This document shows, piece after piece, positions 1 to 64,000 of a DNA stretch of 64,000 nucleotides. Each line of letters opens with the position of its first letter. Position 1 is the stretch's first letter. The translations under genes and the position numbers were made by a program. The notes under the pieces were generated by a model. The model was not told the DNA's origin and did no database searches. It worked only from the letters and a program-made list of their open reading frames with translations. The DNA is from Sulfurospirillum diekertiae (lineage in GTDB: Bacteria; Campylobacterota; Campylobacteria; Campylobacterales; Sulfurospirillaceae). The stretch is taken from assembly GCF_002309535.1 (NCBI RefSeq), contig NZ_CP023275.1, positions 2,480,001-2,544,000 on the forward strand, written 5' to 3'.

Positions 1-866
1 CACATCGGAAGTAAAACGCGGTTATCGGCACCGACTAAAAAACGTGCAATATGCGGAATGATGAGCCCTACCCAACCAATCATACCCGCAACGACTACCG
101 TGAGCGTACTCAAAAGAGTTGCCAATAAAATCGCACTGTTACGCACCCATGCCACCCGTATACCCAGCGCTTTAGCGTCATCGTCGCCAAGGCTTAAAAC
201 GTTAAGGTATTTACCCATTAATGAAAGTACAATCGTGCTCAGAATCAGAGGCATTGCAACACTCGAGAGTGTTTTCATATCGACCGCACTGAAAGAACCC
301 ATCAGCCAATAAACAATAGTCGGAAGTTTATTGTAAGGATCGGCAACATATTTCACTGTAGAAAGTAGTGCAGAAAAAAGAGAGCTAGAAATAACACCGC
401 CTAAGACTAATAGAATCGTCTGTGAGCCACTCCTACCGTAAATCTTTGCCACGCCAAGCGCCACTAAAACCGCTACAAAACCAAAGGTAAACGAGAAGAG
501 TTGTACCCCAAGCCAGCTATTGGAAATCATAATGCCAAGAGCGGCACCAAACGAAGCACCCGCTAACACGCCCAAAATTCCAGGTGAAACCAGAGGATTC
601 ACAAACATCGCTTGAAATGCTCCACCTGAAACCGAGAGGGCTGCTCCCACAAGAACAACGGCTAAAATACGTGGTAAACGTATGTCAAAAACGATATTTG
701 AAAGGAGTGCTACTTCATGGGGTGCTGTTCCAATGGTAAAAAATTTCCATAAAAGAAGTTGTCCTAATGTCCTAAGGTCAATCTCATAACGTCCCAAAGC
801 CAAAGAGATAAGCAAACTTGCACCTAGCGCCACAATTATCATGCTAAAAAGAAGCGAGTTTTTCAT
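1..866 (-). CDS. FecCD-type ABC transporter permease (partial, C-terminus off the left edge)
   Basis: Inner-membrane permease of the iron-complex/cobalamin/haem/molybdate importer class. The reading frame begins with ATG at 866 and is open to the window edge, so the last part is missing. The N-terminus is a hydrophobic helix, followed by the family-typical segment IRLPRILAVVLVGAALSVSG and a glycine-rich membrane stretch. Its ATG overlaps the stop of the upstream binding-protein gene by 4 bases (ATGA), so the two are translationally coupled and form one importer; the ATPase is expected just beyond the edge. The substrate cannot be read from the permease: the FecCD family also includes the MolB molybdate permeases, which matters because the locus is flanked by ModE and ModE boxes. 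Confidence 0.9.
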   Translation of the reverse strand, partial: MKNSLLFSMIIVALGASLLISLALGRYEIDLRTLGQLLLWKFFTIGTAPHEVALLSNIVFDIRLPRILAVVLVGAALSVSGGAFQAMFVNPLVSPGILGVLAGASFGAALGIMISNSWLGVQLFSFTFGFVAVLVALGVAKIYGRSGSQTILLVLGGVISSSLFSALLSTVKYVADPYNKLPTIVYWLMGSFSAVDMKTLSSVAMPLILSTIVLSLMGKYLNVLSLGDDDAKALGIRVAWVRNSAILLATLLSTLTVVVAGMIGWVGLIIPHIARFLVGADNRVLLPM

Positions 867-1879
867 ACACGCCCCAAAATGTGATGAAGCTGCGTGTCGT
901 TTAGATCAATGTTTAAAAAGAGTTTGTAAAATTCACGCATCTCTTGCGTAAATTGCTCTGAATTTGGCGTAGTATAAAGGATATGTGTCAACCATTTGAC
1001 TCCTAAAAGACGCATAAATGATGGTGGTCGGTCGATCCAGTTAAACGGCACTTTGGGCACTAAATAAACCCTACCCTCACGAACCGCTTTGATAGAATTC
1101 CACCTCGCATCGCTTTTAACTTTTTCCACAAATTCTCGCTCTTGCGCCACAATGACATCAGGGTTATACAAAATCACCTGTTCTAAAGAGACTTTTTCAA
1201 GCCCCATACCACTTTTAGTAGTGCATAAATGAGGGTTGATACCCCCTGCAAATTTGATCGCTTCATAATGAAATGACTGGTCACACTCCGTAGAAAGTCC
1301 ATCCGCACCCTCAGCATAGTAAACAACAGGGCGTTTAGATGCATTGGCTTTCACGATTTCTTTGGTATGTTCAAGTGCTTTCGTTGCATAGTCTGAGAGA
1401 ATCTTTGCTCGTTGCTCTCTGCCTAAAACCTCACCAAAAAAGAGATAGGCTTTCGGTAAACTCTCAACACTTTCAAGATCAACATCAATGCTTGGAATTT
1501 TGCTACTCTCAAAGAGATACTGTGCTAGTTGACTGGAAGCATCGTTATTCCATAAAAAGACAACATCGGGATGCAAGGAGAGCAAGGTTTCACGGTTCAT
1601 GCTGTTCCCTCCCCCTTGAAGACCTCCTACAACGGGAAGCGCCATGAAGCGAGGATCGAGCATGTTGGAAGACTCATTATTGCCCCGTGCATGGTTAAAG
1701 TTAAGCCCAACAATCAGTGAAGCATCAATCGTATAGATCATGTAAGTTGATGGCGGTGATGTACCAAATACCTTGGTAATAACATCAGGAATTTCAACTT
1801 TCTTACCACCCATATCAACTATTTCACGCGCACTAAGGCTTAAGAGTAAACACAAAAGGACGCAGACTATTTTTTTCAT
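863..1879 (-). CDS. Periplasmic substrate-binding protein, FepB/BtuF class (TroA-like fold)
   Basis: Secreted ligand-binding protein of a FecCD-type importer, 338 aa, with a Sec signal peptide of about 17 residues. Typical landmarks are the start of the mature domain (DMGGKKVEIPD), an NPDVIVA-type strand and a C-terminal block NWIDRPPSFMR (residues about 280-290). A segment at 186-219 carries VYYAEG, then TECDQSFH and a cysteine (C199, H204, C219) that is shared with the second binding protein at 6875-7897, so these residues may form the ligand or disulfide site. It overlaps the permease gene downstream and the monooxygenase gene upstream by 4 bases each. Annotation pipelines would call it an iron-complex binding protein; molybdate, tungstate or a metal chelate is equally possible from context. 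Confidence 0.88.
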   Translation of the reverse strand: MKKIVCVLLCLLLSLSAREIVDMGGKKVEIPDVITKVFGTSPPSTYMIYTIDASLIVGLNFNHARGNNESSNMLDPRFMALPVVGGLQGGGNSMNRETLLSLHPDVVFLWNNDASSQLAQYLFESSKIPSIDVDLESVESLPKAYLFFGEVLGREQRAKILSDYATKALEHTKEIVKANASKRPVVYYAEGADGLSTECDQSFHYEAIKFAGGINPHLCTTKSGMGLEKVSLEQVILYNPDVIVAQEREFVEKVKSDARWNSIKAVREGRVYLVPKVPFNWIDRPPSFMRLLGVKWLTHILYTTPNSEQFTQEMREFYKLFLNIDLNDTQLHHILGRV

Positions 1880-2910
1880 ACCAATTCCTTTTTTTCATCG
1901 CAATAAGGACGTACGACTTCATTGAATGTTCGTAAAAGCGTTATATTTTCAAAAAGATCAACACCGAGTGGTTTCAATGTTATCGTGACATGATCTAAAC
2001 ATGCTTGAATGGCTTTGATTTTAGCAATACATGTTTTTGCATCGCCGATAATGCCACAATCAAAAAATTTCTGCCCATCAAAAAAAGTGCTCCGTTCAGC
2101 GATGAGCTGTTTGTATCTATTTTGATCAAAATGGGGTGATTTATGAAATGAAGATGCCGCACGCATGGACTTCGCAAAATGGTCAATCGTAGGACGTGCT
2201 TTATAAGCGGCTTCTTCATCACTTTTAGCAACATAAAATGTCCGCAAAAGTACGATCTGCGGTTTAAAACCAGCAATAGCTTCATATGCTTGGCTTACAC
2301 GTGCACATTCGTCTAAATCAACCCCTTGCGAAAGCATCAGCCCAAAACCTTTTTTGGCAGCAAAGGCGATGGTTTCATCTGAGGCAAACGTTGCAATGTA
2401 CGTGGGAATCTTCGCTTGAAACGGTTTTGGCTCGATATCAACTTCTGAAAAATGAATAAATTTACCCTCAAAACCAACGGGTTGATCCTTTACATGTAAA
2501 AGCTGTGTAACAGCATCCACACACTCAAACATCATCGGGCGCAGGTTTTCTACTGTGACATTAAAATGCTTTGAATCGGGTGCAAAAGCGCCTTTGGCAA
2601 AGCCTAGGTTGATTCTACCTTGACTTAAGTGATCTAGCGTTGCAACCTCTTCCGCTAAGCGAATAGCATCATAAAAGGGGGCTAAAAAACCAGCACATCC
2701 CAGCCTCACATACTTCGTTCGTGCCGTAGTGTACACTAAAAGAAGTGACGGAGAAGGACAAATACTAAAATCATTAAAGTGGTGTTCCCCCAGCCAAACT
2801 TCATCAAATCGCATCGCATCGACCAGTTCAATCAGTTTGAGCTGATTTTCAATCGCTTGGTTGGCATTCACATTAAAGCGCTCAAAGAGGCAAAAAATTC
2901 CCCATTTCAT
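1876..2910 (-). CDS. LLM-class flavin-dependent monooxygenase (bacterial luciferase-like)
   Basis: Cytoplasmic TIM-barrel oxidoreductase of 344 aa that would use reduced FMN and O2. It shows the luciferase-family beginning MKWGIFCLFERF, the conserved EVWLGEHHF strand-loop near residues 38-46, the TARTKYVRLG and EEVATLDHLSQGRINLG blocks, all typical of the LLM superfamily. The family includes chelate-cleaving enzymes (EDTA and nitrilotriacetate monooxygenases) as well as luciferases and alkane sulfonatases, so the reaction here is not fixed. It sits between a truncated globin and a metal-type binding protein with 4-base overlaps on both sides, which argues for action on the imported ligand; that is an inference. 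Confidence 0.85.
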   Translation of the reverse strand: MKWGIFCLFERFNVNANQAIENQLKLIELVDAMRFDEVWLGEHHFNDFSICPSPSLLLVYTTARTKYVRLGCAGFLAPFYDAIRLAEEVATLDHLSQGRINLGFAKGAFAPDSKHFNVTVENLRPMMFECVDAVTQLLHVKDQPVGFEGKFIHFSEVDIEPKPFQAKIPTYIATFASDETIAFAAKKGFGLMLSQGVDLDECARVSQAYEAIAGFKPQIVLLRTFYVAKSDEEAAYKARPTIDHFAKSMRAASSFHKSPHFDQNRYKQLIAERSTFFDGQKFFDCGIIGDAKTCIAKIKAIQACLDHVTITLKPLGVDLFENITLLRTFNEVVRPYCDEKKELV

Positions 2911-3452
2911 ACGATTCCAAACTCCTCTTTCATATCTTTATATAAAAAACGCTTCATGGGCGTTGTCAAACTTCGACGGTTCACCATGCGCATCGAAAAA
3001 GGCTCAATCCAGTTCCAAAACTCTTCGATCAACTCTTTAGGAAAATTAAGATCATGGAGGGTTTGCTTGTACATCATAAGCCATACTTCCCTACTCTCAT
3101 CGTCAATGGCAAAGGGAGCATGAGTACGGCACAAAGAGGGTGGACCGTAACTAAAGGTATAGGTTTTCTCGCCCCCTAAGGCCTGAATAAGAAAATGACT
3201 TGCTTTGGCAACCCCTTCCAAAAAATGAGCATCATCCGTTGGATACATCTGCGCAATAGCACTTTTTTGCAGTAAACGATGATGATGTAGCACAATTTTG
3301 GGAATGGTTTCAGCGCCTACTTTTCCTAAAAAACTGGGCGTTGGGAAAATGATCGGAGGCAATGAAGCTTTGAGATCAAAGCTACTCCATTTAAGAGGTT
3401 CACTCTTTTTAGGAGTCGTTAGTTTATGAAGAAAATGATGACCATTACACAT
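2907..3452 (-). CDS. Truncated-haemoglobin-like protein (first of two)
   Basis: Globin-like protein of 181 aa, longer than a minimal 2-on-2 globin because of about 45 extra N-terminal residues. The helical core has LHHHRLLQKSAIAQMYP, then a probable proximal histidine in LCRTHAPFAID (H111), the following EVWLMMY with W124 and the terminal EFWNWIEPFSMRMVNRR. These elements match group II/III truncated haemoglobins and are repeated in the paralogue at 6267-6836. Such globins bind O2 or NO; here it may supply or scavenge O2 for the overlapping LLM monooxygenase. It starts 9 bases after tonB, as part of the exbB-exbD-tonB operon. Confidence 0.75.
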   Translation of the reverse strand: MCNGHHFLHKLTTPKKSEPLKWSSFDLKASLPPIIFPTPSFLGKVGAETIPKIVLHHHRLLQKSAIAQMYPTDDAHFLEGVAKASHFLIQALGGEKTYTFSYGPPSLCRTHAPFAIDDESREVWLMMYKQTLHDLNFPKELIEEFWNWIEPFSMRMVNRRSLTTPMKRFLYKDMKEEFGIV

Positions 3453-3461
3453 AAAATCTCC

Positions 3462-4157
3462 TTAGGATTTAAGCTTGAACACAACGGGTATTGCAATTTC
3501 CAACTCCTCTTTGGGTGGAAGCTCAAAAGGGATGGCATCTAAGACAGCATCGATAGCATTGCGATCTAAAATCGCTTTGCCACTGGACTTTGCAATCTTA
3601 ATGGACGATGCATCTACCATGCCATTGGAATGAATTAAAAACTGCACCACCGCCTCACCTTCCAATCCCATTTTTTTTGCCATAGAGGGATAACGAAGGC
3701 TCTCTTGAATCTTATGCCTTACTTTGGCAAGGTAAATGGAGAGCAAATCATCGCTTTGGTGCGAAGATGATACGGAAGCTTTTTCTTGTGTTTTAGCACT
3801 GGCGGGCGCTTCCGCCGTTTGTTCGACAAAAGAGTCACTTGAAGGAGCTGATGACACAATAGGCTCTTGAATGTGTTTTTGAATAGGGACTGTTTTAACA
3901 GGCTCTTTTTGAACTTTTTTTTCAGGTTTTTTTTCTACTATCGGCTCAGGTTTAACAGGTTCTAATGGAACTTCATGTTTGATTTCTTCAGCGGCTGGTG
4001 TGGGTTTTGGCTCGTCTAAAAAACTCACCTGTGTCACCACAAACTCGCGAATAACAGGCTTTGGAATCATCATACTCCCCATAAAAAGAGCATACGCAAT
4101 CATTACATGTAAAAACAGCGTACCCAAAGAGGCGGCAAAAAAATGCGATGCTTTCAC
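3462..4157 (-). CDS. tonB: TonB energy-transducing protein
   Basis: Inner-membrane protein that spans the periplasm and energises outer-membrane TonB-dependent receptors. It has one N-terminal membrane helix (about residues 10-32), a long Pro/Lys/Glu-rich stretch (about 50-110) and the C-terminal TonB domain with SLRYPSMAKKMGLEGEAVVQF, the usual YP motif. Length 231 aa is normal. Its ATG overlaps the exbD stop by 4 bases. No TonB-dependent receptor gene is seen in the window, so the receptor lies beyond the left edge or elsewhere. Confidence 0.93.
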   Translation of the reverse strand: MKASHFFAASLGTLFLHVMIAYALFMGSMMIPKPVIREFVVTQVSFLDEPKPTPAAEEIKHEVPLEPVKPEPIVEKKPEKKVQKEPVKTVPIQKHIQEPIVSSAPSSDSFVEQTAEAPASAKTQEKASVSSSHQSDDLLSIYLAKVRHKIQESLRYPSMAKKMGLEGEAVVQFLIHSNGMVDASSIKIAKSSGKAILDRNAIDAVLDAIPFELPPKEELEIAIPVVFKLKS

Positions 4158-4561
4158 GTACCTGCCTTGGTCGTTTGAATTGCAAATGTACTAATGCGAT
4201 GTTTTTTGCAAATGTCAATCACTTTGACAACATATTCAAACGGTGTTTTAGCGTCGCTGCGAAGCACAATATGAGGATCTTTTTCGCCTATCTGTGCCAT
4301 TTTTGTATCTAAATCGTCTATAGAGAGTGCCACATCATCGTAATACAGTTCTCCCGTTTCACTCAAAGAGAGCGTAATGGGCTTTTGATCCTCTTTATGA
4401 TTTTCAGCGTTCGTGGCCTGTGGTAAATTCAGAGGAATCTTACCTTGTGTTACAAAGGTAGCTGTCACCATAAAAATGACCAAGATAACCAGCACAATAT
4501 CAACAAAAGGCGTCATATTAATCTCGGCAATATCACTCTCGTAGACAGGTTCACGCCTCAT
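4154..4561 (-). CDS. exbD: ExbD/TolR family biopolymer transporter
   Basis: Component of the proton-driven ExbB-ExbD motor that powers TonB. The 135-aa protein has the standard cytoplasmic start EINMTPFVDIVLVILVIFMV, where the Asp in the single membrane helix is the conserved proton-path residue, followed by a small periplasmic domain. It overlaps exbB by 11 bases and tonB by 4, so the three genes are one translational unit. Confidence 0.93.
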   Translation of the reverse strand: MRREPVYESDIAEINMTPFVDIVLVILVIFMVTATFVTQGKIPLNLPQATNAENHKEDQKPITLSLSETGELYYDDVALSIDDLDTKMAQIGEKDPHIVLRSDAKTPFEYVVKVIDICKKHRISTFAIQTTKAGT

Positions 4562-4997
4562 TGAGTTGTGCTTCCTTCTGTGTTAAAACCACTTTGACGC
4601 GTCTTGTGAAATAGTTATAGGCGATAACACATGGAATCGCAACAAAAAGACCCGTAGCAGTTGCAATCAAGGCTTCAGAGATGCCTTGCATAATGGGCTG
4701 TACATCAAAAGCATTGGAAGATCCTATCATATGAAATGCTTGAATAATTCCTAAAACAGTTCCAAAGAGTCCTATAAAGGGGGCGTTATTGCCAAATGTG
4801 GCTAAAATACCTAAACGCGCTTCAAGACTCAGACGTAATGTATAATAATCAATACTTTGATAGTTTTTTTGAATGGCTCCAAACGCCAAAAAACGCTCGA
4901 TCATCACGCCAACGGCGATGACACTCATAGAAACCAACACCCAAAGTACAGGGTCAATTCCCACAAGAGCGAATGATAATAATTTTTCACTGAGCAT
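4551..4997 (-). CDS. exbB: ExbB/TolQ/MotA family proton channel
   Basis: Inner-membrane motor subunit partnering ExbD and TonB, 148 aa. Three membrane segments are visible (about 14-34, 66-90 and 105-130), with the family block RLGILATFGNNAPFIGLFGTVLGII and ISEALIATATGLFVAIPCVIAYN. A good ribosome-binding site (AAGGAG) precedes the ATG. This is the first gene of the leftward operon; a ModE-like box lies 45-68 bases upstream of the start, so the whole operon is probably under ModE control. Confidence 0.92.
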   Translation of the reverse strand: MLSEKLLSFALVGIDPVLWVLVSMSVIAVGVMIERFLAFGAIQKNYQSIDYYTLRLSLEARLGILATFGNNAPFIGLFGTVLGIIQAFHMIGSSNAFDVQPIMQGISEALIATATGLFVAIPCVIAYNYFTRRVKVVLTQKEAQLNEA

Positions 4998-5041
4998 TTT
5001 TTCTCCTTACATCAACGAATGCAAAACCCTTTTCGCTCAAT

Positions 5042-5065
5042 CGCTATATACTATACATAATAACG
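5042..5065. promoter_or_regulatory. ModE-like operator upstream of exbB
   Basis: A 24-bp inverted repeat of the form CGCTATAT-N8-AATAACG(-like). The Escherichia coli modA operator is, from memory, CGTTATAT-N8-ACATAACG with the same 24-bp spacing. It stands between exbB and modE and could act on both. Confidence 0.65.
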
Positions 5066-5271
5066 GTTGAGCGAAAAAAAGCAGACAACAAGAAACGAGA
5101 ACATTATATCGCAATATATTTGCAAATACAACGTAAAATATACACTTTACTGCGTTCATTCTGTTTAAAAAATAGGCATCCTATAATGAAAAGAATGCAC
5201 GAAGAGCGCTTCATTCGACTTTTGTGCTATACTTATTCCACAATTACACCTCTAAAATAGATAGGAATACC

Positions 5272-6045
5272 ATGTTAGAAGCACGACTTTGGATGAAAAA
5301 AAGCGATAAAAATTATCTCGGTAAAGGGCGTATAGAGCTTTTAGAACACATTCGAGAACATGGATCTATTCATGCAGCAGCTAAAGCGATGAAAATGAGT
5401 TACAAAGCTGCTTGGGATTCAGTGGATGCGATGAACAACCTTTCTGAAATTCCACTGGTGCAAAAAACAAGCGGTGGTAAAGGCGGCGGAGGAACACTTC
5501 TGACACCTAAAGGCGAAGAGGTCATCGCAGCATTTCACAACTTACAAGAAAAACATCAACAATTTTTAGATCTTTTTGCGAACAGCGAAGATCTACTCAC
5601 GATCGTTCAAACACTTAGCCGCCTCTCTTTGAAACTCAGCGCGCGTAACCAACTGATAGGCACTATTAGTGCTATTAATGAAGATACGGTGAATGTTGCC
5701 GTTGAGCTTACGATCAAAGCTGCTGATAAAATTTACGCAAGCATCACCAAAAACAGTTATCAAGAACTCGGTCTGCATCTAGGGGAGAATGCTATTGCTA
5801 TCATTAAAGCAAGTTCGGTGTTGCTTTCCAAGAGTAAACCCGCTATTGCCTGCGAAAATTTACTCAAAGGGACTATTATTCAAATTCTTAGTGATACCTC
5901 CAATACAGAAGTCACATTGGAGCTTGAAAGTAAAAGTACCATCACTGCCACCATTGCCAATGATGCATTTGAGCCACTAAACCTCAAAGTCAATGCGGAG
6001 GCCTATGCATTTTTCAAAGCATCTAATGTTATCTTAGGCGTTTAA
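5272..6045 (+). CDS. modE: ModE family molybdate-responsive transcriptional regulator
   Basis: DNA-binding regulator that senses molybdate or tungstate, 257 aa. The N-terminal winged helix reads GRIELLEHIREHGSIHAAAKAMKMSYKAAWDSVDAMNN, the LysR-like fold characteristic of ModE, followed by the KTSGGKGGGGTLLTPKG wing. The C-terminal half holds two Mop/TOBE domains (about 120-187 and 195-257) that bind the oxyanion. I chose the ATG at 5272, preceded by AGGA at a good distance, over an open extension starting near 5224. It diverges from exbB with about 270 bases between, and ModE-like boxes occur at four places in the window. Confidence 0.92.
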   Translation: MLEARLWMKKSDKNYLGKGRIELLEHIREHGSIHAAAKAMKMSYKAAWDSVDAMNNLSEIPLVQKTSGGKGGGGTLLTPKGEEVIAAFHNLQEKHQQFLDLFANSEDLLTIVQTLSRLSLKLSARNQLIGTISAINEDTVNVAVELTIKAADKIYASITKNSYQELGLHLGENAIAIIKASSVLLSKSKPAIACENLLKGTIIQILSDTSNTEVTLELESKSTITATIANDAFEPLNLKVNAEAYAFFKASNVILGV

Positions 6046-6195
6046 AGACTATCTTAACGCCTCTTTTGGGCTCTTGGTAACACCACCACATTTTCTTTTA
6101 AAATGCTTAAATAGTAACCATTTTATTGCACATAAAATAACTCCTATCTCCTTTTCTCTCTTTAAACTCTTGCCATATAGATTTTTTCGTGCTAC

Positions 6196-6219
6196 CATTA
6201 TGTTTTAATTTATATAACG
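6196..6219. promoter_or_regulatory. ModE-like operator upstream of the second globin operon
   Basis: 24-bp element CATTATGT-N8-ATATAACG. The right half is a perfect match to the ModE half-site and the left half has two mismatches. It lies 48-71 bases before the ATG at 6267, in the 220-base gap after modE. Confidence 0.55.
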
Positions 6220-6266
6220 AATGCGAGTAAAAATTATCATCTATTTTAATAGTTCAAGGAGACTCT

Positions 6267-6836
6267 ATGCCAGTTATGGTTGATGGTGTTAAAGTACAAC
6301 TCTTTAGTGAATGTGACCCCAACGCCCCTTTCCCACAAACGGATGAAAATCTAAGACGTGCCCACCCGAAGATTGATGTGATCTTTCCCGAAGTCTTCTT
6401 CCCTTCCAACAAAACCTATCTAGCGATTGGAGAAGCCAAAATTCGTGAAGTGGTTAAGTTGCACCATGATCTCGTGCGTAAAAGTAAAATCGGTCATCTT
6501 TATCCTCAAGAGGAAGCTGCTTTTATTGCAGCCACAACAAAAATTGAAGATTTTTTTGTACAAATGTTAGGTGGTGCTGATCTGTACACCTCCAAACAAG
6601 GTCATCCAAAGCTCAGAGAACGTCATTTTCCCTTTGAAGTCACTGAAACAGGGCGTGACATCTGGCTGATGTGTTTTAAAAAAGCACTCAAACAAGCGCA
6701 TGTTCCTAAAGAGTTTTTACCCGAAATTTGGAATTGGGTTGAATCCATCTCAATGCGTATGATCAATAGACGTACCAGTATGGAAATGCTCAAACGTTAC
6801 CCTTATGAGAGTATTCAATCTTATTTTGACGCTTAA
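6267..6836 (+). CDS. Truncated-haemoglobin-like protein (second of two)
   Basis: Paralogue of the globin at 2907-3452, 189 aa. The core shows KLHHDLVRKSKIGHLYP (distal region), the probable proximal histidine H120 in RERHFPFEVT, then GRDIWLMCF with W133 and EIWNWVESISMRMINRR. A roughly 45-residue N-terminal extension of unknown role is present in both paralogues. The start has an AAGGAG ribosome-binding site. It is followed after 38 bases by a binding-protein gene, repeating the globin-plus-binding-protein pairing of the leftward operon. Confidence 0.78.
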   Translation: MPVMVDGVKVQLFSECDPNAPFPQTDENLRRAHPKIDVIFPEVFFPSNKTYLAIGEAKIREVVKLHHDLVRKSKIGHLYPQEEAAFIAATTKIEDFFVQMLGGADLYTSKQGHPKLRERHFPFEVTETGRDIWLMCFKKALKQAHVPKEFLPEIWNWVESISMRMINRRTSMEMLKRYPYESIQSYFDA

Positions 6837-6874
6837 CGCTCTTTACATGTAAAAACAATCCCAAAGGATTTTTG

Positions 6875-7897
6875 ATGCGCTATTTACTTCTCTTTTTACT
6901 TTTTTTTAGTTCACTTTTTGCCAATACAACACGCACATTTACTGATATTTCAGGAAAAAACATCAGCTTACCTGAACATGTCACACGTATTTATGGCTCA
7001 GCTCCTCCTATTACTTTTATGCTTTATGTCATCGATGATGCTCCACTCATTGGTGTGAATTTTCCACAGACAAATAAAGACAATAGTGATGGTGAGAAAT
7101 TTTTAAGCAAACACTTTATGAGCCTTCCTGTATTGGGTGGTTGGCATGGAAACAACACCCCTAACTTAGAGGCGATTATCGCAGTAAAACCCGATGTCAT
7201 TGTGACATGGGATACGCCACTTCTCAATGAAAAAACGGCCAAAGATTTAGCACGCATCAATATTCCAGCTCTCAAAGTGAATATTGATGATTCACGTCAT
7301 TATCCTGAAGTCTTTCGCTATCTTGGAAAAGTGATGCACAAGGAAGATCGTGCTAATCAGCTTGCAAATATGGCACAAAATTATTTGGATGAGCTTAAAA
7401 ATTTTGTAGCGACTGTTCCTGAGCAAGAGCGTACCAAAGTGTATTACGCAGAAGGTGATTTCGGACTTCAAACAGAGTGTGACGTCTCATTTCACTCTGA
7501 ACCTTTAACGCTTGCGGGAGGAAATTTAGTCCATAAATGTGTTCAAAATAGTGTTATCGGACTGCAAGAAGTCAGTTTTGAGCAGGTTCTCATCTATGCT
7601 CCCGATGTCATTATTGTGCAAAACCCCGCTTTTTATAAAACAATTTTTACCGATAAAAAATGGGCTATGCTTAAAGCGGTTCAAACAAAAAGAGTGTACT
7701 TAGTACCAAAATCTCCTTTTAACTGGACCGATCGTCCACCTTCCTTTATGCGTATTATTGGGGCACATTGGATTGCCAGTAAACTCTATCCAACACGTTA
7801 CCCTTTTAAGATTCAAGAAAAAGTGAGAGCGTTTTATCAACTCTTCTTTGGTGTCGCACTGAGTGACGAAGATCTCAAAACTTATTTTGATCTTTAA
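6875..7897 (+). CDS. Periplasmic substrate-binding protein, FepB/BtuF class (second copy)
   Basis: Secreted binding protein of 340 aa with a Sec signal peptide (LLLFLLFFSSLFA). It is a clear paralogue of the protein at 863-1879: it shares the mature start TFTDISGKNISLPEHV, the VYYAEG block with TECDVSFHSE and a following cysteine, and the C-terminal NWTDRPPSFMR. The ATG at 6875 has AAAGGA six bases upstream; a TTG directly before it is an alternative. No second permease or ATPase gene accompanies it, so it may deliver to the same FecCD transporter or act as a periplasmic carrier. Confidence 0.87.
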   Translation: MRYLLLFLLFFSSLFANTTRTFTDISGKNISLPEHVTRIYGSAPPITFMLYVIDDAPLIGVNFPQTNKDNSDGEKFLSKHFMSLPVLGGWHGNNTPNLEAIIAVKPDVIVTWDTPLLNEKTAKDLARINIPALKVNIDDSRHYPEVFRYLGKVMHKEDRANQLANMAQNYLDELKNFVATVPEQERTKVYYAEGDFGLQTECDVSFHSEPLTLAGGNLVHKCVQNSVIGLQEVSFEQVLIYAPDVIIVQNPAFYKTIFTDKKWAMLKAVQTKRVYLVPKSPFNWTDRPPSFMRIIGAHWIASKLYPTRYPFKIQEKVRAFYQLFFGVALSDEDLKTYFDL

Positions 7898-7903
7898 ATA
7901 CTA

Positions 7904-7933
7904 AGACTCTCTCATCAACCTTTTAGAGAGTCT
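7904..7933 (+). terminator. Stem-loop between the binding protein and the radical SAM gene
   Basis: AGACTCTCT and AGAGAGTCT form a 9-bp perfect stem with a 12-base loop. There is no strong T-run, so it may be a weak terminator or an mRNA processing or stabilising structure that separates expression of the two genes. Confidence 0.5.
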
Positions 7934-7975
7934 CTGGTTTGCAATGAAACCTACTTTTGATTAAAGGAATACCCT

Positions 7976-9757
7976 ATGATCTGCCCAATTTGTGAACGAA
8001 GATGCCGTGTTGAAGAGAACAGTGTTGGTGCATGTGGACGTTATCAATGTCACAACAATACCATGCTCGAACGCTTCCCAAACTCGTATCTTGTGGTAGC
8101 TCCCATTTCGGCTGAGACGATGCCAGTGCTTCACTTTCATCCCCGTGCAAAGTTTTTGCAAATTAGTACCACTGGGTGTAATTTTGACTGTTTGGGGTGC
8201 ATTTCAACAGTGGTGGCTAAAGAGATGGATGTGCAAAGTCCTGCACTTAAAAAACTCTCTCCCATACAAATTGTCAACAAAGCATTGGAGCAAGAGTGCG
8301 ATGGTATCGCTTTTTTAATGAACGATCCCCTCGCCTCTTTTTATAGCTTTCTTGAAATCTGCACCTTAGCCAAAGAGTGTGGGCTGCTGACAGGCTGTTC
8401 CACCAATGGCTATTTCACACCCGAATCGCTTAATCTGCTCGCTCCGCATTTGGATTTTGTGAACATTGGGCTTAAAGGTTTGTGCAATGACATCTACAAA
8501 AGTTGTGGCGCAAACAGTTACAAACCTGTTTTACGTAACATTGAACTTTTTTACCGAAAAGGCGTTCATGTCGAAGTGGCGTGTATTCATAAAAAAGATA
8601 ATGATGATGAAGTTCTTGCTATTGCAGATACTATAGCAAAGATTTCGAAAGAGATTCCGCTTCAGATCATGCGGTTTATTCCTATTGATGATGCCAATAT
8701 TAACCTTGAGCCATCCATCTTAGCTTCGGAAATGCTTTACAAAAAACTCACATCACGCCTTGATTATGTCTACTTGTTTAACTCCCCAGGATCAGAGTGC
8801 CTGAACACCTACTGCCCAGAATGTGGTGCGCTCATTTTTGAGCGAGATTTTTACGGCCCAATGGGTTCAAAATTAAGAACAATCAGCCACAACTATCAGA
8901 ACAATACCTGTTCACACTGTCATCATAAACTTCCTATCGTAGGGAACCCTTGTCAAAAAGTCTTTGATGAAGATGGTTTTGAAGGCGGATACCCACTTAC
9001 TAGAGCACTCGAAATTGTCGAAGGAACACTCGCAACACTTGGTGTGACAGATCAAAAAGAAGTTACGACATGTTGGGAAGAACTTTTACGTGGGGATGGA
9101 CTAAAACGTTTACATGTAAACATTCAAAACTTTGAAGATTATGCCACTACCATTCATTATCTTGCCAAAATGACCCACACAGAGACTACCGCCAAAAAAC
9201 TTCTAGCCTATATGCGAGACAAAATTGCCATTATTGCGCAAGAACTTCCAAAGGTAATAACAAAGCCCCGTGTTTATTACGTCATGGGTAAACCTTTATT
9301 TGCACTTGAAGAGGAGCGACTTGAAAATCAATTGGTCGAGATGGCGGGTGGTATTAGTGTCAATAAAACGCTCAGTTTAAAAGGAAGACCCGGACGGAAA
9401 ATCTCTGTTGAAACACTCAATGAACTCAACCCAGACGTTATGTTTATCTCTTCTTTTTTAGATTGTCCGTTGGACGAGTTTTACACTTTTTGTGAAGAGC
9501 AAGGTATTGTTGGCAATGCTGTAAAGAGTAAACGCATCTATACACACCTAGCCCCTTGCTTTGATTTTGGGAGCCCCCGATGGATTTTAGGCTTGATGCA
9601 CATCGCCAATATGTTGCATCCTGAACTTTATCATTTTGATGTTTTACACGAAGCAAAGGTCTTTTATCAGGAGTTTTATGACACACCATTAAATATACCT
9701 TCTATCAATCGCTCCTTTGCAAAACCAAGTCAATACCACAAGATGCTTCATATTTAA
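7976..9757 (+). CDS. Radical SAM enzyme fused to a BtuF-like binding domain
   Basis: A 593-aa cytoplasmic protein (no signal peptide) with two unlike halves. Residues 1-80 resemble pyruvate-formate-lyase-activase/AmmeMemoRadiSam proteins: CPICERRC with a later GACG, then LHFHP and the [4Fe-4S] motif CxxxCxxC at C68, C72, C75 (CNFDCLGC). The radical SAM core runs to about 270, followed by a cysteine cluster (CPEC about 280-283, CSHC about 312-315) that may hold zinc or an auxiliary cluster. Residues about 430-580 (VYYVMG, AGG, LNELNPDVMFIS, a FGSPRWILGL block) resemble the two periplasmic binding proteins of this locus but lack their ECDxSFH segment. I infer that the C-terminal domain presents the imported ligand or metal chelate to the radical SAM centre. 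I know of no named family with this architecture. Confidence 0.82.
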   Translation: MICPICERRCRVEENSVGACGRYQCHNNTMLERFPNSYLVVAPISAETMPVLHFHPRAKFLQISTTGCNFDCLGCISTVVAKEMDVQSPALKKLSPIQIVNKALEQECDGIAFLMNDPLASFYSFLEICTLAKECGLLTGCSTNGYFTPESLNLLAPHLDFVNIGLKGLCNDIYKSCGANSYKPVLRNIELFYRKGVHVEVACIHKKDNDDEVLAIADTIAKISKEIPLQIMRFIPIDDANINLEPSILASEMLYKKLTSRLDYVYLFNSPGSECLNTYCPECGALIFERDFYGPMGSKLRTISHNYQNNTCSHCHHKLPIVGNPCQKVFDEDGFEGGYPLTRALEIVEGTLATLGVTDQKEVTTCWEELLRGDGLKRLHVNIQNFEDYATTIHYLAKMTHTETTAKKLLAYMRDKIAIIAQELPKVITKPRVYYVMGKPLFALEEERLENQLVEMAGGISVNKTLSLKGRPGRKISVETLNELNPDVMFISSFLDCPLDEFYTFCEEQGIVGNAVKSKRIYTHLAPCFDFGSPRWILGLMHIANMLHPELYHFDVLHEAKVFYQEFYDTPLNIPSINRSFAKPSQYHKMLHI

Positions 9758-9788
9758 GCAGTACCCTCTTGTACTTATGGTTAAATTT

Positions 9789-9812
9789 CGTTATAGTTAC
9801 AAGTATATAACG
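9789..9812. promoter_or_regulatory. ModE-like operator upstream of the methyltransferase
   Basis: CGTTATAG-N8-ATATAACG, 24 bp, only one mismatch between the two half-sites. It lies 16-39 bases before the ATG at 9828, so it would overlap the promoter or transcription start. This is the best match to the classical ModE box in the window. Confidence 0.7.
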
Positions 9813-9827
9813 TATAAAGGATGTTTT

Positions 9828-10502
9828 ATGGAACCAGCGTTTAATTTTTGGGACAACATGGCGAAGCGCTACCCACGCTTTAACGATATAACAATGAGTC
9901 AAGACGTCAATCATATTTTAAATTGGTGCCAAAATAAAAATGTTTCATTTGAGGGTGCTTCTATTTTAGATATTGGGGCAGGAACTGGAACCATTGCCAT
10001 TCCGTTGGCACAAAAAGGCGCACAGGTAACTGCTATGGATATTTCAGAAGGAATGTTGGCAGCACTCAATGAAGATGCAAAAGAACAAGGACTCAGTGCA
10101 AAAGTTTCTACGCACCAAAGTGATTGGGACTCATTTCCATTAAACCAAAAATACGACATTGTTATCGCTTCAATGACTCCTGCGATTAGTGACCTACAAA
10201 AAATTGAAAAAATGCTTGGAGCTACAAAAGGGATAGGTATCTATGTTGGTTGGGGAAAATACCGCATTAATAAACTCGTGGAAGCTCTCGTGAAAGCCCA
10301 TACAAAAGAAGAAGAGGATTGCGCATCAGGTGGCTGTATCAAAGCCAATCAATTTATTGAAATTTTAAAAGAGAAAAATATTCCTTTTGAGAGCGATTTT
10401 TTTGCAACATCTTGGGTCGATATGTACACTTTTGATGAGGCAAAAGAGTATTCTTATGATCAACTCAAACGTAAAGAGATAACCCTGATGAAGAGATTGT
10501 AG
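9828..10502 (+). CDS. Class I SAM-dependent methyltransferase (C-terminus apparently frameshifted)
   Basis: Predicted cytoplasmic methyltransferase. The ATG at 9828 follows AAAGG; an upstream extension to 9717 overlaps the radical SAM gene and is not used. Motif I is ILDIGAGTGTIAIPLAQ, with an acidic residue at the end of strand 2 (VTAMDIS) and the strand-4 segment YDIVIASM. The frame stops after 224 aa at 10502, but the neighbouring frame then continues with a plausible methyltransferase tail (see next entry), so the protein is probably shortened by a 2-base insertion near 10476. The substrate is unknown; the adjacent ModE box places it in the same regulon as the uptake locus. Confidence 0.8.
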   Translation: MEPAFNFWDNMAKRYPRFNDITMSQDVNHILNWCQNKNVSFEGASILDIGAGTGTIAIPLAQKGAQVTAMDISEGMLAALNEDAKEQGLSAKVSTHQSDWDSFPLNQKYDIVIASMTPAISDLQKIEKMLGATKGIGIYVGWGKYRINKLVEALVKAHTKEEEDCASGGCIKANQFIEILKEKNIPFESDFFATSWVDMYTFDEAKEYSYDQLKRKEITLMKRL

Positions 10503-10591
10503 AATCTATTTTAGTCTCGTTTCTTAAGGACGATAAAGTCCATGTAAAAACGGAAGCAGAAAAAGGGATGGTTTTGTGGAACGTCGCTTAA
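10480..10591 (+). pseudogene. Out-of-frame C-terminal tail of the methyltransferase
   Basis: In the frame two bases off, the sequence reads on from KRK as DNPDEEIVESILVSFL, then KDDKVHVKTEAEKGMVLWNV and a stop at 10589-10591, exactly at the start of the terminator. This resembles the normal end of small methyltransferases. Removing one GA from the AGAGA run at 10475-10479 would join the two frames into a protein of about 253 aa. Confidence 0.65.
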
Positions 10592-10618
10592 GAAGATACC
10601 CTTAATCGGGTATCTTCT
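10591..10618. terminator. Bidirectional intrinsic terminator
   Basis: An 11-bp perfect stem AGAAGATACCC/GGGTATCTTCT with loop TTAATC, followed by a T-run on the plus strand. It separates the rightward methyltransferase from the leftward mop gene. Confidence 0.85.
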
Positions 10619-10625
10619 TTTTTAT

Positions 10626-10835
10626 TTATTCTTTAATCAATAAAACGTTAACGGCTTTAACAATGACTTTGACTTTATCACCCTCTTTGAGTCCCATCTC
10701 TTCGATGGATTCCATGGTCATAACGGAGCTCATTTTGTTAGCAATAATATCACCAACATCAACCTGACACATCACTTCGCCTTTTTTGATCTTCTTAACT
10801 GTTGCTATAATTTCATTGCGTGCGCCGTATTTCAT
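10626..10835 (-). CDS. mop: Single-domain molybdenum-pterin/molybdate-binding (Mop/TOBE) protein
   Basis: A 69-aa protein consisting of one Mop domain, as in clostridial molbindins: RNEIIATVKKIKKGEVMCQVDV, then MTMESIEEMGLKEGDKVKVIVKAVNVLLIK. Such proteins oligomerise and store molybdate or tungstate in the cytoplasm. The ATG at 10835 is preceded by AAGGAG at seven bases; an ATG six bases earlier is too close to the site. It lies between the ModE-linked locus and the sulfate transporter; no ModE box was found in front of it. Confidence 0.85.
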   Translation of the reverse strand: MKYGARNEIIATVKKIKKGEVMCQVDVGDIIANKMSSVMTMESIEEMGLKEGDKVKVIVKAVNVLLIKE

Positions 10836-10921
10836 TGTCATACTCCTTGGTTTAAATAGAACAAAATGCTACTCCAAAGCCTTATAACCTGTCAATTCCA
10901 AACGCTTTACATGTAAAGATT

Positions 10922-12001
10922 TTAAATGACATAATCATTCCATAAAGCCTCATTCGTATAGATGCGTGCACTCTCAAAATGGACAAACAAAGCGCCACTT
11001 TCATACGCTTTAATTGCTTGCCATTCGGTTTTTGAAATCTCAGCTTCCACCTTTTGGCGCTCATGCAGTGTTTCAAGCTCGACTCTCACACGAGGACCTA
11101 CCAATCTCCAGCCAATCAGCTTCGCCTCGATGCCACCACCAATGGCATTATCAATACTAATATGAATTTCATGCGGACGAACAAAAAGCGATGCTTCTTT
11201 GGAGCTCCCAAGATCGGGCGTATTTAGCTCGGTGTTTTCAAGGTGCAGTGAGCCTTGCTCCACACGGGCGTGAAACAGATTGACATTACCCAAGAAGCCA
11301 TAGACAAACGGATTAGCAGGTCGGTCATACACCTCTTCGGGCGTGCCGATTTGCTCGATTTTGCCTTGATTCATCACAACGATTTTATCGGAAACTTCAA
11401 GTGCCTCTTCTTGGTCGTGGGTCACAAAGACACTGGTAATGTGAATTTCATCGTGTAGATTACGAAGCCACTGGCGCAGTTCTTGGCGCACTTTAGCATC
11501 CAGAGCTCCAAAAGGTTCATCGAGCAACAATACCTTAGGCTCCACGGCAAGCGCACGTGCAAGCGCAACACGTTGGCGTTGCCCACCTGAGAGTTGTGAG
11601 GGATAGCGATTAGCAATCCAATCCAGCTGAATGAGTTTCAGCAGTTTATGGACCCGCTCTGTAATCTCCTCTTCACTCGGACGTGTTGCTTTGGGACGCA
11701 CACGAAGTCCAAAGGCAACATTTTCAAACACACTCATGTGACGAAAAAGCGCGTAGTGCTGAAATACAAACCCCACTCCCCGATCACGCACATGCGTTGC
11801 GGTCGTATCTTCTCCATTAAAATAAATCGTTCCACTATCCGCCTCTTCTAGTCCTGCAATGATGCGAAGCAGGGTCGTTTTCCCTGAGCCTGAAGGGCCA
11901 AGAAGCGCTACAAGTTCACCATCGGGAATGGTCAAATTGATGTTATCGAGGGCTGTAAAAGTATCAAAACGTTTATTAATATTTGAAATCTGAATACTCA
12001 T
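10922..12001 (-). CDS. cysA: Sulfate/thiosulfate ABC transporter ATP-binding protein
   Basis: ATPase of the sulfate importer, 359 aa. Walker [15 protein letters not shown]-loop [22 protein letters not shown], signature [15 protein letters not shown] and Walker [12 protein letters not shown] are intact, and a C-terminal TOBE-like regulatory region follows from about residue 235. The segment [20 protein letters not shown] is typical of CysA. It is the last gene of the leftward sulfate operon, 9 bases after cysW. Confidence 0.93.
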
Positions 12002-12010
12002 TCTTTATCC

Positions 12011-12847
12011 TTAATGCGCGAGTGAGCGTTTTTTACCGATGCGCCACTCAATGAAACTTTTTAGCACCAACGTTACCAGTGCTAAAAGGGTTAAAAGTGA
12101 AGCAACCGCAAAGGCCGCGGTGAAAAGGTACTCGCCGTATAAAATCTCTACATGTAAAGGCATGGTGGTCGTCAACCCTCTGATGTGACCTGAAACAACC
12201 GCAACCGCACCAAACTCACCCATCGCTCTGGCGTTACTTAAAATCACACCATACAACAGTCCCCATTTGATGTTGGGAAGCGTCACTTTCCAAAATGTTT
12301 GCCAGCCTGAGGCACCGAGTGTTAAGGCCGACTCTTCTTCATCTTTGCCTTGTTCTTGCATGAGAGGAATGATCTCACGTGCCACAAAGGGCGAAGTGAT
12401 AAACAAGGTTGCGAGGATAATGCCTGGTGTGGCAAACACAATACGTATATCATGCTCACTCAGCCACGCGCCAAACCAACCTTGACTTCCAAATAAAAGC
12501 ACAAAAATGAGACCTGCAATCACAGGAGAAACCGCAAAAGGAAGATCGATCAGGGTAATTAAAAACCCTTTACCTCGAAATTCAAACTTAGCGATCAACC
12601 AAGCAGTGGCAACACCAAAAATAGTATTGAGCGGAACGGTAATGAGCACTACTAAAAGTGTCAATTTAATTGCTGCAATGGCGTCTGGCTCACTGATGGA
12701 TTCCCAGTAAACTTTCCATCCTTTTGCTAAAGCTTCACTAAAAACTACGCCTAATGGAAGTGCTAAAAAAATGGCTAGGAAAAGAAGTGTAATGCCCAGT
12801 AAAAGTGGTTTCAACCACCTCGGTTCTAAACGATGTTCTGTTTGCAT
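12011..12847 (-). CDS. cysW: Sulfate ABC transporter permease CysW
   Basis: Inner-membrane permease, 278 aa, about six membrane helices. The EAA loop [31 protein letters not shown] and the segment [19 protein letters not shown], which is diagnostic for the CysW/CysT sulfate family, are both clear. Nine bases separate it from cysT upstream and cysA downstream. Confidence 0.93.
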
Positions 12848-12856
12848 CTTCTCTTC

Positions 12857-13687
12857 CTATAAACTTTTTTCGCGACTGTAAATCTGAATAGCATTAATCA
12901 AAAACAAAATGACGAACGTTGCAAGTAACATCACGGTTCCAACCGCTGTTGCGCCCACATAATCATATTGTGAAAGTTTTGTCACGATGATGAGCGGCAC
13001 GATTTCACTCACAAAGGGCATATTGCTTGAGATAAAAATAATCGAGCCATACTCGCCTAGCGCTCTTGCAAACGAGAGCGCAAAACCTGTTAAAAGGGCT
13101 GGCATTAAAGAGGGTAAAATGACCTTTATAAACGTTTGTAGCCATGATGCCCCCAAACTTGTAGCCGCTTCTTCAAACTCTTTTTCAAACTCCTCAATCA
13201 CAGGCTGAACGGTACGCACCACAAAAGGAAGCCCGATGAAGATGAGTGCGACCACAACACCTGCCCTAGAATAGGCGATCACGATGCCTAAGGGATCTAA
13301 AAGTCTACCGATCCAACCACTTTGTGCAAAAATAGCTGCCAGCGCGATACCTGCGACCGCTGTTGGAAGTGCGAAAGGTAAATCTACCAGTGCATCAACA
13401 ATTTTTTTGCCAAAAAAGTTATACCGAGACAGAGTCCACGCAACGATCAGTCCAAAAAAGAGGTTGACAACCGCTGCAATCAAGCTCGCTCCAAAACTCA
13501 GTTTAAACGAAGCCAATACTCTAGGGTCTATAATGACCGCACTAAATTCGCTCCATGAAAGTTTGGTCGTATAAAGCAGTAACCCTCCCAGTGGAATGAG
13601 CACTAGGAGGGTTACGTAAGTCAGGCTAAAGCCAAGCGTTAAGCCAAACCCTGGCAAAACACTGGGCTTTCTAAAGCGCCATTTCAT
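12857..13687 (-). CDS. cysT: Sulfate ABC transporter permease CysT
   Basis: Partner permease of CysW, 276 aa. It has the EAA loop [30 protein letters not shown], then [23 protein letters not shown], the standard CysT signature. It overlaps the sulfate-binding protein gene by 4 bases. Confidence 0.93.
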
Positions 13688-14703
13688 CGCTTAATTGAAG
13701 CGAAGATTTTGTCAAACTCGCCACCGTCCGCAAAGTGTTTCTTTTGAGCTTCCCCCCATCCGTTAAAGAGTGCATCAATCGTAAAAAGTTTAAGTTTTGG
13801 GAATGTTGATTCACTCTCTTTAATAATTTCAGGATCGGTTGGACGGTAGTAATTTTTCGCTGCAATTCTCTGCCCTTCTTTAGAGTAGAGGTACTCTAAG
13901 TAGGCGGTTGCTACCTCTTTCGTTCCTTTTTTCTCGGCATTTTTATCAACAACACTGACACTTGGTTCGGCTAGGATACTAATACTGGGAACGACGATGT
14001 CAAATTTATCGGGACCTAATTCTTTAATCGACAAGATCGCTTCATTTTCCCAAGCAATTAAGACATCGCCCAAACCTCTTTGAACGAAGGTATTGGTAGC
14101 ACCACGTGCGCCTGAGTCAAGGACGGGGACGTTGGCGTAAATTTTAGAGACAAACTCTCTGGCTTTCTCTTCACTGCCGTATTTTTCAAGTCCATAACCC
14201 CATGCGGCTAAATGGTTCCAACGTGCTCCACCTGAAGTTTTAGGATTGGGCGTTATAACTTTAACATCGGGCTTTGCTAAATCATCCCAGTCATGAATTC
14301 CTTTAGGATTGCCTTTTCGTACTAAGAAGACAATGGTAGAGGTATAAGGGGCACTGTTATGGGTAAATCGTTTTTGCCAATTAGGATCAATCGCATGCGC
14401 TTTTTCAGCGATGGCATCGACATCGTACGCAAGAGCTAAGGTAACAACATCTGCATCCAAACCATCGATAACACTTCTGGCTTGCGCACCTGAACCACCA
14501 TGTGACTGACGTACGGTTACGTTGTCACCTTTAATCTCTTTCCAATGTTTAGCAAAGGCTTGGTTATACTCTTTGTAAAACTCTCTGGTTGGGTCGTACG
14601 AGACGTTAAGCAAGGAGATATCTGCGGCGTGAATGGAAGGCACGATAAGTGCCAAAACTGCGACGGCTAATGAAAAAAGACGTTGTGTGTATAAGAATTT
14701 CAT
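13684..14703 (-). CDS. sbp: Periplasmic sulfate-binding protein
   Basis: High-affinity sulfate (or thiosulfate) receptor of the CysTWA importer. The start at 14703 gives a Sec signal peptide ending IHA and the mature start [17 protein letters not shown]; a longer frame from 14772 has no signal and reads through the leader region. [28 protein letters not shown] and [11 protein letters not shown] are hallmark Sbp/CysP segments. The ribosome-binding site is weak, so initiation may depend on upstream structure. The operon promoter and a Cys-rich leader peptide lie 150-280 bases upstream. Confidence 0.93.
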
Positions 14704-14856
14704 GTTTTTTCTTTCTGATTTTTTTCTGGAGTTCTCAAAGAACTCTTGTGATGACTCCTGAGTCAAGCTCAAAAGCTCTGCTAAACGCTACTTGCATCTT
14801 ACGCAAAGAAATTTTGCACAACTAAATGCATTTCTTTTTACATGTAAGACGTTTTT
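14704..14856 (-). promoter_or_regulatory. Structured leader between the Cys peptide and sbp
   Basis: On the minus strand the region holds GACTC-AG-GAGTC and AGAGTTCT-TTG-AGAACTC stem-loops close to the sbp start, plus one TTACATGTAA palindrome just after the peptide stop. A clear terminator with a long T-run is not obvious, so control may be on translation of sbp, whose ribosome-binding site is weak and lies next to the second hairpin. Confidence 0.45.
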
Positions 14857-14922
14857 TTAGCAACACATCAGACAAAAAACATGAGTACTCTTTCCATGAA
14901 TAATGGCTTTACTAGACTTCAT
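14857..14922 (-). CDS. 21-aa leader peptide ending in CLMCC, upstream of the sulfate operon
   Basis: A short open frame with an unusually strong ribosome-binding site (AAGGAGGTGAACC then ATG at 14922). It begins MKSSKAIIHG and ends VFCLMCC before TAA; three of its last five residues are cysteine. It sits about 25 bases after a near-consensus promoter and 153 bases before sbp, on the same strand. The arrangement is what is expected of a cysteine-sensing attenuator: ribosomes stalling on the Cys codons when cysteine is scarce would change folding of the downstream leader and let the sulfate genes be expressed. The function is inferred; the reading frame, the Shine-Dalgarno and the Cys cluster are seen directly. 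Confidence 0.72.
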   Translation of the reverse strand: MKSSKAIIHGKSTHVFCLMCC

Positions 14923-14951
14923 GGTTCACCTCCTTGTTTTGAATTGACGAA

Positions 14952-14980
14952 ATAATAGCAGATTCTTTTTTTATTGTCAA
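14952..14980 (-). promoter_or_regulatory. Sigma-70 promoter of the sulfate operon
   Basis: On the minus strand TTGACA (14975-14980) and TATTAT (14952-14957) are separated by 17 bases. Transcription would begin about 20 bases before the leader peptide ATG. Confidence 0.75.
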
Positions 14981-15075
14981 GAATACCAAGCGATTTACTA
15001 ATATATAAACATGCCCGCTTCTCTTTTGAAGGAGTTATGTTATAATTTCACCAAATTCCACAAAAGGTTTTGGGG

Positions 15076-15465
15076 ATGGGTTACACTATTTTGGCAATTT
15101 TTTCAGGCGCAGGTTTTGGCGCGCTTTTACGCTACTTTTTAGGAACAAAACTAAACAGTATCTATCCGTCCATTCCTCTTGGAACGTTAAGTGCCAATCT
15201 CATTGGTGGTTATCTCATCGGATTGTTCATTGCTTTCTTTGCTACCAATACAGCCCTTTCTCCAGAATGGCGACTTTTTATTATTACCGGTTTTTTAGGA
15301 GGGCTCACGACATTTAGTACCTTTAGCGCAGAGATTGTTGCCCTCATTCAAGAAGGACGCTTGAGCCTTAGCATCATGGCAGCTCTTTTACATGTAATGG
15401 GATCTATTATAATGACACTACTCGGAATTGCCAGTTATACCCTACTTCAAAAAGGAAGCTTATGA
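15076..15465 (+). CDS. crcB: Fluoride channel protein CrcB
   Basis: Small four-helix membrane protein (129 aa from ATG 15076; a TTG at 15070 is also in frame) that exports fluoride as a dimer. The family motifs [24 protein letters not shown] and the TFSTFSAE segment that lines the pore are present. No fluoride riboswitch was recognisable upstream. It overlaps the next gene by 4 bases. Confidence 0.93.
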
Positions 15466-15773
15466 AAGGTTTTCAACTTATTTTTTCAACATTGCAAAGC
15501 CGAAAACACCCCAATGGTGAACACATCAGCCAATGGCTTGTTAATATGTCTGAAAAAATTGGCATCAAAGGTGTCACCATTTTAAATGCATCTCAAGGGA
15601 TCGGTCGCGATGGGAAACTCCACTCATCTACTTTCTTTGAGCTTGCCGATGAGCCACTTGAGATTATTATGAATGTGAGTGAAGCGGAATCTGAAGAACT
15701 TTTTACTCTTTTAAACGAAGAAAAATTAGGACTTTTTTACACCAAGATTGCCACTGAGTATGGAACGGTTTAA
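15462..15773 (+). CDS. DUF190 family protein
   Basis: A 103-aa soluble protein resembling DUF190 proteins (PII-like fold), which are often encoded directly after crcB. The conserved block [18 protein letters not shown]...[17 protein letters not shown] is intact. It is translationally coupled to crcB; a role in fluoride tolerance is suggested only by this neighbourhood. Confidence 0.85.
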
Positions 15774-15874
15774 TATTTAGCACTTATCCATCATCATTAC
15801 TGACGAAAAAATACTTTTTATTTACTTTCTGACGTTATACTTTAAAACTTAAATTATCACAAAAAGGAACTATA

Positions 15875-16327
15875 ATGTGTATAGAAAACAAGCTTGCAAC
15901 TTTGTTAGATGAAAACTGGGGCAAGCTTCTTTTGCGCGTTAGCCTTGGAGCATTAATGTTCTTTCATGGCTTTAAAAAATATTCGGTAGGTATTGCAGGC
16001 ATCAAAGGATTAATCATCGAAGCAGGATTCCCTGCGGTTTTGGCGTATGGCGTTTATATGGGTGAAATCATTGTACCATGCTTACTTATTCTAGGTTTGT
16101 TGACGCGTGTCAGTGCTTTAATTTTTAGCGTCACGATGGCATTTGCAATCTATCTTGTCCATGCTCAAGCTATGTTTGACGTAGATGCACAAACAGGTGG
16201 ATTGGTCATTGAATTGCCACTGCTCTATCTTTTAGGCGCACTTTCTCTCTCATTTCTAGGTGCAGGTAAATATAGCTTAGACGCTAAAATGGCGCAATGC
16301 AAATGTTCCACTAAGGGTTCTTGCTAG
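15875..16327 (+). CDS. DoxX family membrane protein
   Basis: A 150-aa protein with four membrane helices and the DoxX features LLLRVSLGALMFFHGFKKYS and GVYMGEIIVPCLLILGLLTR. DoxX-type proteins are linked to quinone or thiosulfate metabolism and oxidative stress, but the exact role varies. The C-terminus has a cysteine group (CKCSTKGSC) that could bind metal. A strong AAAGGAAC site precedes ATG, and a terminator follows. Confidence 0.85.
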   Translation: MCIENKLATLLDENWGKLLLRVSLGALMFFHGFKKYSVGIAGIKGLIIEAGFPAVLAYGVYMGEIIVPCLLILGLLTRVSALIFSVTMAFAIYLVHAQAMFDVDAQTGGLVIELPLLYLLGALSLSFLGAGKYSLDAKMAQCKCSTKGSC

Positions 16328-16333
16328 AAGATA

Positions 16334-16360
16334 CAAGCCCCATTTCTAGGGCTTGCTCTT
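16334..16360 (+). terminator. Intrinsic terminator after the DoxX gene
   Basis: CAAGCCC and GGGCTTG form a 7-bp stem with an 8-base loop followed by CTCTTT. A TTTACATGTAAA palindrome follows immediately. Confidence 0.7.
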
Positions 16361-16388
16361 TACATGTAAAGCACTTACTCTGCCTCGC

Positions 16389-16470
16389 AAGAGGCAAGCT
16401 TTTCAGATAAACTTCGTTTTGTGCGAAGTCACAACGTAGGCTCTTGAGCTTTGCCCAAGAGTCGTATCAA
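16389..16470. repeat. Intergenic hairpin repeat, copy C
   Basis: Contains ACTTCG..CGAAGT, then AACGTAG and a hairpin CTCTTG-AGCTTTGC-CAAGAG followed by TCGTATCAAAT. Loop and trailing sequence match the copies at 21145-21226 and 32340-32445, but the stem bases differ while pairing is kept. Confidence 0.5.
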
Positions 16471-16471
16471 A

Positions 16472-17371
16472 TCAAAACTTACCTTGATCCCTCAGCTTCT
16501 TATACCACGTACTATGAAGAATCTTGACTTCCTCTTCTTCCACATAGCCTGTGATAATACTATGCACTGCTCCTTTAATAGCAAACATAGACATATACAC
16601 ATGGGTAATAAACAGTGCAAGCACTGCAAAGCCCATCACATTATGAATAATGGCTGCTGCTCTTAACATATCTATTTGAGACAGACCTGTTAAATCATGC
16701 AACATTTGCATTTTAAAGTCTAGGAAGAACATAAAAGAACCACTTAATATCATGGTGATTCCTCCGAGGATGGCTACCCAGTACCACATCTTTTGACCGG
16801 CATTAAACTTCCCTGCTAGGATTGGTTTTTTCTCTTTGGAGAGGTAACCACCTAGGATCATAAACCATTTCACATCATCCATATTAAAGAGAGCTTCTTT
16901 AAGCCACATGAGTGCCATAGGAATGACGACGATAGTGAAAGGAATGGTAAAGATGCCATGAAGGTTCTTTGCCATTCTCACAAAGGTTCCACCACCGAAG
17001 AAGTCACCAAAGACGATGATAAATCCTGTTGGGATAATCACCAAGAAGCTAATTGCTGCTATTTGGTGAATAATACGGTTATAGAGATTAAAGGCATAGT
17101 ATTTCTTTGCACTGTGTGGAAAGACTTTTGGGCCTATAATCAGGTAATGGATATAGAAGGCTCCTGGGACTCCGATTAAGACTCCTAGGAATATCCATGC
17201 AAAGTATTTATTTTGCAGTAGGGTAAACAAAGGTCCTAAGTGGGTACTTCCCTCTTTTCCGTATTCTAAAATATTTTGTATGCGCATCTCACCCCAGATT
17301 TGGCTTTCAGTGGCGTATGCCACTGTTGCCAAACTCAGAGCTGCAATGATCATCATTAGATTCTTTCTCAT
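16472..17371 (-). CDS. fdhC: Formate dehydrogenase cytochrome b subunit (gamma)
   Basis: Di-haem cytochrome b of the periplasm-facing formate dehydrogenase; it passes electrons from FdhB to the menaquinone pool. The 299-aa protein has an N-terminal signal-like segment, then four membrane helices with histidines in YNRIIHQ, AKNLHG and AAIIHNVMGFAVLALFITHVYMSMF, the usual haem ligands. The ATG at 17371 follows AAAGGAG; an in-frame start 18 bases earlier has no such site. Last gene of the fdh operon. Confidence 0.92.
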   Translation of the reverse strand: MRKNLMMIIAALSLATVAYATESQIWGEMRIQNILEYGKEGSTHLGPLFTLLQNKYFAWIFLGVLIGVPGAFYIHYLIIGPKVFPHSAKKYYAFNLYNRIIHQIAAISFLVIIPTGFIIVFGDFFGGGTFVRMAKNLHGIFTIPFTIVVIPMALMWLKEALFNMDDVKWFMILGGYLSKEKKPILAGKFNAGQKMWYWVAILGGITMILSGSFMFFLDFKMQMLHDLTGLSQIDMLRAAAIIHNVMGFAVLALFITHVYMSMFAIKGAVHSIITGYVEEEEVKILHSTWYKKLRDQGKF

Positions 17372-17381
17372 TGCTGCTCCT

Positions 17382-17945
17382 TTAAGCACCTTTACCTCGA
17401 CCTACAACCCTTTTGCGGTAAATTGCAGAAACACTTTCCGCATCACCCACAAGAAGTGCATTGGTAGAGCAGATAGATGCACACATCGGTACTTTTCCCT
17501 CAGCGATTCTGTTTTGACCGTAAAGTTCTCGCTCATGAACCGAGTTTGTCTCCAAAGGACCACCCGCACACATCGTACATTTATCCATAGCTCCCTTAGC
17601 GCCAAACGCACCATCTCTTGGGAACTGTGGCGCACCAAATGGACAAGCATAAAGACAATAGCCACAACCGATACATTTGTTTTTATCATGAAGCACGATA
17701 CCGTCTTCACGAATGTAGAAACAATCTACCGGACAGACTTGCTCACAAGGAGCGTCGGTACAGTGCATACATGCGATTGAGGTTGATATTTCTTTCCCCT
17801 CAACACCATCTTGCAATGTAATGACCTTACGTCGGCTAATACCTGTTGGAAGATCATGCGCTTCGGCACACGCAACAGAACAAGCAAAACATTCGATACA
17901 ACGATTCGTATCACAATAAAATTTCATTCTTGATAATTCACTCAT
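17382..17945 (-). CDS. fdhB: Formate dehydrogenase iron-sulfur subunit (beta)
   Basis: Electron-transfer subunit with four [4Fe-4S] clusters, 187 aa. Cysteine groups are CIECFACSVAC, CMHCTDAPCEQVCPVDC, CIGCGYCLYACPFGAP and CTMCAG plus a final CASICSTNA. A GGGGGTGG run precedes two adjacent ATG codons, either of which can be the start. It lies 10 bases after fdhA. Confidence 0.93.
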   Translation of the reverse strand: MSELSRMKFYCDTNRCIECFACSVACAEAHDLPTGISRRKVITLQDGVEGKEISTSIACMHCTDAPCEQVCPVDCFYIREDGIVLHDKNKCIGCGYCLYACPFGAPQFPRDGAFGAKGAMDKCTMCAGGPLETNSVHERELYGQNRIAEGKVPMCASICSTNALLVGDAESVSAIYRKRVVGRGKGA

Positions 17946-17955
17946 CATCCACCCC

Positions 17956-20793
17956 CTATGCTTTCTCGACGCGGCATAGACCGGCGTTGAACTCTGAAAT
18001 TTGTGTGATCACATCAAAACCATAGTTTGTGATAGTATTTGAACTCTCACCGATAGCATACGGCTTCGTACCTTCTGGATAATTCGCACTCAAATCGATT
18101 CCTTGGAAAATACCCGCAAAGTTGTACGGCATACAGATACGATCCGGCGTTACACTGTGATTATGGTATGCTTTAACCTTAATTTTTGTACCTTGAGGCG
18201 CGTGAATCCACATCATATCGCGATCTTTAATGCCATGACTGAGTGCCAAGTCTGGGTGAATGTTACAGAACATCTCTGGCGTAATGGCGGAGAGGTATTT
18301 ACTGGTTCGCTCTAGCATACCTGCACCAGAAAGATTCACAACTCTCATACTGACCAACATCGTTGGGAACTCTTTAGACCAGTCTTGCTTTTGTTGCTCA
18401 GACTTAAATTTTGTCTCAACACGGAAGTTTTTAGGCTGATCTTCATAGGTCGGATATTTCGCGACCAAATCCCAACGTGGTGAGTGGATCGGCTCTCTAT
18501 GCAATGGCACTGGATCTGGGAACTCCCAAACAATCGTACGTGCTTTTGCATTTCCATACACACAAACCCCTGCTTCACGTGCTTTTTGCTGAATGAGTCC
18601 ACTAAAGTCCATCGCCCAGCTTCCACCCATTTGCGCTTTTTCTTCCTCTGTGAGGGTAATGCCAAGCACTTTTTCGATGTTCTCTTTGGTTAGTTGTGGA
18701 TAACCGCCCTCGACTTTTGAGCCCGCAACCGTGACACTCTTATCGGCTAATTGGCTTACACCATTGTGCTCTAAACCAAAGCGATTTCTAAAGCCCATAC
18801 CGCCCTCAGCCACAGGCACATCACGACGATAAAGAATCGGAGAACCCGGGTGTTTGTCATCCCAACACGGCCATGGAAGTCCATAATACTGACCTTTCAT
18901 CGGTCCTTGTCCTTCTAGAGTGACAGGATCGAACATGTGCCAGTTCTCTTGGTGTGCACGAAGACGCTCAGGTGTCCAACCGCTTAGACCAATCGATTTG
19001 ATCGTTCTGGCGATTTCTCTTTGCGCATCATCTGGCCATTTAAAGTCATTTTTCACTTGAACGACTTTGCCATCTTTGACATCCATCTTCATACCCTGAA
19101 CAAACTGGTCATAGAAGCCAAATTTTTTCGCAAAAAGGAACATAACCTCTTCATCTGTTTTGCTCTCATAAAGAGGCTCAACGACTTTGGTTCTCCATTG
19201 AGATGAACGGTTTGTTGCAGTTACGGTTCCTTCAGACTCAAATTGTGTTGCCACTGGAAGAATGTAAATACCATCTTTGCGACTGCTAAGCACAGCGGCT
19301 TCATTGACAAATGGCTCTGCAATAACCACAAGATCAAGTTTGTCCAATGCTTCTTTAATTTTCGCTTGTTGAGACATGGAAGTAATACCCGTTCCTTGAA
19401 TCCAAACAGCGCGAACAGGGCTCGAAGAGTATGTTTTTACCTCTTGAAGAACACCTTGCCACCATTGAGAAAGCGAGTAACCTTTTTCATTCATCCATTT
19501 TTTCTCAAAGAATCTGCCTTTGAGCCATTCGTAATCCACACCCCAAGACTGCGCGAAGTATTTCCAAGCACCATCATCAAGACCGTAATAGCCTGAAAGT
19601 GAGTCTGCAAGGTTACCCATATCGGTTGCGCCTTGAACGTTGTCGTGTCCACGAATGATGTAAAGACCACCACCTTTTTTACCCATATTGCCAAGAGCAA
19701 TTTGAAGGATTGGAAGGATTCTAGTATTCGATGAGCCAACACTGTGTTGTGTAATACCCAGTGACCATGCAATAGCGCTTGGAGTATTTTTAGCAAAAAG
19801 TGTTGTTGCTTGAATGATTTGATCGACCGGGATGCCTGTAACATCAGAAGTGAGTTCTGGTGTCCATTTAGCAGCTTCTGCACGGATTTGATCCATTGCA
19901 TAAGAGCGTGTGTCGATAAATTCTTTATCTTCCCAACCATTTTTAAAGATGATGTGAAGCATACCGTACACAAACGCGATATCTGTACCTGAACGAATAC
20001 GTAGGTAAAGATCTGCTTTTGCAGCACTTCTGGTATAAATTGGATCAACAACGATCAATTTCGTTCCAGCTCGATCTTTTGCTTGTAAGAAATGTTTAAA
20101 TCCAATAGGGTTCGCAACGGCTGAGTTTGCACCAATCATCATAATGACTTTTGCATTAACCGCATCACCAAATTGTTGTGTCATAGCACCGTATCCAAAT
20201 GTATTCGCAGCACCTGCGACGGAAGCACTATGTCAAATTCGAGCGACGTGATCTATATTGTTTGTTCCCCACATTGCAGCAAATTTTCTAAAATAGAAAG
20301 CCTGTTGCAAGCTGAATTTTGCAGAACCTAAAAACTCTACAATGTCTGGGCCATTTTCGGCGCGCATTTTAAGCATCTTGTCTGAAATCTCGTTAACGGC
20401 TTGATCCCAACTGATACGTTGCCATTTTCCATCGACTTTTTTCAAAGGATACTTAATACGTTGTTTGCTCTTAACCAAATCAATCTGGTCAATACCTTTA
20501 CAACAATGACTACCTTGACTAATCGGGTGATCTTGTGCCACATCTTGGCGAACCCACACACCATTTTGAACTTCAGCGATAATACCGCAACCTGCAGAAC
20601 AAATACTACAAATCGTTTTGACTTTCTTCGAACCTGGGAATGGATTTTTCACTTCTTCTTCGGTAGCTGGTCTGATTGAATCACTGGATGCAAACGCACT
20701 GCCTGCTCCAAAACTCGCTCCGATCGCTGCCATTTTAAGAAATGATCGTCTTCCCATGTGCAAAGAGGCGTCTTTTAACATCTCTTTACTCAT
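17956..20793 (-). CDS. fdhA: Selenocysteine-containing formate dehydrogenase catalytic subunit (alpha)
   Basis: Molybdo- or tungsto-bis-pyranopterin enzyme oxidising formate to CO2 in the periplasm, 945 aa including Sec. The N-terminus is a twin-arginine signal (GRRSFLKMAAIGASFG), followed by the [4Fe-4S] motif CSICSAGCGI...C. The frame is interrupted by one TGA at 20233-20235 (codon 187) in HVARI-U-HSASVAGAANTFGYGAMT, the exact position of the active-site Sec of formate dehydrogenases; a SECIS-like hairpin follows and selA/selB are nearby. Gene callers that treat TGA as stop will split it into 186-aa and 742-aa pieces. The C-terminal cofactor domain (IHPDLALSHGIKDRDMMWIHAP) is intact. Confidence 0.95.
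20205..20235 (-). promoter_or_regulatory. Sec codon and bacterial SECIS element in fdhA
   Basis: After TGA (20233-20235) a stem-loop TCGCAG-GTG-CTGCGA begins 15 bases downstream. The apical GCAGGTGCTGC resembles the GCAGGUCUGC of the Escherichia coli fdhF SECIS, which SelB binds. Confidence 0.8.
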
Positions 20794-20802
20794 CTAATCT
20801 CC

Positions 20803-21012
20803 TTAGACTGCCGCGTGATAATACGCGTCCCAATTAGCTGTTTTTTTGTAGAGAATCTCTTTTTTCTTCGATTTTCCCTTAACAACACCATTACTTCCTG
20901 CTATTGTGGCACCGCTTTCGTTAGCAATTGCACTAACGCCAACAGCGGCAACAACAGCACTTGCGCCTAGAGTTTTTTTAAGAAAACTCCTTCTTTGATC
21001 TTGCATGGTCAT
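20803..21012 (-). CDS. Twin-arginine small formate dehydrogenase accessory protein
   Basis: A 69-aa protein with a twin-arginine signal (RRSFLKKTLGASAVVAAVGVSAIA) and a short Lys-rich tail ending ANWDAYYHAAV. Proteins of this size and motif precede fdhA in Campylobacter and related genomes; they probably stay with the enzyme or help its export. It lies 9 bases before fdhA, with an AAGGAG site before the ATG. Confidence 0.8.
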   Translation of the reverse strand: MTMQDQRRSFLKKTLGASAVVAAVGVSAIANESGATIAGSNGVVKGKSKKKEILYKKTANWDAYYHAAV

Positions 21013-21144
21013 TTTCTCCTTGCAGAATTTCTCTTTGACTTCAAAGAGAGAGCTAAAGAAACCATGATTTCCTTAGCTCAACCTCTTTACATGTAAAGAT
21101 TTTAACTATGCAAAATAAGCATATTAATAGAACATAGAGCACCA

Positions 21145-21226
21145 AAGGTGCGTGGGCTTTCTGCTAAAGATTGCCCAGTGTTAACGTAGTCTTTAGAGCT
21201 TTGCTTTAAAGACGTGTCAAGAGTTT
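21145..21226. repeat. Intergenic hairpin repeat, copy A
   Basis: GCACCAAAGGTGCGTGGGCTTT, a middle part with TTAACGTAG, then the hairpin GTCTTTA-GAGCTTTGCT-TAAAGAC and GTGTCAA. It shares the GCAC..GTGCGTGG block, CTTTCTG and loop with copy B (32340-32445). It ends next to the stop codon of the TorD-like gene and may end or trim the upstream transcript. Confidence 0.5.
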
Positions 21227-21227
21227 T

Positions 21228-21941
21228 TTAAAGGACAAACTCTTCCATATTTTTCTTCGGTCTTGGCGTCAGTGGTTTATGGGGTTTCTTAAACTCTTTG
21301 GTAAACACTCTTGGCGCTTCACTCTCGCGTAATGGTTTTTTCACATCCAGATAAAGCCTCTCAAGCGCAACAAACGATTGCATAATGATTGCGACATCTT
21401 CGTAAAAATGGCTGTCCTCATGGACATGAAGGGCGGCGATAAACTCATCAATAAAGGGATTTAAAATCTTCTCAAAAACTTCACGTCCTAGTTGTGCGCT
21501 CTTCTCATTACCTGCTAACTCATCTTCGATCATTTTTTGCATAAACAAAACAATAAAACCGATGTGATCTTCTAACTCTTTAAATTTCTCGTTATCGCGT
21601 CTATAATTGGAACTTAAAACATATTTCACCATTTCTTGACGCATTTTGCCATCGTCTCTGTTTTCTACAAAAAACGAAGCGGTGACAGGAATATACGCTG
21701 AATAGGGACTAAAAAAGACTTTGTCGCTCTCCTCTTTTAAAAGCGTATAGCCTCCAGTAATAAGCAAATTTTGCATATTACTAAACGCCAAATGACTCTC
21801 TTCATCCAGTGGATTCTGCGCTAGTACATCAATCGTTTTTTGAATCATTCCAAGATCATTGGGATTGTCAAAAAATGTTAAAAGGGAGGCAAAGAGCCCA
21901 TAATAAACGGCTCTTGCTTTATTGATCGCCTCTTTATTCAT
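21228..21941 (-). CDS. TorD/DmsD family molybdoenzyme maturation chaperone
   Basis: All-helical cytoplasmic chaperone, 237 aa, expected to bind the FdhA twin-arginine signal until cofactor is inserted. Features are the N-terminal ARAVYYGLFASLLTF, a mid segment SAYIPVTASFFVENRDDGKMRQEMVKYVL and LEDHIGFIVLFMQKMIEDE, typical of the TorD family. The Lys/Pro-rich C-terminus is disordered. Its ATG overlaps the ferredoxin gene stop by 4 bases. Confidence 0.85.
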   Translation of the reverse strand: MNKEAINKARAVYYGLFASLLTFFDNPNDLGMIQKTIDVLAQNPLDEESHLAFSNMQNLLITGGYTLLKEESDKVFFSPYSAYIPVTASFFVENRDDGKMRQEMVKYVLSSNYRRDNEKFKELEDHIGFIVLFMQKMIEDELAGNEKSAQLGREVFEKILNPFIDEFIAALHVHEDSHFYEDVAIIMQSFVALERLYLDVKKPLRESEAPRVFTKEFKKPHKPLTPRPKKNMEEFVL

Positions 21942-23620
21942 ACGTTCATTCCTTTCATTTCGTTTTCCATGTGTGCTTTAAACATCACTTTGGGTTTGCA
22001 TGCCGCACAACAGTAGAGTGTTCGAAGTTTTACCTCATCATTGCCAAAAAGTGGTGTCATGACCGCTGCAATTTTTTCAACGGCTTTAACGGTCGCAAAC
22101 GGCATTCCACACTCAAGACAGGTAAAAAGTTCGTCTTTTGCCATAATACGTTGGCTAAACCAACTTGGTTTCAAACTGATCTCATCGCGCACAACGGTTA
22201 AACACTCTTGCTCAGGACAGGTCACTTCACAATAGGTACAATTTGTACAAATCGAAGCATTAAAACGAAGTGAATTGTCTTCTGGATGAGCCGTTAAAGC
22301 GCGAACATTACAAGCACCCACACAACTAAGGCACAATGTACATTTACTCTCATCAATTTTGATGTCGCCGTAATGAACATGCTCACCCGCTTTAACCACA
22401 CCTAAATCTTCATCACCCACTAAGTGAGCAAGGCGTGCAGAGAAAATTTCACGTTTGCGAAGTCCATCCTCATTGATGCCATACATACACTCAGGAAAAC
22501 TTTCCATCGTTTCAAAAATACGTGCTAAATCAGCTGTGTCTTCACAAACATAAATCGCTTTTTTATGGTACTTTCGCTCAAAAATTTCATTGATCATGCG
22601 AATGACATCACCCGTGCCTTTGGAGATAAAGTCCGTGTAAAAGATGATTGGATTGCCACTGGTTTGCAAAAGCGTCATTAAATGCGCTTCGTGCAAATAC
22701 TTCTCACCTTCGATCATTAAAGGCAATACGCCCTCATGCAGAGGAATATCAATCAAGCCTAAATCCATTTTATGAGGAATAATCAGCGCCGTTGCACCTT
22801 TAAAATACGCACTTAAATGTGAAAAAGCAATGCGTGGCATTTGCGTATAATCAAGCGCGCCACTGGGGCATACGCTAATACATCCACCACATCCATGACA
22901 ATCAATGTGCGAAAAGACTAAATGCTTCGTTTCATCTTCTTTCAAAATAGCGACGGTGGGACAAACCTCAGCACATTTGCCGCAAATCTCTTCGCGTCTT
23001 TCATGATACTGACAAATGGAAGGATCGTAGTTAATATAATTTTTATAGTGGTACTCACCTTTGTTGTCACGAAGCTTTTTGAGCGCACCTTCTAAACCAA
23101 GAAGTGCTGGGTCATACACACCACTTTGTTTCATGGCAAAACTAGGAGCATTCCACCAAATGATCTGATCGCACTCTAATTCAAGAAGTTCATCCTCTTT
23201 TTTCAGCGTTACATGTAAATCCCCAATGTGTCCATTCACATCTAAAATCATTGCAGGGGAAAGAAGCATGACCGTAAAATCATCCTCTCTTAACTCCTCT
23301 TTCAATGCTTCATGGCTTGCATCTTCACTGACGATTAAAACCTTACCGCCGACCTCTTGTGAATAGTCCATATCTTGTGCAAAATCAAATCCAAGCGCAC
23401 GCATCGCGTAAAGTTTTGTAACATTATTTATTTTTTGTGCAATGGTATCATTGGATTGTTTGAGGTAAAAATTGATCTCTGGCGCGTAAATAATCGCTTC
23501 TGCCTCAGGGTGATTAGAGACAAGATACTCGCCTTTAGATGCCGTTTTGACAAGCTCTATCTCTTCACTCAGTGGAAAATCTAAGCCGATGTTATCGTAA
23601 AAAATATACTCTTTTTGCAT
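21938..23620 (-). CDS. Multi-[4Fe-4S] ferredoxin-domain protein of the formate dehydrogenase operon
   Basis: A large soluble iron-sulfur protein, about 560 aa. Cysteine clusters occur as CGKCAEVCPTVAIL with CHGCGGCISVCPSGAL (about 215-260), CTLCLSCVGACNVRAL with CTNCTYCEVTCPEQ (about 430-480) and a late CLECGMPF...CCAACKP zinc-like group. There is no signal peptide, so it acts in the cytoplasm, probably in electron supply or cofactor loading for FdhA. ATG 23620 has GGGAA upstream; ATG 23632 is also possible. It is the first gene of the leftward fdh operon, about 100 bases from a ModE-like box. Confidence 0.85.
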   Translation of the reverse strand: MQKEYIFYDNIGLDFPLSEEIELVKTASKGEYLVSNHPEAEAIIYAPEINFYLKQSNDTIAQKINNVTKLYAMRALGFDFAQDMDYSQEVGGKVLIVSEDASHEALKEELREDDFTVMLLSPAMILDVNGHIGDLHVTLKKEDELLELECDQIIWWNAPSFAMKQSGVYDPALLGLEGALKKLRDNKGEYHYKNYINYDPSICQYHERREEICGKCAEVCPTVAILKEDETKHLVFSHIDCHGCGGCISVCPSGALDYTQMPRIAFSHLSAYFKGATALIIPHKMDLGLIDIPLHEGVLPLMIEGEKYLHEAHLMTLLQTSGNPIIFYTDFISKGTGDVIRMINEIFERKYHKKAIYVCEDTADLARIFETMESFPECMYGINEDGLRKREIFSARLAHLVGDEDLGVVKAGEHVHYGDIKIDESKCTLCLSCVGACNVRALTAHPEDNSLRFNASICTNCTYCEVTCPEQECLTVVRDEISLKPSWFSQRIMAKDELFTCLECGMPFATVKAVEKIAAVMTPLFGNDEVKLRTLYCCAACKPKVMFKAHMENEMKGMNV

Positions 23621-23715
23621 TTTGTTTCCCATATTGGTAAATCATTGTTTACCTAATTGTAAAATGAATTGGTTTAAACCGATCTTAACAAGAGAAAGTT
23701 TATCCGCTTGTATAT

Positions 23716-23739
23716 CGTTATATATATATTTATATAACT
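23716..23739. promoter_or_regulatory. ModE-like operator between the fdh operon and the sensor genes
   Basis: CGTTATAT-N8-ATATAACT, 24 bp, within the divergent region. One base in one half differs from the symmetric ModE box. It could control the molybdoenzyme operon to the left, the sensor operon to the right, or both. Confidence 0.65.
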
Positions 23740-23824
23740 AATTATAGGGGCTTCTTTCACTATAGGTTGCGTTAATATTCTTCCGCTATAATAAGTATCA
23801 TCAAATAATGAAGGTGACTTTATT

Positions 23825-24988
23825 TTGGTAAACAAAAACTTTCTGGTTTTGAGCTTTTTTGCTCTCTTCCTTATTTTATTTTATTTTATGGTTGCGCCAC
23901 AATATAAGAACTATGAAAAAAATACGATTCTGTTGGGCGCTTCACTTCCACTCAGCGGCATCAATAGTCATTTGGGCAGAGATATCGTTGTGGGCGCAAA
24001 TACCTATTTTAGTCATACCAATGCCAGAGGTGGCATTCAAGGTAAAAAGATCGAATTTATCCAATATGACGATAAATATGAACCAGAAAACACATTTAGT
24101 AACACCATTAAACTCATTACCAAAGACGAGGTTTTTGCTCTTTTTGGCTTCGTAGGAACACCCACGGTTAAACGAGTTCTTCCCATCATTGTGGAAAGCA
24201 ACATTCCGTTCATTGCTCCTTATACCGGCGCTCTATTTCTACGCACCAAAGATACCGACAACATTGTCAACTTTAGAAGCTCTTATACTGATGAGCTTGA
24301 TGCCTTGGTGGAGTACCTCACCAGGCAAAAAAATATCACCCGCTTTGCGATCTTCTATCAAAATGATGACTATGGTGAAGAGGGGTACATCGCACTCACA
24401 AATGCCCTCTCTAAACGTAACTTGACACTTATTGCTGAAGGCACGTATAAACGCAATACTCTCTCCATTCGTCATGCTATCCATGAAATTGAAGCGGCAA
24501 AACCTGAGGCTATCATCTTAGTAGGTGCCTATAAACCAACGGCACGTTTTATTGAGAAAGTCAAAGAATATGGTTCTTCAAAAATTATTTTTTGTCCCAT
24601 TTCCTTTGTCAATGCAGATGCTTTAATGGGAGAGTTACAAGGAAAAGGCGACAATATTCTCTTTTCGCAAACTGTTCCCTCTTACGATGATTTCTACTCT
24701 AAAGAAGCCGTAGAGTATTTGAAAAACCTCGCATTTTACTATCCTGATGAGAAACCTTCTTTGGTCTCATACGAAGCGTACCTTGCAGCAAAAACAACAG
24801 TCGCTGCACTCAATTCTATTAATGGAACCATTACCCGTAGCAAATTTTTAGATAAACTCAAACATGTTTCACCTCGCACACTGGATAACATTCCTCTTTT
24901 TTACCACAATGCGCAACTTTTAAACCAAGTGTATCTCTCAAACTACGTCAATGGCAAGTTTGAGATTATTCAAAAGTATGAGTATTAA
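23825..24988 (+). CDS. Membrane-anchored periplasmic binding protein (Peripla_BP_6/LivJ-like), sensor partner
   Basis: A 387-aa protein with an N-terminal membrane helix and a type I periplasmic binding fold: LGASLPLSGINSHLGRDIVVGANTYF, FALFGFVGTPTVKRVLPIIVESNIPFIAPYTGA, FAIFYQNDDYGEEGY and a final VYLSNYVNGKF. The start appears to be TTG at 23825 with AAGGTG eight bases before. No permease follows; instead the stop codon overlaps a histidine kinase gene, so this is most likely a ligand-sensing partner rather than a transporter part. The ligand (amino acid, formate, other) is not readable. Confidence 0.85.
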   Translation: MVNKNFLVLSFFALFLILFYFMVAPQYKNYEKNTILLGASLPLSGINSHLGRDIVVGANTYFSHTNARGGIQGKKIEFIQYDDKYEPENTFSNTIKLITKDEVFALFGFVGTPTVKRVLPIIVESNIPFIAPYTGALFLRTKDTDNIVNFRSSYTDELDALVEYLTRQKNITRFAIFYQNDDYGEEGYIALTNALSKRNLTLIAEGTYKRNTLSIRHAIHEIEAAKPEAIILVGAYKPTARFIEKVKEYGSSKIIFCPISFVNADALMGELQGKGDNILFSQTVPSYDDFYSKEAVEYLKNLAFYYPDEKPSLVSYEAYLAAKTTVAALNSINGTITRSKFLDKLKHVSPRTLDNIPLFYHNAQLLNQVYLSNYVNGKFEIIQKYEY

Positions 24989-24989
24989 G

Positions 24990-26621
24990 ATGACATTTTT
25001 TCAATTTATTAACCAAAAATTAGAAACGATCAAGTTTTCCAATAAAACGAAAATTCTCATCTTTATCATCTTAAGTGGCACGATGACGATTGGTTTTTTG
25101 ATGTTCGTCTCTATTTTTGCACTCAAATACGACTATGAAACGCTGTTTCAAAAACACACCCAACCTCAATTTGATTTGGAAGAGATTAAAGATAATTACA
25201 GAGTCAATATCGCTGAAACACTCCATGACATACGTGAAAAGCAGATTAGCAATGATGATGCTATTGAAGTCATTTACCTGAGTCAACAGATCATCCACAA
25301 ACAATGGAATAGCTACCAATTCGCTACCAATCGCCATATTGGTGGACTTCCTTATTATGCGAGTAAATGGCTCAGCCTCTTTTTAGTCACGCCAGACATT
25401 CCAGAAAAAACGATTTTCCAGCAAGGTATTGTGGAAAAGGTGAGTGTCAAAATGCAAAATATCGATAGTAAAATCAACATTGTGCTTGAACTGTTAAAAT
25501 ACTCTAAAAATGAGCAAGTTGGCTTTTTGATCGACGATATTCTTTTAGAGACCAACTCTTTGAATATCTATCTCTCCAGCCTGATTACTACCCATCTAAA
25601 ACAGTCCATCACCGAAAAACAGGTCAATGACAGCCTCTTTCAAACCAGCACAGTGATGCTGATTCTTCTCATCGGTATGATCTTCTTTTTTATCACCATG
25701 GTACTTCTCATCATCATCAACCATTTTAAAAACCTACACAACTACCTTGAAGAGAACGTCTTGATTAAAACCAAAGAGCTCCGTGATCTCAACGATTCGC
25801 TCGAACTTCGCATCAGACGTGAAGTCGAAAATAGCCGTAAAAAAGACAACATTATGTTCCAACAGGCCAGACTGGCAAGTCTGGGGGAGATGCTGCAAAA
25901 CATTGCCCATCAATGGAGACAACCGCTGGGTTCTTTGATGATGATTATCCAAAGTTTTGAAAGCAAATTTTTTGCCAAAAAACTCGATGAAACCTTCATC
26001 GCTTCACGCGTTAAAGACGCTCAACTGCTCTCTTCTACGATGTCAGATACCCTAGAAGATTTTCGCACTTTCTTTAACCCAAACAAAAGTAAAAAAGAGT
26101 TTAGTATCAATGCTGTCATTCAAAAAGCGATTGACCTCTCCAAATATCAACTGGAGCGTGAGGAGATTACCCTTGAATTGTTCATCAAAGATGATTTAGA
26201 AGTCTTTGGTTTTAAAAATGAACTGATTCATGTTTTGCTCAACCTTATTGGCAATTCTAAAGATATTTTAGCAACCAAAACAGACCAATCTGCCAAGATC
26301 ATACATATCATTGCCAAGCAAAATTCTGAGCGTATTTATATCAATGTTATTGATAATGGTGGTGGAATAAAAAGTGATATAATACCCAAAGTTTTTGACC
26401 CCTATTTTACGACTAAACACAAGAGTGTAGGCACTGGCATTGGGCTTTATATGTCCAAACAGATGGTCGAAAAACATATGCATGGTAAAATAACCTGTAA
26501 AAATATTCGCCATAAATTAGGAACAAAACTTTTTTGGGCGTGTACGATGTTTACGATAGAAATACCAAAAAATTACATCAATACAAATGAGGGTGATGAC
26601 GATGAACAAGCGCAATTTTGA
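24990..26621 (+). CDS. Membrane sensor histidine kinase
   Basis: About 543 aa, starting ATG at 24990 right after the binding-protein stop (an in-frame ATG at 24978 overlaps it). Two membrane helices (about 15-40 and 225-250) enclose a periplasmic helical sensor region; a coiled coil then leads to the H-box LASLGEMLQNIAHQWRQPLGSL and the ATPase blocks NLIGNSKDIL, DNGGGIKSDIIPKVFDPYFTTK and GTGIGLYMSK. This HWRQPL type is common in Campylobacterota. It presumably reads the bound state of the neighbouring binding protein. Confidence 0.9.
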   Translation: MTFFQFINQKLETIKFSNKTKILIFIILSGTMTIGFLMFVSIFALKYDYETLFQKHTQPQFDLEEIKDNYRVNIAETLHDIREKQISNDDAIEVIYLSQQIIHKQWNSYQFATNRHIGGLPYYASKWLSLFLVTPDIPEKTIFQQGIVEKVSVKMQNIDSKINIVLELLKYSKNEQVGFLIDDILLETNSLNIYLSSLITTHLKQSITEKQVNDSLFQTSTVMLILLIGMIFFFITMVLLIIINHFKNLHNYLEENVLIKTKELRDLNDSLELRIRREVENSRKKDNIMFQQARLASLGEMLQNIAHQWRQPLGSLMMIIQSFESKFFAKKLDETFIASRVKDAQLLSSTMSDTLEDFRTFFNPNKSKKEFSINAVIQKAIDLSKYQLEREEITLELFIKDDLEVFGFKNELIHVLLNLIGNSKDILATKTDQSAKIIHIIAKQNSERIYINVIDNGGGIKSDIIPKVFDPYFTTKHKSVGTGIGLYMSKQMVEKHMHGKITCKNIRHKLGTKLFWACTMFTIEIPKNYINTNEGDDDEQAQF

Positions 26622-27276
26622 ATTACTTGGTAGCTTCACGATTCTTTACATTGAAGACGAGGCTGATCTTCTCAAACACACAACAGCCGTTCTTGAAGAT
26701 TTTGTGAAAAAAATATACCCTGTTCAAACCATTGACGAAGCTTTAAAAATTATACAAAGTGAAAAAATAGATGTCATCGTCGCCGACATTCACCTCAAAT
26801 ACAGCAATGGTCTTGATTTTTTGCGCACACTCAAATATGACCTTGAAATTGAACTTCCCTGCATTGTAACAACCGCATTCACCGACACAGAATATCTGCT
26901 TGATGCGATTAAACTCCATGTCGATAATTACATCATCAAACCCGTCAATATCAAAGAACTTTTAAATTCCTTGCACGATGTACTTTTACCCAAAATTCAA
27001 GCCAAAGAGATTGAGCGTTCTTACAATATCATTAAAACCATCTCTGCTGTCACCGATAGCAAGCAAGTGGAAATCATTCGATTTATCATTAAAAACTTGG
27101 ACTATGAGAACATTCTTAACTACTCCTATAGCGAGATCATGGAGCAAGTTGATGTGAGTAAACCTACGGTGATTAAACTCTTTAAACAACTGAGTGACCA
27201 AGGGATTCTAACGAAGATTCAAAACAAAAAATATCTTTTTGATGAAACTAAATTACCGCTTCCGGAGAACGCATGA
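26602..27276 (+). CDS. Response regulator with winged-helix output domain
   Basis: A 224-aa cognate regulator. The receiver domain has LYIEDE, phospho-Asp in VIVADIHLKYSNG, the T in CIVTTAFTD and K in NYIIKPVN. The C-terminal domain (TDSKQVEIIRFII...SEIMEQVDVSKPTVIKLFKQLSDQGILTKI) is a small winged helix rather than OmpR or NtrC type. ATG 26602 has GAGGGTGA upstream and lies inside the end of the kinase gene. It overlaps selA by 4 bases, which ties the sensor system to selenoprotein synthesis. Confidence 0.88.
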   Translation: MNKRNFELLGSFTILYIEDEADLLKHTTAVLEDFVKKIYPVQTIDEALKIIQSEKIDVIVADIHLKYSNGLDFLRTLKYDLEIELPCIVTTAFTDTEYLLDAIKLHVDNYIIKPVNIKELLNSLHDVLLPKIQAKEIERSYNIIKTISAVTDSKQVEIIRFIIKNLDYENILNYSYSEIMEQVDVSKPTVIKLFKQLSDQGILTKIQNKKYLFDETKLPLPENA

Positions 27277-28613
27277 ATGCTTTAAGAACCCTTCCTAAGG
27301 TTGACAAGTGCCTTACACACTCCTTATTTGAAGGCTGTAATGCAACCTTGATGATGAAAATTGCACGAACAAAAATCGAAGAAATACGTCAACAACTGAT
27401 TCACAAAGAGATCGAAAGTTTTAATGAAGAAGCCTTAATGCAGGAGATCAAGAAAGCGTACGATGCCCTTTTTGAGCCTTCACTCAAACCTCTCATCAAT
27501 GCCACGGGTGTCATTTTACACACCAACATGGGCAGAAGCCTCATCTCTAAAACCTTGCTGGATCGTGCAAGCGACGTTATTTGCAACTACTCCAATTTAG
27601 AATATAACGTGGAATTGGGAAGTCGCGGAGAGCGTTATGAACATGTGAGCCGTCATCTGAAAGAGCTTTTAAATGTTGAAGATGTACTGGTTGTCAATAA
27701 CAACGCTTCCGCCGTCTTTCTCATCTTAAATACCTTTGCTAAAAATAGAGAAGTGGTCGTCTCTCGGGGCGAATTGGTCGAAATCGGTGGCAGTTTTCGC
27801 ATTCCTGAAGTCATGAAACAAAGTGGCGCCATTTTAAATGAAGTGGGTGCCACCAATAAAACCAAAGTCACTGACTACGCCAACGCCATTAACGAAAATA
27901 CAGCCATGCTGATGAAAGTGCATCAATCCAACTTTTCTATCGAAGGCTTTAGTGAAGCGGTGGAGTACGAATCACTCAAACAACTGGCATCCAATCATAA
28001 CCTTTTGGACTATTATGACCTTGGAAGTGGCTATGTGCCTAAATTACCGTATAACTTGGGTCACCGCGAGCATTCCCTTGGCGAAATTCTTACATGTAAT
28101 CCTTCACTGATTAGCTTTAGCGGTGACAAGCTTTTTGGAAGTGTTCAAGCGGGCATTATTGCTGGGCGCGCTGATTTGATCGCAAAATTAAAAAAGAACC
28201 AACTGCTGCGTATGCTTCGCGTCGATAAAATCACGCTGAGCTTGCTCGAAGAGAGTATTAAAGCTTATTTGAGAGAAGAGTACGAGCAGATTCCGACGCT
28301 TTGGTTACTCTTTCGAACGACTGAAGATTTGGAGCAGCGAGCTTTACATGTAAAAGAGATTATCGGTGAAAATGCGTGCGAAGTGGTAGAGAGTGAAACC
28401 TATATGGGCGGAGGTACACTGCCTAACCGACGCTTCCCCACAATCGCTTTACATGTAAAAGGCAAAGCGACTGCTTTGGAGAGACAATTTCGTGAGAAGC
28501 ATGTCATTGGGCGTATTGAAAATGATCAATTTTTGCTCGACTTTCGCACCATTCTTCCAAGCATTGAAGAAAAACTCATTGAAATCATCAAAAGTATTGT
28601 AGGCAAGCAGTAA
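27273..28613 (+). CDS. selA: L-seryl-tRNA(Sec) selenium transferase
   Basis: PLP enzyme turning Ser-tRNA(Sec) into Sec-tRNA(Sec) with selenophosphate, 446 aa, normal length. Family blocks: NATGVILHTNMGRS, YSNLEYNVELGSRGERY, VNNNASAVFLIL, SRGELVEIGGSFRIPEVM and the PLP lysine in SFSGDKLFGSVQAGII. It overlaps the regulator gene and ends on the selB start codon. Confidence 0.96.
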   Translation: MNALRTLPKVDKCLTHSLFEGCNATLMMKIARTKIEEIRQQLIHKEIESFNEEALMQEIKKAYDALFEPSLKPLINATGVILHTNMGRSLISKTLLDRASDVICNYSNLEYNVELGSRGERYEHVSRHLKELLNVEDVLVVNNNASAVFLILNTFAKNREVVVSRGELVEIGGSFRIPEVMKQSGAILNEVGATNKTKVTDYANAINENTAMLMKVHQSNFSIEGFSEAVEYESLKQLASNHNLLDYYDLGSGYVPKLPYNLGHREHSLGEILTCNPSLISFSGDKLFGSVQAGIIAGRADLIAKLKKNQLLRMLRVDKITLSLLEESIKAYLREEYEQIPTLWLLFRTTEDLEQRALHVKEIIGENACEVVESETYMGGGTLPNRRFPTIALHVKGKATALERQFREKHVIGRIENDQFLLDFRTILPSIEEKLIEIIKSIVGKQ

Positions 28614-30448
28614 TGGAATATAGCATCATTGGAACCGCAGGACACGTCGATCATGGTAAAACAGCCCTTATTACAGCACTTACAGGCTTTGAGGGTGACA
28701 GTTTAGAAGAGGAGAAACGTCGAGGCATCACCATCAACCTTAGTTTTTCCAGTATGCAAAATGAGACCAAAAACGTTGCGTTTATCGACGTTCCAGGGCA
28801 TGAAAAGCTTTTAAAAAACATGATCGCGGGAGCATTTGGATTTGACGCAAGCTTGGTGGTGCTTGATGCCAATGAAGGCATTATGCCCCAAACCAGAGAG
28901 CATTTAGAGATTTTAAACCTTTTACATGTAAAAAATATTATCATTGCGCTCACTAAGAAAGATCTTGCCACTTCTGAGGTTCTCGAACAACGAAAATACG
29001 AAATTACTGAGCATCTGAAATCCCTCAAAAACCTTCATTTGGTAGAAATTATCCCTGTGAGTATTTATGAGCCCTCCTCTATTCAAAAGCTCAAAGACGC
29101 ACTTTTCGCACTGCCCGTAACGCCTAAAAAAAGTAATGGACTCTTTCGTTACTACGTGGATCGCTCTTTCTCCATTGCGGGGGCTGGAACGGTTGTGACA
29201 GGAACGGTACTTGATGGAACCATTAAAGTTGGTGAAAAGCTCTTCGCACCCGAACTAGAGAAAGAGTTTGTCATCCGTAACCTTCAAGTCCATGACCACG
29301 ATGTTGAGAGTGCTTACTCTTCTCAAAGAACCGCGATCAACCTTCAAAACGCCCAAAAAACCTCTTTTGAAAAAGGAGCACTGCTCTGCAAAAAAGGATT
29401 TATTCGGGGATTTGACTGTGCTGATGTCTGGGTTGAGAGTATCGGTGGACATACGCTAAAACACAATGCCAAAGTCATTTTGTACGTGGGTACGAAACAA
29501 GTGGAAGCGCGTATTTTGTTTTACGAACATGACGATAAAGCGGACGAAGGTTATGCCAAACTGTTATTTAACCATAAACTCTTTTTAGTCCATGATGAGC
29601 CGTTTATCATCTGTTCCAGTGGACGTACCATTGGTGGTGGGCGTGTGCTCAATCCCATCAATGACCCTATGAAAAAAAAGGTCAAACTAGAGCTTCTTAA
29701 AGCACTCGATACCAAAGATTTTAAAACGACATTTACCATTTTAGTCGAAATGCACAAGCACGGTTTTGGACTCATCTCCTCTAACCAACGCTTTGGGCTA
29801 AACCATGAAGAAGCCAAAGGGATCGCCAATGAGATGAGTGATGTTTTTGTCGATGAAAAGGGCTTAGTGCTCTACCCTATAACGATGCAAGAAGAGTTGG
29901 GACGCATCGTTCAAGCCATTTACGCTAAAAATGCGTATGCCCTCCTCTCCGCAAACTCGCTCTCTTTGAAACTTAAATGGGCGAGTGTCGCTTTGGTAGA
30001 AAGCGTGCTAGAAAATCTTTGCGATGAAGGGTTGCTTGATTTTGTGGGCGGTATCTATAAAAATGCACAAATTGATATTGCCAATATTGAAACCCTCATC
30101 GAAGATAAGCTCTATGACACCTTGCTCAAAGCGGAATTCACACCCGATGCTCCCTATAACATCTACGATGAACTTGATATTGATCGTAAGATGGGTGATG
30201 ATGCACTCAAGAGCCTCACGCGTGCTAAAAAAGTCGTACGCTTAGAACACAACCTCTTTGTCACCACCATTGCATTAAGTGCCATGATGGCGCATCTAAG
30301 AGACATTATGCGCAAAGAAAACGGCATCGACATCAAGGCCTTTAAAGAGCACTTCGACATCAGTCGTAAATACTTAGTCGCCTACCTTGATTATCTCGAT
30401 AATTTTGAAGATGTGAGAAAAGAGGGAAACAGAAGAGTTTTAGGGTAA
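28613..30448 (+). CDS. selB: Selenocysteine-specific elongation factor SelB
   Basis: GTPase that brings Sec-tRNA to UGA codons carrying a SECIS, 611 aa. G motifs are GTAGHVDHGKTALI, DVPGHEKLLKNMIAG and ALTKKDL; the EF-Tu-like domains follow and the C-terminus has winged-helix repeats (VRLEHNLFVT...GIDIKAFKEHFDISRKYLVAYLDYLD) that bind the SECIS. It shares one base with selA. The only selenoprotein seen in the window is FdhA. No tRNA(Sec) gene was found here. Confidence 0.96.
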   Translation: MEYSIIGTAGHVDHGKTALITALTGFEGDSLEEEKRRGITINLSFSSMQNETKNVAFIDVPGHEKLLKNMIAGAFGFDASLVVLDANEGIMPQTREHLEILNLLHVKNIIIALTKKDLATSEVLEQRKYEITEHLKSLKNLHLVEIIPVSIYEPSSIQKLKDALFALPVTPKKSNGLFRYYVDRSFSIAGAGTVVTGTVLDGTIKVGEKLFAPELEKEFVIRNLQVHDHDVESAYSSQRTAINLQNAQKTSFEKGALLCKKGFIRGFDCADVWVESIGGHTLKHNAKVILYVGTKQVEARILFYEHDDKADEGYAKLLFNHKLFLVHDEPFIICSSGRTIGGGRVLNPINDPMKKKVKLELLKALDTKDFKTTFTILVEMHKHGFGLISSNQRFGLNHEEAKGIANEMSDVFVDEKGLVLYPITMQEELGRIVQAIYAKNAYALLSANSLSLKLKWASVALVESVLENLCDEGLLDFVGGIYKNAQIDIANIETLIEDKLYDTLLKAEFTPDAPYNIYDELDIDRKMGDDALKSLTRAKKVVRLEHNLFVTTIALSAMMAHLRDIMRKENGIDIKAFKEHFDISRKYLVAYLDYLDNFEDVRKEGNRRVLG

Positions 30449-30468
30449 AAATTAAGATATTTTTACCC
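30443..30468. terminator. Stem-loop at the end of selB
   Basis: GGGTAAAAA and TTTTTACCC form a 9-bp stem overlapping the selB stop codon. It lacks a following T-run on the plus strand but could work together with the palindrome at 30484-30505. Confidence 0.5.
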
Positions 30469-30483
30469 TCATAATGGTATTAA

Positions 30484-30505
30484 AAAGCTTTACATGTAAA
30501 GCTTT
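30484..30505. repeat. 22-bp perfect palindrome containing TTTACATGTAAA
   Basis: The iterated core TTTACATGTAAA is extended on both sides by AAAGC/GCTTT to a perfect 22-bp palindrome, the longest symmetric form seen among the copies here. It lies between the convergent selB and psiE-like genes. Confidence 0.8.
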
Positions 30506-30512
30506 CTTTGTC

Positions 30513-31031
30513 TTACTTTTCTCCTGCTTTAATGCATGTCTCGCATTTTTCTCTCTCCCACTTATGTTTCATCCCTTTGATATAGACAATTAAGATAAAA
30601 AAGAGTGCCGAAGTGACGCCTAATACGAGTAAGAGTAGTGTTTCAGAAGGGTCTGTCTCCAATAAAATGAGCTTTCGCACCAACACGACAAATGAAATTT
30701 CAAGAAAGGTCACGGCATAATCAAACCCATCTTGAATGAAAAGTGTCTTAACAATCGCTAGAACAATCAAGATAAACAAACCATCCGTCAGAATGATCTT
30801 AATCGAATTAAAATCCAGTGCACCTTGTGAAATCGTAAAGGCGATCATCTTATAGCCAAGGCTGATAAAACACTGTCCCAAATAGACAATCATCATGACA
30901 ATAAAGATATAACGGGCAATATTGAGCACATTGAGCAGTGAATTTTCAACTTTAACTTCTAAAAATTGATTGAAGGCGAACACTTTACTTGAGAGATTTT
31001 TACTACATTTTTCATCATTTTTTTCTTCCAT
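30513..31031 (-). CDS. PsiE-like membrane protein
   Basis: A 172-aa protein with four membrane helices (about 38-60, 78-98, 105-128, 134-158), including IILTDGLFILIVLAIVKTLF and YAVTFLEISFVVLVRKLIL, which resemble the phosphate-starvation-inducible PsiE family. N- and C-termini are charged and hold cysteines (KCETC). The function of PsiE proteins is not established. It stands alone, convergent to selB. Confidence 0.7.
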   Translation of the reverse strand: MEEKNDEKCSKNLSSKVFAFNQFLEVKVENSLLNVLNIARYIFIVMMIVYLGQCFISLGYKMIAFTISQGALDFNSIKIILTDGLFILIVLAIVKTLFIQDGFDYAVTFLEISFVVLVRKLILLETDPSETLLLLVLGVTSALFFILIVYIKGMKHKWEREKCETCIKAGEK

Positions 31032-31158
31032 ACGTTCTCCTAATACCTTTTACTTTGTAAAATGCGGCGAAATTATATAACAATTCCTGTGAATTCAGTC
31101 CTCATTTCAGGCTAAAATGACATTTTTGTTCTTTTTGAAGAAAAAATTCATTTTACTC

Positions 31159-31187
31159 TTGACATTATTACTAATTAGTAATATAAT
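31159..31187 (+). promoter_or_regulatory. marR promoter with embedded palindromic operator
   Basis: TTGACA (31159-31164) and TATAAT (31182-31187) are 17 bases apart. Between them lies the perfect 16-bp palindrome ATTACTAATTAGTAAT (31167-31182), so a bound repressor would block RNA polymerase. This is the classic layout of MarR autoregulation. Confidence 0.8.
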
Positions 31188-31208
31188 TTCGGCAAAGGAA
31201 GGAAAAAG

Positions 31209-31664
31209 ATGAAACTGAGATCAAATGTGAAAAGCTATGGTGAACGCACCGATAGAAGTATGCAAACCTGGATTCAAATCCTACGTGCATTTCAGAAAAT
31301 CCGTGCCAAAGAGTTGAAGTACATCAACGCATCAGGCTTAAGCATGAATCAATTTGAAGTCTTAGAAGTCCTTTACCACCGTGGCGATTTGAATATAGGT
31401 GCTATCACCAAATTGATCGAAAGCACGCCTGGCAATGTCACCGTGGTTGTGAAAAATCTCATACGAGATGGTTTAATCGAAGCACTGCCCTCACCTGAAG
31501 ATAGCCGTGTACGCATTGTCAGCATTACCGAGAAGGGAAAAGAGCTCATCGGAAGCATGTTTCCTCAGCATGCAAGCAATCTGCAAAGCTATTTTGACGT
31601 GTTGAGTGATGAAGAGTTGATCGCATTGTACGATCTGTTACGTAAATTGCAAAAAGCGCAATAG
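31209..31664 (+). CDS. MarR family transcriptional regulator
   Basis: A 151-aa winged-helix dimer. The DNA-binding part is LNIGAITKLIESTPGNVTVVVKNLIRDGLIEALPSPEDSRVRIVSITEKGKEL, the typical MarR recognition helix and wing with the DSR turn. AAAGGAAGG precedes the ATG. The palindrome in its promoter recurs 15 bases before the next gene, yceI, so it probably represses both; the inducer is unknown. This gene plus YceI resembles the MarR/YceI pairs found in other proteobacteria. Confidence 0.88.
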   Translation: MKLRSNVKSYGERTDRSMQTWIQILRAFQKIRAKELKYINASGLSMNQFEVLEVLYHRGDLNIGAITKLIESTPGNVTVVVKNLIRDGLIEALPSPEDSRVRIVSITEKGKELIGSMFPQHASNLQSYFDVLSDEELIALYDLLRKLQKAQ

Positions 31665-31699
31665 GCTTCGTGTAAGCACGCATTTTTTTGCTCAAATAC

Positions 31700-31711
31700 T
31701 ACTAATTAGTA
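31700..31711. promoter_or_regulatory. Second MarR-type operator upstream of yceI
   Basis: TACTAATTAGTA, identical to the 12-bp core of the operator in the marR promoter. It sits only 14 bases before the yceI ATG and directly before its AAAGGAAC ribosome-binding site, so a bound repressor would act as a roadblock to read-through from marR. Confidence 0.65.
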
Positions 31712-31725
31712 AAAAAGGAACTATT

Positions 31726-32292
31726 ATGAAAATTAAAACATTACTCGCATCTTCTTTGTTGGCAGGAACTGCCCTATTTGCCGGAAACTATAACGTTGAT
31801 CCTATGCATTCCAGTGCAGATTTTAGTGTTAAACACGCCATGATTTCAACCGTCAAAGGAAATTTTTCAACATTTAACGGAAGTTTTGTATACGATGAAG
31901 CAACCAAAACGCTTAAATCTCTCAATGGAACGATTCAAGCCGCAACTATCGATACAGGCATTAAAGACAGAGACGATCATTTACGTTCTGCTGATCTTTT
32001 TGATGTTGCAAAGTATCCAACCATTACGTTTGTACTTGACGAAGTTAAAGGTGACAAAGCGTATGGAAAATTGACTATGAAAGGGGTTACAAAACCGGTT
32101 GTGTTAGCTTTTGAGAACGGTGGCGCTGCAACGGATTTATACGGTAACAAACGTGTAGGACTGGGTCTTACTGGTAAAATCAACCGAAGCGATTTTGGTA
32201 TCTCATGGAACAAAGCCCTTGAAACAGGCGGTGTGATCGTGGGTGAAGAAGTTAAAATCGATGTAGCTCTTGAAGGTATTTTACAAAAATAG
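31726..32292 (+). CDS. YceI family periplasmic protein
   Basis: Lipocalin-like secreted protein that binds isoprenoid-type lipids, 188 aa. A Sec signal peptide (LLASSLLAGTALFA) is followed by YNVDPMHSSADFSVKHAMISTVKGNF, ATIDTGIKDRDDHLRSADLFDVAKYP and GVTKPVVL, all hallmarks of YceI. It follows marR after 61 bases with the shared operator between. The physiological role in these bacteria is not known; base and osmotic stress have been linked to the Escherichia coli protein. Confidence 0.93.
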   Translation: MKIKTLLASSLLAGTALFAGNYNVDPMHSSADFSVKHAMISTVKGNFSTFNGSFVYDEATKTLKSLNGTIQAATIDTGIKDRDDHLRSADLFDVAKYPTITFVLDEVKGDKAYGKLTMKGVTKPVVLAFENGGAATDLYGNKRVGLGLTGKINRSDFGISWNKALETGGVIVGEEVKIDVALEGILQK

Positions 32293-32339
32293 TTTTACAA
32301 TAGCGTTCTTGCAAAACAGCAAAAACGCTATTGATGAAA

Positions 32340-32445
32340 AAGCACTCAAAGTGCGTGGACTTTCTGTTTTTGAGAACCTAGTATTAGCGTAGGTTTTCGC
32401 AGAAACTTCGTTTTAAAGCTTTGCTTTCAAAACGTATCAAACATC
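32340..32445. repeat. Intergenic hairpin repeat, copy B
   Basis: GCACTCAAAGTGCGTGGACTTT, CCTAGTATTAGCGTAGG, AAACTTCG, then the hairpin CGTTTT-N-AAGCTTTGCTTTC-AAAACG and TATCAAA. It combines blocks present in copy A (first part) and copy C (AACTTCG part), with a stem sequence of its own. It lies between yceI and the pirin gene, and a TTTACATGTAAA palindrome follows. Confidence 0.5.
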
Positions 32446-32470
32446 GTTTACATGTAAAGAGGAGTCAACC

Positions 32471-33178
32471 ATGTCATTGTCCATTCATAAAGCCAACCAA
32501 AGAGGCGTTGCAGAGCATGGTTGGCTTCACAGCCGTTTTAGTTTTTCCTTTGCTGAGTACTACAATTCTTCCCGTATGGGATTTGGTGCGCTTCGCGTCA
32601 TCAATGATGACATCATCGAAAAAGGCGAAGGATTTGGGATGCACCCGCATCGCGACATGGAGATCATCTCCATCGTGACACAAGGAGTTTTGATTCACAA
32701 AGACTCTTTTGGTAATCATGGTGAAATTCATGCCGGTGAAATTCAATATATGAGCGCAGGCGAAGGGGTATATCACTCCGAATTTGCCTCAAAAGATGAG
32801 ACAACGGCTCTGTTTCAAATTTGGATACACCCCAATCAAAAAGGCGGAATTCCACTCTACAATCAACGCGATTTTAGAGATGTCACTAAAAAAAATCAAT
32901 GGGTTACACTGGTTTCTCCTGATGGTAGAGAGAGTTCTATTGCGATCAAACAAGAGGCGTTTATCGCCACCACCGAGTTAGAAGAAGGTAAAACCATTTC
33001 CTTAGCACCTTCTACTCCAAATCGTGGTAAACTCGTACTTGTTGTCGAAGGAAGCATTGAAATCGATGGTGTCGTACTTGAGAAAAGAGATGAAGTACAA
33101 ATGACCGAAAGTAAAGCTTATGAGATAAAAGCGTTGAAACCCGCGTGGGTTTTAGTTTTTGATGTGCCGATGCACTAA
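32471..33178 (+). CDS. Pirin family protein
   Basis: Cupin-fold metalloprotein, 235 aa, similar to YhhW-type quercetinase-like pirins. The N-terminal cupin carries the metal ligands in GMHPHRDMEIISIVTQG and GEGVYHSE. The start ATG follows GAGGAG, part of which is supplied by the end of a TTTACATGTAAAG palindrome. Roles range from redox sensing to flavonol cleavage; none can be chosen here. Confidence 0.9.
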   Translation: MSLSIHKANQRGVAEHGWLHSRFSFSFAEYYNSSRMGFGALRVINDDIIEKGEGFGMHPHRDMEIISIVTQGVLIHKDSFGNHGEIHAGEIQYMSAGEGVYHSEFASKDETTALFQIWIHPNQKGGIPLYNQRDFRDVTKKNQWVTLVSPDGRESSIAIKQEAFIATTELEEGKTISLAPSTPNRGKLVLVVEGSIEIDGVVLEKRDEVQMTESKAYEIKALKPAWVLVFDVPMH

Positions 33179-33196
33179 ATTACGTAAGGAATAAAA

Positions 33197-33409
33197 ATGT
33201 CACCTGTTAAAATGTCACTCGAAGCCAACAAAGAGTACCACTTCTGCACCTGTGGTAAAAGTGCAACAAAAGTTTTATGCGATGGTAGCCATAAAGGCTC
33301 AGGTTTTACACCCAAAGCGTTCACGGTTACGGAAGCAAAAGAGTACTATCTTTGCGCCTGTAAAAAAAGTGCCAATGCTCCTTTTTGTGATGGAAGTCAC
33401 GCTAAATAA
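33197..33409 (+). CDS. CDGSH iron-sulfur domain protein
   Basis: A 70-aa protein made of two mini CDGSH domains, each with the CxC...CDGSH ligands for a [2Fe-2S] cluster: CTCGKSATKVLCDGSH and CACKKSANAPFCDGSH. It lies 18 bases after the pirin gene and is followed by a terminator, so both are co-transcribed. Confidence 0.92.
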   Translation: MSPVKMSLEANKEYHFCTCGKSATKVLCDGSHKGSGFTPKAFTVTEAKEYYLCACKKSANAPFCDGSHAK

Positions 33410-33423
33410 CCAAACGCTCTTGA

Positions 33424-33455
33424 AGTCGCAAAGAAATCTTTGCGACTCTTCTTTT
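33424..33455 (+). terminator. Intrinsic terminator after the CDGSH gene
   Basis: AGTCGCAAAG and CTTTGCGACT form a 10-bp perfect stem with loop AAAT, followed by CTTCTTTTTC. Confidence 0.85.
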
Positions 33456-33520
33456 TCTGCTCCTTTGAAAATCCTTTTATTCGTGTATAATTGTTAAAAA
33501 CAATACAAAGGTCTCGTTTC

Positions 33521-34435
33521 ATGCCAAAACATCCAACTCTTTTACACCAATTTCGCTCTTTTTGTCTCCAAAATCATGCCGATGATATGGAAAAAGCCAT
33601 TGAGTATTTTTCTGTATTTGGAGGGACAAGCTGGAAAGTGGATATGCACAAGCCTCTTTTAGAGCTTATGGAGACTAAGATTTTCAAAAATTATCCCTAC
33701 ATTCACAGTGACATTGCCAAAATAACCTTCAGCAACAAGCTCAGTCATACACTTTTAAGCGCTATGGCAACGGGAGATCGTCGGGTGCATTCAACCTTTA
33801 AGAGAGCACACATTAGCCGAGAAGAAGGCGAATCTGCACTCGATACCCTTTTAGACAGTGCGCTGATTCGTTTTGAGTATTCACTGGAGCGTCCTGTCAA
33901 TATCGACGACGATAACTCCGATAAACTCAGTTTCATGACCCCTTTTATGCGCTTTTGGTTTGCCTTTGTCTCACCGTTTTATAAGACGATCAAAGAGGGC
34001 GATTACAGTGAAGTTGAAAAATCATTTGCCTCTCGCGAACAAGAATTTTATGAACTTATCTTTAAAAAACTCTCATTTGAGCTTTTGCGAAAACTAATGT
34101 CTGATGACCCGATTGTGGAAGTGGGAAGCTATTGGGATAAAAACGCTGAAATTGATATTTTGGCTAAGACAGTCTCAGGAAAACTCATCGCAGGAAGTAC
34201 CAAATACAAAAATACCAAAGTGAAAAAAACCGAACTTACCAAACTTAAAGAGCAATGTGCCAAAGCAGACTTTGAGCCTGATCTGTTTGTGATTCTTTCC
34301 AAAAGTGGATTTACCTCTGAACTTAAAGCACTTAAAGGTGACGATCTAAAGCTCTTCACGATTAAAAGTATGAAAGCGTTGGTGGAAGATGTGAGTGAAA
34401 AAGAGTTAATTCCGTGTGAGGGGAAAAAATATTAA
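33521..34435 (+). CDS. DUF234-domain protein lacking the usual ATPase domain
   Basis: A 304-aa cytoplasmic protein. The middle part (about 60-130) looks like a winged helix (HISREEGESALDTLLDSALIRFEYS), followed by FMTPFMRFWFAFVSP and a C-terminal nuclease-like half with EVGSYWDKNAEIDILA, resembling the DUF234 region of archaeal-type ATPases. No Walker motifs are present, so it would be a stand-alone version. The D-x-E-I-D..K pattern suggests a PD-(D/E)XK fold; activity is unproven. Start chosen at ATG 33521. Confidence 0.65.
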   Translation: MPKHPTLLHQFRSFCLQNHADDMEKAIEYFSVFGGTSWKVDMHKPLLELMETKIFKNYPYIHSDIAKITFSNKLSHTLLSAMATGDRRVHSTFKRAHISREEGESALDTLLDSALIRFEYSLERPVNIDDDNSDKLSFMTPFMRFWFAFVSPFYKTIKEGDYSEVEKSFASREQEFYELIFKKLSFELLRKLMSDDPIVEVGSYWDKNAEIDILAKTVSGKLIAGSTKYKNTKVKKTELTKLKEQCAKADFEPDLFVILSKSGFTSELKALKGDDLKLFTIKSMKALVEDVSEKELIPCEGKKY

Positions 34436-34442
34436 CACGCAT

Positions 34443-34469
34443 AAAAAAGGGATTTGACTCCCTTTTGAT
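34443..34469. terminator. Bidirectional terminator
   Basis: AAAAGGGA and TCCCTTTT flank loop TTTGAC. It serves the DUF234 gene on the plus strand and the small ORF on the minus strand. Confidence 0.75.
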
Positions 34470-34487
34470 ACGATTGCCCTTGATAAA

Positions 34488-34568
34488 TTATCGCGCTAGA
34501 ACAACACAGGTTGCGACAAAGGCGACGACCTCAGGGGTGTATTTGATATAGTTTATCCATACACGCAT
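34488..34568 (-). CDS. 26-aa putative small membrane protein
   Basis: A short open frame with a good Shine-Dalgarno (AAAGGA, six bases before ATG 34568). The protein starts MRVWINYIKYTPEVVAF and continues as a hydrophobic helix VATCVVLAR to the stop, so it would be one membrane helix with positive residues at both ends. A bidirectional terminator follows within 20 bases. This looks like a real small gene, but coding cannot be proved from one sequence. No function is known to me. Confidence 0.5.
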   Translation of the reverse strand: MRVWINYIKYTPEVVAFVATCVVLAR

Positions 34569-34622
34569 GACTCATCCTTTTGTTGTGATATTTACAACCT
34601 AAGCATACTTCGTTCCAAAGCG

Positions 34623-35597
34623 TTACATGTAAAGTGGATATGCCTCAATTTTTTCATGCAGTTTATGGGCTAAATAGTAATGCGCATAGCCAAGTTCGCT
34701 CAAAATCAACTTCGCTTCTTCAAGGTATTTTTGTTTTTTTGCTGCATCCCAATGTTTGGGAGGTACACCCAAATTGGTAATGCGATCGGCAAGCTTGACC
34801 AGTGCTACGCAGTTTTGACGCTTTTTCAGTCGCTCAAGACTGTCTCGCATCTGCGCCTCTTTAGAAGGCAGGGTTTTATCTTTGGTAAGCGCTTGTACCC
34901 CTTTGGCGATCACTTCACGATTGCCTGCTAAAAAACTCTCTTTGGTAATTTGGGTGGTTGTATCTTCATTGACATCATGCAAAAGCGCGCACGCAATGGC
35001 AACATTGTTTTCATCGAAACTCAGTGGTTCCATATAAAGAGCGTTAATCACTTCACTAGCAACACTTAAAAGGTGCATCGAGTAAGGCAAGCCGTGTGGG
35101 GTTTTTTGCTCACCGTGCGCGAGAAGGGCAAACGCGAGATTTTCTTTAAAAAAATCCACACTAAAAAGCTCTTTAGGCAAAGACTCTTCACTGCGTTTGA
35201 CCTGTGGTAATGATGGTTTTTTATCTTTTTCGATTTTGGCATAGTGTGCCTCTTCCTCATCCTCGCTGAAGAAAAACAGATAACTGCCTTTTTCACAGAC
35301 AAACTCCAACTCTTCAAAACGCTCATGCTCACCAACAGTGGCATAAAGGTTTACATGTAAAATCTTTGTGAACATTTCACTCGGAGAATAAGGCATTTTT
35401 GCAGGGGGAAGTGGAATGCTGTCGAACTTAAAAAACTCAAAATAGCCCAAAGAACCACCCGCAACATGAAAATTAATGGTGAGGCTTTTAGGTTTCCCCT
35501 CTTTGAGATAAACAATTTCGATGAGCGCATGCAGCGTATAAAGACCGATGACTTCACACCCTTCAATGTCGTTTAAATAAGCCCATTTTTTATCCAT
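34623..35597 (-). CDS. HD-domain phosphohydrolase
   Basis: A 324-aa protein with an unrecognised N-terminal half (about 1-150) and a C-terminal HD domain of the RelA/SpoT hydrolase kind: a histidine in HGLPYSMHLLSVASEV, HD in CALLHDVNEDT, and the later KLADRITNL. It may hydrolyse a nucleotide such as (p)ppGpp, but the synthetase domain is absent. The TTTACATGTAAAGG palindrome right before the gene provides its ribosome-binding site. Confidence 0.8.
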   Translation of the reverse strand: MDKKWAYLNDIEGCEVIGLYTLHALIEIVYLKEGKPKSLTINFHVAGGSLGYFEFFKFDSIPLPPAKMPYSPSEMFTKILHVNLYATVGEHERFEELEFVCEKGSYLFFFSEDEEEAHYAKIEKDKKPSLPQVKRSEESLPKELFSVDFFKENLAFALLAHGEQKTPHGLPYSMHLLSVASEVINALYMEPLSFDENNVAIACALLHDVNEDTTTQITKESFLAGNREVIAKGVQALTKDKTLPSKEAQMRDSLERLKKRQNCVALVKLADRITNLGVPPKHWDAAKKQKYLEEAKLILSELGYAHYYLAHKLHEKIEAYPLYM

Positions 35598-35625
35598 AAG
35601 TGACCTTTACATGTAAAGAGTGTAA

Positions 35626-35832
35626 CTACTTTTTACAGAGTTCATCAAACCATGCGTCATTTTCAGAGGAACGGTTCATTTTAGAGCGTAAAAGCGTTTC
35701 GCGTACTGAGACCAAATCGTCTAATTCTAAGAACTCTAACATTGAAAAGGAAGAAATTGGAGCATTTGGATCAGATTCTATCAATTTTTCGATTTCTTCT
35801 ATAAGTGCCATTTTATCGGCATTCTCTGGCAT
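35626..35832 (-). CDS. Small conserved-looking protein of unknown function
   Basis: A 68-aa acidic protein starting MPENADKMALIEEIEKLIE; the ATG at 35832 has AAAGG eight bases upstream, whereas a longer frame to 35970 has no site. It is predicted mainly helical, with a C-terminal ENDAWFDELCKK. I do not recognise a family. It is encoded just before the HD-domain gene on the same strand, with 28 bases between, and may share its transcript. Confidence 0.6.
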   Translation of the reverse strand: MPENADKMALIEEIEKLIESDPNAPISSFSMLEFLELDDLVSVRETLLRSKMNRSSENDAWFDELCKK

Positions 35833-35926
35833 ACATTGACCTTTCGTTAACAAACTATGACTCTTTTTATTGTATAATACCTTACATTTCATGCAGATTA
35901 GTTTCTGTAACTTATAAGGAAAATGA

Positions 35927-36646
35927 ATGAAAAAACACATTTTATGGTTAGTTGCGCTTCTTTCTAGCACACTTTTTGCCGCAACAGACGCACAGATTGT
36001 TGAACACTTTAAATCAACGATTCAAGTACCCAATATTACCATTGAAGTTGTCTCTCGCAAAAGCGTTGATGGCATTGATGGCATGGATTTCGTGACTCTC
36101 AATCTTACCGATGGAACACGTTCACAAAAACTCAGTATCTTTACCAAAGATGATTTGATTTTCCCTGATGTTATCAGCATCAAACAAGGCGGAAGCATCA
36201 AAGAGATGATGGAGATGGCAGAGCTTCAGAAAAAGCTTTCAGCAATCTACAAAAAAGAGGAAAAGAAAAATATAATCTCTTTAGGTAATGATCCTAAAAA
36301 AGATACCTTGGTCGTTTTTACCGATCCTGAGTGCCCTTACTGCAGACAAGAGCTTGCTCAAATCGAACAAAGACTTACAACTAATAACCTTAAGTTGATT
36401 TTCACACCGGTTCATGAGCGAAGCTCTCTTGAAAAAGCAGCTGTTATCTACACGGAAACTGCCAAAGTCAAAACCGATGCAGAAAAAATCAAAATCTTGA
36501 AAAAATACTACGATGAAAACATCAAATTTGATCAAAAAGTTAGCGATGCTGAAGTCGCTCACATTGATGAACTTAAAAACAAATACTTTGGTGCTGGCAT
36601 CAAAGGCGTTCCATTCATCGTTAAAGAGAAAGAGCTTTTAAAATAA
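35927..36646 (+). CDS. Periplasmic thiol:disulfide interchange protein, DsbC/DsbG-like
   Basis: A 239-aa exported thioredoxin-fold protein with Sec signal peptide (ILWLVALLSSTLFA), an N-terminal dimerisation-type region and the active site DPECPYCRQELAQIEQ near residue 127. The cis-proline loop is KGVPFIV near the end. The CPYC centre is closer to isomerases than to DsbA (CPHC). It diverges from the small protein at 35626-35832. Confidence 0.85.
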   Translation: MKKHILWLVALLSSTLFAATDAQIVEHFKSTIQVPNITIEVVSRKSVDGIDGMDFVTLNLTDGTRSQKLSIFTKDDLIFPDVISIKQGGSIKEMMEMAELQKKLSAIYKKEEKKNIISLGNDPKKDTLVVFTDPECPYCRQELAQIEQRLTTNNLKLIFTPVHERSSLEKAAVIYTETAKVKTDAEKIKILKKYYDENIKFDQKVSDAEVAHIDELKNKYFGAGIKGVPFIVKEKELLK

Positions 36647-36704
36647 TCTTCGCCTTTCTATCCCGCTTCTAAAGGCGGGATAACTCTAGTTCAAAGAGGT
36701 TTGT

Positions 36705-37844
36705 ATGACAGAGATTGCCCTTTTTGCGTGCATTGGTGTGTTACTGGCTTCTGCTACAACTCTGTTTATACTTCTTCAAAATCAAAAAAAACAAACAATA
36801 CCTCAGAATGTTGCCTCTTTCGATGATATTTTTCAATCCATTCCCCTTCCCTTTCTCTACAAAAAAGAGAATAAACTTTATTACAATAAAGCGTTTGAAA
36901 AAGCGTTTGGATCTTTTTTGAAAGCAACCATAGATCATATTAGTACACTTCCAAAAAGTGGTGAACACCCTCTTCTACTCACCTTTGACAACAATATACC
37001 TAAGCAAACAACCGTTCATATGTCAACCCTCTTTGATGCTCAAAATAGTATTATAGGCTTTGCAGCACTGATAGTTGACATCTCAGCACTGCATAAAAGC
37101 AAAGAGCTTCTTTTAACGCAAAAAGAGAGATTGGAACTTGCGCTTGAAGGAAGTGATGAAGCTTTTTGGGATTGGGATATGAAAAGCGACGATGTCTTTT
37201 ACTCTCCAAAATGGAAACAGCTCATGGGCTATCATGAGACTGAAACCCCTTCAACACTCTCCTCATGGCTAAATTTAGTCCATTCTAAAGATATGGCTTT
37301 GGTCAACGAACGTCTTAAAGCGCACTTGGATGGTCATAGCGAATACTTCATGGTTGATCATCGCATTCGTCAAAGTGAACCTCTTCGTTGGGTGAAAGTT
37401 CGTGGTCGCGTCATTCGTGGGAAAAATGATCGCAATATCCGTATGGTTGGTATTATTCGTGATATAAGCCAACAAAAAGCCAGTGCCGCTCAAGAAACTA
37501 TAGAACATGAACGGTTTATCGCTTTTGTGGAGCATATTCCCGCTCCCGCCTTTATTAAAAATGCGCAAGGGAAGTATCTTTATATGAACCAAGCGTATCA
37601 AAAATTTATCGGCTTCAAAACATGGAAAAACAGAAATGCTGCCGATATTTTTGACTCTCATACGGCAGAAGAAATTGCCGAAACAGACCGTCTTTCTCTT
37701 TATGAAGGAATCGTGACACACGATATTAGCTTACCGACGGCAGAGGGAGCTAAGAGTTATTTTCATCTTTATAAATTTGGTATTGAAAGCGAAAATGAAA
37801 AATTACTCTGTGGCTTTGGTATTAACAAACCGTTCAAAGAGTAA
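36705..37844 (+). CDS. Membrane-anchored tandem PAS-domain protein
   Basis: A 379-aa protein with one N-terminal membrane helix and three PAS-like parts: a degenerate one (about 38-130), a clear PAS/PAC (about 140-260, EGSDEAFWDWDMKSDDVFYSPKWKQLMGY...MVGIIRDISQQKA) and another (about 270-375, FVEHIPAPAFIKNAQGKYLYMNQAYQKFIGF). No kinase, GGDEF or methyl-accepting domain follows, so it must signal through partners, perhaps the two-component pair encoded next. Confidence 0.8.
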   Translation: MTEIALFACIGVLLASATTLFILLQNQKKQTIPQNVASFDDIFQSIPLPFLYKKENKLYYNKAFEKAFGSFLKATIDHISTLPKSGEHPLLLTFDNNIPKQTTVHMSTLFDAQNSIIGFAALIVDISALHKSKELLLTQKERLELALEGSDEAFWDWDMKSDDVFYSPKWKQLMGYHETETPSTLSSWLNLVHSKDMALVNERLKAHLDGHSEYFMVDHRIRQSEPLRWVKVRGRVIRGKNDRNIRMVGIIRDISQQKASAAQETIEHERFIAFVEHIPAPAFIKNAQGKYLYMNQAYQKFIGFKTWKNRNAADIFDSHTAEEIAETDRLSLYEGIVTHDISLPTAEGAKSYFHLYKFGIESENEKLLCGFGINKPFKE

Positions 37845-37861
37845 GTGTATTATTTGACAAG

Positions 37862-37935
37862 ATTTTGGGCAGAGGTCTTCTCCAGCCAAAAGTCTTGGCA
37901 TAGCAAAGACTTTTGATACATGCCCCTATAAAATC
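37862..37935 (+). promoter_or_regulatory. Hairpin-containing leader upstream of the OmpR-type regulator
   Basis: AAAAGTCTT-GGCATAGCA-AAGACTTTT forms a 9-bp stem-loop, enclosed by GGCA..TGCC. It may be the terminator of the PAS gene or a diverged member of the hairpin repeat family (ends in TTGATACAT, somewhat like the GTATCAAAT tail), but the match is weak. Confidence 0.4.
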
Positions 37936-37951
37936 ACGATAGGACAAAACC

Positions 37952-38632
37952 ATGCAACCCAACCTTTTGATGATTGAAGATGATGTCGAACTTGCAGAAA
38001 TTTTATGCAATTTTTTAAAACGCTACAACATCATCGTCACCAACTATGAAGACCCCTATCTAGGCATTAGTGCCCTAAGCCTCACCAAATATGACCTGCT
38101 GATTTTAGACCTTTCTCTGCCCGGGATGGATGGATTAGAAATTTGTAAAGAGGTTCGTTCTAAAAGCGATATTCCTATCATCATCTCCTCTGCTCGTAGC
38201 GATTTGGAAGATAAAATCATAGGTTTAGAGCTGGGAGCAGATGATTATTTGCCCAAACCTTATGAGCCCAAAGAACTTTATGCACGCATTATGAGTGTAC
38301 TCAGACGCTATAAAAAAAGTCACTCTACCTGCGAAGACGTCTCATCATCTGCCCTTTTACTGAAAGAAGAGAGTCATACTATTTTATTTAACAACACCCC
38401 GCTTACACTCACCCCTGCCGAGTACGATGTCTTAGGTCACCTCATCAAAAAAAATAACTGTGTTGTTTCTCGAACGGAACTCCTCAATAGCACACTTAGC
38501 CTGAACGAAGATAACGAAAGCAGAAGCCTTGATGTTCTTATTAGTCGCATCCGAACCAAATTAGGAGAAAGTTCTAAAGAACCTCATTTTATTCACTCGG
38601 TACGTGGCATCGGTTATAGGCTTCAAGCATGA
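37952..38632 (+). CDS. OmpR/PhoB family response regulator (ArsR-type)
   Basis: A 226-aa regulator with receiver domain (MIEDDVEL, phospho-Asp in LLILDLSLPGMDG, K in DYLPKPYEPKEL) and an OmpR-type winged helix ending SLDVLISRIRTKLGE...HSVRGIGYRL. It overlaps the kinase gene by 4 bases. Gene order and kinase type match the acid-response ArsRS-like pairs of Campylobacterota; the regulated genes are not visible. Confidence 0.9.
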   Translation: MQPNLLMIEDDVELAEILCNFLKRYNIIVTNYEDPYLGISALSLTKYDLLILDLSLPGMDGLEICKEVRSKSDIPIIISSARSDLEDKIIGLELGADDYLPKPYEPKELYARIMSVLRRYKKSHSTCEDVSSSALLLKEESHTILFNNTPLTLTPAEYDVLGHLIKKNNCVVSRTELLNSTLSLNEDNESRSLDVLISRIRTKLGESSKEPHFIHSVRGIGYRLQA

Positions 38633-39861
38633 GATGGTATCATTCGATTATTACGCGTATTACGCTTATCTTTGCGCTCGCGCTTATCGGCATTGGCGCT
38701 ATCTTTTTTTCACTCACCATGCATGAGCGAGAGACCAATCTAAGACGCATGCACGATTATTCGCATCTTGCTGTGCGTTCCGCCATTGATCCTTCCACCA
38801 AACAACTTGATTTTAGTAAACTTGATGAAATGGGCTTTATTCTCGTAGAAGATAAAAAACTTCGGGAGAAGCTTCTTTCCTTGCCTAAACCGCCTCGTCC
38901 TTTTCCTATAATCAGACAAATGGAAGAGAAGATGCGACTGGGGCTCGATGTCATTCCTTATGGCATTCATATCTATGCTATTTTACAAAAAAGAAACGAT
39001 GAGCCTGTGATCTTAGAAGTGCCTTTTGAAAAAGAGGTTTTTCCTCAAATTCTTTTTCCATTCCTCACCTTTGCCTTTGTGATTTTCCTTTACATTGGCA
39101 TTATTCGAAGTATTCTTCCTCTTAAAACGCTCAGGGAGAAGATCAAACACTTCGCTAATGGTGATTATGACATTACATGTAATAGTACGAAAAAAGATGA
39201 AATAGCTATGCTTGCCAACGAATTTGAAAGTGCCGTCATTAAAATAAAAGCGCTGCGTGATTCACGGCAACTCTTTTTGCGTAACATTATGCACGAGCTG
39301 AAAACACCGATTACCAAGGGAAAACTTGCCGCTGAGATGATCGAAGATGCAACCTACACCAAGATATTGCAAAATGTTTTCAAACGCCAAGAAGCTCTGT
39401 TAGAAGAGTTCTCGCGCATTGAAAAATTAAGCTCAGATGAACTTAAACTGGAGATCAAACACTATCACATCGAAGATGTGGTAGACTTTGCGCTTGATAT
39501 TTTAGATGATAAGCAAGAGAACATTACATGTAAACTCACCCCCGTGGAACTCAATGTTGATTTTGAGCTTTTTGGTGTAGCACTGAAAAATCTTTTAGAC
39601 AACGGCGTTAACTACGCCACAGACCACCATGTCTTCTTGTGCAATGATGCTAAAAGTATCACCATTTCCAACAAAGGTCCTGACTTGGAGTTCTCACTAG
39701 AGCGTTACGCAGAGCCTTATTTTTTAGAAGGTAAAAAACAAAAAAGCTCCCGTGGACTTGGTTTTGGTCTGTTTATCACCTGGCACGTCATTCGGTTACA
39801 TGGCATGAAACTTGCCTATAAACATGAAGGCGATACCAACTATTTTTATATTTACATGTAA
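38629..39861 (+). CDS. ArsS family sensor histidine kinase
   Basis: A 410-aa inner-membrane kinase: membrane helices near 10-30 and 145-165 around a periplasmic sensor, then a HAMP region (LKTLREKIKHFANGDY), H-box FLRNIMHELKTPITKGKLAAEMI, N-box LKNLLDNGVNYA and a shortened G-box SSRGLGFGLFITWHVI. These are characteristic of the ArsS kinases. Three TTACATGTAA palindromes lie inside or at the end of this gene. Confidence 0.88.
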   Translation: MRWYHSIITRITLIFALALIGIGAIFFSLTMHERETNLRRMHDYSHLAVRSAIDPSTKQLDFSKLDEMGFILVEDKKLREKLLSLPKPPRPFPIIRQMEEKMRLGLDVIPYGIHIYAILQKRNDEPVILEVPFEKEVFPQILFPFLTFAFVIFLYIGIIRSILPLKTLREKIKHFANGDYDITCNSTKKDEIAMLANEFESAVIKIKALRDSRQLFLRNIMHELKTPITKGKLAAEMIEDATYTKILQNVFKRQEALLEEFSRIEKLSSDELKLEIKHYHIEDVVDFALDILDDKQENITCKLTPVELNVDFELFGVALKNLLDNGVNYATDHHVFLCNDAKSITISNKGPDLEFSLERYAEPYFLEGKKQKSSRGLGFGLFITWHVIRLHGMKLAYKHEGDTNYFYIYM

Positions 39862-39882
39862 CGTTAAGAAGGAGAGAAATTT

Positions 39883-40503
39883 ATGGCATATTCAGTGGGT
39901 ATTTTTATCTTTGACAATGTTGAAGTCCTTGATTTTGCAGGTCCTTATGAAGTTTTTACCACCGCGTCACGTGTCTTTAACAAAACGGCTTCTTCTCCAG
40001 AGAACCTTGCTTTTGAAGTCTTCACCGTTGGGAAAACCAAACAATCCATTTATGCAAGAGCTGGGCTCAAACTGCATCCTGATTATTCCATTACTTCACA
40101 TCCAACACCCGATCTTTTACTGATCCCCGGTGGCGTGGTCACCAAAGAGCTTGAAGACAACGATATCGTTTCATGGATCAGAAGTACCTCGTCTCATACC
40201 ACGATCACCGCTTCTATCTGTACGGGTGCGTTTTTACTCGCAAAAGCTGGACTCCTAGAAAGCAAATCCTCAATAACCCATTGGGAAGACATTGACGATC
40301 TTCGTGCCATGTTTCCCACTTTACATGTAAAAGAAAACAGGCGCTGGGTCGATGAAGGAAACATTGTCACATCCGCAGGCATTTCAGCAGGCATTGATAT
40401 GAGCTTGCATCTTGTAGAACGCCTGATGGGAAGAGAACTTGCTCTTCAGACCGCCAAACAAATGGAATTTGACTGGATACAAAATGTGCCACTGCTCTCA
40501 TAA
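39883..40503 (+). CDS. DJ-1/PfpI family protein
   Basis: A 206-aa class I glutamine amidotransferase-like protein. The nucleophile elbow is ASICTGAFLLAKAG with the cysteine, a glutamate in FAGPYEVFT, and SITHWEDIDDL. This subgroup resembles isonitrile hydratase/transcriptional-regulator amidase domains, without a DNA-binding part. AAGGAGAG precedes the ATG. Substrate unknown. Confidence 0.87.
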   Translation: MAYSVGIFIFDNVEVLDFAGPYEVFTTASRVFNKTASSPENLAFEVFTVGKTKQSIYARAGLKLHPDYSITSHPTPDLLLIPGGVVTKELEDNDIVSWIRSTSSHTTITASICTGAFLLAKAGLLESKSSITHWEDIDDLRAMFPTLHVKENRRWVDEGNIVTSAGISAGIDMSLHLVERLMGRELALQTAKQMEFDWIQNVPLLS

Positions 40504-40580
40504 ATACACTCTTTTAAGCTCATATTTTAACTAGATTTATATAATACGCTTGTTTGTTTTAGAATCGCTGCAAGGAGTGT

Positions 40581-40895
40581 ATGATACTCAACCATTTATA
40601 TACGCTTACATGTAAAGAAGGGGCACGCTTTTGTGTGAGACTCAGCGATGCGTCACATCCCATTTTTCAAGCGCATTTTCCTACAAATCCTATTCTTCCT
40701 GGGTTTATTTTACTTGATTTAAGCGCAGAAATTTTGGGAATTGAAATTGTAAAAATTCAAAAAGCAAAATTTTTAAAAAATATTACGCCTCTTAGTGTGC
40801 TTTGGTTCGACACGCAAACGCATGAAAAAACACTCAAAATTCGTGTCACACAAAATGAACAAAAAGTAGCAGAACTTACGTATGAAAAAAGATGA
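40581..40895 (+). CDS. FabZ-like hotdog dehydratase/thioesterase of the aryl-polyene-like cluster
   Basis: A 104-aa hotdog-fold protein, first gene of the rightward cluster operon. The catalytic-type histidine is in QAHFPTNPILPGFILLDLSAEIL; the usual FabZ Glu position is Asp here. Similar small proteins (ApeI-like) occur in aryl polyene clusters and act on the growing ACP-bound polyene. The start follows AAGGAG. It overlaps the glycosyltransferase gene. Confidence 0.78.
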   Translation: MILNHLYTLTCKEGARFCVRLSDASHPIFQAHFPTNPILPGFILLDLSAEILGIEIVKIQKAKFLKNITPLSVLWFDTQTHEKTLKIRVTQNEQKVAELTYEKR

Positions 40896-41589
40896 TATCG
40901 TTGTTGTGATTCCCACGTACAATAATCCTCTTACCATTGAGAAAGTGGCACAAGACGTTTTAGCACACGGGTATGCTTTGATTATTGTGGATGATGGCTC
41001 TGAGATCAACGTAGCTGACATCATTCCAAAACCGCATGAAAAACTCACGATTATCAGGCACCTAACCAACCAAGGTAAAGGCGCTGCCATCATGGCAGGT
41101 GCTCACGAAGCTCAAAAACGCGGGTTTGACTCCTTTATCAGCCTAGATGGCGATGGACAACATCTGGCTTCTCAAATTGAAAAGATATGCGACGCCTGTG
41201 ATGGTAAAGATCAAATTATCATCGGAGCACGTAACTTTGAGATCAACGATGTTCCCAATGGCTCCAAATTTGGCAGATGGTTTAGCAACTTTTGGGCCTG
41301 TTGGGACACCGAGCAGAGTATTACCGACTCGCTTTCTGGATTTAGACTCTACCCCACTTCCATCCTAGACCTCATCATCCAAACCAAACGGTTTGACTGG
41401 GAAATGGAAGTGCTTGTCAAACACGCATGGAAAGGTCGCCTCATCAAAGAGGTGAGCATTGAATGCTATTACCCTACCCCAGAAGAGAGAGTGAGTCACT
41501 TTAAAAAATTTTGGGATACCGCGGCGATTGTTATGGTACATGTCAAACTTTTGCCGTGGAAATTTTTTCTCAAGAAAAAGTACCAATGA
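40882..41589 (+). CDS. Family 2 glycosyltransferase
   Basis: A 235-aa GT-A enzyme with VVVIPTYNNPLTIEKV, DDGSEIN, the DxD motif in SLDGDGQH and the acceptor-side LIQTKRFDWEMEVLVKHAW. Dolichol-phosphate-mannose-synthase-like glycosyltransferases of this kind are usual in aryl polyene clusters, where they are fused to or beside an acyltransferase. It overlaps the next gene (acyltransferase) by 4 bases, so the pair mirrors that arrangement. Confidence 0.88.
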   Translation: MKKDDIVVVIPTYNNPLTIEKVAQDVLAHGYALIIVDDGSEINVADIIPKPHEKLTIIRHLTNQGKGAAIMAGAHEAQKRGFDSFISLDGDGQHLASQIEKICDACDGKDQIIIGARNFEINDVPNGSKFGRWFSNFWACWDTEQSITDSLSGFRLYPTSILDLIIQTKRFDWEMEVLVKHAWKGRLIKEVSIECYYPTPEERVSHFKKFWDTAAIVMVHVKLLPWKFFLKKKYQ

Positions 41590-42452
41590 ACACGAAACAG
41601 CGAGGAAGCGGCTGGAGTATCAAACTCGTTTTTACCTTTTACAGACTCTTTGGCTACACGTTTATCTATTACCTAATGTATCCTGTAACCTTTTTCTATT
41701 TTTTAGTTGCTGGCAATGTCAAAGAGGCACTCAAAGATTACTATGCACATATCAACCAGCCATTTAACAACGGAATCTATTTTGAACACTTACGTCACTT
41801 TGCAATCACCATGTGTGACCGTTTTGTCTCCAAAGTGAGCCCTCAAGATTACACCTTTGAGATAGACAATAAAGAAGCGTTGATGAACCATCTTCATCAA
41901 GGTGGCATCTTGCTTTTATCGCATTTTGGCGGTTGGGCGAGTGCTGGTAACTGTTTTTCAGATCTTAAAATCAACATTGTCATGCAAGAATCACTCATTG
42001 CACCCATCAAGTGTATTGAAGACAACCTCGAAACCAAAAATCCACATCTCAACATCATCAATCTCTCCAAAGGTGGAGTGTATGTCACCATGAAAATTGC
42101 TTCAGCACTTCTCAATAACGAAATTGTAGCGATGATGGCAGATCGTGCAACGGAAGCCAAAAACAGAGAGTTTGTCACTTTTTTTGGCAAAAATGCAGCA
42201 TTCAATAAAAACCCTTTTAGCATCGCTTATAAAACCGAAAAACCGCTCATGGGTATTGCCTTTAGTTATCAAAAGCCCCAACATTACCGTATCGAATTTA
42301 TTGAAATCACCATGAACAAAAACAACCATACAGAAGAAGAGATACACAAAGCCATGCAAACTTATGCCGATTTTTTTGCATCGCATGTTCGTGCGTACCC
42401 TAATCAATGGTTCAATCTATACCCTTTTTGGAAAGAGGAAGTACCTTTATGA
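41586..42452 (+). CDS. LpxL-like lysophospholipid acyltransferase
   Basis: A 288-aa membrane-associated acyltransferase beginning MNTKQRGSGWSIKLVFTFYRLFGY. The motif-I region is GILLLSHFGGWASAG: the histidine (H113) is present, but the acidic residue expected four positions further in HX4D/E is Ala (A118). ADRATEAKNREFVTFFG resembles motif III. It may attach the polyene acyl chain to a lipid anchor. The start overlaps the glycosyltransferase stop (ATGA) and the end overlaps the reductase start. Confidence 0.83.
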   Translation: MNTKQRGSGWSIKLVFTFYRLFGYTFIYYLMYPVTFFYFLVAGNVKEALKDYYAHINQPFNNGIYFEHLRHFAITMCDRFVSKVSPQDYTFEIDNKEALMNHLHQGGILLLSHFGGWASAGNCFSDLKINIVMQESLIAPIKCIEDNLETKNPHLNIINLSKGGVYVTMKIASALLNNEIVAMMADRATEAKNREFVTFFGKNAAFNKNPFSIAYKTEKPLMGIAFSYQKPQHYRIEFIEITMNKNNHTEEEIHKAMQTYADFFASHVRAYPNQWFNLYPFWKEEVPL

Positions 42453-43138
42453 AAAAAGTTTTAGTCACAGGAGCAACCGGTAGTCTTGGCGAGGCCATTG
42501 TGCGCTATTTTGCCAAAGAGGGTTACTTTGTGTATATCCACTACAAAAGCCACAAAGAGAAGGCTCTTGCACTGCTTGATGAGATCAAACATGGGGAGAT
42601 TCTCCAATTTGACATCACACAAAAAGAGGAAGTGAAACTCGCCTTAGAATCTTTACATGTAAACGTGTTGGTGAACAATGCAGGCATCACCAAAGATAAG
42701 CTTTTTTTCTTTATGGAAGACGAAGCGTGGAGTGATGTCATGGATGTTAACCTTAACAGCCTTTTTTATGTTACCAAACAAATTCTGCCAAATATGATCA
42801 AAGAAAAAGCAGGCTCCATCGTCAATGTCTCCTCCATTTCTGGTCTCGTAGGAAATGTGGGGCAAGTGAACTATTCAGCTGCAAAAGGTGGCATCATCGC
42901 TTTTACTAAGGCGCTTTGTGCGGAAGTAGCACGCTATAATATCAGAGTCAATGCCGTAGCGCCGGGTGTGATTGAATCTGAGATGGTTCACGCTGTGGAT
43001 AAAAACATCACCGATCTGATTCCCTGTAAACGTCTCGGTCGTCCCGAAGAAGTCGCTGAAGTCGTCTTTTTTTTAGGCGATAAAGCAACCTATGTGAATG
43101 GTGAAGTGATCAATATTAGTGGAGGAATGGTAAGGTAA
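42449..43138 (+). CDS. FabG-like 3-oxoacyl-ACP reductase
   Basis: A 229-aa short-chain reductase: NADPH motif TGATGSLGEAI, NNAGITKD, catalytic Ser in NVSSISGL and YSAAK. In the cluster it would reduce the beta-keto group made by the ketosynthase (ApeQ-like). The N-terminus overlaps the acyltransferase end, and its TAA shares a base with the next ATG. Confidence 0.92.
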   Translation: MKKVLVTGATGSLGEAIVRYFAKEGYFVYIHYKSHKEKALALLDEIKHGEILQFDITQKEEVKLALESLHVNVLVNNAGITKDKLFFFMEDEAWSDVMDVNLNSLFYVTKQILPNMIKEKAGSIVNVSSISGLVGNVGQVNYSAAKGGIIAFTKALCAEVARYNIRVNAVAPGVIESEMVHAVDKNITDLIPCKRLGRPEEVAEVVFFLGDKATYVNGEVINISGGMVR

Positions 43139-43671
43139 TGCATATACTTTTTTCGTTTTTATACGCACCCATCGTTGTGGTGCTCCTTGGTTATTTTGAT
43201 ATTAAAACTGTCGCTATAGGACTCTTTGGCTTTGGTGTTCTTTGGCTTTTGAGTCAAAAAAAACGCGAGATCAAAACCACAATTTTTCCTCTTTTTTACA
43301 TGGCGGTAGCACTAGGAGCCTATTTTTTAGATGACTTTTTGGTGCTCAAATTTCTACCCCTTTTGATTTCTTTGGCATTTATCTTTTTCTTGATTGCAAG
43401 CTATTTTGATAACGACTCCATCATTTTACACTTTGCGCGCAAAATCCATAAACGTTCTCTTAGCGTCGCAGAAGAAGCATACGTCAACCGTTCAACGATT
43501 TTTTGGATAGCCCTTGCAAGTGTCAATATCCTTTTACACGTTAGCATACTGCTTCTTAAAAATGACCACTATTGGATTATGTACTCTTCCTTTGGCTGGT
43601 ATTTGGTTTTTATCCTAGGCGGCATTGTGCAGTTCTTGCACCGCCATTTTATCTTTCTAAAACGGTTGTGA
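43138..43671 (+). CDS. COG4648-type membrane protein of aryl polyene clusters
   Basis: A 177-aa protein with five or so membrane helices and the segment KRSLSVAEEAYVNRSTIFWIALASVN, which I recognise from the predicted membrane protein (ApeG-like) of aryl polyene operons. Its role is not known. It is directly coupled to the reductase gene. Confidence 0.75.
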   Translation: MHILFSFLYAPIVVVLLGYFDIKTVAIGLFGFGVLWLLSQKKREIKTTIFPLFYMAVALGAYFLDDFLVLKFLPLLISLAFIFFLIASYFDNDSIILHFARKIHKRSLSVAEEAYVNRSTIFWIALASVNILLHVSILLLKNDHYWIMYSSFGWYLVFILGGIVQFLHRHFIFLKRL

Positions 43672-43674
43672 TCC

Positions 43675-44157
43675 ATGAAAGTCATCGTTTTAGGCTGTCT
43701 CTTTTTTCTGTCTCTTTTTGCCAATGACAGCGCTGCTTTCAAAGAGACACGCTACCTCTATGCGCTTGATAAGAACGTCACTTTAGAGGGGTATATCACT
43801 TTTGGAGAGCAAAATATCGTCATCGAATATGTCAAACCTGAGCCTAAAGTCTTGACCTATTTTGAAGAAAAGCTCACCATTCAAGATGCCAAAGGCTATC
43901 ACGTCATTGATGCGCAAAGTATGCCTTCTCTGAACTATTTTTTTATGATTATCAAAGCGGTTCATGATGAAAACACACTCTTGCTCAATTCCTTTTTTGA
44001 TGCAACAACACAAGGCGATGAGACCCTCTTAACCCCCAAAGGCGTAGCGGCGGAAGTGCTTGAGGAAGTGCGTATTGTACGGCATGAAAAGAAGCTTCAC
44101 TCTTTACATGTAAAGATTAAAAACGGCGATAGGATCACCATTGAAGTTCTGGACTAA
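43675..44157 (+). CDS. LolA-like outer-membrane lipoprotein carrier
   Basis: A 160-aa secreted protein: signal peptide (IVLGCLFFLSLFA), then FKETRYLYALDKNVTLEGYITF and IEYVKPEPKVLTYFEEKLTIQDAKG, the LolA-type beta sheet. Aryl polyene clusters carry such a protein (ApeL-like) to move the lipidated product across the periplasm. It overlaps the exporter gene by 17 bases. Confidence 0.8.
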   Translation: MKVIVLGCLFFLSLFANDSAAFKETRYLYALDKNVTLEGYITFGEQNIVIEYVKPEPKVLTYFEEKLTIQDAKGYHVIDAQSMPSLNYFFMIIKAVHDENTLLLNSFFDATTQGDETLLTPKGVAAEVLEEVRIVRHEKKLHSLHVKIKNGDRITIEVLD

Positions 44158-46255
44158 AACCCTCAATCTTCTTCTATTTGCCATCGTTGGCACACTTTTT
44201 TTCGTTTATCAAAACACCGTGCATGTTTCCACCAATTTACTCTCTTTTTTACCTGAGAGTAAAGGTAAAGAGGCACTTGAAATCTATTCACAGTTCAAAA
44301 ATTCTAAAGAAATTTTGATCGCTTCGGAAGGGTTCGATAAAGAGTCTCTTGCCAAAATAAAAACCATCGAAGATACACTGCTTGCTTCCAATCTTGTAAA
44401 ATTGGAAAGTAGCATAATGCCGAATGCAAAGCTGATCGAATACACCAAAAATAATGCTTTTTACCTCAAAAACCTCAATAAAGACGACTCAGTCAGCATC
44501 CACGAGAAGCTAAGATCGCTTTATGAAAAAATGACAAATAATCCCTACTATACGGCGATAGACGCCTCTGATCCGCTGGGGTATTTTACACTCAAAGAGA
44601 AACCCATCACGATGAGCATTCGCGATGGTCACTTAGCCTTAGGTGACTTTGGGTATTTTAGTGTTTTTAGCATCAAAGACACTTCCAACACGATAGAGAG
44701 TTACAAAACCGTTTACGATCTTGTGCATCAAGAACTCAAAGGTATGCAAAATGTCCGCGTCTTTAGTCCGACCTTTTACTTTGTGGAAAACTCTCAAAAA
44801 ATTCAAGAGGATGTCAATTTTTTAATTGCTCTCTCGACTGTTTTACTTCTGATACTCTATATTTTCATCATTAAAAACATCTACCTTCTTATTAATACCA
44901 TTGTGACGCTTACCACCTCAACGCTTCTTGCATTTTTGCTCATGGGTATGATTTGGAGTGAAGTCTCCATCTTTGTGTTAGCCTTTGGTAATGCCATTGG
45001 CGCACTGGCGATTGATTACATGTTTCTCTACTATTTTTGCGGTCATTACGAACACAAAAAAGGGTTTAACACCTCCGCTTTTTATGGCTTTTTAACGACA
45101 TTTGGCGGGTTTATGGTCTTTTCATGGATCAATTTTCCCCTCATCCAACAAGTGTGTGTGTTTGCGATGTTTTCACTCTCGCTCTCTTATCTTCAATTTG
45201 TTTTTCTCTTTCCGCGTATTGGGTTTAAAAAAGCGCAACCCTTTGCAAATTTCACCTTCTCATTTCCACTTCCTTACCGCGCCATCGCCTTGCTTTCTTT
45301 GGTAGCCATCACCGTTTCCGTCTATTTTTTACAGGTCGATACCAACATCAAAAAACTTGACTACCAAAATACGGCCTTGATGCAAGAGGAAAAATTCTTT
45401 AAAGACGCGATTAAAAAAGAGGGCTATACGCCTATTTTAATCGAAGCTAACTCGATTGATGAGCTTATAGCGCATAGTAACACCATCAAAAATCGTTTTA
45501 AAAATGCCACCGTTCCGCTCTCCTACTTTTTCGATAAAGCCTTTTACAAAGAGCGAAAACAAGAGCTTGAAGCTTTACATGTAAAAGAGAAAAAAGTGCA
45601 CATCGAAGAGGAAGCTACGAAGATTGGTTTTCGTGAAGGCTTCTTTAAAAACGCCTATAACGATCAGCTCTTATCTCCAAGTTACCCCAAGCTTGAGCTC
45701 GAAACGCTGAATGCGATGGGGTTTGATGTCGTATACAAAGAGGGTCAATATTTCACGTACGCGCTTGTTAAAAACAGTGAGCGAGGGTTATTGGAAAAGC
45801 TTGACTTTGCTTACTCCATTGATGCGAACGGGATGTTCCTCGTCGCACTTCAAAAAATCATGCACCAATTACTTCTCAGTGGAGCGTTAAGTGTTGCTTT
45901 TAACGCCTTCATACTTTTTGCCGTTTGCCGCAAGACATTGGCACTGAGTTCGAGTTATGTTTTACTCCCTTCTGCCCTTATTTTAATGCTTTTAGGGCTT
46001 AATTTTACGATTATTCATCTTTTTATGCTGTTTATTGTGATCTCCTTTGGAATTGACTATGGCATTTATATGGGAAGCAGAAAACATCTTGAAAGCGAGA
46101 CTAAAAGTACGATCGTAGCTTCTCTCATCAGTGCTTTCGCTGGCTTTGGGGTCTTGGTCTTTAGCAACATTGGAGCACTTCATTATATGGGTTTAGTTTC
46201 ATGTATTGGCATAGGCGCTATTGTCGTTTTATTAATGGGGAGGACAAGTCATTGA
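44141..46255 (+). CDS. MMPL/RND-type exporter (COG4258)
   Basis: A 704-aa inner-membrane exporter with two repeats of one helix, a periplasmic domain and five or six helices. The Asp in GNAIGALAIDYMFLYYFCG and in VISFGIDYGIYMGSR are the proton-relay positions of MMPL proteins. The start appears to be TTG inside the lolA-like gene. In aryl polyene systems (ApeM-like) it hands the product to the LolA-like carrier. Confidence 0.88.
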   Translation: MKFWTKTLNLLLFAIVGTLFFVYQNTVHVSTNLLSFLPESKGKEALEIYSQFKNSKEILIASEGFDKESLAKIKTIEDTLLASNLVKLESSIMPNAKLIEYTKNNAFYLKNLNKDDSVSIHEKLRSLYEKMTNNPYYTAIDASDPLGYFTLKEKPITMSIRDGHLALGDFGYFSVFSIKDTSNTIESYKTVYDLVHQELKGMQNVRVFSPTFYFVENSQKIQEDVNFLIALSTVLLLILYIFIIKNIYLLINTIVTLTTSTLLAFLLMGMIWSEVSIFVLAFGNAIGALAIDYMFLYYFCGHYEHKKGFNTSAFYGFLTTFGGFMVFSWINFPLIQQVCVFAMFSLSLSYLQFVFLFPRIGFKKAQPFANFTFSFPLPYRAIALLSLVAITVSVYFLQVDTNIKKLDYQNTALMQEEKFFKDAIKKEGYTPILIEANSIDELIAHSNTIKNRFKNATVPLSYFFDKAFYKERKQELEALHVKEKKVHIEEEATKIGFREGFFKNAYNDQLLSPSYPKLELETLNAMGFDVVYKEGQYFTYALVKNSERGLLEKLDFAYSIDANGMFLVALQKIMHQLLLSGALSVAFNAFILFAVCRKTLALSSSYVLLPSALILMLLGLNFTIIHLFMLFIVISFGIDYGIYMGSRKHLESETKSTIVASLISAFAGFGVLVFSNIGALHYMGLVSCIGIGAIVVLLMGRTSH

Positions 46256-47433
46256 GAATGATCGTACAAAACGATGATGGTAGCAAAAACGTTTACGAGA
46301 GTGAGAGCCTCGTTAACACAACACTCAAAAACCAAGTCATCCTTGTTCCCTCCAAAAGCAAAGAAGCAAATGCCATTGAGATTTTTAGAGCTTACCTTTC
46401 AGGTGCGAAGCCTATTTTATACGACCAAGAAAATCTCTCACTCAAAGAAAAAATCGAATCACTGGGCGCTGAAACATTCAACAACATTGACTTTGCCGCC
46501 ATGTTTTTCACCTCAGGCAGTACGGGATTTCCAACGGGTGCTTTTAAAAGTAGAGAGAACATCGAAACCGATATGGAAGCCTTACTGTTAGAATTTGGAA
46601 ATTTTGAGATTCAAACAGTGGTTGCAACCGTTCCTTTCATTCATATCTATGGTTTTTTAGCCGCCCTTTTGCTACCGCTTAAACTGAATGTCGATTTGCT
46701 CTTTAAAGAGCATTTCCTGCCGCACGATCTACTGGCATCTGCCAAACCTCACCACCTTATCGTGACCACACCCCTTTACATCAAATCGCTTTTGAGGTTG
46801 GATGAAACCAAAGATTTGAGCCAGACGATTTTCATAAGTTCCACAGGTCCTTTGCCCACTGAAATCGCCAAAGAATTTACCGATAAATTCAACACCACGC
46901 TCATTCAACTCTTTGGCTCGACTGAATGTGGAAGTATCGCTTTTAAAAAACAAGACGATACCTTTTGGACACCTTTTCAAGGAGTAGAGATAACGCTCAA
47001 TGCCGAAGGACTTTTACATGTAAAGTCTCCGTTTATCTCAAAAACCTTGTGGCAAGAGGGTTTGCTGCAAACATGTGGTGAAATTCAGAGCTTTGATTAT
47101 GCAATCCTTGAAAAGGGAAAGTTTCAACTCATTGGGCGAAGCAGTAACATTGTCAAAATCGCAGGAAAACGTTATGCAACGGCGCAGATCGAAGAGATTT
47201 TAGAAGCACTGGAAGGTATTTCTAAAGCGCTGGTACATGTCAAACACAACAATGCGGAGCTGAAAGATGAAATGGTGGTGATTTTCTTAGAAACGACTCA
47301 GCCGATCACGCTAAAAACAGTCAAAAGCACGCTTAAACATCGTATTGGAAAGATCAATTTGCCTATCGAATTGCACATTGTCGATAAAATCTCTACCACG
47401 CTGATGGGGAAAAAATGTATGCCTCTACTCTAA
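46252..47433 (+). CDS. AMP-dependent acyl-CoA/ACP synthetase
   Basis: A 393-aa adenylating enzyme, shorter than full acyl-CoA synthetases. It has the P-loop FFTSGSTGFPTGAFKSREN, FISSTGPLPTEIAKEF, LFGSTECGSIAFK and the C-terminal IGRSSNIVKIAGKRY and TLMGKK. In aryl polyene clusters (ApeH-like) it activates the aryl starter acid. TTG at 46252 with GGGGAGG eight bases upstream is the best start; ATG 46258 is the alternative. It ends at a 28-bp perfect palindrome. Confidence 0.85.
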   Translation: MRMIVQNDDGSKNVYESESLVNTTLKNQVILVPSKSKEANAIEIFRAYLSGAKPILYDQENLSLKEKIESLGAETFNNIDFAAMFFTSGSTGFPTGAFKSRENIETDMEALLLEFGNFEIQTVVATVPFIHIYGFLAALLLPLKLNVDLLFKEHFLPHDLLASAKPHHLIVTTPLYIKSLLRLDETKDLSQTIFISSTGPLPTEIAKEFTDKFNTTLIQLFGSTECGSIAFKKQDDTFWTPFQGVEITLNAEGLLHVKSPFISKTLWQEGLLQTCGEIQSFDYAILEKGKFQLIGRSSNIVKIAGKRYATAQIEEILEALEGISKALVHVKHNNAELKDEMVVIFLETTQPITLKTVKSTLKHRIGKINLPIELHIVDKISTTLMGKKCMPLL

Positions 47434-47459
47434 GAGGATGGCAAGCTTGCCATCCTCTT
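47432..47459. terminator. Bidirectional terminator between the two cluster operons
   Basis: A 28-bp perfect palindrome centred on AAGCTT with arms AAGAGGATGGC/GCCATCCTCTT; it overlaps the stop of the synthetase gene and ends both convergent operons. Confidence 0.85.
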
Positions 47460-47466
47460 TGGTGTA

Positions 47467-47865
47467 TTAGAGCAAGCTAAGTTGTACTTGAATGGCCTTG
47501 TTAAGGTTTTGAATCCATCCGTTGTAATTACTGTGAATCGTATTGTTTTCCGCGTTATAATCTAAATTAATACTGCTTTCGTAGTTAATGCTATATTCTT
47601 GTGTATTGTACGTAATCGCAACCACAGCGGTATGCGTTCTTAAAACAAGCGTACCCTTTAGCAAACCCTCTTTCTCTTTTTTGATAATCCAGCCAAGTCC
47701 TCCGCCCGCACGGATAATGGCTTTTTCAACATCAGACATGCTTGCTTTTTTATCTGCTGTTACAGCAATGGCATTGTTATTAACATTATAAACAGGTGGT
47801 GTTCCACAACCCAAGAAAGTGACACTTAAGACAAAGGCAATCGTTAACATCAGAAGCTTTTTCAT
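47467..47865 (-). CDS. Putative lipoprotein at the end of the leftward cluster operon
   Basis: A 132-aa protein with lipoprotein signal (LSVTFLGC, lipobox cysteine then GTPP). The mature part, AITVTADKKASMSDVEKAIIRAGGGLGWIIKKEKEGLLKGTLVLRTHTAVVAITYN, resembles small lipoproteins found in aryl polyene and other envelope operons. Start chosen at ATG 47865 after AAAGG. The function is unknown; it is 98 bases after the hydrolase gene. Confidence 0.72.
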   Translation of the reverse strand: MKKLLMLTIAFVLSVTFLGCGTPPVYNVNNNAIAVTADKKASMSDVEKAIIRAGGGLGWIIKKEKEGLLKGTLVLRTHTAVVAITYNTQEYSINYESSINLDYNAENNTIHSNYNGWIQNLNKAIQVQLSLL

Positions 47866-47963
47866 TACCATCCTTTAGAAAAATTTAAATTCATTCTATT
47901 GACATTAAGATTAAATTTTACTGAGTTTGTAGTATTTAAAAGCCTAAAATAGGCACTTATCAC

Positions 47964-49286
47964 TTAATGTAGCCCTAAAATTTCTTTTCCATGAATTAGT
48001 TTGTTGTTGATTTGACACAGCGAATAAAATACCATCGAGGTAGAGAGTGCCTCAATAGGTTTTCCAAAGGTATCCATCGTAATGCCCAAGAGATGAAGTT
48101 TGGTATTTTGCAGTTTAATTCTACCCGAAATATCACTGGCAACAATAAAAACTTTCGCATTTTGAGCCGATAGTACCACCGCTTTTGTACTTTTAATGGT
48201 ACTGTTGATAATCTTTACATCTGAATTAATAATTCCCAATTCTTCAATCACCGCATCTTTAATGATGATTTTTTGAGAATTAATGATGCTCATATTCCCA
48301 ATTCTTCCTGTGTAAACTCTACCATCAATATCTCTAATGGTGGCACTATAGTTGGGAGCATTGGGGGGTACGGTAGGTCGCACAATTCCTTCTTGATTTA
48401 AAAGATGTGCCTCAAGAAGATTTAAAAAGGTTTCTTCATTACTGATCATAGGAACATGCCCCGTACGTGGGAGTATTTTCAAAGAGGCATTGGGCATCAG
48501 TTTATGCAGAACATAGCCTGTTTCTACGGGAGCAACAGTGTCTGTTTCACCCCAAATAATCGTCGTTCTTGTGTTAATTTTTTGAGGAATTCCGTTAAAA
48601 TTCTCCTCTACCAACGCAACGGCGGCAATGCTATAAGGGCTTCCACCTAGAATGGTAGCACGCAAATCTTCACTGGAGAGAACCACCTCCATATCTAAAG
48701 ACATTTTACGATCAATTTTTTCTGCGATTTTATCAATAAACGAGGTTACTTTTTGCGTTTGAAGCCCTTGTATCAGACCATTTTGCTCATCAAAAAAAGC
48801 ATTGACACCATTTTGCACTAAAAAGTTATTGTACTCAGAGCGATGCAGTATCCCCGCCGCATCCACAAGCACTAAACTCTCCACGTCGGAAGGATACATA
48901 CTGGTATATTTCAGCGCTATCGCCCCACCCATCGAGTGCCCCACCAAATGAAACGGCTTTTTGACATATGTTTGAGTGATGTAGTGAATAAACTTGGCAT
49001 AATTAAGCGGAGAGTAGAGCTCATTGGATTTACTCGATTGCCCAAATCCGGGAAGATCAAATGTCACCACAAAGTAGTCATCTTTCAACCGCTCAATACT
49101 GCCCTCCCAAATGGTAGACGCTTCATCACCCAACCCATGCACTAAAACGACTGCCGGATTATCAGGATTACCGACGGTTTGCAGATAAACAGAAGCATTA
49201 AAAATAGGCTCAGTAATAAAAGTTCCACGGAACTCTTCCGCATGAAGTCCTACAATAAAAACCCACATCAGCACAAAAATTTTCAT
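47964..49286 (-). CDS. Exported alpha/beta hydrolase with beta-helix-like C-terminal domain
   Basis: A 440-aa protein with signal peptide (IFVLMWVFIVGLHA). The hydrolase core has VLVHGLGDEAS, nucleophile GHSMGGAIAL, the acid in WGETDTVAP and the histidine in RTGHVPMIS. From about residue 315 the sequence becomes rich in I/V/N steps (MSIINSQKIIIKDAVIEELGIINSDVKIINSTIKS), suggesting a short right-handed beta-helix or bactofilin-like domain. This fusion is unusual; it may release or transfer the exported acyl product. It overlaps the dehydratase-like gene by 4 bases. Confidence 0.82.
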   Translation of the reverse strand: MKIFVLMWVFIVGLHAEEFRGTFITEPIFNASVYLQTVGNPDNPAVVLVHGLGDEASTIWEGSIERLKDDYFVVTFDLPGFGQSSKSNELYSPLNYAKFIHYITQTYVKKPFHLVGHSMGGAIALKYTSMYPSDVESLVLVDAAGILHRSEYNNFLVQNGVNAFFDEQNGLIQGLQTQKVTSFIDKIAEKIDRKMSLDMEVVLSSEDLRATILGGSPYSIAAVALVEENFNGIPQKINTRTTIIWGETDTVAPVETGYVLHKLMPNASLKILPRTGHVPMISNEETFLNLLEAHLLNQEGIVRPTVPPNAPNYSATIRDIDGRVYTGRIGNMSIINSQKIIIKDAVIEELGIINSDVKIINSTIKSTKAVVLSAQNAKVFIVASDISGRIKLQNTKLHLLGITMDTFGKPIEALSTSMVFYSLCQINNKLIHGKEILGLH

Positions 49287-49645
49287 ACACTACCCTCTTC
49301 AAGCACAACCATCAATGATCCACTCACAGACATCATCCCACCCTCTTTTTCAAACACCTCAAAGTAAAACTCGCTCGCATTTCCAAGCGATGCACGCGCT
49401 TCAATGATAATGACACAGGTTAAGCTTTGTACCTTTATATGTAAAGAGACGTCTTTGATCAAAACCAAAAAACCATTTTGGAGTGTATCTGATTTGGCAA
49501 AGGCTGATGAGGCTTGAGCGGCGGCTTCTGTGAGCATGGAAAGCGTTGGTAAACATGGAAATTCACACAATACCGTGGCATATTTATCGTTACATGTAAA
49601 GACTTCTTTGACAAAACGAATCGGTGGAAGATGGGGCAAATTCAT
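49283..49645 (-). CDS. Hotdog-fold dehydratase-like protein with altered active site
   Basis: A 120-aa ApeP-like hotdog protein. The segment LCEFPCLPTLSMLTEAAAQASSAF aligns with the FabZ HFPGHPIxPGVLIxEAMAQ block but the catalytic histidine is replaced (CEF) while the Glu is kept. It may be a structural partner of the other hotdog protein at 40581-40895. It overlaps neighbours by 4 bases on both sides. Confidence 0.75.
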   Translation of the reverse strand: MNLPHLPPIRFVKEVFTCNDKYATVLCEFPCLPTLSMLTEAAAQASSAFAKSDTLQNGFLVLIKDVSLHIKVQSLTCVIIIEARASLGNASEFYFEVFEKEGGMMSVSGSLMVVLEEGSV

Positions 49646-50286
49646 AAATTCACCTCAATAATGGCACGCTCTAATTGCGGTGCATTTTGCGCTACATGTA
49701 ACATCTCACTGATAGAGTTTGGAATACCTTTCAGTTCACTTTTTTGAAGCCTTAAAGTCGCTTCTCTTTCCGTCACACGCACCACTAACGCCACCCCACT
49801 TTCAAGGTAATCAATACAGTGATTGACCTGTTCAATACCTGTAATATCTAAGGTTTCAAAGCATAAAAGAAGCAGTGTATCACCATCCAATGCTTTCAGC
49901 GCTCCTGCTTTAAGAACATTAAGTGCCGTCTTATCGCCACTGGAGATGGTTAAAATTTCATTCTGGTTGTGGTACAAAATGGAAAGGTATGAAACTGCGG
50001 TATTGTAAACTGAATTTTGAAAATCGGTGGGACTAAGAGGCTCTTCCTTATCGATCGCATTTAAAATATTTGCCGTCGTTTCAAGCTCGCCAAATGCACT
50101 CCCACACAAAATACGACCGCCTTCAAAATGCTCTACGCTGTGCAACAACTCTACACATATTTTAGCCGCTTTGGTCAAACGGCGACGCGTCATCATGTGT
50201 GGTACAAGTTCTTTAATGCGAGGTAGCTCAATGCTGATTTCGCCCAGCCGATACGCACTGCTCAAAATTTCTAAATTAACTTTCAT
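49642..50286 (-). CDS. Ketosynthase-like chain-length-factor homologue
   Basis: A 214-aa protein resembling the short Ketoacyl-synt_2 family found in aryl polyene clusters: RRLTKAAKICVELL, GRILCGSAFGELETTANILNAIDKEEPLSPTDFQNSVYNTAVSYLSILYHN. It covers only the N-terminal half of a ketosynthase and has no Cys-His-His triad. It would pair with the ketosynthase encoded next, as a chain-length factor. Confidence 0.82.
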   Translation of the reverse strand: MKVNLEILSSAYRLGEISIELPRIKELVPHMMTRRRLTKAAKICVELLHSVEHFEGGRILCGSAFGELETTANILNAIDKEEPLSPTDFQNSVYNTAVSYLSILYHNQNEILTISSGDKTALNVLKAGALKALDGDTLLLLCFETLDITGIEQVNHCIDYLESGVALVVRVTEREATLRLQKSELKGIPNSISEMLHVAQNAPQLERAIIEVNL

Positions 50287-51392
50287 TGGGGTAGTCCAAA
50301 AAGAAGTGCCGTGTTATTGCCACCAAATGCAAGTGAATTGCTCAAAGCGTAACGAAGTGTTTGAGATTTGGCAGCGTTTACCAAGTTAAGCGTTTTATTT
50401 TCAGGCTCAAAAAGATTCGTATTAGGTGGAAGTATCTGCTTTTGAAGTGCCATAGCACAAACGATCGCTTCCAGTGCGCCTGCTGCACCAAGCGTATGCC
50501 CCGTAATCGATTTGGTGGAGCTGACAGACACTTTGTCTCCAAGCAATCTCGCAATGGCACACGCTTCACTGGTATCGTTTGCCTGCGTTCCAGTACCGTG
50601 CGCGTTGATGTACCCTACTTCTGATGGCATAATGTGAGCACATTGAAGCGCTTTTTGCATTGCGAGGAGTGCTCCTTCTCCATCAGGACTTGGGTGCGCC
50701 ATATGATGCGCATCCGAGCTGTACCCCGCACCCAAAAACTCAATGCTCTCTTTGCAAGGCGTGTTTTGCAGCAACACAACAGCGATGCCTTCCGCCACAT
50801 TCATGCCATCACGATTCATATCAAAAGGCTGACACGGACGCGAACTTAGCACGCCAAGTGCATCAAAGCCTCGTATGGTTGTCAATGAGAGCGTATCAAT
50901 CCCTACCACCAAAACACTCTCATACACCCCTTTAGCGATCATCTCATAGCCATACCCCAAAGCATTGGCACTGGAGGTGCAGGCGGTTGAAAAGGAGATG
51001 TCATCTTTAAATGTGAAGTGTTGGGAAAGGATGTGCGCGATGGCATCAATCGCATGCAGTTTTGGGTCGATGTTGGCATAGTGATGGTCTCGCAAAAAGA
51101 GAAGTTCGCTTCTTTGCATTCCACCGACGGAAGAGCCGATAACCAGGAGTGTATTTTCAAAATTTTCAAGGCTACTTTGGACTAAAACCTTTTTACATGT
51201 AACCGCTAAAAGGGATTCAATGGAAAAAGGTTTTTCGATTTTACCTAAAGCGATGGACTTGTTAGGAATGAAATCATTGAAAGATTTTATGCCACTTTGA
51301 CGCTTACAAATCGCCTCAAACAGTGCTTCACTACTTTCGCCTGCACAGCAAACCGACTCAAAGCAATTAACATAAACATTATTTGTGGGCAT
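50283..51392 (-). CDS. Beta-ketoacyl-ACP synthase (FabF-like)
   Basis: A 369-aa condensing enzyme with full triad: cysteine in FSTACTSSANALGYG (C138), histidines in INAHGTGTQAND and SITGHTLGAAGALEAI. It would extend the polyene chain on the ACP encoded directly upstream; the two genes overlap by 14 bases. Confidence 0.9.
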   Translation of the reverse strand: MPTNNVYVNCFESVCCAGESSEALFEAICKRQSGIKSFNDFIPNKSIALGKIEKPFSIESLLAVTCKKVLVQSSLENFENTLLVIGSSVGGMQRSELLFLRDHHYANIDPKLHAIDAIAHILSQHFTFKDDISFSTACTSSANALGYGYEMIAKGVYESVLVVGIDTLSLTTIRGFDALGVLSSRPCQPFDMNRDGMNVAEGIAVVLLQNTPCKESIEFLGAGYSSDAHHMAHPSPDGEGALLAMQKALQCAHIMPSEVGYINAHGTGTQANDTSEACAIARLLGDKVSVSSTKSITGHTLGAAGALEAIVCAMALQKQILPPNTNLFEPENKTLNLVNAAKSQTLRYALSNSLAFGGNNTALLFGLPQ

Positions 51393-51630
51393 TAATAAAA
51401 TCTAATAAACTTTGAACATTTGCAAATATTTTTTCGTATTCTTTGGAGTCAGAAATTTTGACACCAAATTCTTTGTCAATGGTTAAAACAAGCTCAATGG
51501 AATCCACAGAATCGAGCCCTAAACCATTCTCTCCAAAAAGTGGCATCGTGTCATCTATATCTTCAGGTTTCATATCTTCTAATTTCAAATTTTTAATCAA
51601 AATCTCTTTCAGTGTTCGTATATCCACCAT
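51379..51630 (-). CDS. Acyl carrier protein
   Basis: An 83-aa ACP with the phosphopantetheine serine in GLGLDSVDSIELVLTIDKEF (S41). This is the first gene of the leftward operon and the only ACP of the cluster, whereas typical aryl polyene clusters have two. Confidence 0.92.
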   Translation of the reverse strand: MVDIRTLKEILIKNLKLEDMKPEDIDDTMPLFGENGLGLDSVDSIELVLTIDKEFGVKISDSKEYEKIFANVQSLLDFINAHK

Positions 51631-51816
51631 TGTTTATTGACCTTTAACTATAGCGTTTAATTTTAATTTCAAGTGTACTTTAACCTATCTTGTACTTTTA
51701 TAAAAAAGCCAATAAATAGCAGGATACTGGCATTTTATGTCACTCTTTTGGCAAGCATTCAGTCGTGAAAAACCAAACCAGTTACAAACCTTAATATTGT
51801 TTTAAATAATTTCCAC
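51631..51816. other. Intergenic part of the ACP/helicase divergent region
   Basis: AT-rich region between the ACP gene and the helicase promoter. Beyond presumed promoters for the two divergent units I see no gene or repeat in it. Confidence 0.4.
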
Positions 51817-52021
51817 TATAATGCTCGTAATTTCAAGACTTCATTAAGAAACAAAGAACTTCACCTAAAACCTACCAGATTTGAGAAATCCTCAGTGAGT
51901 ATGTAGGTTTTTGCATACGATATTGACGGGTTCGTCCCCCATTAAAATTTTTATGTACATAAGTTTTGTGCCTAGCCGCACGTTAGTATTGTTTTGGAAA
52001 AATCACATACATGGAAAACAC
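51817..52021 (+). promoter_or_regulatory. Promoter and long structured 5' leader of the DEAD-box helicase gene
   Basis: A -10 TATAAT lies at 51817-51822, giving a leader of about 190 bases. It has an outer pairing CCTAC..GTAGG (about 51871-51909), a tight hairpin GACG-GGTT-CGTC and further AT-rich stems up to GGAAA before ATG 52022. Long leaders of this kind are typical of cold-induced RNA helicase mRNAs, so temperature or autoregulation is possible. Confidence 0.5.
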
Positions 52022-53812
52022 ATGGAAAATAACACAACCACATTTGAATCATTTGGCTTAAACCCAGAGATTCTTAAAGCCGTCGTAGAGGCTGGCTTTA
52101 CAGAACCAAGTCCCGTACAAGTCGAGGCGATCCCTTTAGTACTAGCGGGTAACGACATCGTTGCTCAAGCACAAACCGGTACCGGTAAAACGGCCGCTTT
52201 TGGTCTCCCAACACTCAGTATGCTCGACCAACACCTTAATAAAGTACAACTTTTAGTCATTACACCAACACGTGAACTTGCAACGCAAGTCAGTGATGAG
52301 CTCTACTCACTCGGTCGTTTTTGCGGTATTAAAACCGTTACCATCTATGGTGGTAGTTCGTATTCACGTCAAATTGGCTTGATCGAAAAAGGTGCAAGCG
52401 TTATCGTTGCCACACCGGGTCGTATGCTTGATCTTCTTAAAAATGGCAGACTTCCAGGTTTTGCTCCTAAGATGGTCGTTTTAGATGAAGCGGATGAGAT
52501 GCTTGATATGGGCTTTTTAGAAGACATTGAAGAGATTTTTACTTACCTTCCCAAAGAGCGTCAAACCCTACTTTTTTCTGCAACGATGCCAGATCCTATC
52601 AAACGTCTTGCTAGCAAAATCTTACATGAGCCAAAATTTGTCAGCATTACGCCAAAAGATCACACCACCAATGAAGACATTGAACAACTTTACTACGTGA
52701 TCAACGAGTATGAGAGAGACGATGCAATGATTCGTCTTTTGGACGCTTTAGAGCCTGAAAAATCCATCGTTTTCTGCCGTACCAAAAAAGAGGTTGACAG
52801 ACTTTCAACCCAACTCATGGCAGTCGGTCATGCAGCCAAAGGGTTGCATGGTGATATGGAACAAAATCAACGTGAGAGCGTGATTAAAGCATTCCGTAGT
52901 TCACAAATCGAAATCCTTGTGGCAACCGATGTTGCGGCACGTGGTTTGAATGTTGCTGACATCAGCCACGTCTTTAACTACCATATGCCATTTGATCCAG
53001 AGAGTTATGTTCACCGTATCGGTAGAACCGGACGTGCGGGCAAAAAGGGTACAGCAATTACCTTGGTAACCCCAATCGAATTTCACTCCATGCAACGTAT
53101 CGGTAAAAAAGTCGGTTCTAAAATCGAGCACAGAATTGTTCCAAGTTTACGTGATGTGAAAGAGAACAAGCTCGTTAAAATTGCCGATGATATTAAAAAT
53201 GCAGAGCTTAACGAAAATGCAAGCAAACTACTTTCGATTCTTGAAGAAGAGATGGATATGTCGCAAATCGCGCTTAAACTGCTCTCAAATCTTCTCAAAG
53301 AGAACACTCCAGTCGGTCCTGATAAAATCGGTTTAGATAAAAAGACCTTAGAGTCTGTCGTTAAAAACATCGAAGAGCGTGATGGTGGTCGTGGCGGCAG
53401 AAGTGGCGGTTACAGAGGAAACTCTGGCGGCGGTTACAGAGGCTCACGTGATGGTGGCGGTTATAGAGGAAACTCTTCACGTGACGGCGGTGGCTATCGA
53501 GGTACATCATCCACAGGTTCTCGTGATGGTGGCGGCTACAAAGGTTCTAACCCACGTGATGGCGGAAGCAGAGATGCTCGCCCTCCACGAGGTGATGGTG
53601 TTCCTAGAAGTGATAGCAGAGGCGAAAGCCGTAACCCTTTTGCGAAAGAGGGAAGCAGTTCAGCACCACGCGAAGGCGGATACAAAGGAACTCGTGATAG
53701 CGGCGATAGCAGACCACCACGCGCGCCAAGAGCCGATAGACCCAGTGCTCCACGCTCTGATGCAGGACGCGCTCCCAAAGCCGCTCCAAGAAACGCATAC
53801 AAAAAAGACTAA
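52022..53812 (+). CDS. DEAD-box ATP-dependent RNA helicase
   Basis: A 596-aa helicase. Core motifs: Q motif ILKAVVEAGFTEPSPVQ, I AQTGTGKTAAF, Ia PTRELATQ, II LDEADEM, III SATMPD, V TDVAARGLNV, VI HRIGRTGRAGK. After a basic linker the C-terminus (about 485-596) is an RGG-like tail with repeats of GGGYRG, SRDGG and PPRA, for RNA binding. I chose ATG 52022 (MENNTTTFESFG) instead of the longer frame, which translates the leader. Similar to DeaD/CsdA-like or RhlE enzymes; the exact subgroup is uncertain. Confidence 0.93.
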   Translation: MENNTTTFESFGLNPEILKAVVEAGFTEPSPVQVEAIPLVLAGNDIVAQAQTGTGKTAAFGLPTLSMLDQHLNKVQLLVITPTRELATQVSDELYSLGRFCGIKTVTIYGGSSYSRQIGLIEKGASVIVATPGRMLDLLKNGRLPGFAPKMVVLDEADEMLDMGFLEDIEEIFTYLPKERQTLLFSATMPDPIKRLASKILHEPKFVSITPKDHTTNEDIEQLYYVINEYERDDAMIRLLDALEPEKSIVFCRTKKEVDRLSTQLMAVGHAAKGLHGDMEQNQRESVIKAFRSSQIEILVATDVAARGLNVADISHVFNYHMPFDPESYVHRIGRTGRAGKKGTAITLVTPIEFHSMQRIGKKVGSKIEHRIVPSLRDVKENKLVKIADDIKNAELNENASKLLSILEEEMDMSQIALKLLSNLLKENTPVGPDKIGLDKKTLESVVKNIEERDGGRGGRSGGYRGNSGGGYRGSRDGGGYRGNSSRDGGGYRGTSSTGSRDGGGYKGSNPRDGGSRDARPPRGDGVPRSDSRGESRNPFAKEGSSSAPREGGYKGTRDSGDSRPPRAPRADRPSAPRSDAGRAPKAAPRNAYKKD

Positions 53813-53818
53813 TAACGT

Positions 53819-53852
53819 CTAGAGTTTGGCTTCGCAAGAAGCTAGACTCTGG
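53819..53852 (+). terminator. Terminator hairpin after the helicase gene
   Basis: A 15-bp stem with a few G-T pairs, GGCTTC-GCAA-GAAGCT at the top with a GNRA tetraloop. It begins 6 bases after the stop. Confidence 0.65.
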
Positions 53853-53897
53853 CTTGTAATACAATGGCGTGATGTTTATCACGCCATCGCTCCTCGT

Positions 53898-54431
53898 TTA
53901 ATTTTCCTTCTCGATCATTGCCTTCAACGCTTCAGCGTTTTCAATATACGCCACTTTTTCAACCTGTTTATTTTTCAGTGTTACCACCGTAATGCCATCC
54001 ACTTTTGCCCCTTTTTTCAAAGAGGTAGCAATCGTCTCATCCAAAATGAGATTGACACTGTAAGGTTGTGTTTTAAGATCAGGAAGTGCAAACGTATTGC
54101 GTATCACCACAGGCATCGGACTGATGTCCGCCACAAACGCCGCATGATGCGTCGTGAGATAATCCGCACTTTGCGCCCCAAGAAACGCTTTAACCGCATG
54201 TCCCGTATCTTTTGCAAATACTAAAATGAGCGTATGAATCGAATCATCCAGTGTATGTGCTTTGCCAAATTGATCAAAAAGCGTGTACGAGATCGTCGAG
54301 CCGACATTTAGCCCATCGCTCAGCGACACCGAAGACGTATGCCCCTCATACGTATCTTTACCTTTCAACAAAAACAGCACTCCCGCCGCAACGACAAGAA
54401 GCGCCAATACGCCCAGTAATATCTTTTTCAT
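53898..54431 (-). CDS. Exported or membrane-anchored protein, thioredoxin-fold-like
   Basis: A 177-aa protein with an N-terminal hydrophobic anchor (ILLGVLALLVVAAGVLFLL) and a domain beginning VGSTISYTLFDQFGKAHTLDDSIHTLILVFAKDTGHAVKAFLGAQSADYL, which looks like a peroxiredoxin/SCO-type fold but has no Cys pair. Function unknown. It is convergent with the helicase gene. Confidence 0.65.
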   Translation of the reverse strand: MKKILLGVLALLVVAAGVLFLLKGKDTYEGHTSSVSLSDGLNVGSTISYTLFDQFGKAHTLDDSIHTLILVFAKDTGHAVKAFLGAQSADYLTTHHAAFVADISPMPVVIRNTFALPDLKTQPYSVNLILDETIATSLKKGAKVDGITVVTLKNKQVEKVAYIENAEALKAMIEKEN

Positions 54432-54502
54432 ATCAAACCTTGTATGCTAAATTTACGGAAGATTGTACCGTAACTCCTCTTTGCTTTTTTTCGCACTCGT
54501 AA

Positions 54503-55129
54503 CTACACCCTATCCAGCGCTAATTTAAGACCTAAAATACCGAGTACACTTCCTGCGATTCTATCGATGTATTTCTTCGTGCGCAAGTAAATCTTTTGAG
54601 CTTTTTGAGTCGATAAAAGTCCAACAACACATGAGTACCACGAAGCATCAATGATAAATGCGATAAGGCAAATGAACAGCGTTCCAAAAGGCGGTACCTC
54701 TTTGGGAAGCAAAGCGGCAAAAATACTTCCGATGATGATCGCCGTTTTTGGGTTGCTCATCTGTGTGGCAAAACCAAATAAAACGGCCTTAAAAAAACTC
54801 TTTGGTTTGTGCTCTAAACTGAGCTTAGTCTCTAAAGGTGTGGCGGCGTACTTCCACATTTTATAGGCTAAATAGACAAGGTACATGCCTCCTGCTACTT
54901 TTAAAGCGCCGTACAAAAAAGGCACGGTTTCTAAAATGGCGTAGAGTCCAAAAATGGCCAACAGTGAAAACACAACCGCACCCATTCCCAAACCAATCGC
55001 CACCCCAAACCCCTCTTTGCGAGACTTGGAAACAGCCGTTTTGACGATCAAGATAAAACTAGGTCCCGGACTCATCGTCCCTAACATAAATACCGTCGCT
55101 ATCGCTAAAAGAAAAGCATATTCACCCAT
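54503..55129 (-). CDS. LysE family amino-acid exporter
   Basis: A 208-aa membrane protein with six helices; GTMSPGPSFILIVKTAVSKSRKEGFGVAIGLGMGA is the LysE/RhtB signature and FGFATQMSNPKTAIIIGSIFAALLP another. The substrate cannot be predicted. Its ribosome-binding site AAAGG is the flank of a TTTACATGTAAAGG palindrome. Confidence 0.92.
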   Translation of the reverse strand: MGEYAFLLAIATVFMLGTMSPGPSFILIVKTAVSKSRKEGFGVAIGLGMGAVVFSLLAIFGLYAILETVPFLYGALKVAGGMYLVYLAYKMWKYAATPLETKLSLEHKPKSFFKAVLFGFATQMSNPKTAIIIGSIFAALLPKEVPPFGTLFICLIAFIIDASWYSCVVGLLSTQKAQKIYLRTKKYIDRIAGSVLGILGLKLALDRV

Positions 55130-55285
55130 GATGTGCCTTTACATGTAAAAATTTTAACCAGAATTTTGGCTTATGAAAGTTTAGCATGTGAATGTGGATA
55201 CGGAGATAAGAGAGGTTGTTTAAATGGTTTTTTTGATAGGATTTCTTGGAAAGTATTTACATGTAAAGGAAATAAAGATAGAACA

Positions 55286-55591
55286 ATGATACATAATATG
55301 GTATTTGTTATAGAGTATTATGATAAAGAAAACGATACATTTATAAAAAATGAATTAATTTCTCTATGTACGATTAAAGACGTAAAAAATATTTTGATGG
55401 AAGTTTATAATGATGAAAAACATATAGGTATTAGTGTGAATGATGAATATTTAGCGGGAAGCTATCCTATTACAGAGAAAGTAAAAGAAAAAATATATTT
55501 AAAATTTGGAATGGATGTGGATATCGAACATTATGATTGTTTTCTATCTCAAGAATATAAAAGTGCTTTAACAAAGAACAATAATATATAA
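55286..55591 (+). CDS. Small AT-rich orphan gene, immunity-protein-like
   Basis: About 101 aa from ATG 55286 (MIHNMVFVIEYYDKEND). It is much more AT-rich than its neighbours, which suggests recent acquisition. The pattern FVIEYYDKENDTFI...LISLCTIKDVKNILM...YDCFLSQEY recalls small DUF7683-like or immunity proteins of polymorphic toxin systems, but I cannot confirm it. The open frame extends upstream to 55133 across a TTTACATGTAAAGG palindrome, without a good start. No toxin gene is adjacent. Confidence 0.5.
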   Translation: MIHNMVFVIEYYDKENDTFIKNELISLCTIKDVKNILMEVYNDEKHIGISVNDEYLAGSYPITEKVKEKIYLKFGMDVDIEHYDCFLSQEYKSALTKNNNI

Positions 55592-55605
55592 CTACTTTGA
55601 ATAAA

Positions 55606-55881
55606 TTACTCTTTCAAATGCTTACGAGACACCATCACGCCCTTATACCCTGTCGTTTTCACCGCTTCTAAATAAACTTTATCCTCAATGCCATCTTTCG
55701 CAACGACTCGCGCCAATTTTGTCTCTAGCGTCACTTTGGCATTTTCCACACCCTCAACGCTTTTGAGTGCTTTTTTCACGGCGGTAGTACACAAAGGACA
55801 GTGCATTTCAGCGACTTTGATGACCACTTCTTCTTTGGCAAAGAGCATTAACGGTAAAAGCAAAATTAACCATTTTTTCAT
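55606..55881 (-). CDS. Periplasmic heavy-metal-binding protein, MerP-like
   Basis: A 91-aa HMA-domain protein with signal peptide (LILLLPLMLFA) and the metal motif AEMHCPLCTTAVKKALKSVEGV. MerP normally has GMxCxxC with Hg(II) or other soft metals. Its ATG overlaps the stop of the MerT-like gene upstream by 4 bases. Confidence 0.88.
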   Translation of the reverse strand: MKKWLILLLPLMLFAKEEVVIKVAEMHCPLCTTAVKKALKSVEGVENAKVTLETKLARVVAKDGIEDKVYLEAVKTTGYKGVMVSRKHLKE

Positions 55882-56210
55882 TCGTCATTTCCTATGAAAA
55901 GATTCGCCACTTCGGGATAGAGTAAAATCACTAGAATTATCCCTAAAATGATGGAGTAAAACCATAAATAGCGTTTTCGCTTTTGAGGATTACATGTAAA
56001 GGTGTGATGAGCGTAACTACGCCATGAAAGCCACAAAACAAAGAGCGATAAAAGAGAGAGCGGTATGCGAAACGGGGTGAGGACTTCTAAGAAACTTAGA
56101 AATCCAAACGAGATTCCAAAGAGTAAAAACAGCAAAGGTGGCAGACAACATGCCGTGGCGGCAAGGGCTGAGAGCAGCGCTGTGAGTACACCTAGAATCT
56201 CTTTTTTCAT
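55878..56210 (-). CDS. MerT-like mercuric or metal transport protein
   Basis: A 110-aa inner-membrane protein with three helices and the paired cysteines ATACCLPPLLFLLFGIS that accept the metal from MerP. No mercuric reductase (MerA) or MerR is seen, so the pair may import or sense another soft metal, or be a remnant. It lies 3 bases after the transglutaminase gene. Confidence 0.85.
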   Translation of the reverse strand: MKKEILGVLTALLSALAATACCLPPLLFLLFGISFGFLSFLEVLTPFRIPLSLLSLFVLWLSWRSYAHHTFTCNPQKRKRYLWFYSIILGIILVILLYPEVANLFIGNDE

Positions 56211-56213
56211 CGT

Positions 56214-57302
56214 TTAGAGTTTTTCTTGTGAATTAAAGCTATATGCAAACGATGCAGGAGCGTAGTAGTCTAAGACTTCATCTTCGACTTCGGCGTACGG
56301 GTAACCAAACATATTGATCGGTTTTTGCGTCGGTGTTGGAGCAAGTACGAAATCTCTTCCGTGGTTGTAACCCATCCAGTTCATTTCCCAGTTGCCAAAG
56401 AAGTAATCGCGCACTTCTTTAATGAGCGGATCATTTAGCGTCATTTTTTCGGTTAAAATGACTTTAGCCACATCGGCAGGATCGCATGGAACCCAGCCTG
56501 CGCCATCAATGTAAAATTCACTTCTACAATGCTCTGCTCCCGTAATTTTCGCCAACCCTTTTTCATCGCTGCTTCCGCATGCTTTGGAGTAACGCGAACT
56601 GCCTAAACGAATACCAAACACTTCACGAGCCGGCACGCCCACACTTCTCATAAGCGCGACAAAAACAGAGCTGATGTCCGTACATTTGCCGCCCATGATG
56701 TTATTTTCGATGGCTTTGCCCGCATCTCCTAAACCACAACCGATGACAGCGTTGTCGCGGTACATATTTTCCGTCACCCAAAGGTAAATTGCTTTGGCTT
56801 TTTCAAGCGGTGTTTTAGAAGTAGCTGTGATTTTAAGGGCTAACTCTTTGACTTTACCACTCGTTGGAATGTGCGCCGTTGGTTTGAGGTAGTGTGCAAC
56901 GTCTTTTGGGTATTTCATTGAGGCGGTTGCTTTGGAAAGATCGCCGTTACGCTCCGACGTGGTAACGGTGTATGTTACTTCTAAAACTTTCTCGCCGCCC
57001 TCTTTCCACTCAGCGTAAAGCGTTCGGGCTTTGTAACTGTTTTTGTCGGTCACATACGCATTGGTGGCATTGGAGTTAAATTTAAAATCGCTCACTTTTT
57101 GATAACTTGTCTCTTGTGGAAGTGGAACCCAAAGTTTCGTCAAACCATTTTTATTTTCGTGTTTGAGATTGTAACTGTTTGTGACGAAAAAAATACGTGT
57201 TTTTGATTTTGGTTCACTCGCTTCTAAAACAGAAACGTGAGGTAAAATAACACTACTTGCACCAAGTGCAACACATCCTTTGATAAAGGCTCTTCTTTGC
57301 AT
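56214..57302 (-). CDS. Twin-arginine-exported transglutaminase-like protein
   Basis: A 362-aa protein with an RRAFIKGCVALGASS signal. The core has the catalytic Cys in NIMGGKCTDISSVFVALMRSVGVPAREVFG, the His in GAEHCRSEFYI and the Asp in WVPCDPADV, that is a complete Cys-His-Asp triad of the transglutaminase/protease fold. These periplasmic proteins usually act as peptidases or amidases. It precedes the MerT/MerP-like genes; any link is unproven. The AAGGA ribosome-binding site derives from an ACATGTAAGGA palindrome. Confidence 0.87.
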   Translation of the reverse strand: MQRRAFIKGCVALGASSVILPHVSVLEASEPKSKTRIFFVTNSYNLKHENKNGLTKLWVPLPQETSYQKVSDFKFNSNATNAYVTDKNSYKARTLYAEWKEGGEKVLEVTYTVTTSERNGDLSKATASMKYPKDVAHYLKPTAHIPTSGKVKELALKITATSKTPLEKAKAIYLWVTENMYRDNAVIGCGLGDAGKAIENNIMGGKCTDISSVFVALMRSVGVPAREVFGIRLGSSRYSKACGSSDEKGLAKITGAEHCRSEFYIDGAGWVPCDPADVAKVILTEKMTLNDPLIKEVRDYFFGNWEMNWMGYNHGRDFVLAPTPTQKPINMFGYPYAEVEDEVLDYYAPASFAYSFNSQEKL

Positions 57303-57447
57303 TGTAAATCCTTACATGTAAAATGGCACAAAGAGGAGAAAACATAAAAGTAGTTAGAAATGGAGTTAATACGATTATGTTTGTCTAAACCTTAGACGTT
57401 GTGCATTGGAGGGATTTTACAGTGGATTAGCTTAAAAATAAACTTAG

Positions 57448-57479
57448 AAGTTCTGATAATTAAATATTATCAGAACTTA
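57448..57479 (-). terminator. Strong hairpin terminator
   Basis: AAGTTCTGATAAT and ATTATCAGAACTT arms, about 14 bp, directly after the small Lys-rich gene. Confidence 0.8.
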
Positions 57480-57487
57480 CTTAAGCC

Positions 57488-57703
57488 TTACGCAACTTTA
57501 GATGATTTTTTTTTGCTCTTCTTAGAAGCTACGTGATGTTTAGGGGTACTTTTTTTAGAAGCCGTTGCTTTTTTAGCAGTTTTTGCTTTTACAGTTTTTG
57601 TTTTTGTTGGTGCTGCATCTTCTGACGAAAGATAGCTTTGAGCAAATACTGATGATGATAAAAATGCAACCATAGCCATAACTAGTGTTAAACGTTTCAA
57701 CAT
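57488..57703 (-). CDS. Small exported lysine-rich protein
   Basis: A 71-aa protein with signal peptide (LTLVMAMVAFLSSSVFA) and a mature part almost entirely of K, T, A and S (TKTKTVKAKTAKKATASKK, then SKKSKKKSSKVA), strongly basic. It could coat DNA, envelope or nucleic acid outside the membrane; no family recognised. ATG 57703 has AGGAG upstream; a longer frame to 57742 has no site. Confidence 0.7.
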   Translation of the reverse strand: MLKRLTLVMAMVAFLSSSVFAQSYLSSEDAAPTKTKTVKAKTAKKATASKKSTPKHHVASKKSKKKSSKVA

Positions 57704-57750
57704 GTTTTCTCCTTTCTTAGAAATAAAAGCGCTATTGTACAATGTAAAAT

Positions 57751-58728
57751 CTAAATTTTTTCCAAAATGTGTAAATACTCGTAGTTTAGGCGTTTTTTGA
57801 GCCTATTTTGATAAGACTTAAAACGTTGATGTGGTATTTTTACATTATTATATTTTCCATATTTTTTCATCATGGAAGCAATCTCTTCACAAGCGATTAA
57901 TCCCTCATCATTATAACTCAAAAAAATATACGTAAACTGTGCCTCTTGAATCAATTTTTCCAATGCACTCAAAGCCGTTATAGGCTTACAATACGATGAG
58001 CTTTCATAACTCCTGACACCGGTTTTACCTTTAGGATGAAACGGATCATAATGTGCAATGGTATTTAAAATATGATAATTTGCGCCATATTGACGACGAT
58101 TATACGGGGGATCCAGATAGAGAATATCGCCCTTTAGTTTTGAGATGAGCACATTGGCATCTTCGCAAAAAATCTGATGAGGCTTATACGTTGGCTGATA
58201 CTCCAATGGTTCAAACGATAATGAAATTTGAGCTAAAGGCTTTAAATGCTTTAAAAAAGCGCTGTACACGGAAGCCGTATTGGCAACTTTATCGGCACTG
58301 AGCAACAAGGATGCTAACAGAAAAAAGTAGTGTTTTTCATCTTTTTTATACGCTTCAATCCCTTGGCGCAAGGCATCTATTTTTTTGCCATTTTCATCAC
58401 TAAAATAGTTTCTACCGCTTCCGCTACCGTGACAATAATAGTCATAAATTAGCCCCTCTTTAAGAGGTAATTCATTCAGCGATGCCATGATGTTAGAGAC
58501 ATCATCAAGCACGCCTGTTTGCAAAAGCGCCTGATTGAGGACATAGCTGTAGTATTCAAGATCGTTGCTCAAAATCGTGCACCCTTTTTGCGCAAATGAG
58601 TGCCCAACGATGCCGCTACCCGCAAAAAGATCACAAAAGACTGTGGAAGAGAGATCATGCCCCACAAAAGCTTCTATGGTGGCATGAATGAAAGGAAGAA
58701 GCTTTGCTTTTGAACCAATATAGTTCAT
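57751..58728 (-). CDS. D12 class N6-adenine DNA methyltransferase
   Basis: A 325-aa Dam-type methylase with SAM motif FCDLFAGSGIVGHSFAQKG near residue 32 and catalytic DPPYNRRQYGANYH near 205. It starts MNYIGSKAKLLPFI, the typical D12 beginning. No restriction endonuclease is nearby, so it is an orphan methylase; the target site is unknown. Confidence 0.9.
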   Translation of the reverse strand: MNYIGSKAKLLPFIHATIEAFVGHDLSSTVFCDLFAGSGIVGHSFAQKGCTILSNDLEYYSYVLNQALLQTGVLDDVSNIMASLNELPLKEGLIYDYYCHGSGSGRNYFSDENGKKIDALRQGIEAYKKDEKHYFFLLASLLLSADKVANTASVYSAFLKHLKPLAQISLSFEPLEYQPTYKPHQIFCEDANVLISKLKGDILYLDPPYNRRQYGANYHILNTIAHYDPFHPKGKTGVRSYESSSYCKPITALSALEKLIQEAQFTYIFLSYNDEGLIACEEIASMMKKYGKYNNVKIPHQRFKSYQNRLKKRLNYEYLHILEKI

Positions 58729-58814
58729 CTCTTTTCCTCAAAATTTTCCATATCATAGCAAAAGTAGAACACTTTTTGCTTAGGGATACGTAAGAATTTT
58801 TCAAAGGATAAAAC

Positions 58815-59171
58815 ATGCATTTTTTAGTGGTTGATGATAGCTCAACAATGCGCAGAATTTTGTGCAACACCTTAGGCAGTATCGGGTACAGTACAACAGA
58901 AGCAGAAGACGGACTGGATGCGCTTAAAAAAATCAAAAATCAAAAATTTGATGCCATCATGACTGACTGGAATATGCCTAAAATGAACGGCTTAGAGCTT
59001 GTACGCAACCTTAGAGCCATGGAAGAGTATAAATACACTCCCATCATTATGGTCACAACCGAAGGTGGCAAACGTGAAGTGATTACCGCCATAAAAGAGG
59101 GCGTTAATAATTATATTGTCAAACCTTTTACGGCTAATGTTCTTCGTGAAAAACTGAAAGAGATCGTCTAA
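58815..59171 (+). CDS. cheY: CheY-like chemotaxis response regulator
   Basis: A 118-aa single receiver domain: FLVVDDSSTMRRI, phospho-Asp in IMTDWNMPKMNG, IIMVTTEGGKR (T87-type) and YIVKPFT. The MRRIL...LGxxGY pattern is that of flagellar CheY. It stands alone, with a palindromic terminator after it. Confidence 0.9.
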   Translation: MHFLVVDDSSTMRRILCNTLGSIGYSTTEAEDGLDALKKIKNQKFDAIMTDWNMPKMNGLELVRNLRAMEEYKYTPIIMVTTEGGKREVITAIKEGVNNYIVKPFTANVLREKLKEIV

Positions 59172-59175
59172 AATT

Positions 59176-59209
59176 CTTTCTCTTTTGCTCACGTGAGCAA
59201 AAGAGAAAG
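59176..59209. terminator. 34-bp perfect palindrome terminator
   Basis: Arms CTTTCTCTTTTGCTCAC and its exact complement, centred on CACGTG. It stops both cheY and the leftward urea operon. Confidence 0.85.
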
Positions 59210-59216
59210 ACCGCTC

Positions 59217-59612
59217 TTAATCTTTACATGTAAGATAGTTTCGCCATCCCCCATATTGACTGATTTCTTTCGCGCCTTTCAGTGCATCCGCTTCACATAA
59301 AAAGCCATACACACTGCTTCCATCTTCTAACACAACCGTACCAATGCACAAAGGAGAAGCGATCTGCACCATAAATGCTCCAAAATTCTCCAGTGGCATT
59401 TCCCACACTTCCAGCTCTAGCGCGTATGAGCTCGTGCTGTCTTTGAGCATTCCTGGTCGGGGTGGTACTTTTTCGGGAACATCAAAGAGACGATACCCCG
59501 CAAGCGTTTTGCATGCTTTGACAAACACGGCGTCTAGGCTAAGCAGTTGATGATTGAGTGGCAGACCTTGCATATGTGCGCCACATACGGCAATTTGAAT
59601 GGTTTTTTTCAT
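59217..59612 (-). CDS. Allophanate hydrolase C-terminal domain protein (separate subunit)
   Basis: A 131-aa protein like the C-terminal domain of allophanate hydrolase (gamma-glutamylcyclotransferase-like fold): VCGAHMQGLPLNHQL, ASPLCIGTVVLEDGS and FLCEADAL. In many bacteria this part is fused to the amidase; here it is a separate gene overlapping the amidase by 4 bases. Confidence 0.85.
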   Translation of the reverse strand: MKKTIQIAVCGAHMQGLPLNHQLLSLDAVFVKACKTLAGYRLFDVPEKVPPRPGMLKDSTSSYALELEVWEMPLENFGAFMVQIASPLCIGTVVLEDGSSVYGFLCEADALKGAKEISQYGGWRNYLTCKD

Positions 59613-60937
59613 ATGGACTCCTTCATATAGCGTTCACCCATCTCCAGTAACGCTTCGTCGTTAAAATGATCGGCAAAAATCGTAATGCCAAAAGGCAGAT
59701 GATTGCTGCGTTCTCCTGCTGGCAAAGCATACGCTGCAAGATCGAGAAGGTTCATAAAATTGGTGTAATAGCCCAAATTGCTATTGAGCGTTATCGGGTC
59801 AGCTTGAACGGCTTCGATGGTATAAATCGTTCCTGTGGTCGGTGTTACACAAAAGTCCACTTCGGCCAAAATTTTCTCCGCCGCTCTGCGGTAAGCCTTG
59901 AGTTGATACTCTGCTTCAAAATACTCACTCGCTTTTTTTGCCTCACCTTGAGCAATAATGGCACGGGTTACCTCTAAAAAGCTCTTAGGCGATGTGTGAA
60001 GCAGTGTTTGAGTCGCAACATAGCGCTCAGCAACCCAAGGTCCACTGTACAGGAGATTGGCCGCTTCTAAAAATGGGGTAAAGTCAATTTCCTTAGGCAC
60101 TCCACCTAAGCCAATCAAACGCTCTATACTCTTCTCAAACAGCACTTTTGCCTCTGTATCGCCAAAAAATTGAAGATCGCCCACCTTGGGAACACCAAAG
60201 GTAAAGTTTAAAGGTATCGCACGCTTTTGAGGCGGTAACGCTCTAGCATAGACATCTTTTTCATCAAACGACGCCATAATCTCGAAGATAGTAGACACAT
60301 CGCTTGCCTCTTTACAAAACAACGAGACACAGTCCAAACTGCGACACGCGGGTACTACACCAGAGGTACTCACGACCCCTTTGCTGGCTTTAAAACCACA
60401 GAGATTATTAAACGCCGCAGGCACTCTGCCCGAACCTGCTGTATCGGTTCCTAAAGAAAAAACGACCATATCAAGCGCAACACTCACCGCACTGCCGGAA
60501 CTAGAACCGCCTGAAATATACGCAGAATCAATGCTGTTTTGACACGCCCCATAAGGTGAACGCGTACCCACAAGTCCTGTGGCAAATTGATCAAGATTGG
60601 TTTTGCCGATGGGAATCGCGCCCGCTTCAATCAGTTTTTCGACCACAAAAGCAGATCGCTCTGGCACATAGGTAAAATCAGGACACGCCGCAGTGGTAGG
60701 AATGCCCGCTAAGTCAATGTTGTCTTTTATGGCAAAGGGTACACCATAAAGCGGTAATGCTTCCATCGAAGCTTGTTCAAGTTTTGTTAAATAAGGCTCT
60801 AACTCCGTATCGCTTAACACATGCAACCAGATAGGATTGTCTGAAAAGTGTGCGATGCGCTCTTTAATCTGCTGCACCAATTCTCGTGGTGTACACGTAT
60901 TTTGAGCGTAATTTTGCTTTACATGTAAAAGTGTCAT
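59609..60937 (-). CDS. atzF: Allophanate hydrolase (amidase domain)
   Basis: A 442-aa amidase-signature enzyme hydrolysing allophanate to ammonia and CO2, the second step of the ATP-dependent urea pathway. Residues: catalytic Lys in FAIKDNIDLAGIPTTAACP and Ser-Ser-Lys signature GGSSSGSAVSVALDMVVFSLGTDTAGSGRVPAAFNNLCGFK. It overlaps the transporter gene and the small domain gene. Confidence 0.9.
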   Translation of the reverse strand: MTLLHVKQNYAQNTCTPRELVQQIKERIAHFSDNPIWLHVLSDTELEPYLTKLEQASMEALPLYGVPFAIKDNIDLAGIPTTAACPDFTYVPERSAFVVEKLIEAGAIPIGKTNLDQFATGLVGTRSPYGACQNSIDSAYISGGSSSGSAVSVALDMVVFSLGTDTAGSGRVPAAFNNLCGFKASKGVVSTSGVVPACRSLDCVSLFCKEASDVSTIFEIMASFDEKDVYARALPPQKRAIPLNFTFGVPKVGDLQFFGDTEAKVLFEKSIERLIGLGGVPKEIDFTPFLEAANLLYSGPWVAERYVATQTLLHTSPKSFLEVTRAIIAQGEAKKASEYFEAEYQLKAYRRAAEKILAEVDFCVTPTTGTIYTIEAVQADPITLNSNLGYYTNFMNLLDLAAYALPAGERSNHLPFGITIFADHFNDEALLEMGERYMKESI

Positions 60938-61815
60938 GCTCTCTCCTTTGTCTCATCTTCTTGCGTGCGCAGTGCCTCTATTAAGGCTGCACTGAGGATT
61001 AAAAATCCACCGATATATTCTCTCAAATCCATCGTTTCACCTGCAATGATGGTTGCCGAAATGGCTGCAGTAATCAGCTCCATAATGATAATAATAGACG
61101 AACGCCCTGCTTCCATGTGGGTCACGCCCCATTGTGAACCGATATTGGCGAGAAGTAACCAAATCAGCGCATACGCTCCTAATGCTCCCCACGCATTCAT
61201 CCCAACATTTACAAAAAAAGGCTCAATATGTCCTAAGAGTAAAAGAGCTGCTAACGCAAAACAACCGTAAAACATCGCCCCTATTTTTGAAGCAATAGGC
61301 ACGCTTTGCGCAAAACGAAAAAGCAGGTTGTTAAGCGCGAATAAAAGTCCTGAAAGAAGTGCCAACGCATCTATCCATGAAGGCGGTGTCTCAAAGATTT
61401 TAAAGCCCCCTAAAATTAAAAAAGCTCCCAAAATTGCGGCAGTAACACCAACCCAACGCCACCTATCAATGCGCTCTTTTAAAAAAAAGTATCCTCCCAA
61501 AACGCCCCATACCGGTAAAAGATAAAAAAGTACCATCACCCGAATCACTTCACCATTAATGAGGGCATAAGTAAACGTCAGGTTTGCCCCTCCACCGAAT
61601 AAGGCAATCCAAAACATCACGTTTCGATGTTTCCACCCTAAAGCTCTTTGCTTCCAAAGCTGCGGACTCATGACCATAGCAATGATGCCATAAGCTCCAA
61701 AACTCAAAGCAATACCCTGTATCCCCATCGCATTGATGGCTTTTAAGGGAAGCCATGATAGTCCCCATAAAATAGAAGCCCCAAGTAAAATGATGACGGG
61801 AAGGTAGCCTTTCAT
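60934..61815 (-). CDS. EamA/DMT family transporter
   Basis: A 293-aa protein with ten membrane helices in two repeats (LLGASILWGLSWLPLKAIN; WLLLANIGSQWGVTHMEAGRSSIIIIMELITAAIS). Metabolite exporter or importer; its place inside the urea operon suggests transport of urea or a related amide, but that is inference. Confidence 0.88.
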   Translation of the reverse strand: MKGYLPVIILLGASILWGLSWLPLKAINAMGIQGIALSFGAYGIIAMVMSPQLWKQRALGWKHRNVMFWIALFGGGANLTFTYALINGEVIRVMVLFYLLPVWGVLGGYFFLKERIDRWRWVGVTAAILGAFLILGGFKIFETPPSWIDALALLSGLLFALNNLLFRFAQSVPIASKIGAMFYGCFALAALLLLGHIEPFFVNVGMNAWGALGAYALIWLLLANIGSQWGVTHMEAGRSSIIIIMELITAAISATIIAGETMDLREYIGGFLILSAALIEALRTQEDETKERA

Positions 61816-61825
61816 AGATTTTCCC

Positions 61826-64000
61826 TTACCCTTTTAAAGGCTCTAAAATGAAAAGTTGTTTGCCTGCATAAATACTCTCACCCTCTTCGCACAAAATGTC
61901 GACAATCACGCCATCTTCTGGCGATTCGATTTCGACTTCCATCTTCATCGACTCGACGATGGCTAAAGCTTCACCCTCTTTGACGTGATCGCCCACTTTG
62001 GCTAAAATCTTCCATAGATTGCCTTGAATTGGAGCTTCAACGGCTTCTTTATCGTCATCAATCACCACAGAAGCACTCTCATCGTGGTGCTCTTCGTGTG
62101 CGCTTTGTGAGGTAAAATTGGCAAGACCCGTGCGCTCCCACATGGTGCGTTCTTCTTCAAATGCGTTTTGTTGCGTGGCTTTAAAAGCTTTAATCGTGCT
62201 CTCATTTTCTTCTAAAAATGCTTGGTATTTTTTAAGGCTAAACGTCGTCTCTTCAATGCGCAGCTTAGCGCGTCCTCGTGGGAAATCCTCACGCAAACGC
62301 AGTAACTCTTCCGCACTCACTTCGTAAAAACGGATTTGGTCAAAAAAGCGCAATAACCAAGGTTTGCCTTCTGTAAAATCTTCGGTTTGACGGTGGCGAT
62401 TCCACATTTGAACCGTGCGCCCTACAAACTGATAACCTCCCGGCCCTTCCATGCCGTACACGCACATGTATGCCCCACCAATGCCCACCGCATTTTCAGG
62501 TGTCCATGTTCGGGCGGGATTGTATTTAGTCGTGACCAAGCGGTGCCTTGGATCAAGCGGTGTCGCCACAGGAGCGCCCAGATAAACATCGCCCAGCCCC
62601 ATAACCAAATAGCTCGCTTCAAACAAAATGCGCTTCACCTCATCAATGCTCTCTAAACCGTTGATACGACGGATAAATTCTATATTGCTCGGACACCACG
62701 GAGCGTCAGGTCGAACGATTTTCATATACTTATCAATCGCAATGCGTGTTTGTTCATCATCCCATGAAAGCGGTAAATGCACAATGCGCGCAGGCACTTC
62801 AATATCTTCAATCGACGGTAAAGAGAGCTCTAAGCGTTGTACCGTTTGCATCAATGCCTCACGGTTGCACAGCCGTGGATTAAAATGAATTTGCAAGGAA
62901 CGAATCCCCGGGGTTAATTCAATCACACCCTTAATATTGGCATCCATAACGGCTTGCATCAGCACATGTATACGAAAACGCAAGCTAATATCGAGTTGCA
63001 TTTCACCGTATTCGATCAGTAAGTTACTATCTCCTGATTGGCGAAAGGTCACGCTCGGTAAAAGCACACTACTCTCATCGTGATACAAAATAGGCGAGCC
63101 TATTTCTTTTTCGTGGAGCATTGAGCGTTCATCGTATGTGGAAAGAGAGGCTATCGCCTCCTCTTGCAACCGAAGCATTTGCATCGCTTCATCATGGCAG
63201 ATAGGCACAAACGTGATGGTGTCTCTCGCGCGCAACTGTCCTATCTTCCAAAGCTCTGCACTCACAATCGTCACAGGACAGACAAAACCGCCTAAACTTG
63301 GTCCATCAGGCCCTAAAATGACGGGCATATCACCCGTAAAATCCACTGCACCTATGGCATAGGCGGTATCGTGAATATTAGACGGATGCAACCCTGCTTC
63401 TCCCCCATCACTGCGCGCCCATGAAGGTTTAGGGCCTATGAGTCTCACTCCCGTGCGATTGGAGTTATAATGCACTTCCCAACATGCTTCGAAAAAGGCT
63501 TTGATATCTTCATCCGTAAAAAAATCAGGTGCGCCATGCGGTCCATACAACACCCCAATGCGCCACTCATTTCCAAACGCTCTATAAGGTGTCATGGCTT
63601 CAAAATGGGCATCCTTGGCAACCATTGCATCGACATGCAAAACGTCTCCTGCAAGCAAAGCTCTTCCCGCATGCCCTCCAAAAAGACCAAGTGAAAAGGT
63701 AGAACGGCTGCCAAGATACAAAGGTACATCAATGCCCCCTCGAACGGCAAGGTAGGTTCGAAAGCCTTTAGTGTGCACTTTTTTAAGTTTTAAAACACTC
63801 CCAGCTTTTACATGTAACGCTTGGTTCATCCCCACTTTAATGCCATCTAAAAAAGCATCAATCACCGCACCACACAACGCAATCACCCCTTCGTAATTAA
63901 ACCGAAGCGTAGGCCCCGCAATGGCAATCTCAAATCCTGCGGCATCTTCACTATTGCCCACAAGGGCATTGGCATAGCGAAAACTGAGATTATCAAATGG
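61826..64000 (-). CDS. Urea carboxylase, C-terminal part (N-terminus off the right edge)
   Basis: Biotin-dependent enzyme carboxylating urea to allophanate. In the window, from the right edge: a KipA/CT_A_B region ([22 protein letters not shown]), the KipI/CT_C_D region ([28 protein letters not shown]) and the biotin-lipoyl domain with biotin-Lys in [15 protein letters not shown]. The frame is open to the edge, and the biotin carboxylase part should lie further right. It heads the operon carboxylase, transporter, allophanate hydrolase. Confidence 0.9.

Follow-up and report, generated by a model that had tools for sequence, protein, structure and literature searches.

In translational attenuators of the ermC type, the Shine-Dalgarno sequence or start of the next gene is hidden in a helix, which is broken up when a ribosome stalls on the leader ORF. 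With regard to cysteine, Cys-rich leaders without terminators were predicted upstream of mycobacterial cys operons (PMC1262725), and a passage of PMC13236596 describes control by the M. smegmatis Cys leaders as translation attenuation, citing Canestrari et al. 2020, Mol Microbiol 114:93. In Campylobacter jejuni, leaders for Leu, Trp and Met (LeuL, TrpL and MetL) were proposed from transcription-start mapping (PMC3847290). Here we examine a short ORF that ends in two Cys codons and precedes a sulfate-binding protein gene, sbp. Its conservation and modelled folds suggest, with a probability that we put at roughly 0.55, that the sbp leader is a cysteine-responsive translational attenuator.

The window, by which we mean the whole 64-kb stretch of DNA that was analysed, comes from a genome of 2.81 Mb; the nearest named sbp-bearing record, at 95% protein identity, is a Sulfurospirillum genome. 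The sbp product scored 543.8 bits against NCBIfam PRK10752 (cutoff 288). The initial annotation had placed a near-consensus promoter, a strong Shine-Dalgarno sequence and a 21-aa ORF ahead of sbp-cysTWA, and all three are present (Table 1). The minus-strand promoter matches the consensus at 11 of 12 positions in the consensus scan, with a TG preceding its second hexamer, and AAGGAGG stands before the leader ORF, whose stop lies 153 nt from the sbp start at 14703. This is a predicted translatable short ORF between promoter and operon, as found in ribosome-mediated attenuators. The Shine-Dalgarno sequence of the window's sbp itself is weak, which counts against the attenuator reading. A known riboswitch was rejected, as Rfam gave no match in the window at gathering score.

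Table 1. Features of the sbp leader and operon in the window, and of the paralogous locus
Feature	Position	Strand	Basis
Promoter: TTGACA (14980-14975), 17-nt spacer, TATTAT (14957-14952)	14952..14980	-	consensus scan
Shine-Dalgarno sequence AAGGAGG of leader ORF	14929..14935	-	sequence; invariant in alignment
Leader ORF, MKSSKAIIHGKSTHVFCLMCC and stop, 21 aa	14857..14922	-	ORF list; codon conservation
Cys17; Cys20; Cys21; stop	14874-14872; 14865-14863; 14862-14860; 14859-14857	-	leader ORF
Predicted hairpin at leader start: CCAUGAA (14924-14918) with UUCAUGG (14900-14894; codons 8-10, His9-Gly10)	14894..14924	-	
Predicted anti-start arm UCAUGUUUUUU, leader codons 13-17	14874..14884	-	eight folds; RNAalifold consensus; duplex controls
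Outer extension of anti-start arm, AAGAGU	14892-14887	-	folds
Predicted partner arm AAAAAACAUGA with sbp start codon (14710-14700)	14693..14710	-	same folds
Outer partner, AUUCUU	14698-14693	-	folds
Second helix, 5' arm UCUGAU, in Cys-codon region of leader ORF	14867..14872	-	folds; duplex controls
Second helix, 3' arm AUCAGA, immediately upstream of sbp start	14714..14719	-	folds; duplex controls
Loop of long-range pairing: species-specific stem-loops and one TTACATGTAA copy (14838-14847)	14720..14856	-	
sbp, periplasmic sulfate-binding protein, putative controlled gene	13684..14703	-	NCBIfam PRK10752; Pfam
Sulfate permease and ATPase genes	10922..13687	-	ORFs
cysT	13687-12857	-	named from sequence and gene order
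cysW	12847-12011	-	named from sequence and gene order
cysA, ATPase with CysA C-terminal domain	12001-10922	-	domain match
Paralogous leader MTFYHAPFHGKTTLVLCLMRCC and stop, with GGDEF-EAL locus	L190 about 7030-8453; G000:C1:2670373-2670452	minus in L190	

The leader ORF is strictly associated with sbp. We sampled 24 genomes of the genus, 8 with sbp and 16 without (some of the latter incomplete), allowing up to 3 mismatches in the search; the ORF was found in 8/8 sbp-bearing genomes and in 0/16 of the others. It is 21 codons long in all eight, and the promoter before it keeps an identical layout throughout. Codons 4–7 vary freely among the eight species. The codons for V15 (GTT), F16, L18 (CTG), C20 and C21 and the stop are identical in every leader, as is the whole stretch from codon 18 to the stop, and this identity suggests that not only the peptide but also the RNA is constrained. 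In sbp itself, 84 of the 276 codons that are amino-acid-invariant are also codon-invariant (30%). As all eight genomes are related members of one genus, they do not count as independent cases. Conservation of the ORF and of its Cys codons in relatives had been named as the check on the initial annotation, and the terminal Cys-Cys pair is indeed found in every sbp-bearing relative in the genus. Of the proposed CLMCC ending, then, Cys20-Cys21 is strictly kept (8/8), but Cys17 occurs in 6/8 only, being replaced by His in L084 and by Phe in L086. The leader shares conserved codons for the end product of the pathway, here cysteine, with ribosome-mediated attenuators. Elsewhere in the phylum (397 sampled genomes) the leader pattern gave no match except one, in L182, which is unlike the sbp leader. 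A second CxMCC ORF, an extra match of our first pattern in L095, was rejected because it is another frame of a longer coding sequence.

The stem-loops noted earlier near the sbp start do exist, but they lie in a stretch conserved neither in length nor in sequence; what is conserved is a predicted long-range pairing of the leader ORF with the sbp start. The gap between ORF and sbp ranges from 56 to 198 nt among the eight species and differs in sequence as well: it is only 56–61 nt in four of them, and the long gaps are full of local stem-loops. The MFE folds of 8/8 species show the sbp start region paired with the 3' part of the leader ORF, and RNAalifold run on the joined arms gave the same first helix, with one-sided consistent changes only. 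For the second helix, the 5' arm reads UGUGUUGCU in six relatives, and in six species other than that of the window UGUGUUGC(U) pairs with AGCACACA, AGCACA, CAACACA or GUAACACA. The whole leader folds better than 200/200 shuffles (z = -3.3) and shuffled duplex arms gave values of 0.000–0.16. Judged on duplex energy by itself, 15% of the other gene starts fit the window's leader no worse than sbp does. The alignment fold of the eight leaders contained no two-sided compensatory changes in the leader-sbp helix and the covariation term was neutral, and we therefore rejected covariation as proof of the helix. Pairing with the sbp start of the same species likewise showed no significant advantage over cross-species pairing (0.30), as the arms are nearly invariant, and this comparison was rejected as proof of co-evolution. 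Finally, the hairpin at the leader start was seen in 7/8 MFE folds (it is absent from L086), with 7 invariant pairs in the alignment fold, and could account for the conserved His-Gly.

The loop enclosed by the long-range pairing also contains repeated sequence. TTACATGTAA, often as CTTTACATGTAAA, is a highly iterated palindrome with 37 copies in the 64-kb window (for example at 2490, 4103, 14838, 15388 and 63808) against 0.12 expected, and the next commonest palindromic 10-mer has 3. Fourteen of the 37 copies lie outside ORFs, though such sequence makes up about 9% of the bases. A count in 16 kb of L190 gave 12 copies; loci of other genera, 130 kb in all, contained none, and neither did the sbp loci of two species of the genus, L085 and L087. 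A 73-nt dispersed repeat with 90% identity occurs at 21138-21210 of the window and in the leader gap of L083. Since it sits inside that gap, the loop of the putative attenuator appears to tolerate inserted intergenic repeats.

To describe how this predicted pairing would depend on the position of a ribosome, we modelled how costly it is to open the sbp start (-12 to +5) when a ribosome sits at each leader codon in turn, its footprint reaching from 12 nt before to 16 nt beyond the first base of the P codon. In the species of the window, the modelled cost is 12.2 kcal/mol without a ribosome and 10.5–11.5 kcal/mol with one on codons 1–5. It falls to 1.8–1.9 kcal/mol when codon 16 or 19 is in the P site, so that the A site holds Cys17 or Cys20. 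If the A site holds Cys21 instead, the start is only partly opened (4.6 kcal/mol), and with the ribosome at the stop the cost is 7.1 kcal/mol. The other seven species follow the same modelled trend, which is weakest in L087 (4.1 to 1.4 kcal/mol). As a control, sbp was exchanged for other gene starts in six species. The 52 other starts of the window gave a mean free-minus-stalled change of 0.3–0.7 and a maximum of 5.7 kcal/mol, against 10.4 for the window's sbp, and the share of other starts doing as well as sbp was 0, 0, 0, 0.019 and 0.019 in five species and 0.115 in L087. Synonymous recoding of codons 14–21 hid the start as well as the native sequence in 0/60 cases each for L081, L097 and L083, 1/60 for L086 and 2/60 for L082; this support is weak in L084 (6/60), L085 (9/60) and L087 (22/60). 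Thus, other gene starts and synonymous recodings, as well as the Arcobacter-type leaders described below, mostly behave differently from the sbp leader in these models, with support that is uneven among species. As in translational attenuators, a predicted helix lies over the start of the downstream gene, and, in the model alone, a ribosome stalled at the regulatory codons opens it.

In the mechanism that we propose, a single transcript from a putative start at about 14946 would carry the leader ORF followed by sbp-cysTWA. When charged Cys-tRNA is ample, the ribosome would complete the leader and depart, and the 3' part of the leader that it uncovers (UCAUGUUUUUU and the Cys-codon region) would pair with the sbp start region and hide the start. 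When charged Cys-tRNA is scarce, the ribosome would stall when Cys17 or Cys20 enters the A site, covering the 5' arm of the helix, so that the sbp start would stay open and more sulfate would be taken up. We infer that the leader is translated, that ribosomes stall on it upon cysteine shortage and that this affects sbp; control is predicted to act on sbp translation. The Cys codons would have a mechanical role, because they would place a paused ribosome over the 5' arm of the start-hiding helix. This role and the conserved Cys-Cys speak in part for the earlier suggestion of a link between Cys-tRNA supply and sulfate uptake through ribosomes that pause at Cys codons; the dispensability of Cys17 in two species limits this support. 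The accompanying analogy with amino-acid attenuators is retained for the Cys-codon leader but not for the transcription type: the terminator scan found no intrinsic terminator between leader ORF and sbp in the window, and no candidate was seen by eye in the 56–61 nt gaps of four relatives. Lacking the intrinsic terminator of trp-type attenuators, and with gaps that short in four species, the sbp leader is not a classical transcription attenuator, and we rejected that reading. A translational attenuator would explain why the ORF ends in Cys-Cys, why certain codons are fixed, why the gap can vary and why no terminator is present.

The same genome carries a paralogous leader, MTFYHAPFHGKTTLVLCLMRCC, with a similar promoter and 102 nt before a GGDEF-EAL gene. 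Of the 24 genomes of the genus, 4 have it, and in one of them Arg replaces Cys17. Near it are genes for two PAPS-reductase-domain proteins and an EF-Tu-type GTPase, which we take for cysH, cysD and cysN. NCBIfam matched neither the sbp leader peptide nor its paralogue, and membership in a known leader-peptide family was rejected. A mechanism of the sbp type was also rejected at the paralogous leader, as the modelled cost of opening the downstream start changes from 3.1 to about 2 kcal/mol only and depends little on the ribosome. It is a tentative and rather doubtful idea that one leader family, HGKxTxVxCLM(R)CC, links cysteine supply both to sulfate import, with the sbp start hidden by the leader coding sequence, and to the cyclic-di-GMP enzyme GGDEF-EAL beside sulfate-assimilation genes, setting second-messenger output. 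If true, the paralogue would tie cysteine supply to cyclic-di-GMP signalling.

The lack of an intrinsic terminator also fits Rho-dependent transcription attenuation, in which RNA exposed after the leader stop would let Rho terminate before sbp and a ribosome at the last Cys codons would mask the region beside the stop where Rho enters. The Cys codons do directly adjoin the stop, TAAAAAAACG on its 3' side is nearly invariant in the alignment, and Rho-dependent attenuation has been proposed for the terminator-less mycobacterial Cys leaders (PMC1262725). We nevertheless consider it unlikely here, since the remaining gap is unconserved and as short as 56 nt, and since Rho accounts neither for the helix at the sbp start and the way it depends on where the ribosome stands, nor for the synonymous-codon constraint. 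Alternatively, the peptide HGKxTxVxCLM(R)CC could be a nascent-chain arrest sequence or ligand sensor with the RNA helix as its output. That the paralogous leader retains HGKxTxVxCLMxCC before an unrelated gene agrees with this, as does the gathering of conserved residues at the C-terminal end, which resembles arrest peptides. The residues vary freely, however (Cys17 becomes His or Phe, and Arg in the paralogue; His14 becomes Arg and Lys11 becomes Asn), the His-Gly can be explained by the CCAUGAA-UUCAUGG hairpin and the rest by pairing with sbp, and only two such leaders occur per genome, all of which makes an arrest peptide quite improbable.

The ORF might also encode a small functional peptide, for example a metal- or thiol-binding one, that is merely co-transcribed with sbp; its start signals are strong and its Cys-Cys end is conserved, but the N-terminal third is variable, no NCBIfam family matches and the invariance at synonymous positions indicates a constraint at the RNA level, so that we regard this as very improbable. 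Hardly credible is an ordinary untranslated leader, with an accidental ORF that is conserved only because the promoter region is young and changes slowly. All eight genomes do come from one genus, which would fit, yet codons 4–7 vary heavily in an ORF that retains its frame, length, start, stop and Cys-Cys, the adjoining gap differs completely between species, and a paralogue exists elsewhere in the genome. Altogether, we favour the cysteine-responsive translational attenuator.

Outside the genus, sbp is preceded by other micro-ORFs. Arcobacter-type relatives (L104, L106-L113, L117-L119 and L150-L160) have an unrelated Met/Cys micro-ORF, MMCDMCK..., in which the Met residues are kept, whereas some copies lack one of the two Cys. 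In the same scan, the position of the ribosome hardly altered the modelled opening of the Arcobacter-type sbp start, and a mechanism of the sbp-leader type was rejected for these MMCDMC leaders. Their conserved pairing encloses the ORF: UUUCACC pairs with GGUGAGA, behind which a U run lies past the ORF. A second pairing, AGGUGA with UCACCU, shows one two-sided change, and these pairings would fit transcription attenuation. An upstream hairpin, GGUGAU-AUCACC, becomes GAUGAU-AUCAUC in L113 and L150. In L124 (G281:C1:2275341), an MMCDMC leader was found before a gene for a sulfonate/taurine-type binding protein, about 11 kb from sbp. Two more families have related Cys-bearing ORFs ahead of sbp (L102, MAQMCSDCYCQ...; L116, MMMDMCKTK), and none was found at seven loci of another family. 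These differing Met/Cys micro-ORFs suggest a repeated origin of sulfur-amino-acid leaders ahead of sulfate importers.

Whereas the ermC leader is stalled by an antibiotic, the sbp leader would stall from uncharged Cys-tRNA. Its nearest counterparts in the phylum are LeuL, TrpL and MetL of C. jejuni, which are likewise rich in the regulated amino acid, in the case of MetL also a sulfur amino acid; they were proposed to act by transcription termination, and no cysteine leader is mentioned (PMC3847290). Nor did we find a report of a cysteine leader from this phylum in the open-licence literature searched. If our reading is true, the Campylobacterota would have a leader peptide that senses cysteine; the single survey of leader peptides that we found for them names only Leu, Trp and Met leaders (PMC3847290). 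With the Cys leaders of mycobacteria and other Actinobacteria it shares a short ORF, Cys codons adjoining the stop, a position before genes of sulfur assimilation or transport and no obvious terminator (PMC1262725). The mycobacterial leaders are leaderless poly-Cys ORFs, however, and the sbp leader does not belong among them: it has a 5' leader with a strong Shine-Dalgarno sequence and three Cys, two of them consecutive, and no sequence relation to them. It is further set apart in that the leader ORF itself carries the complement of the downstream start, which would make for a compact design in which one RNA stretch serves as coding sequence, amino-acid sensor and lid on the next start.
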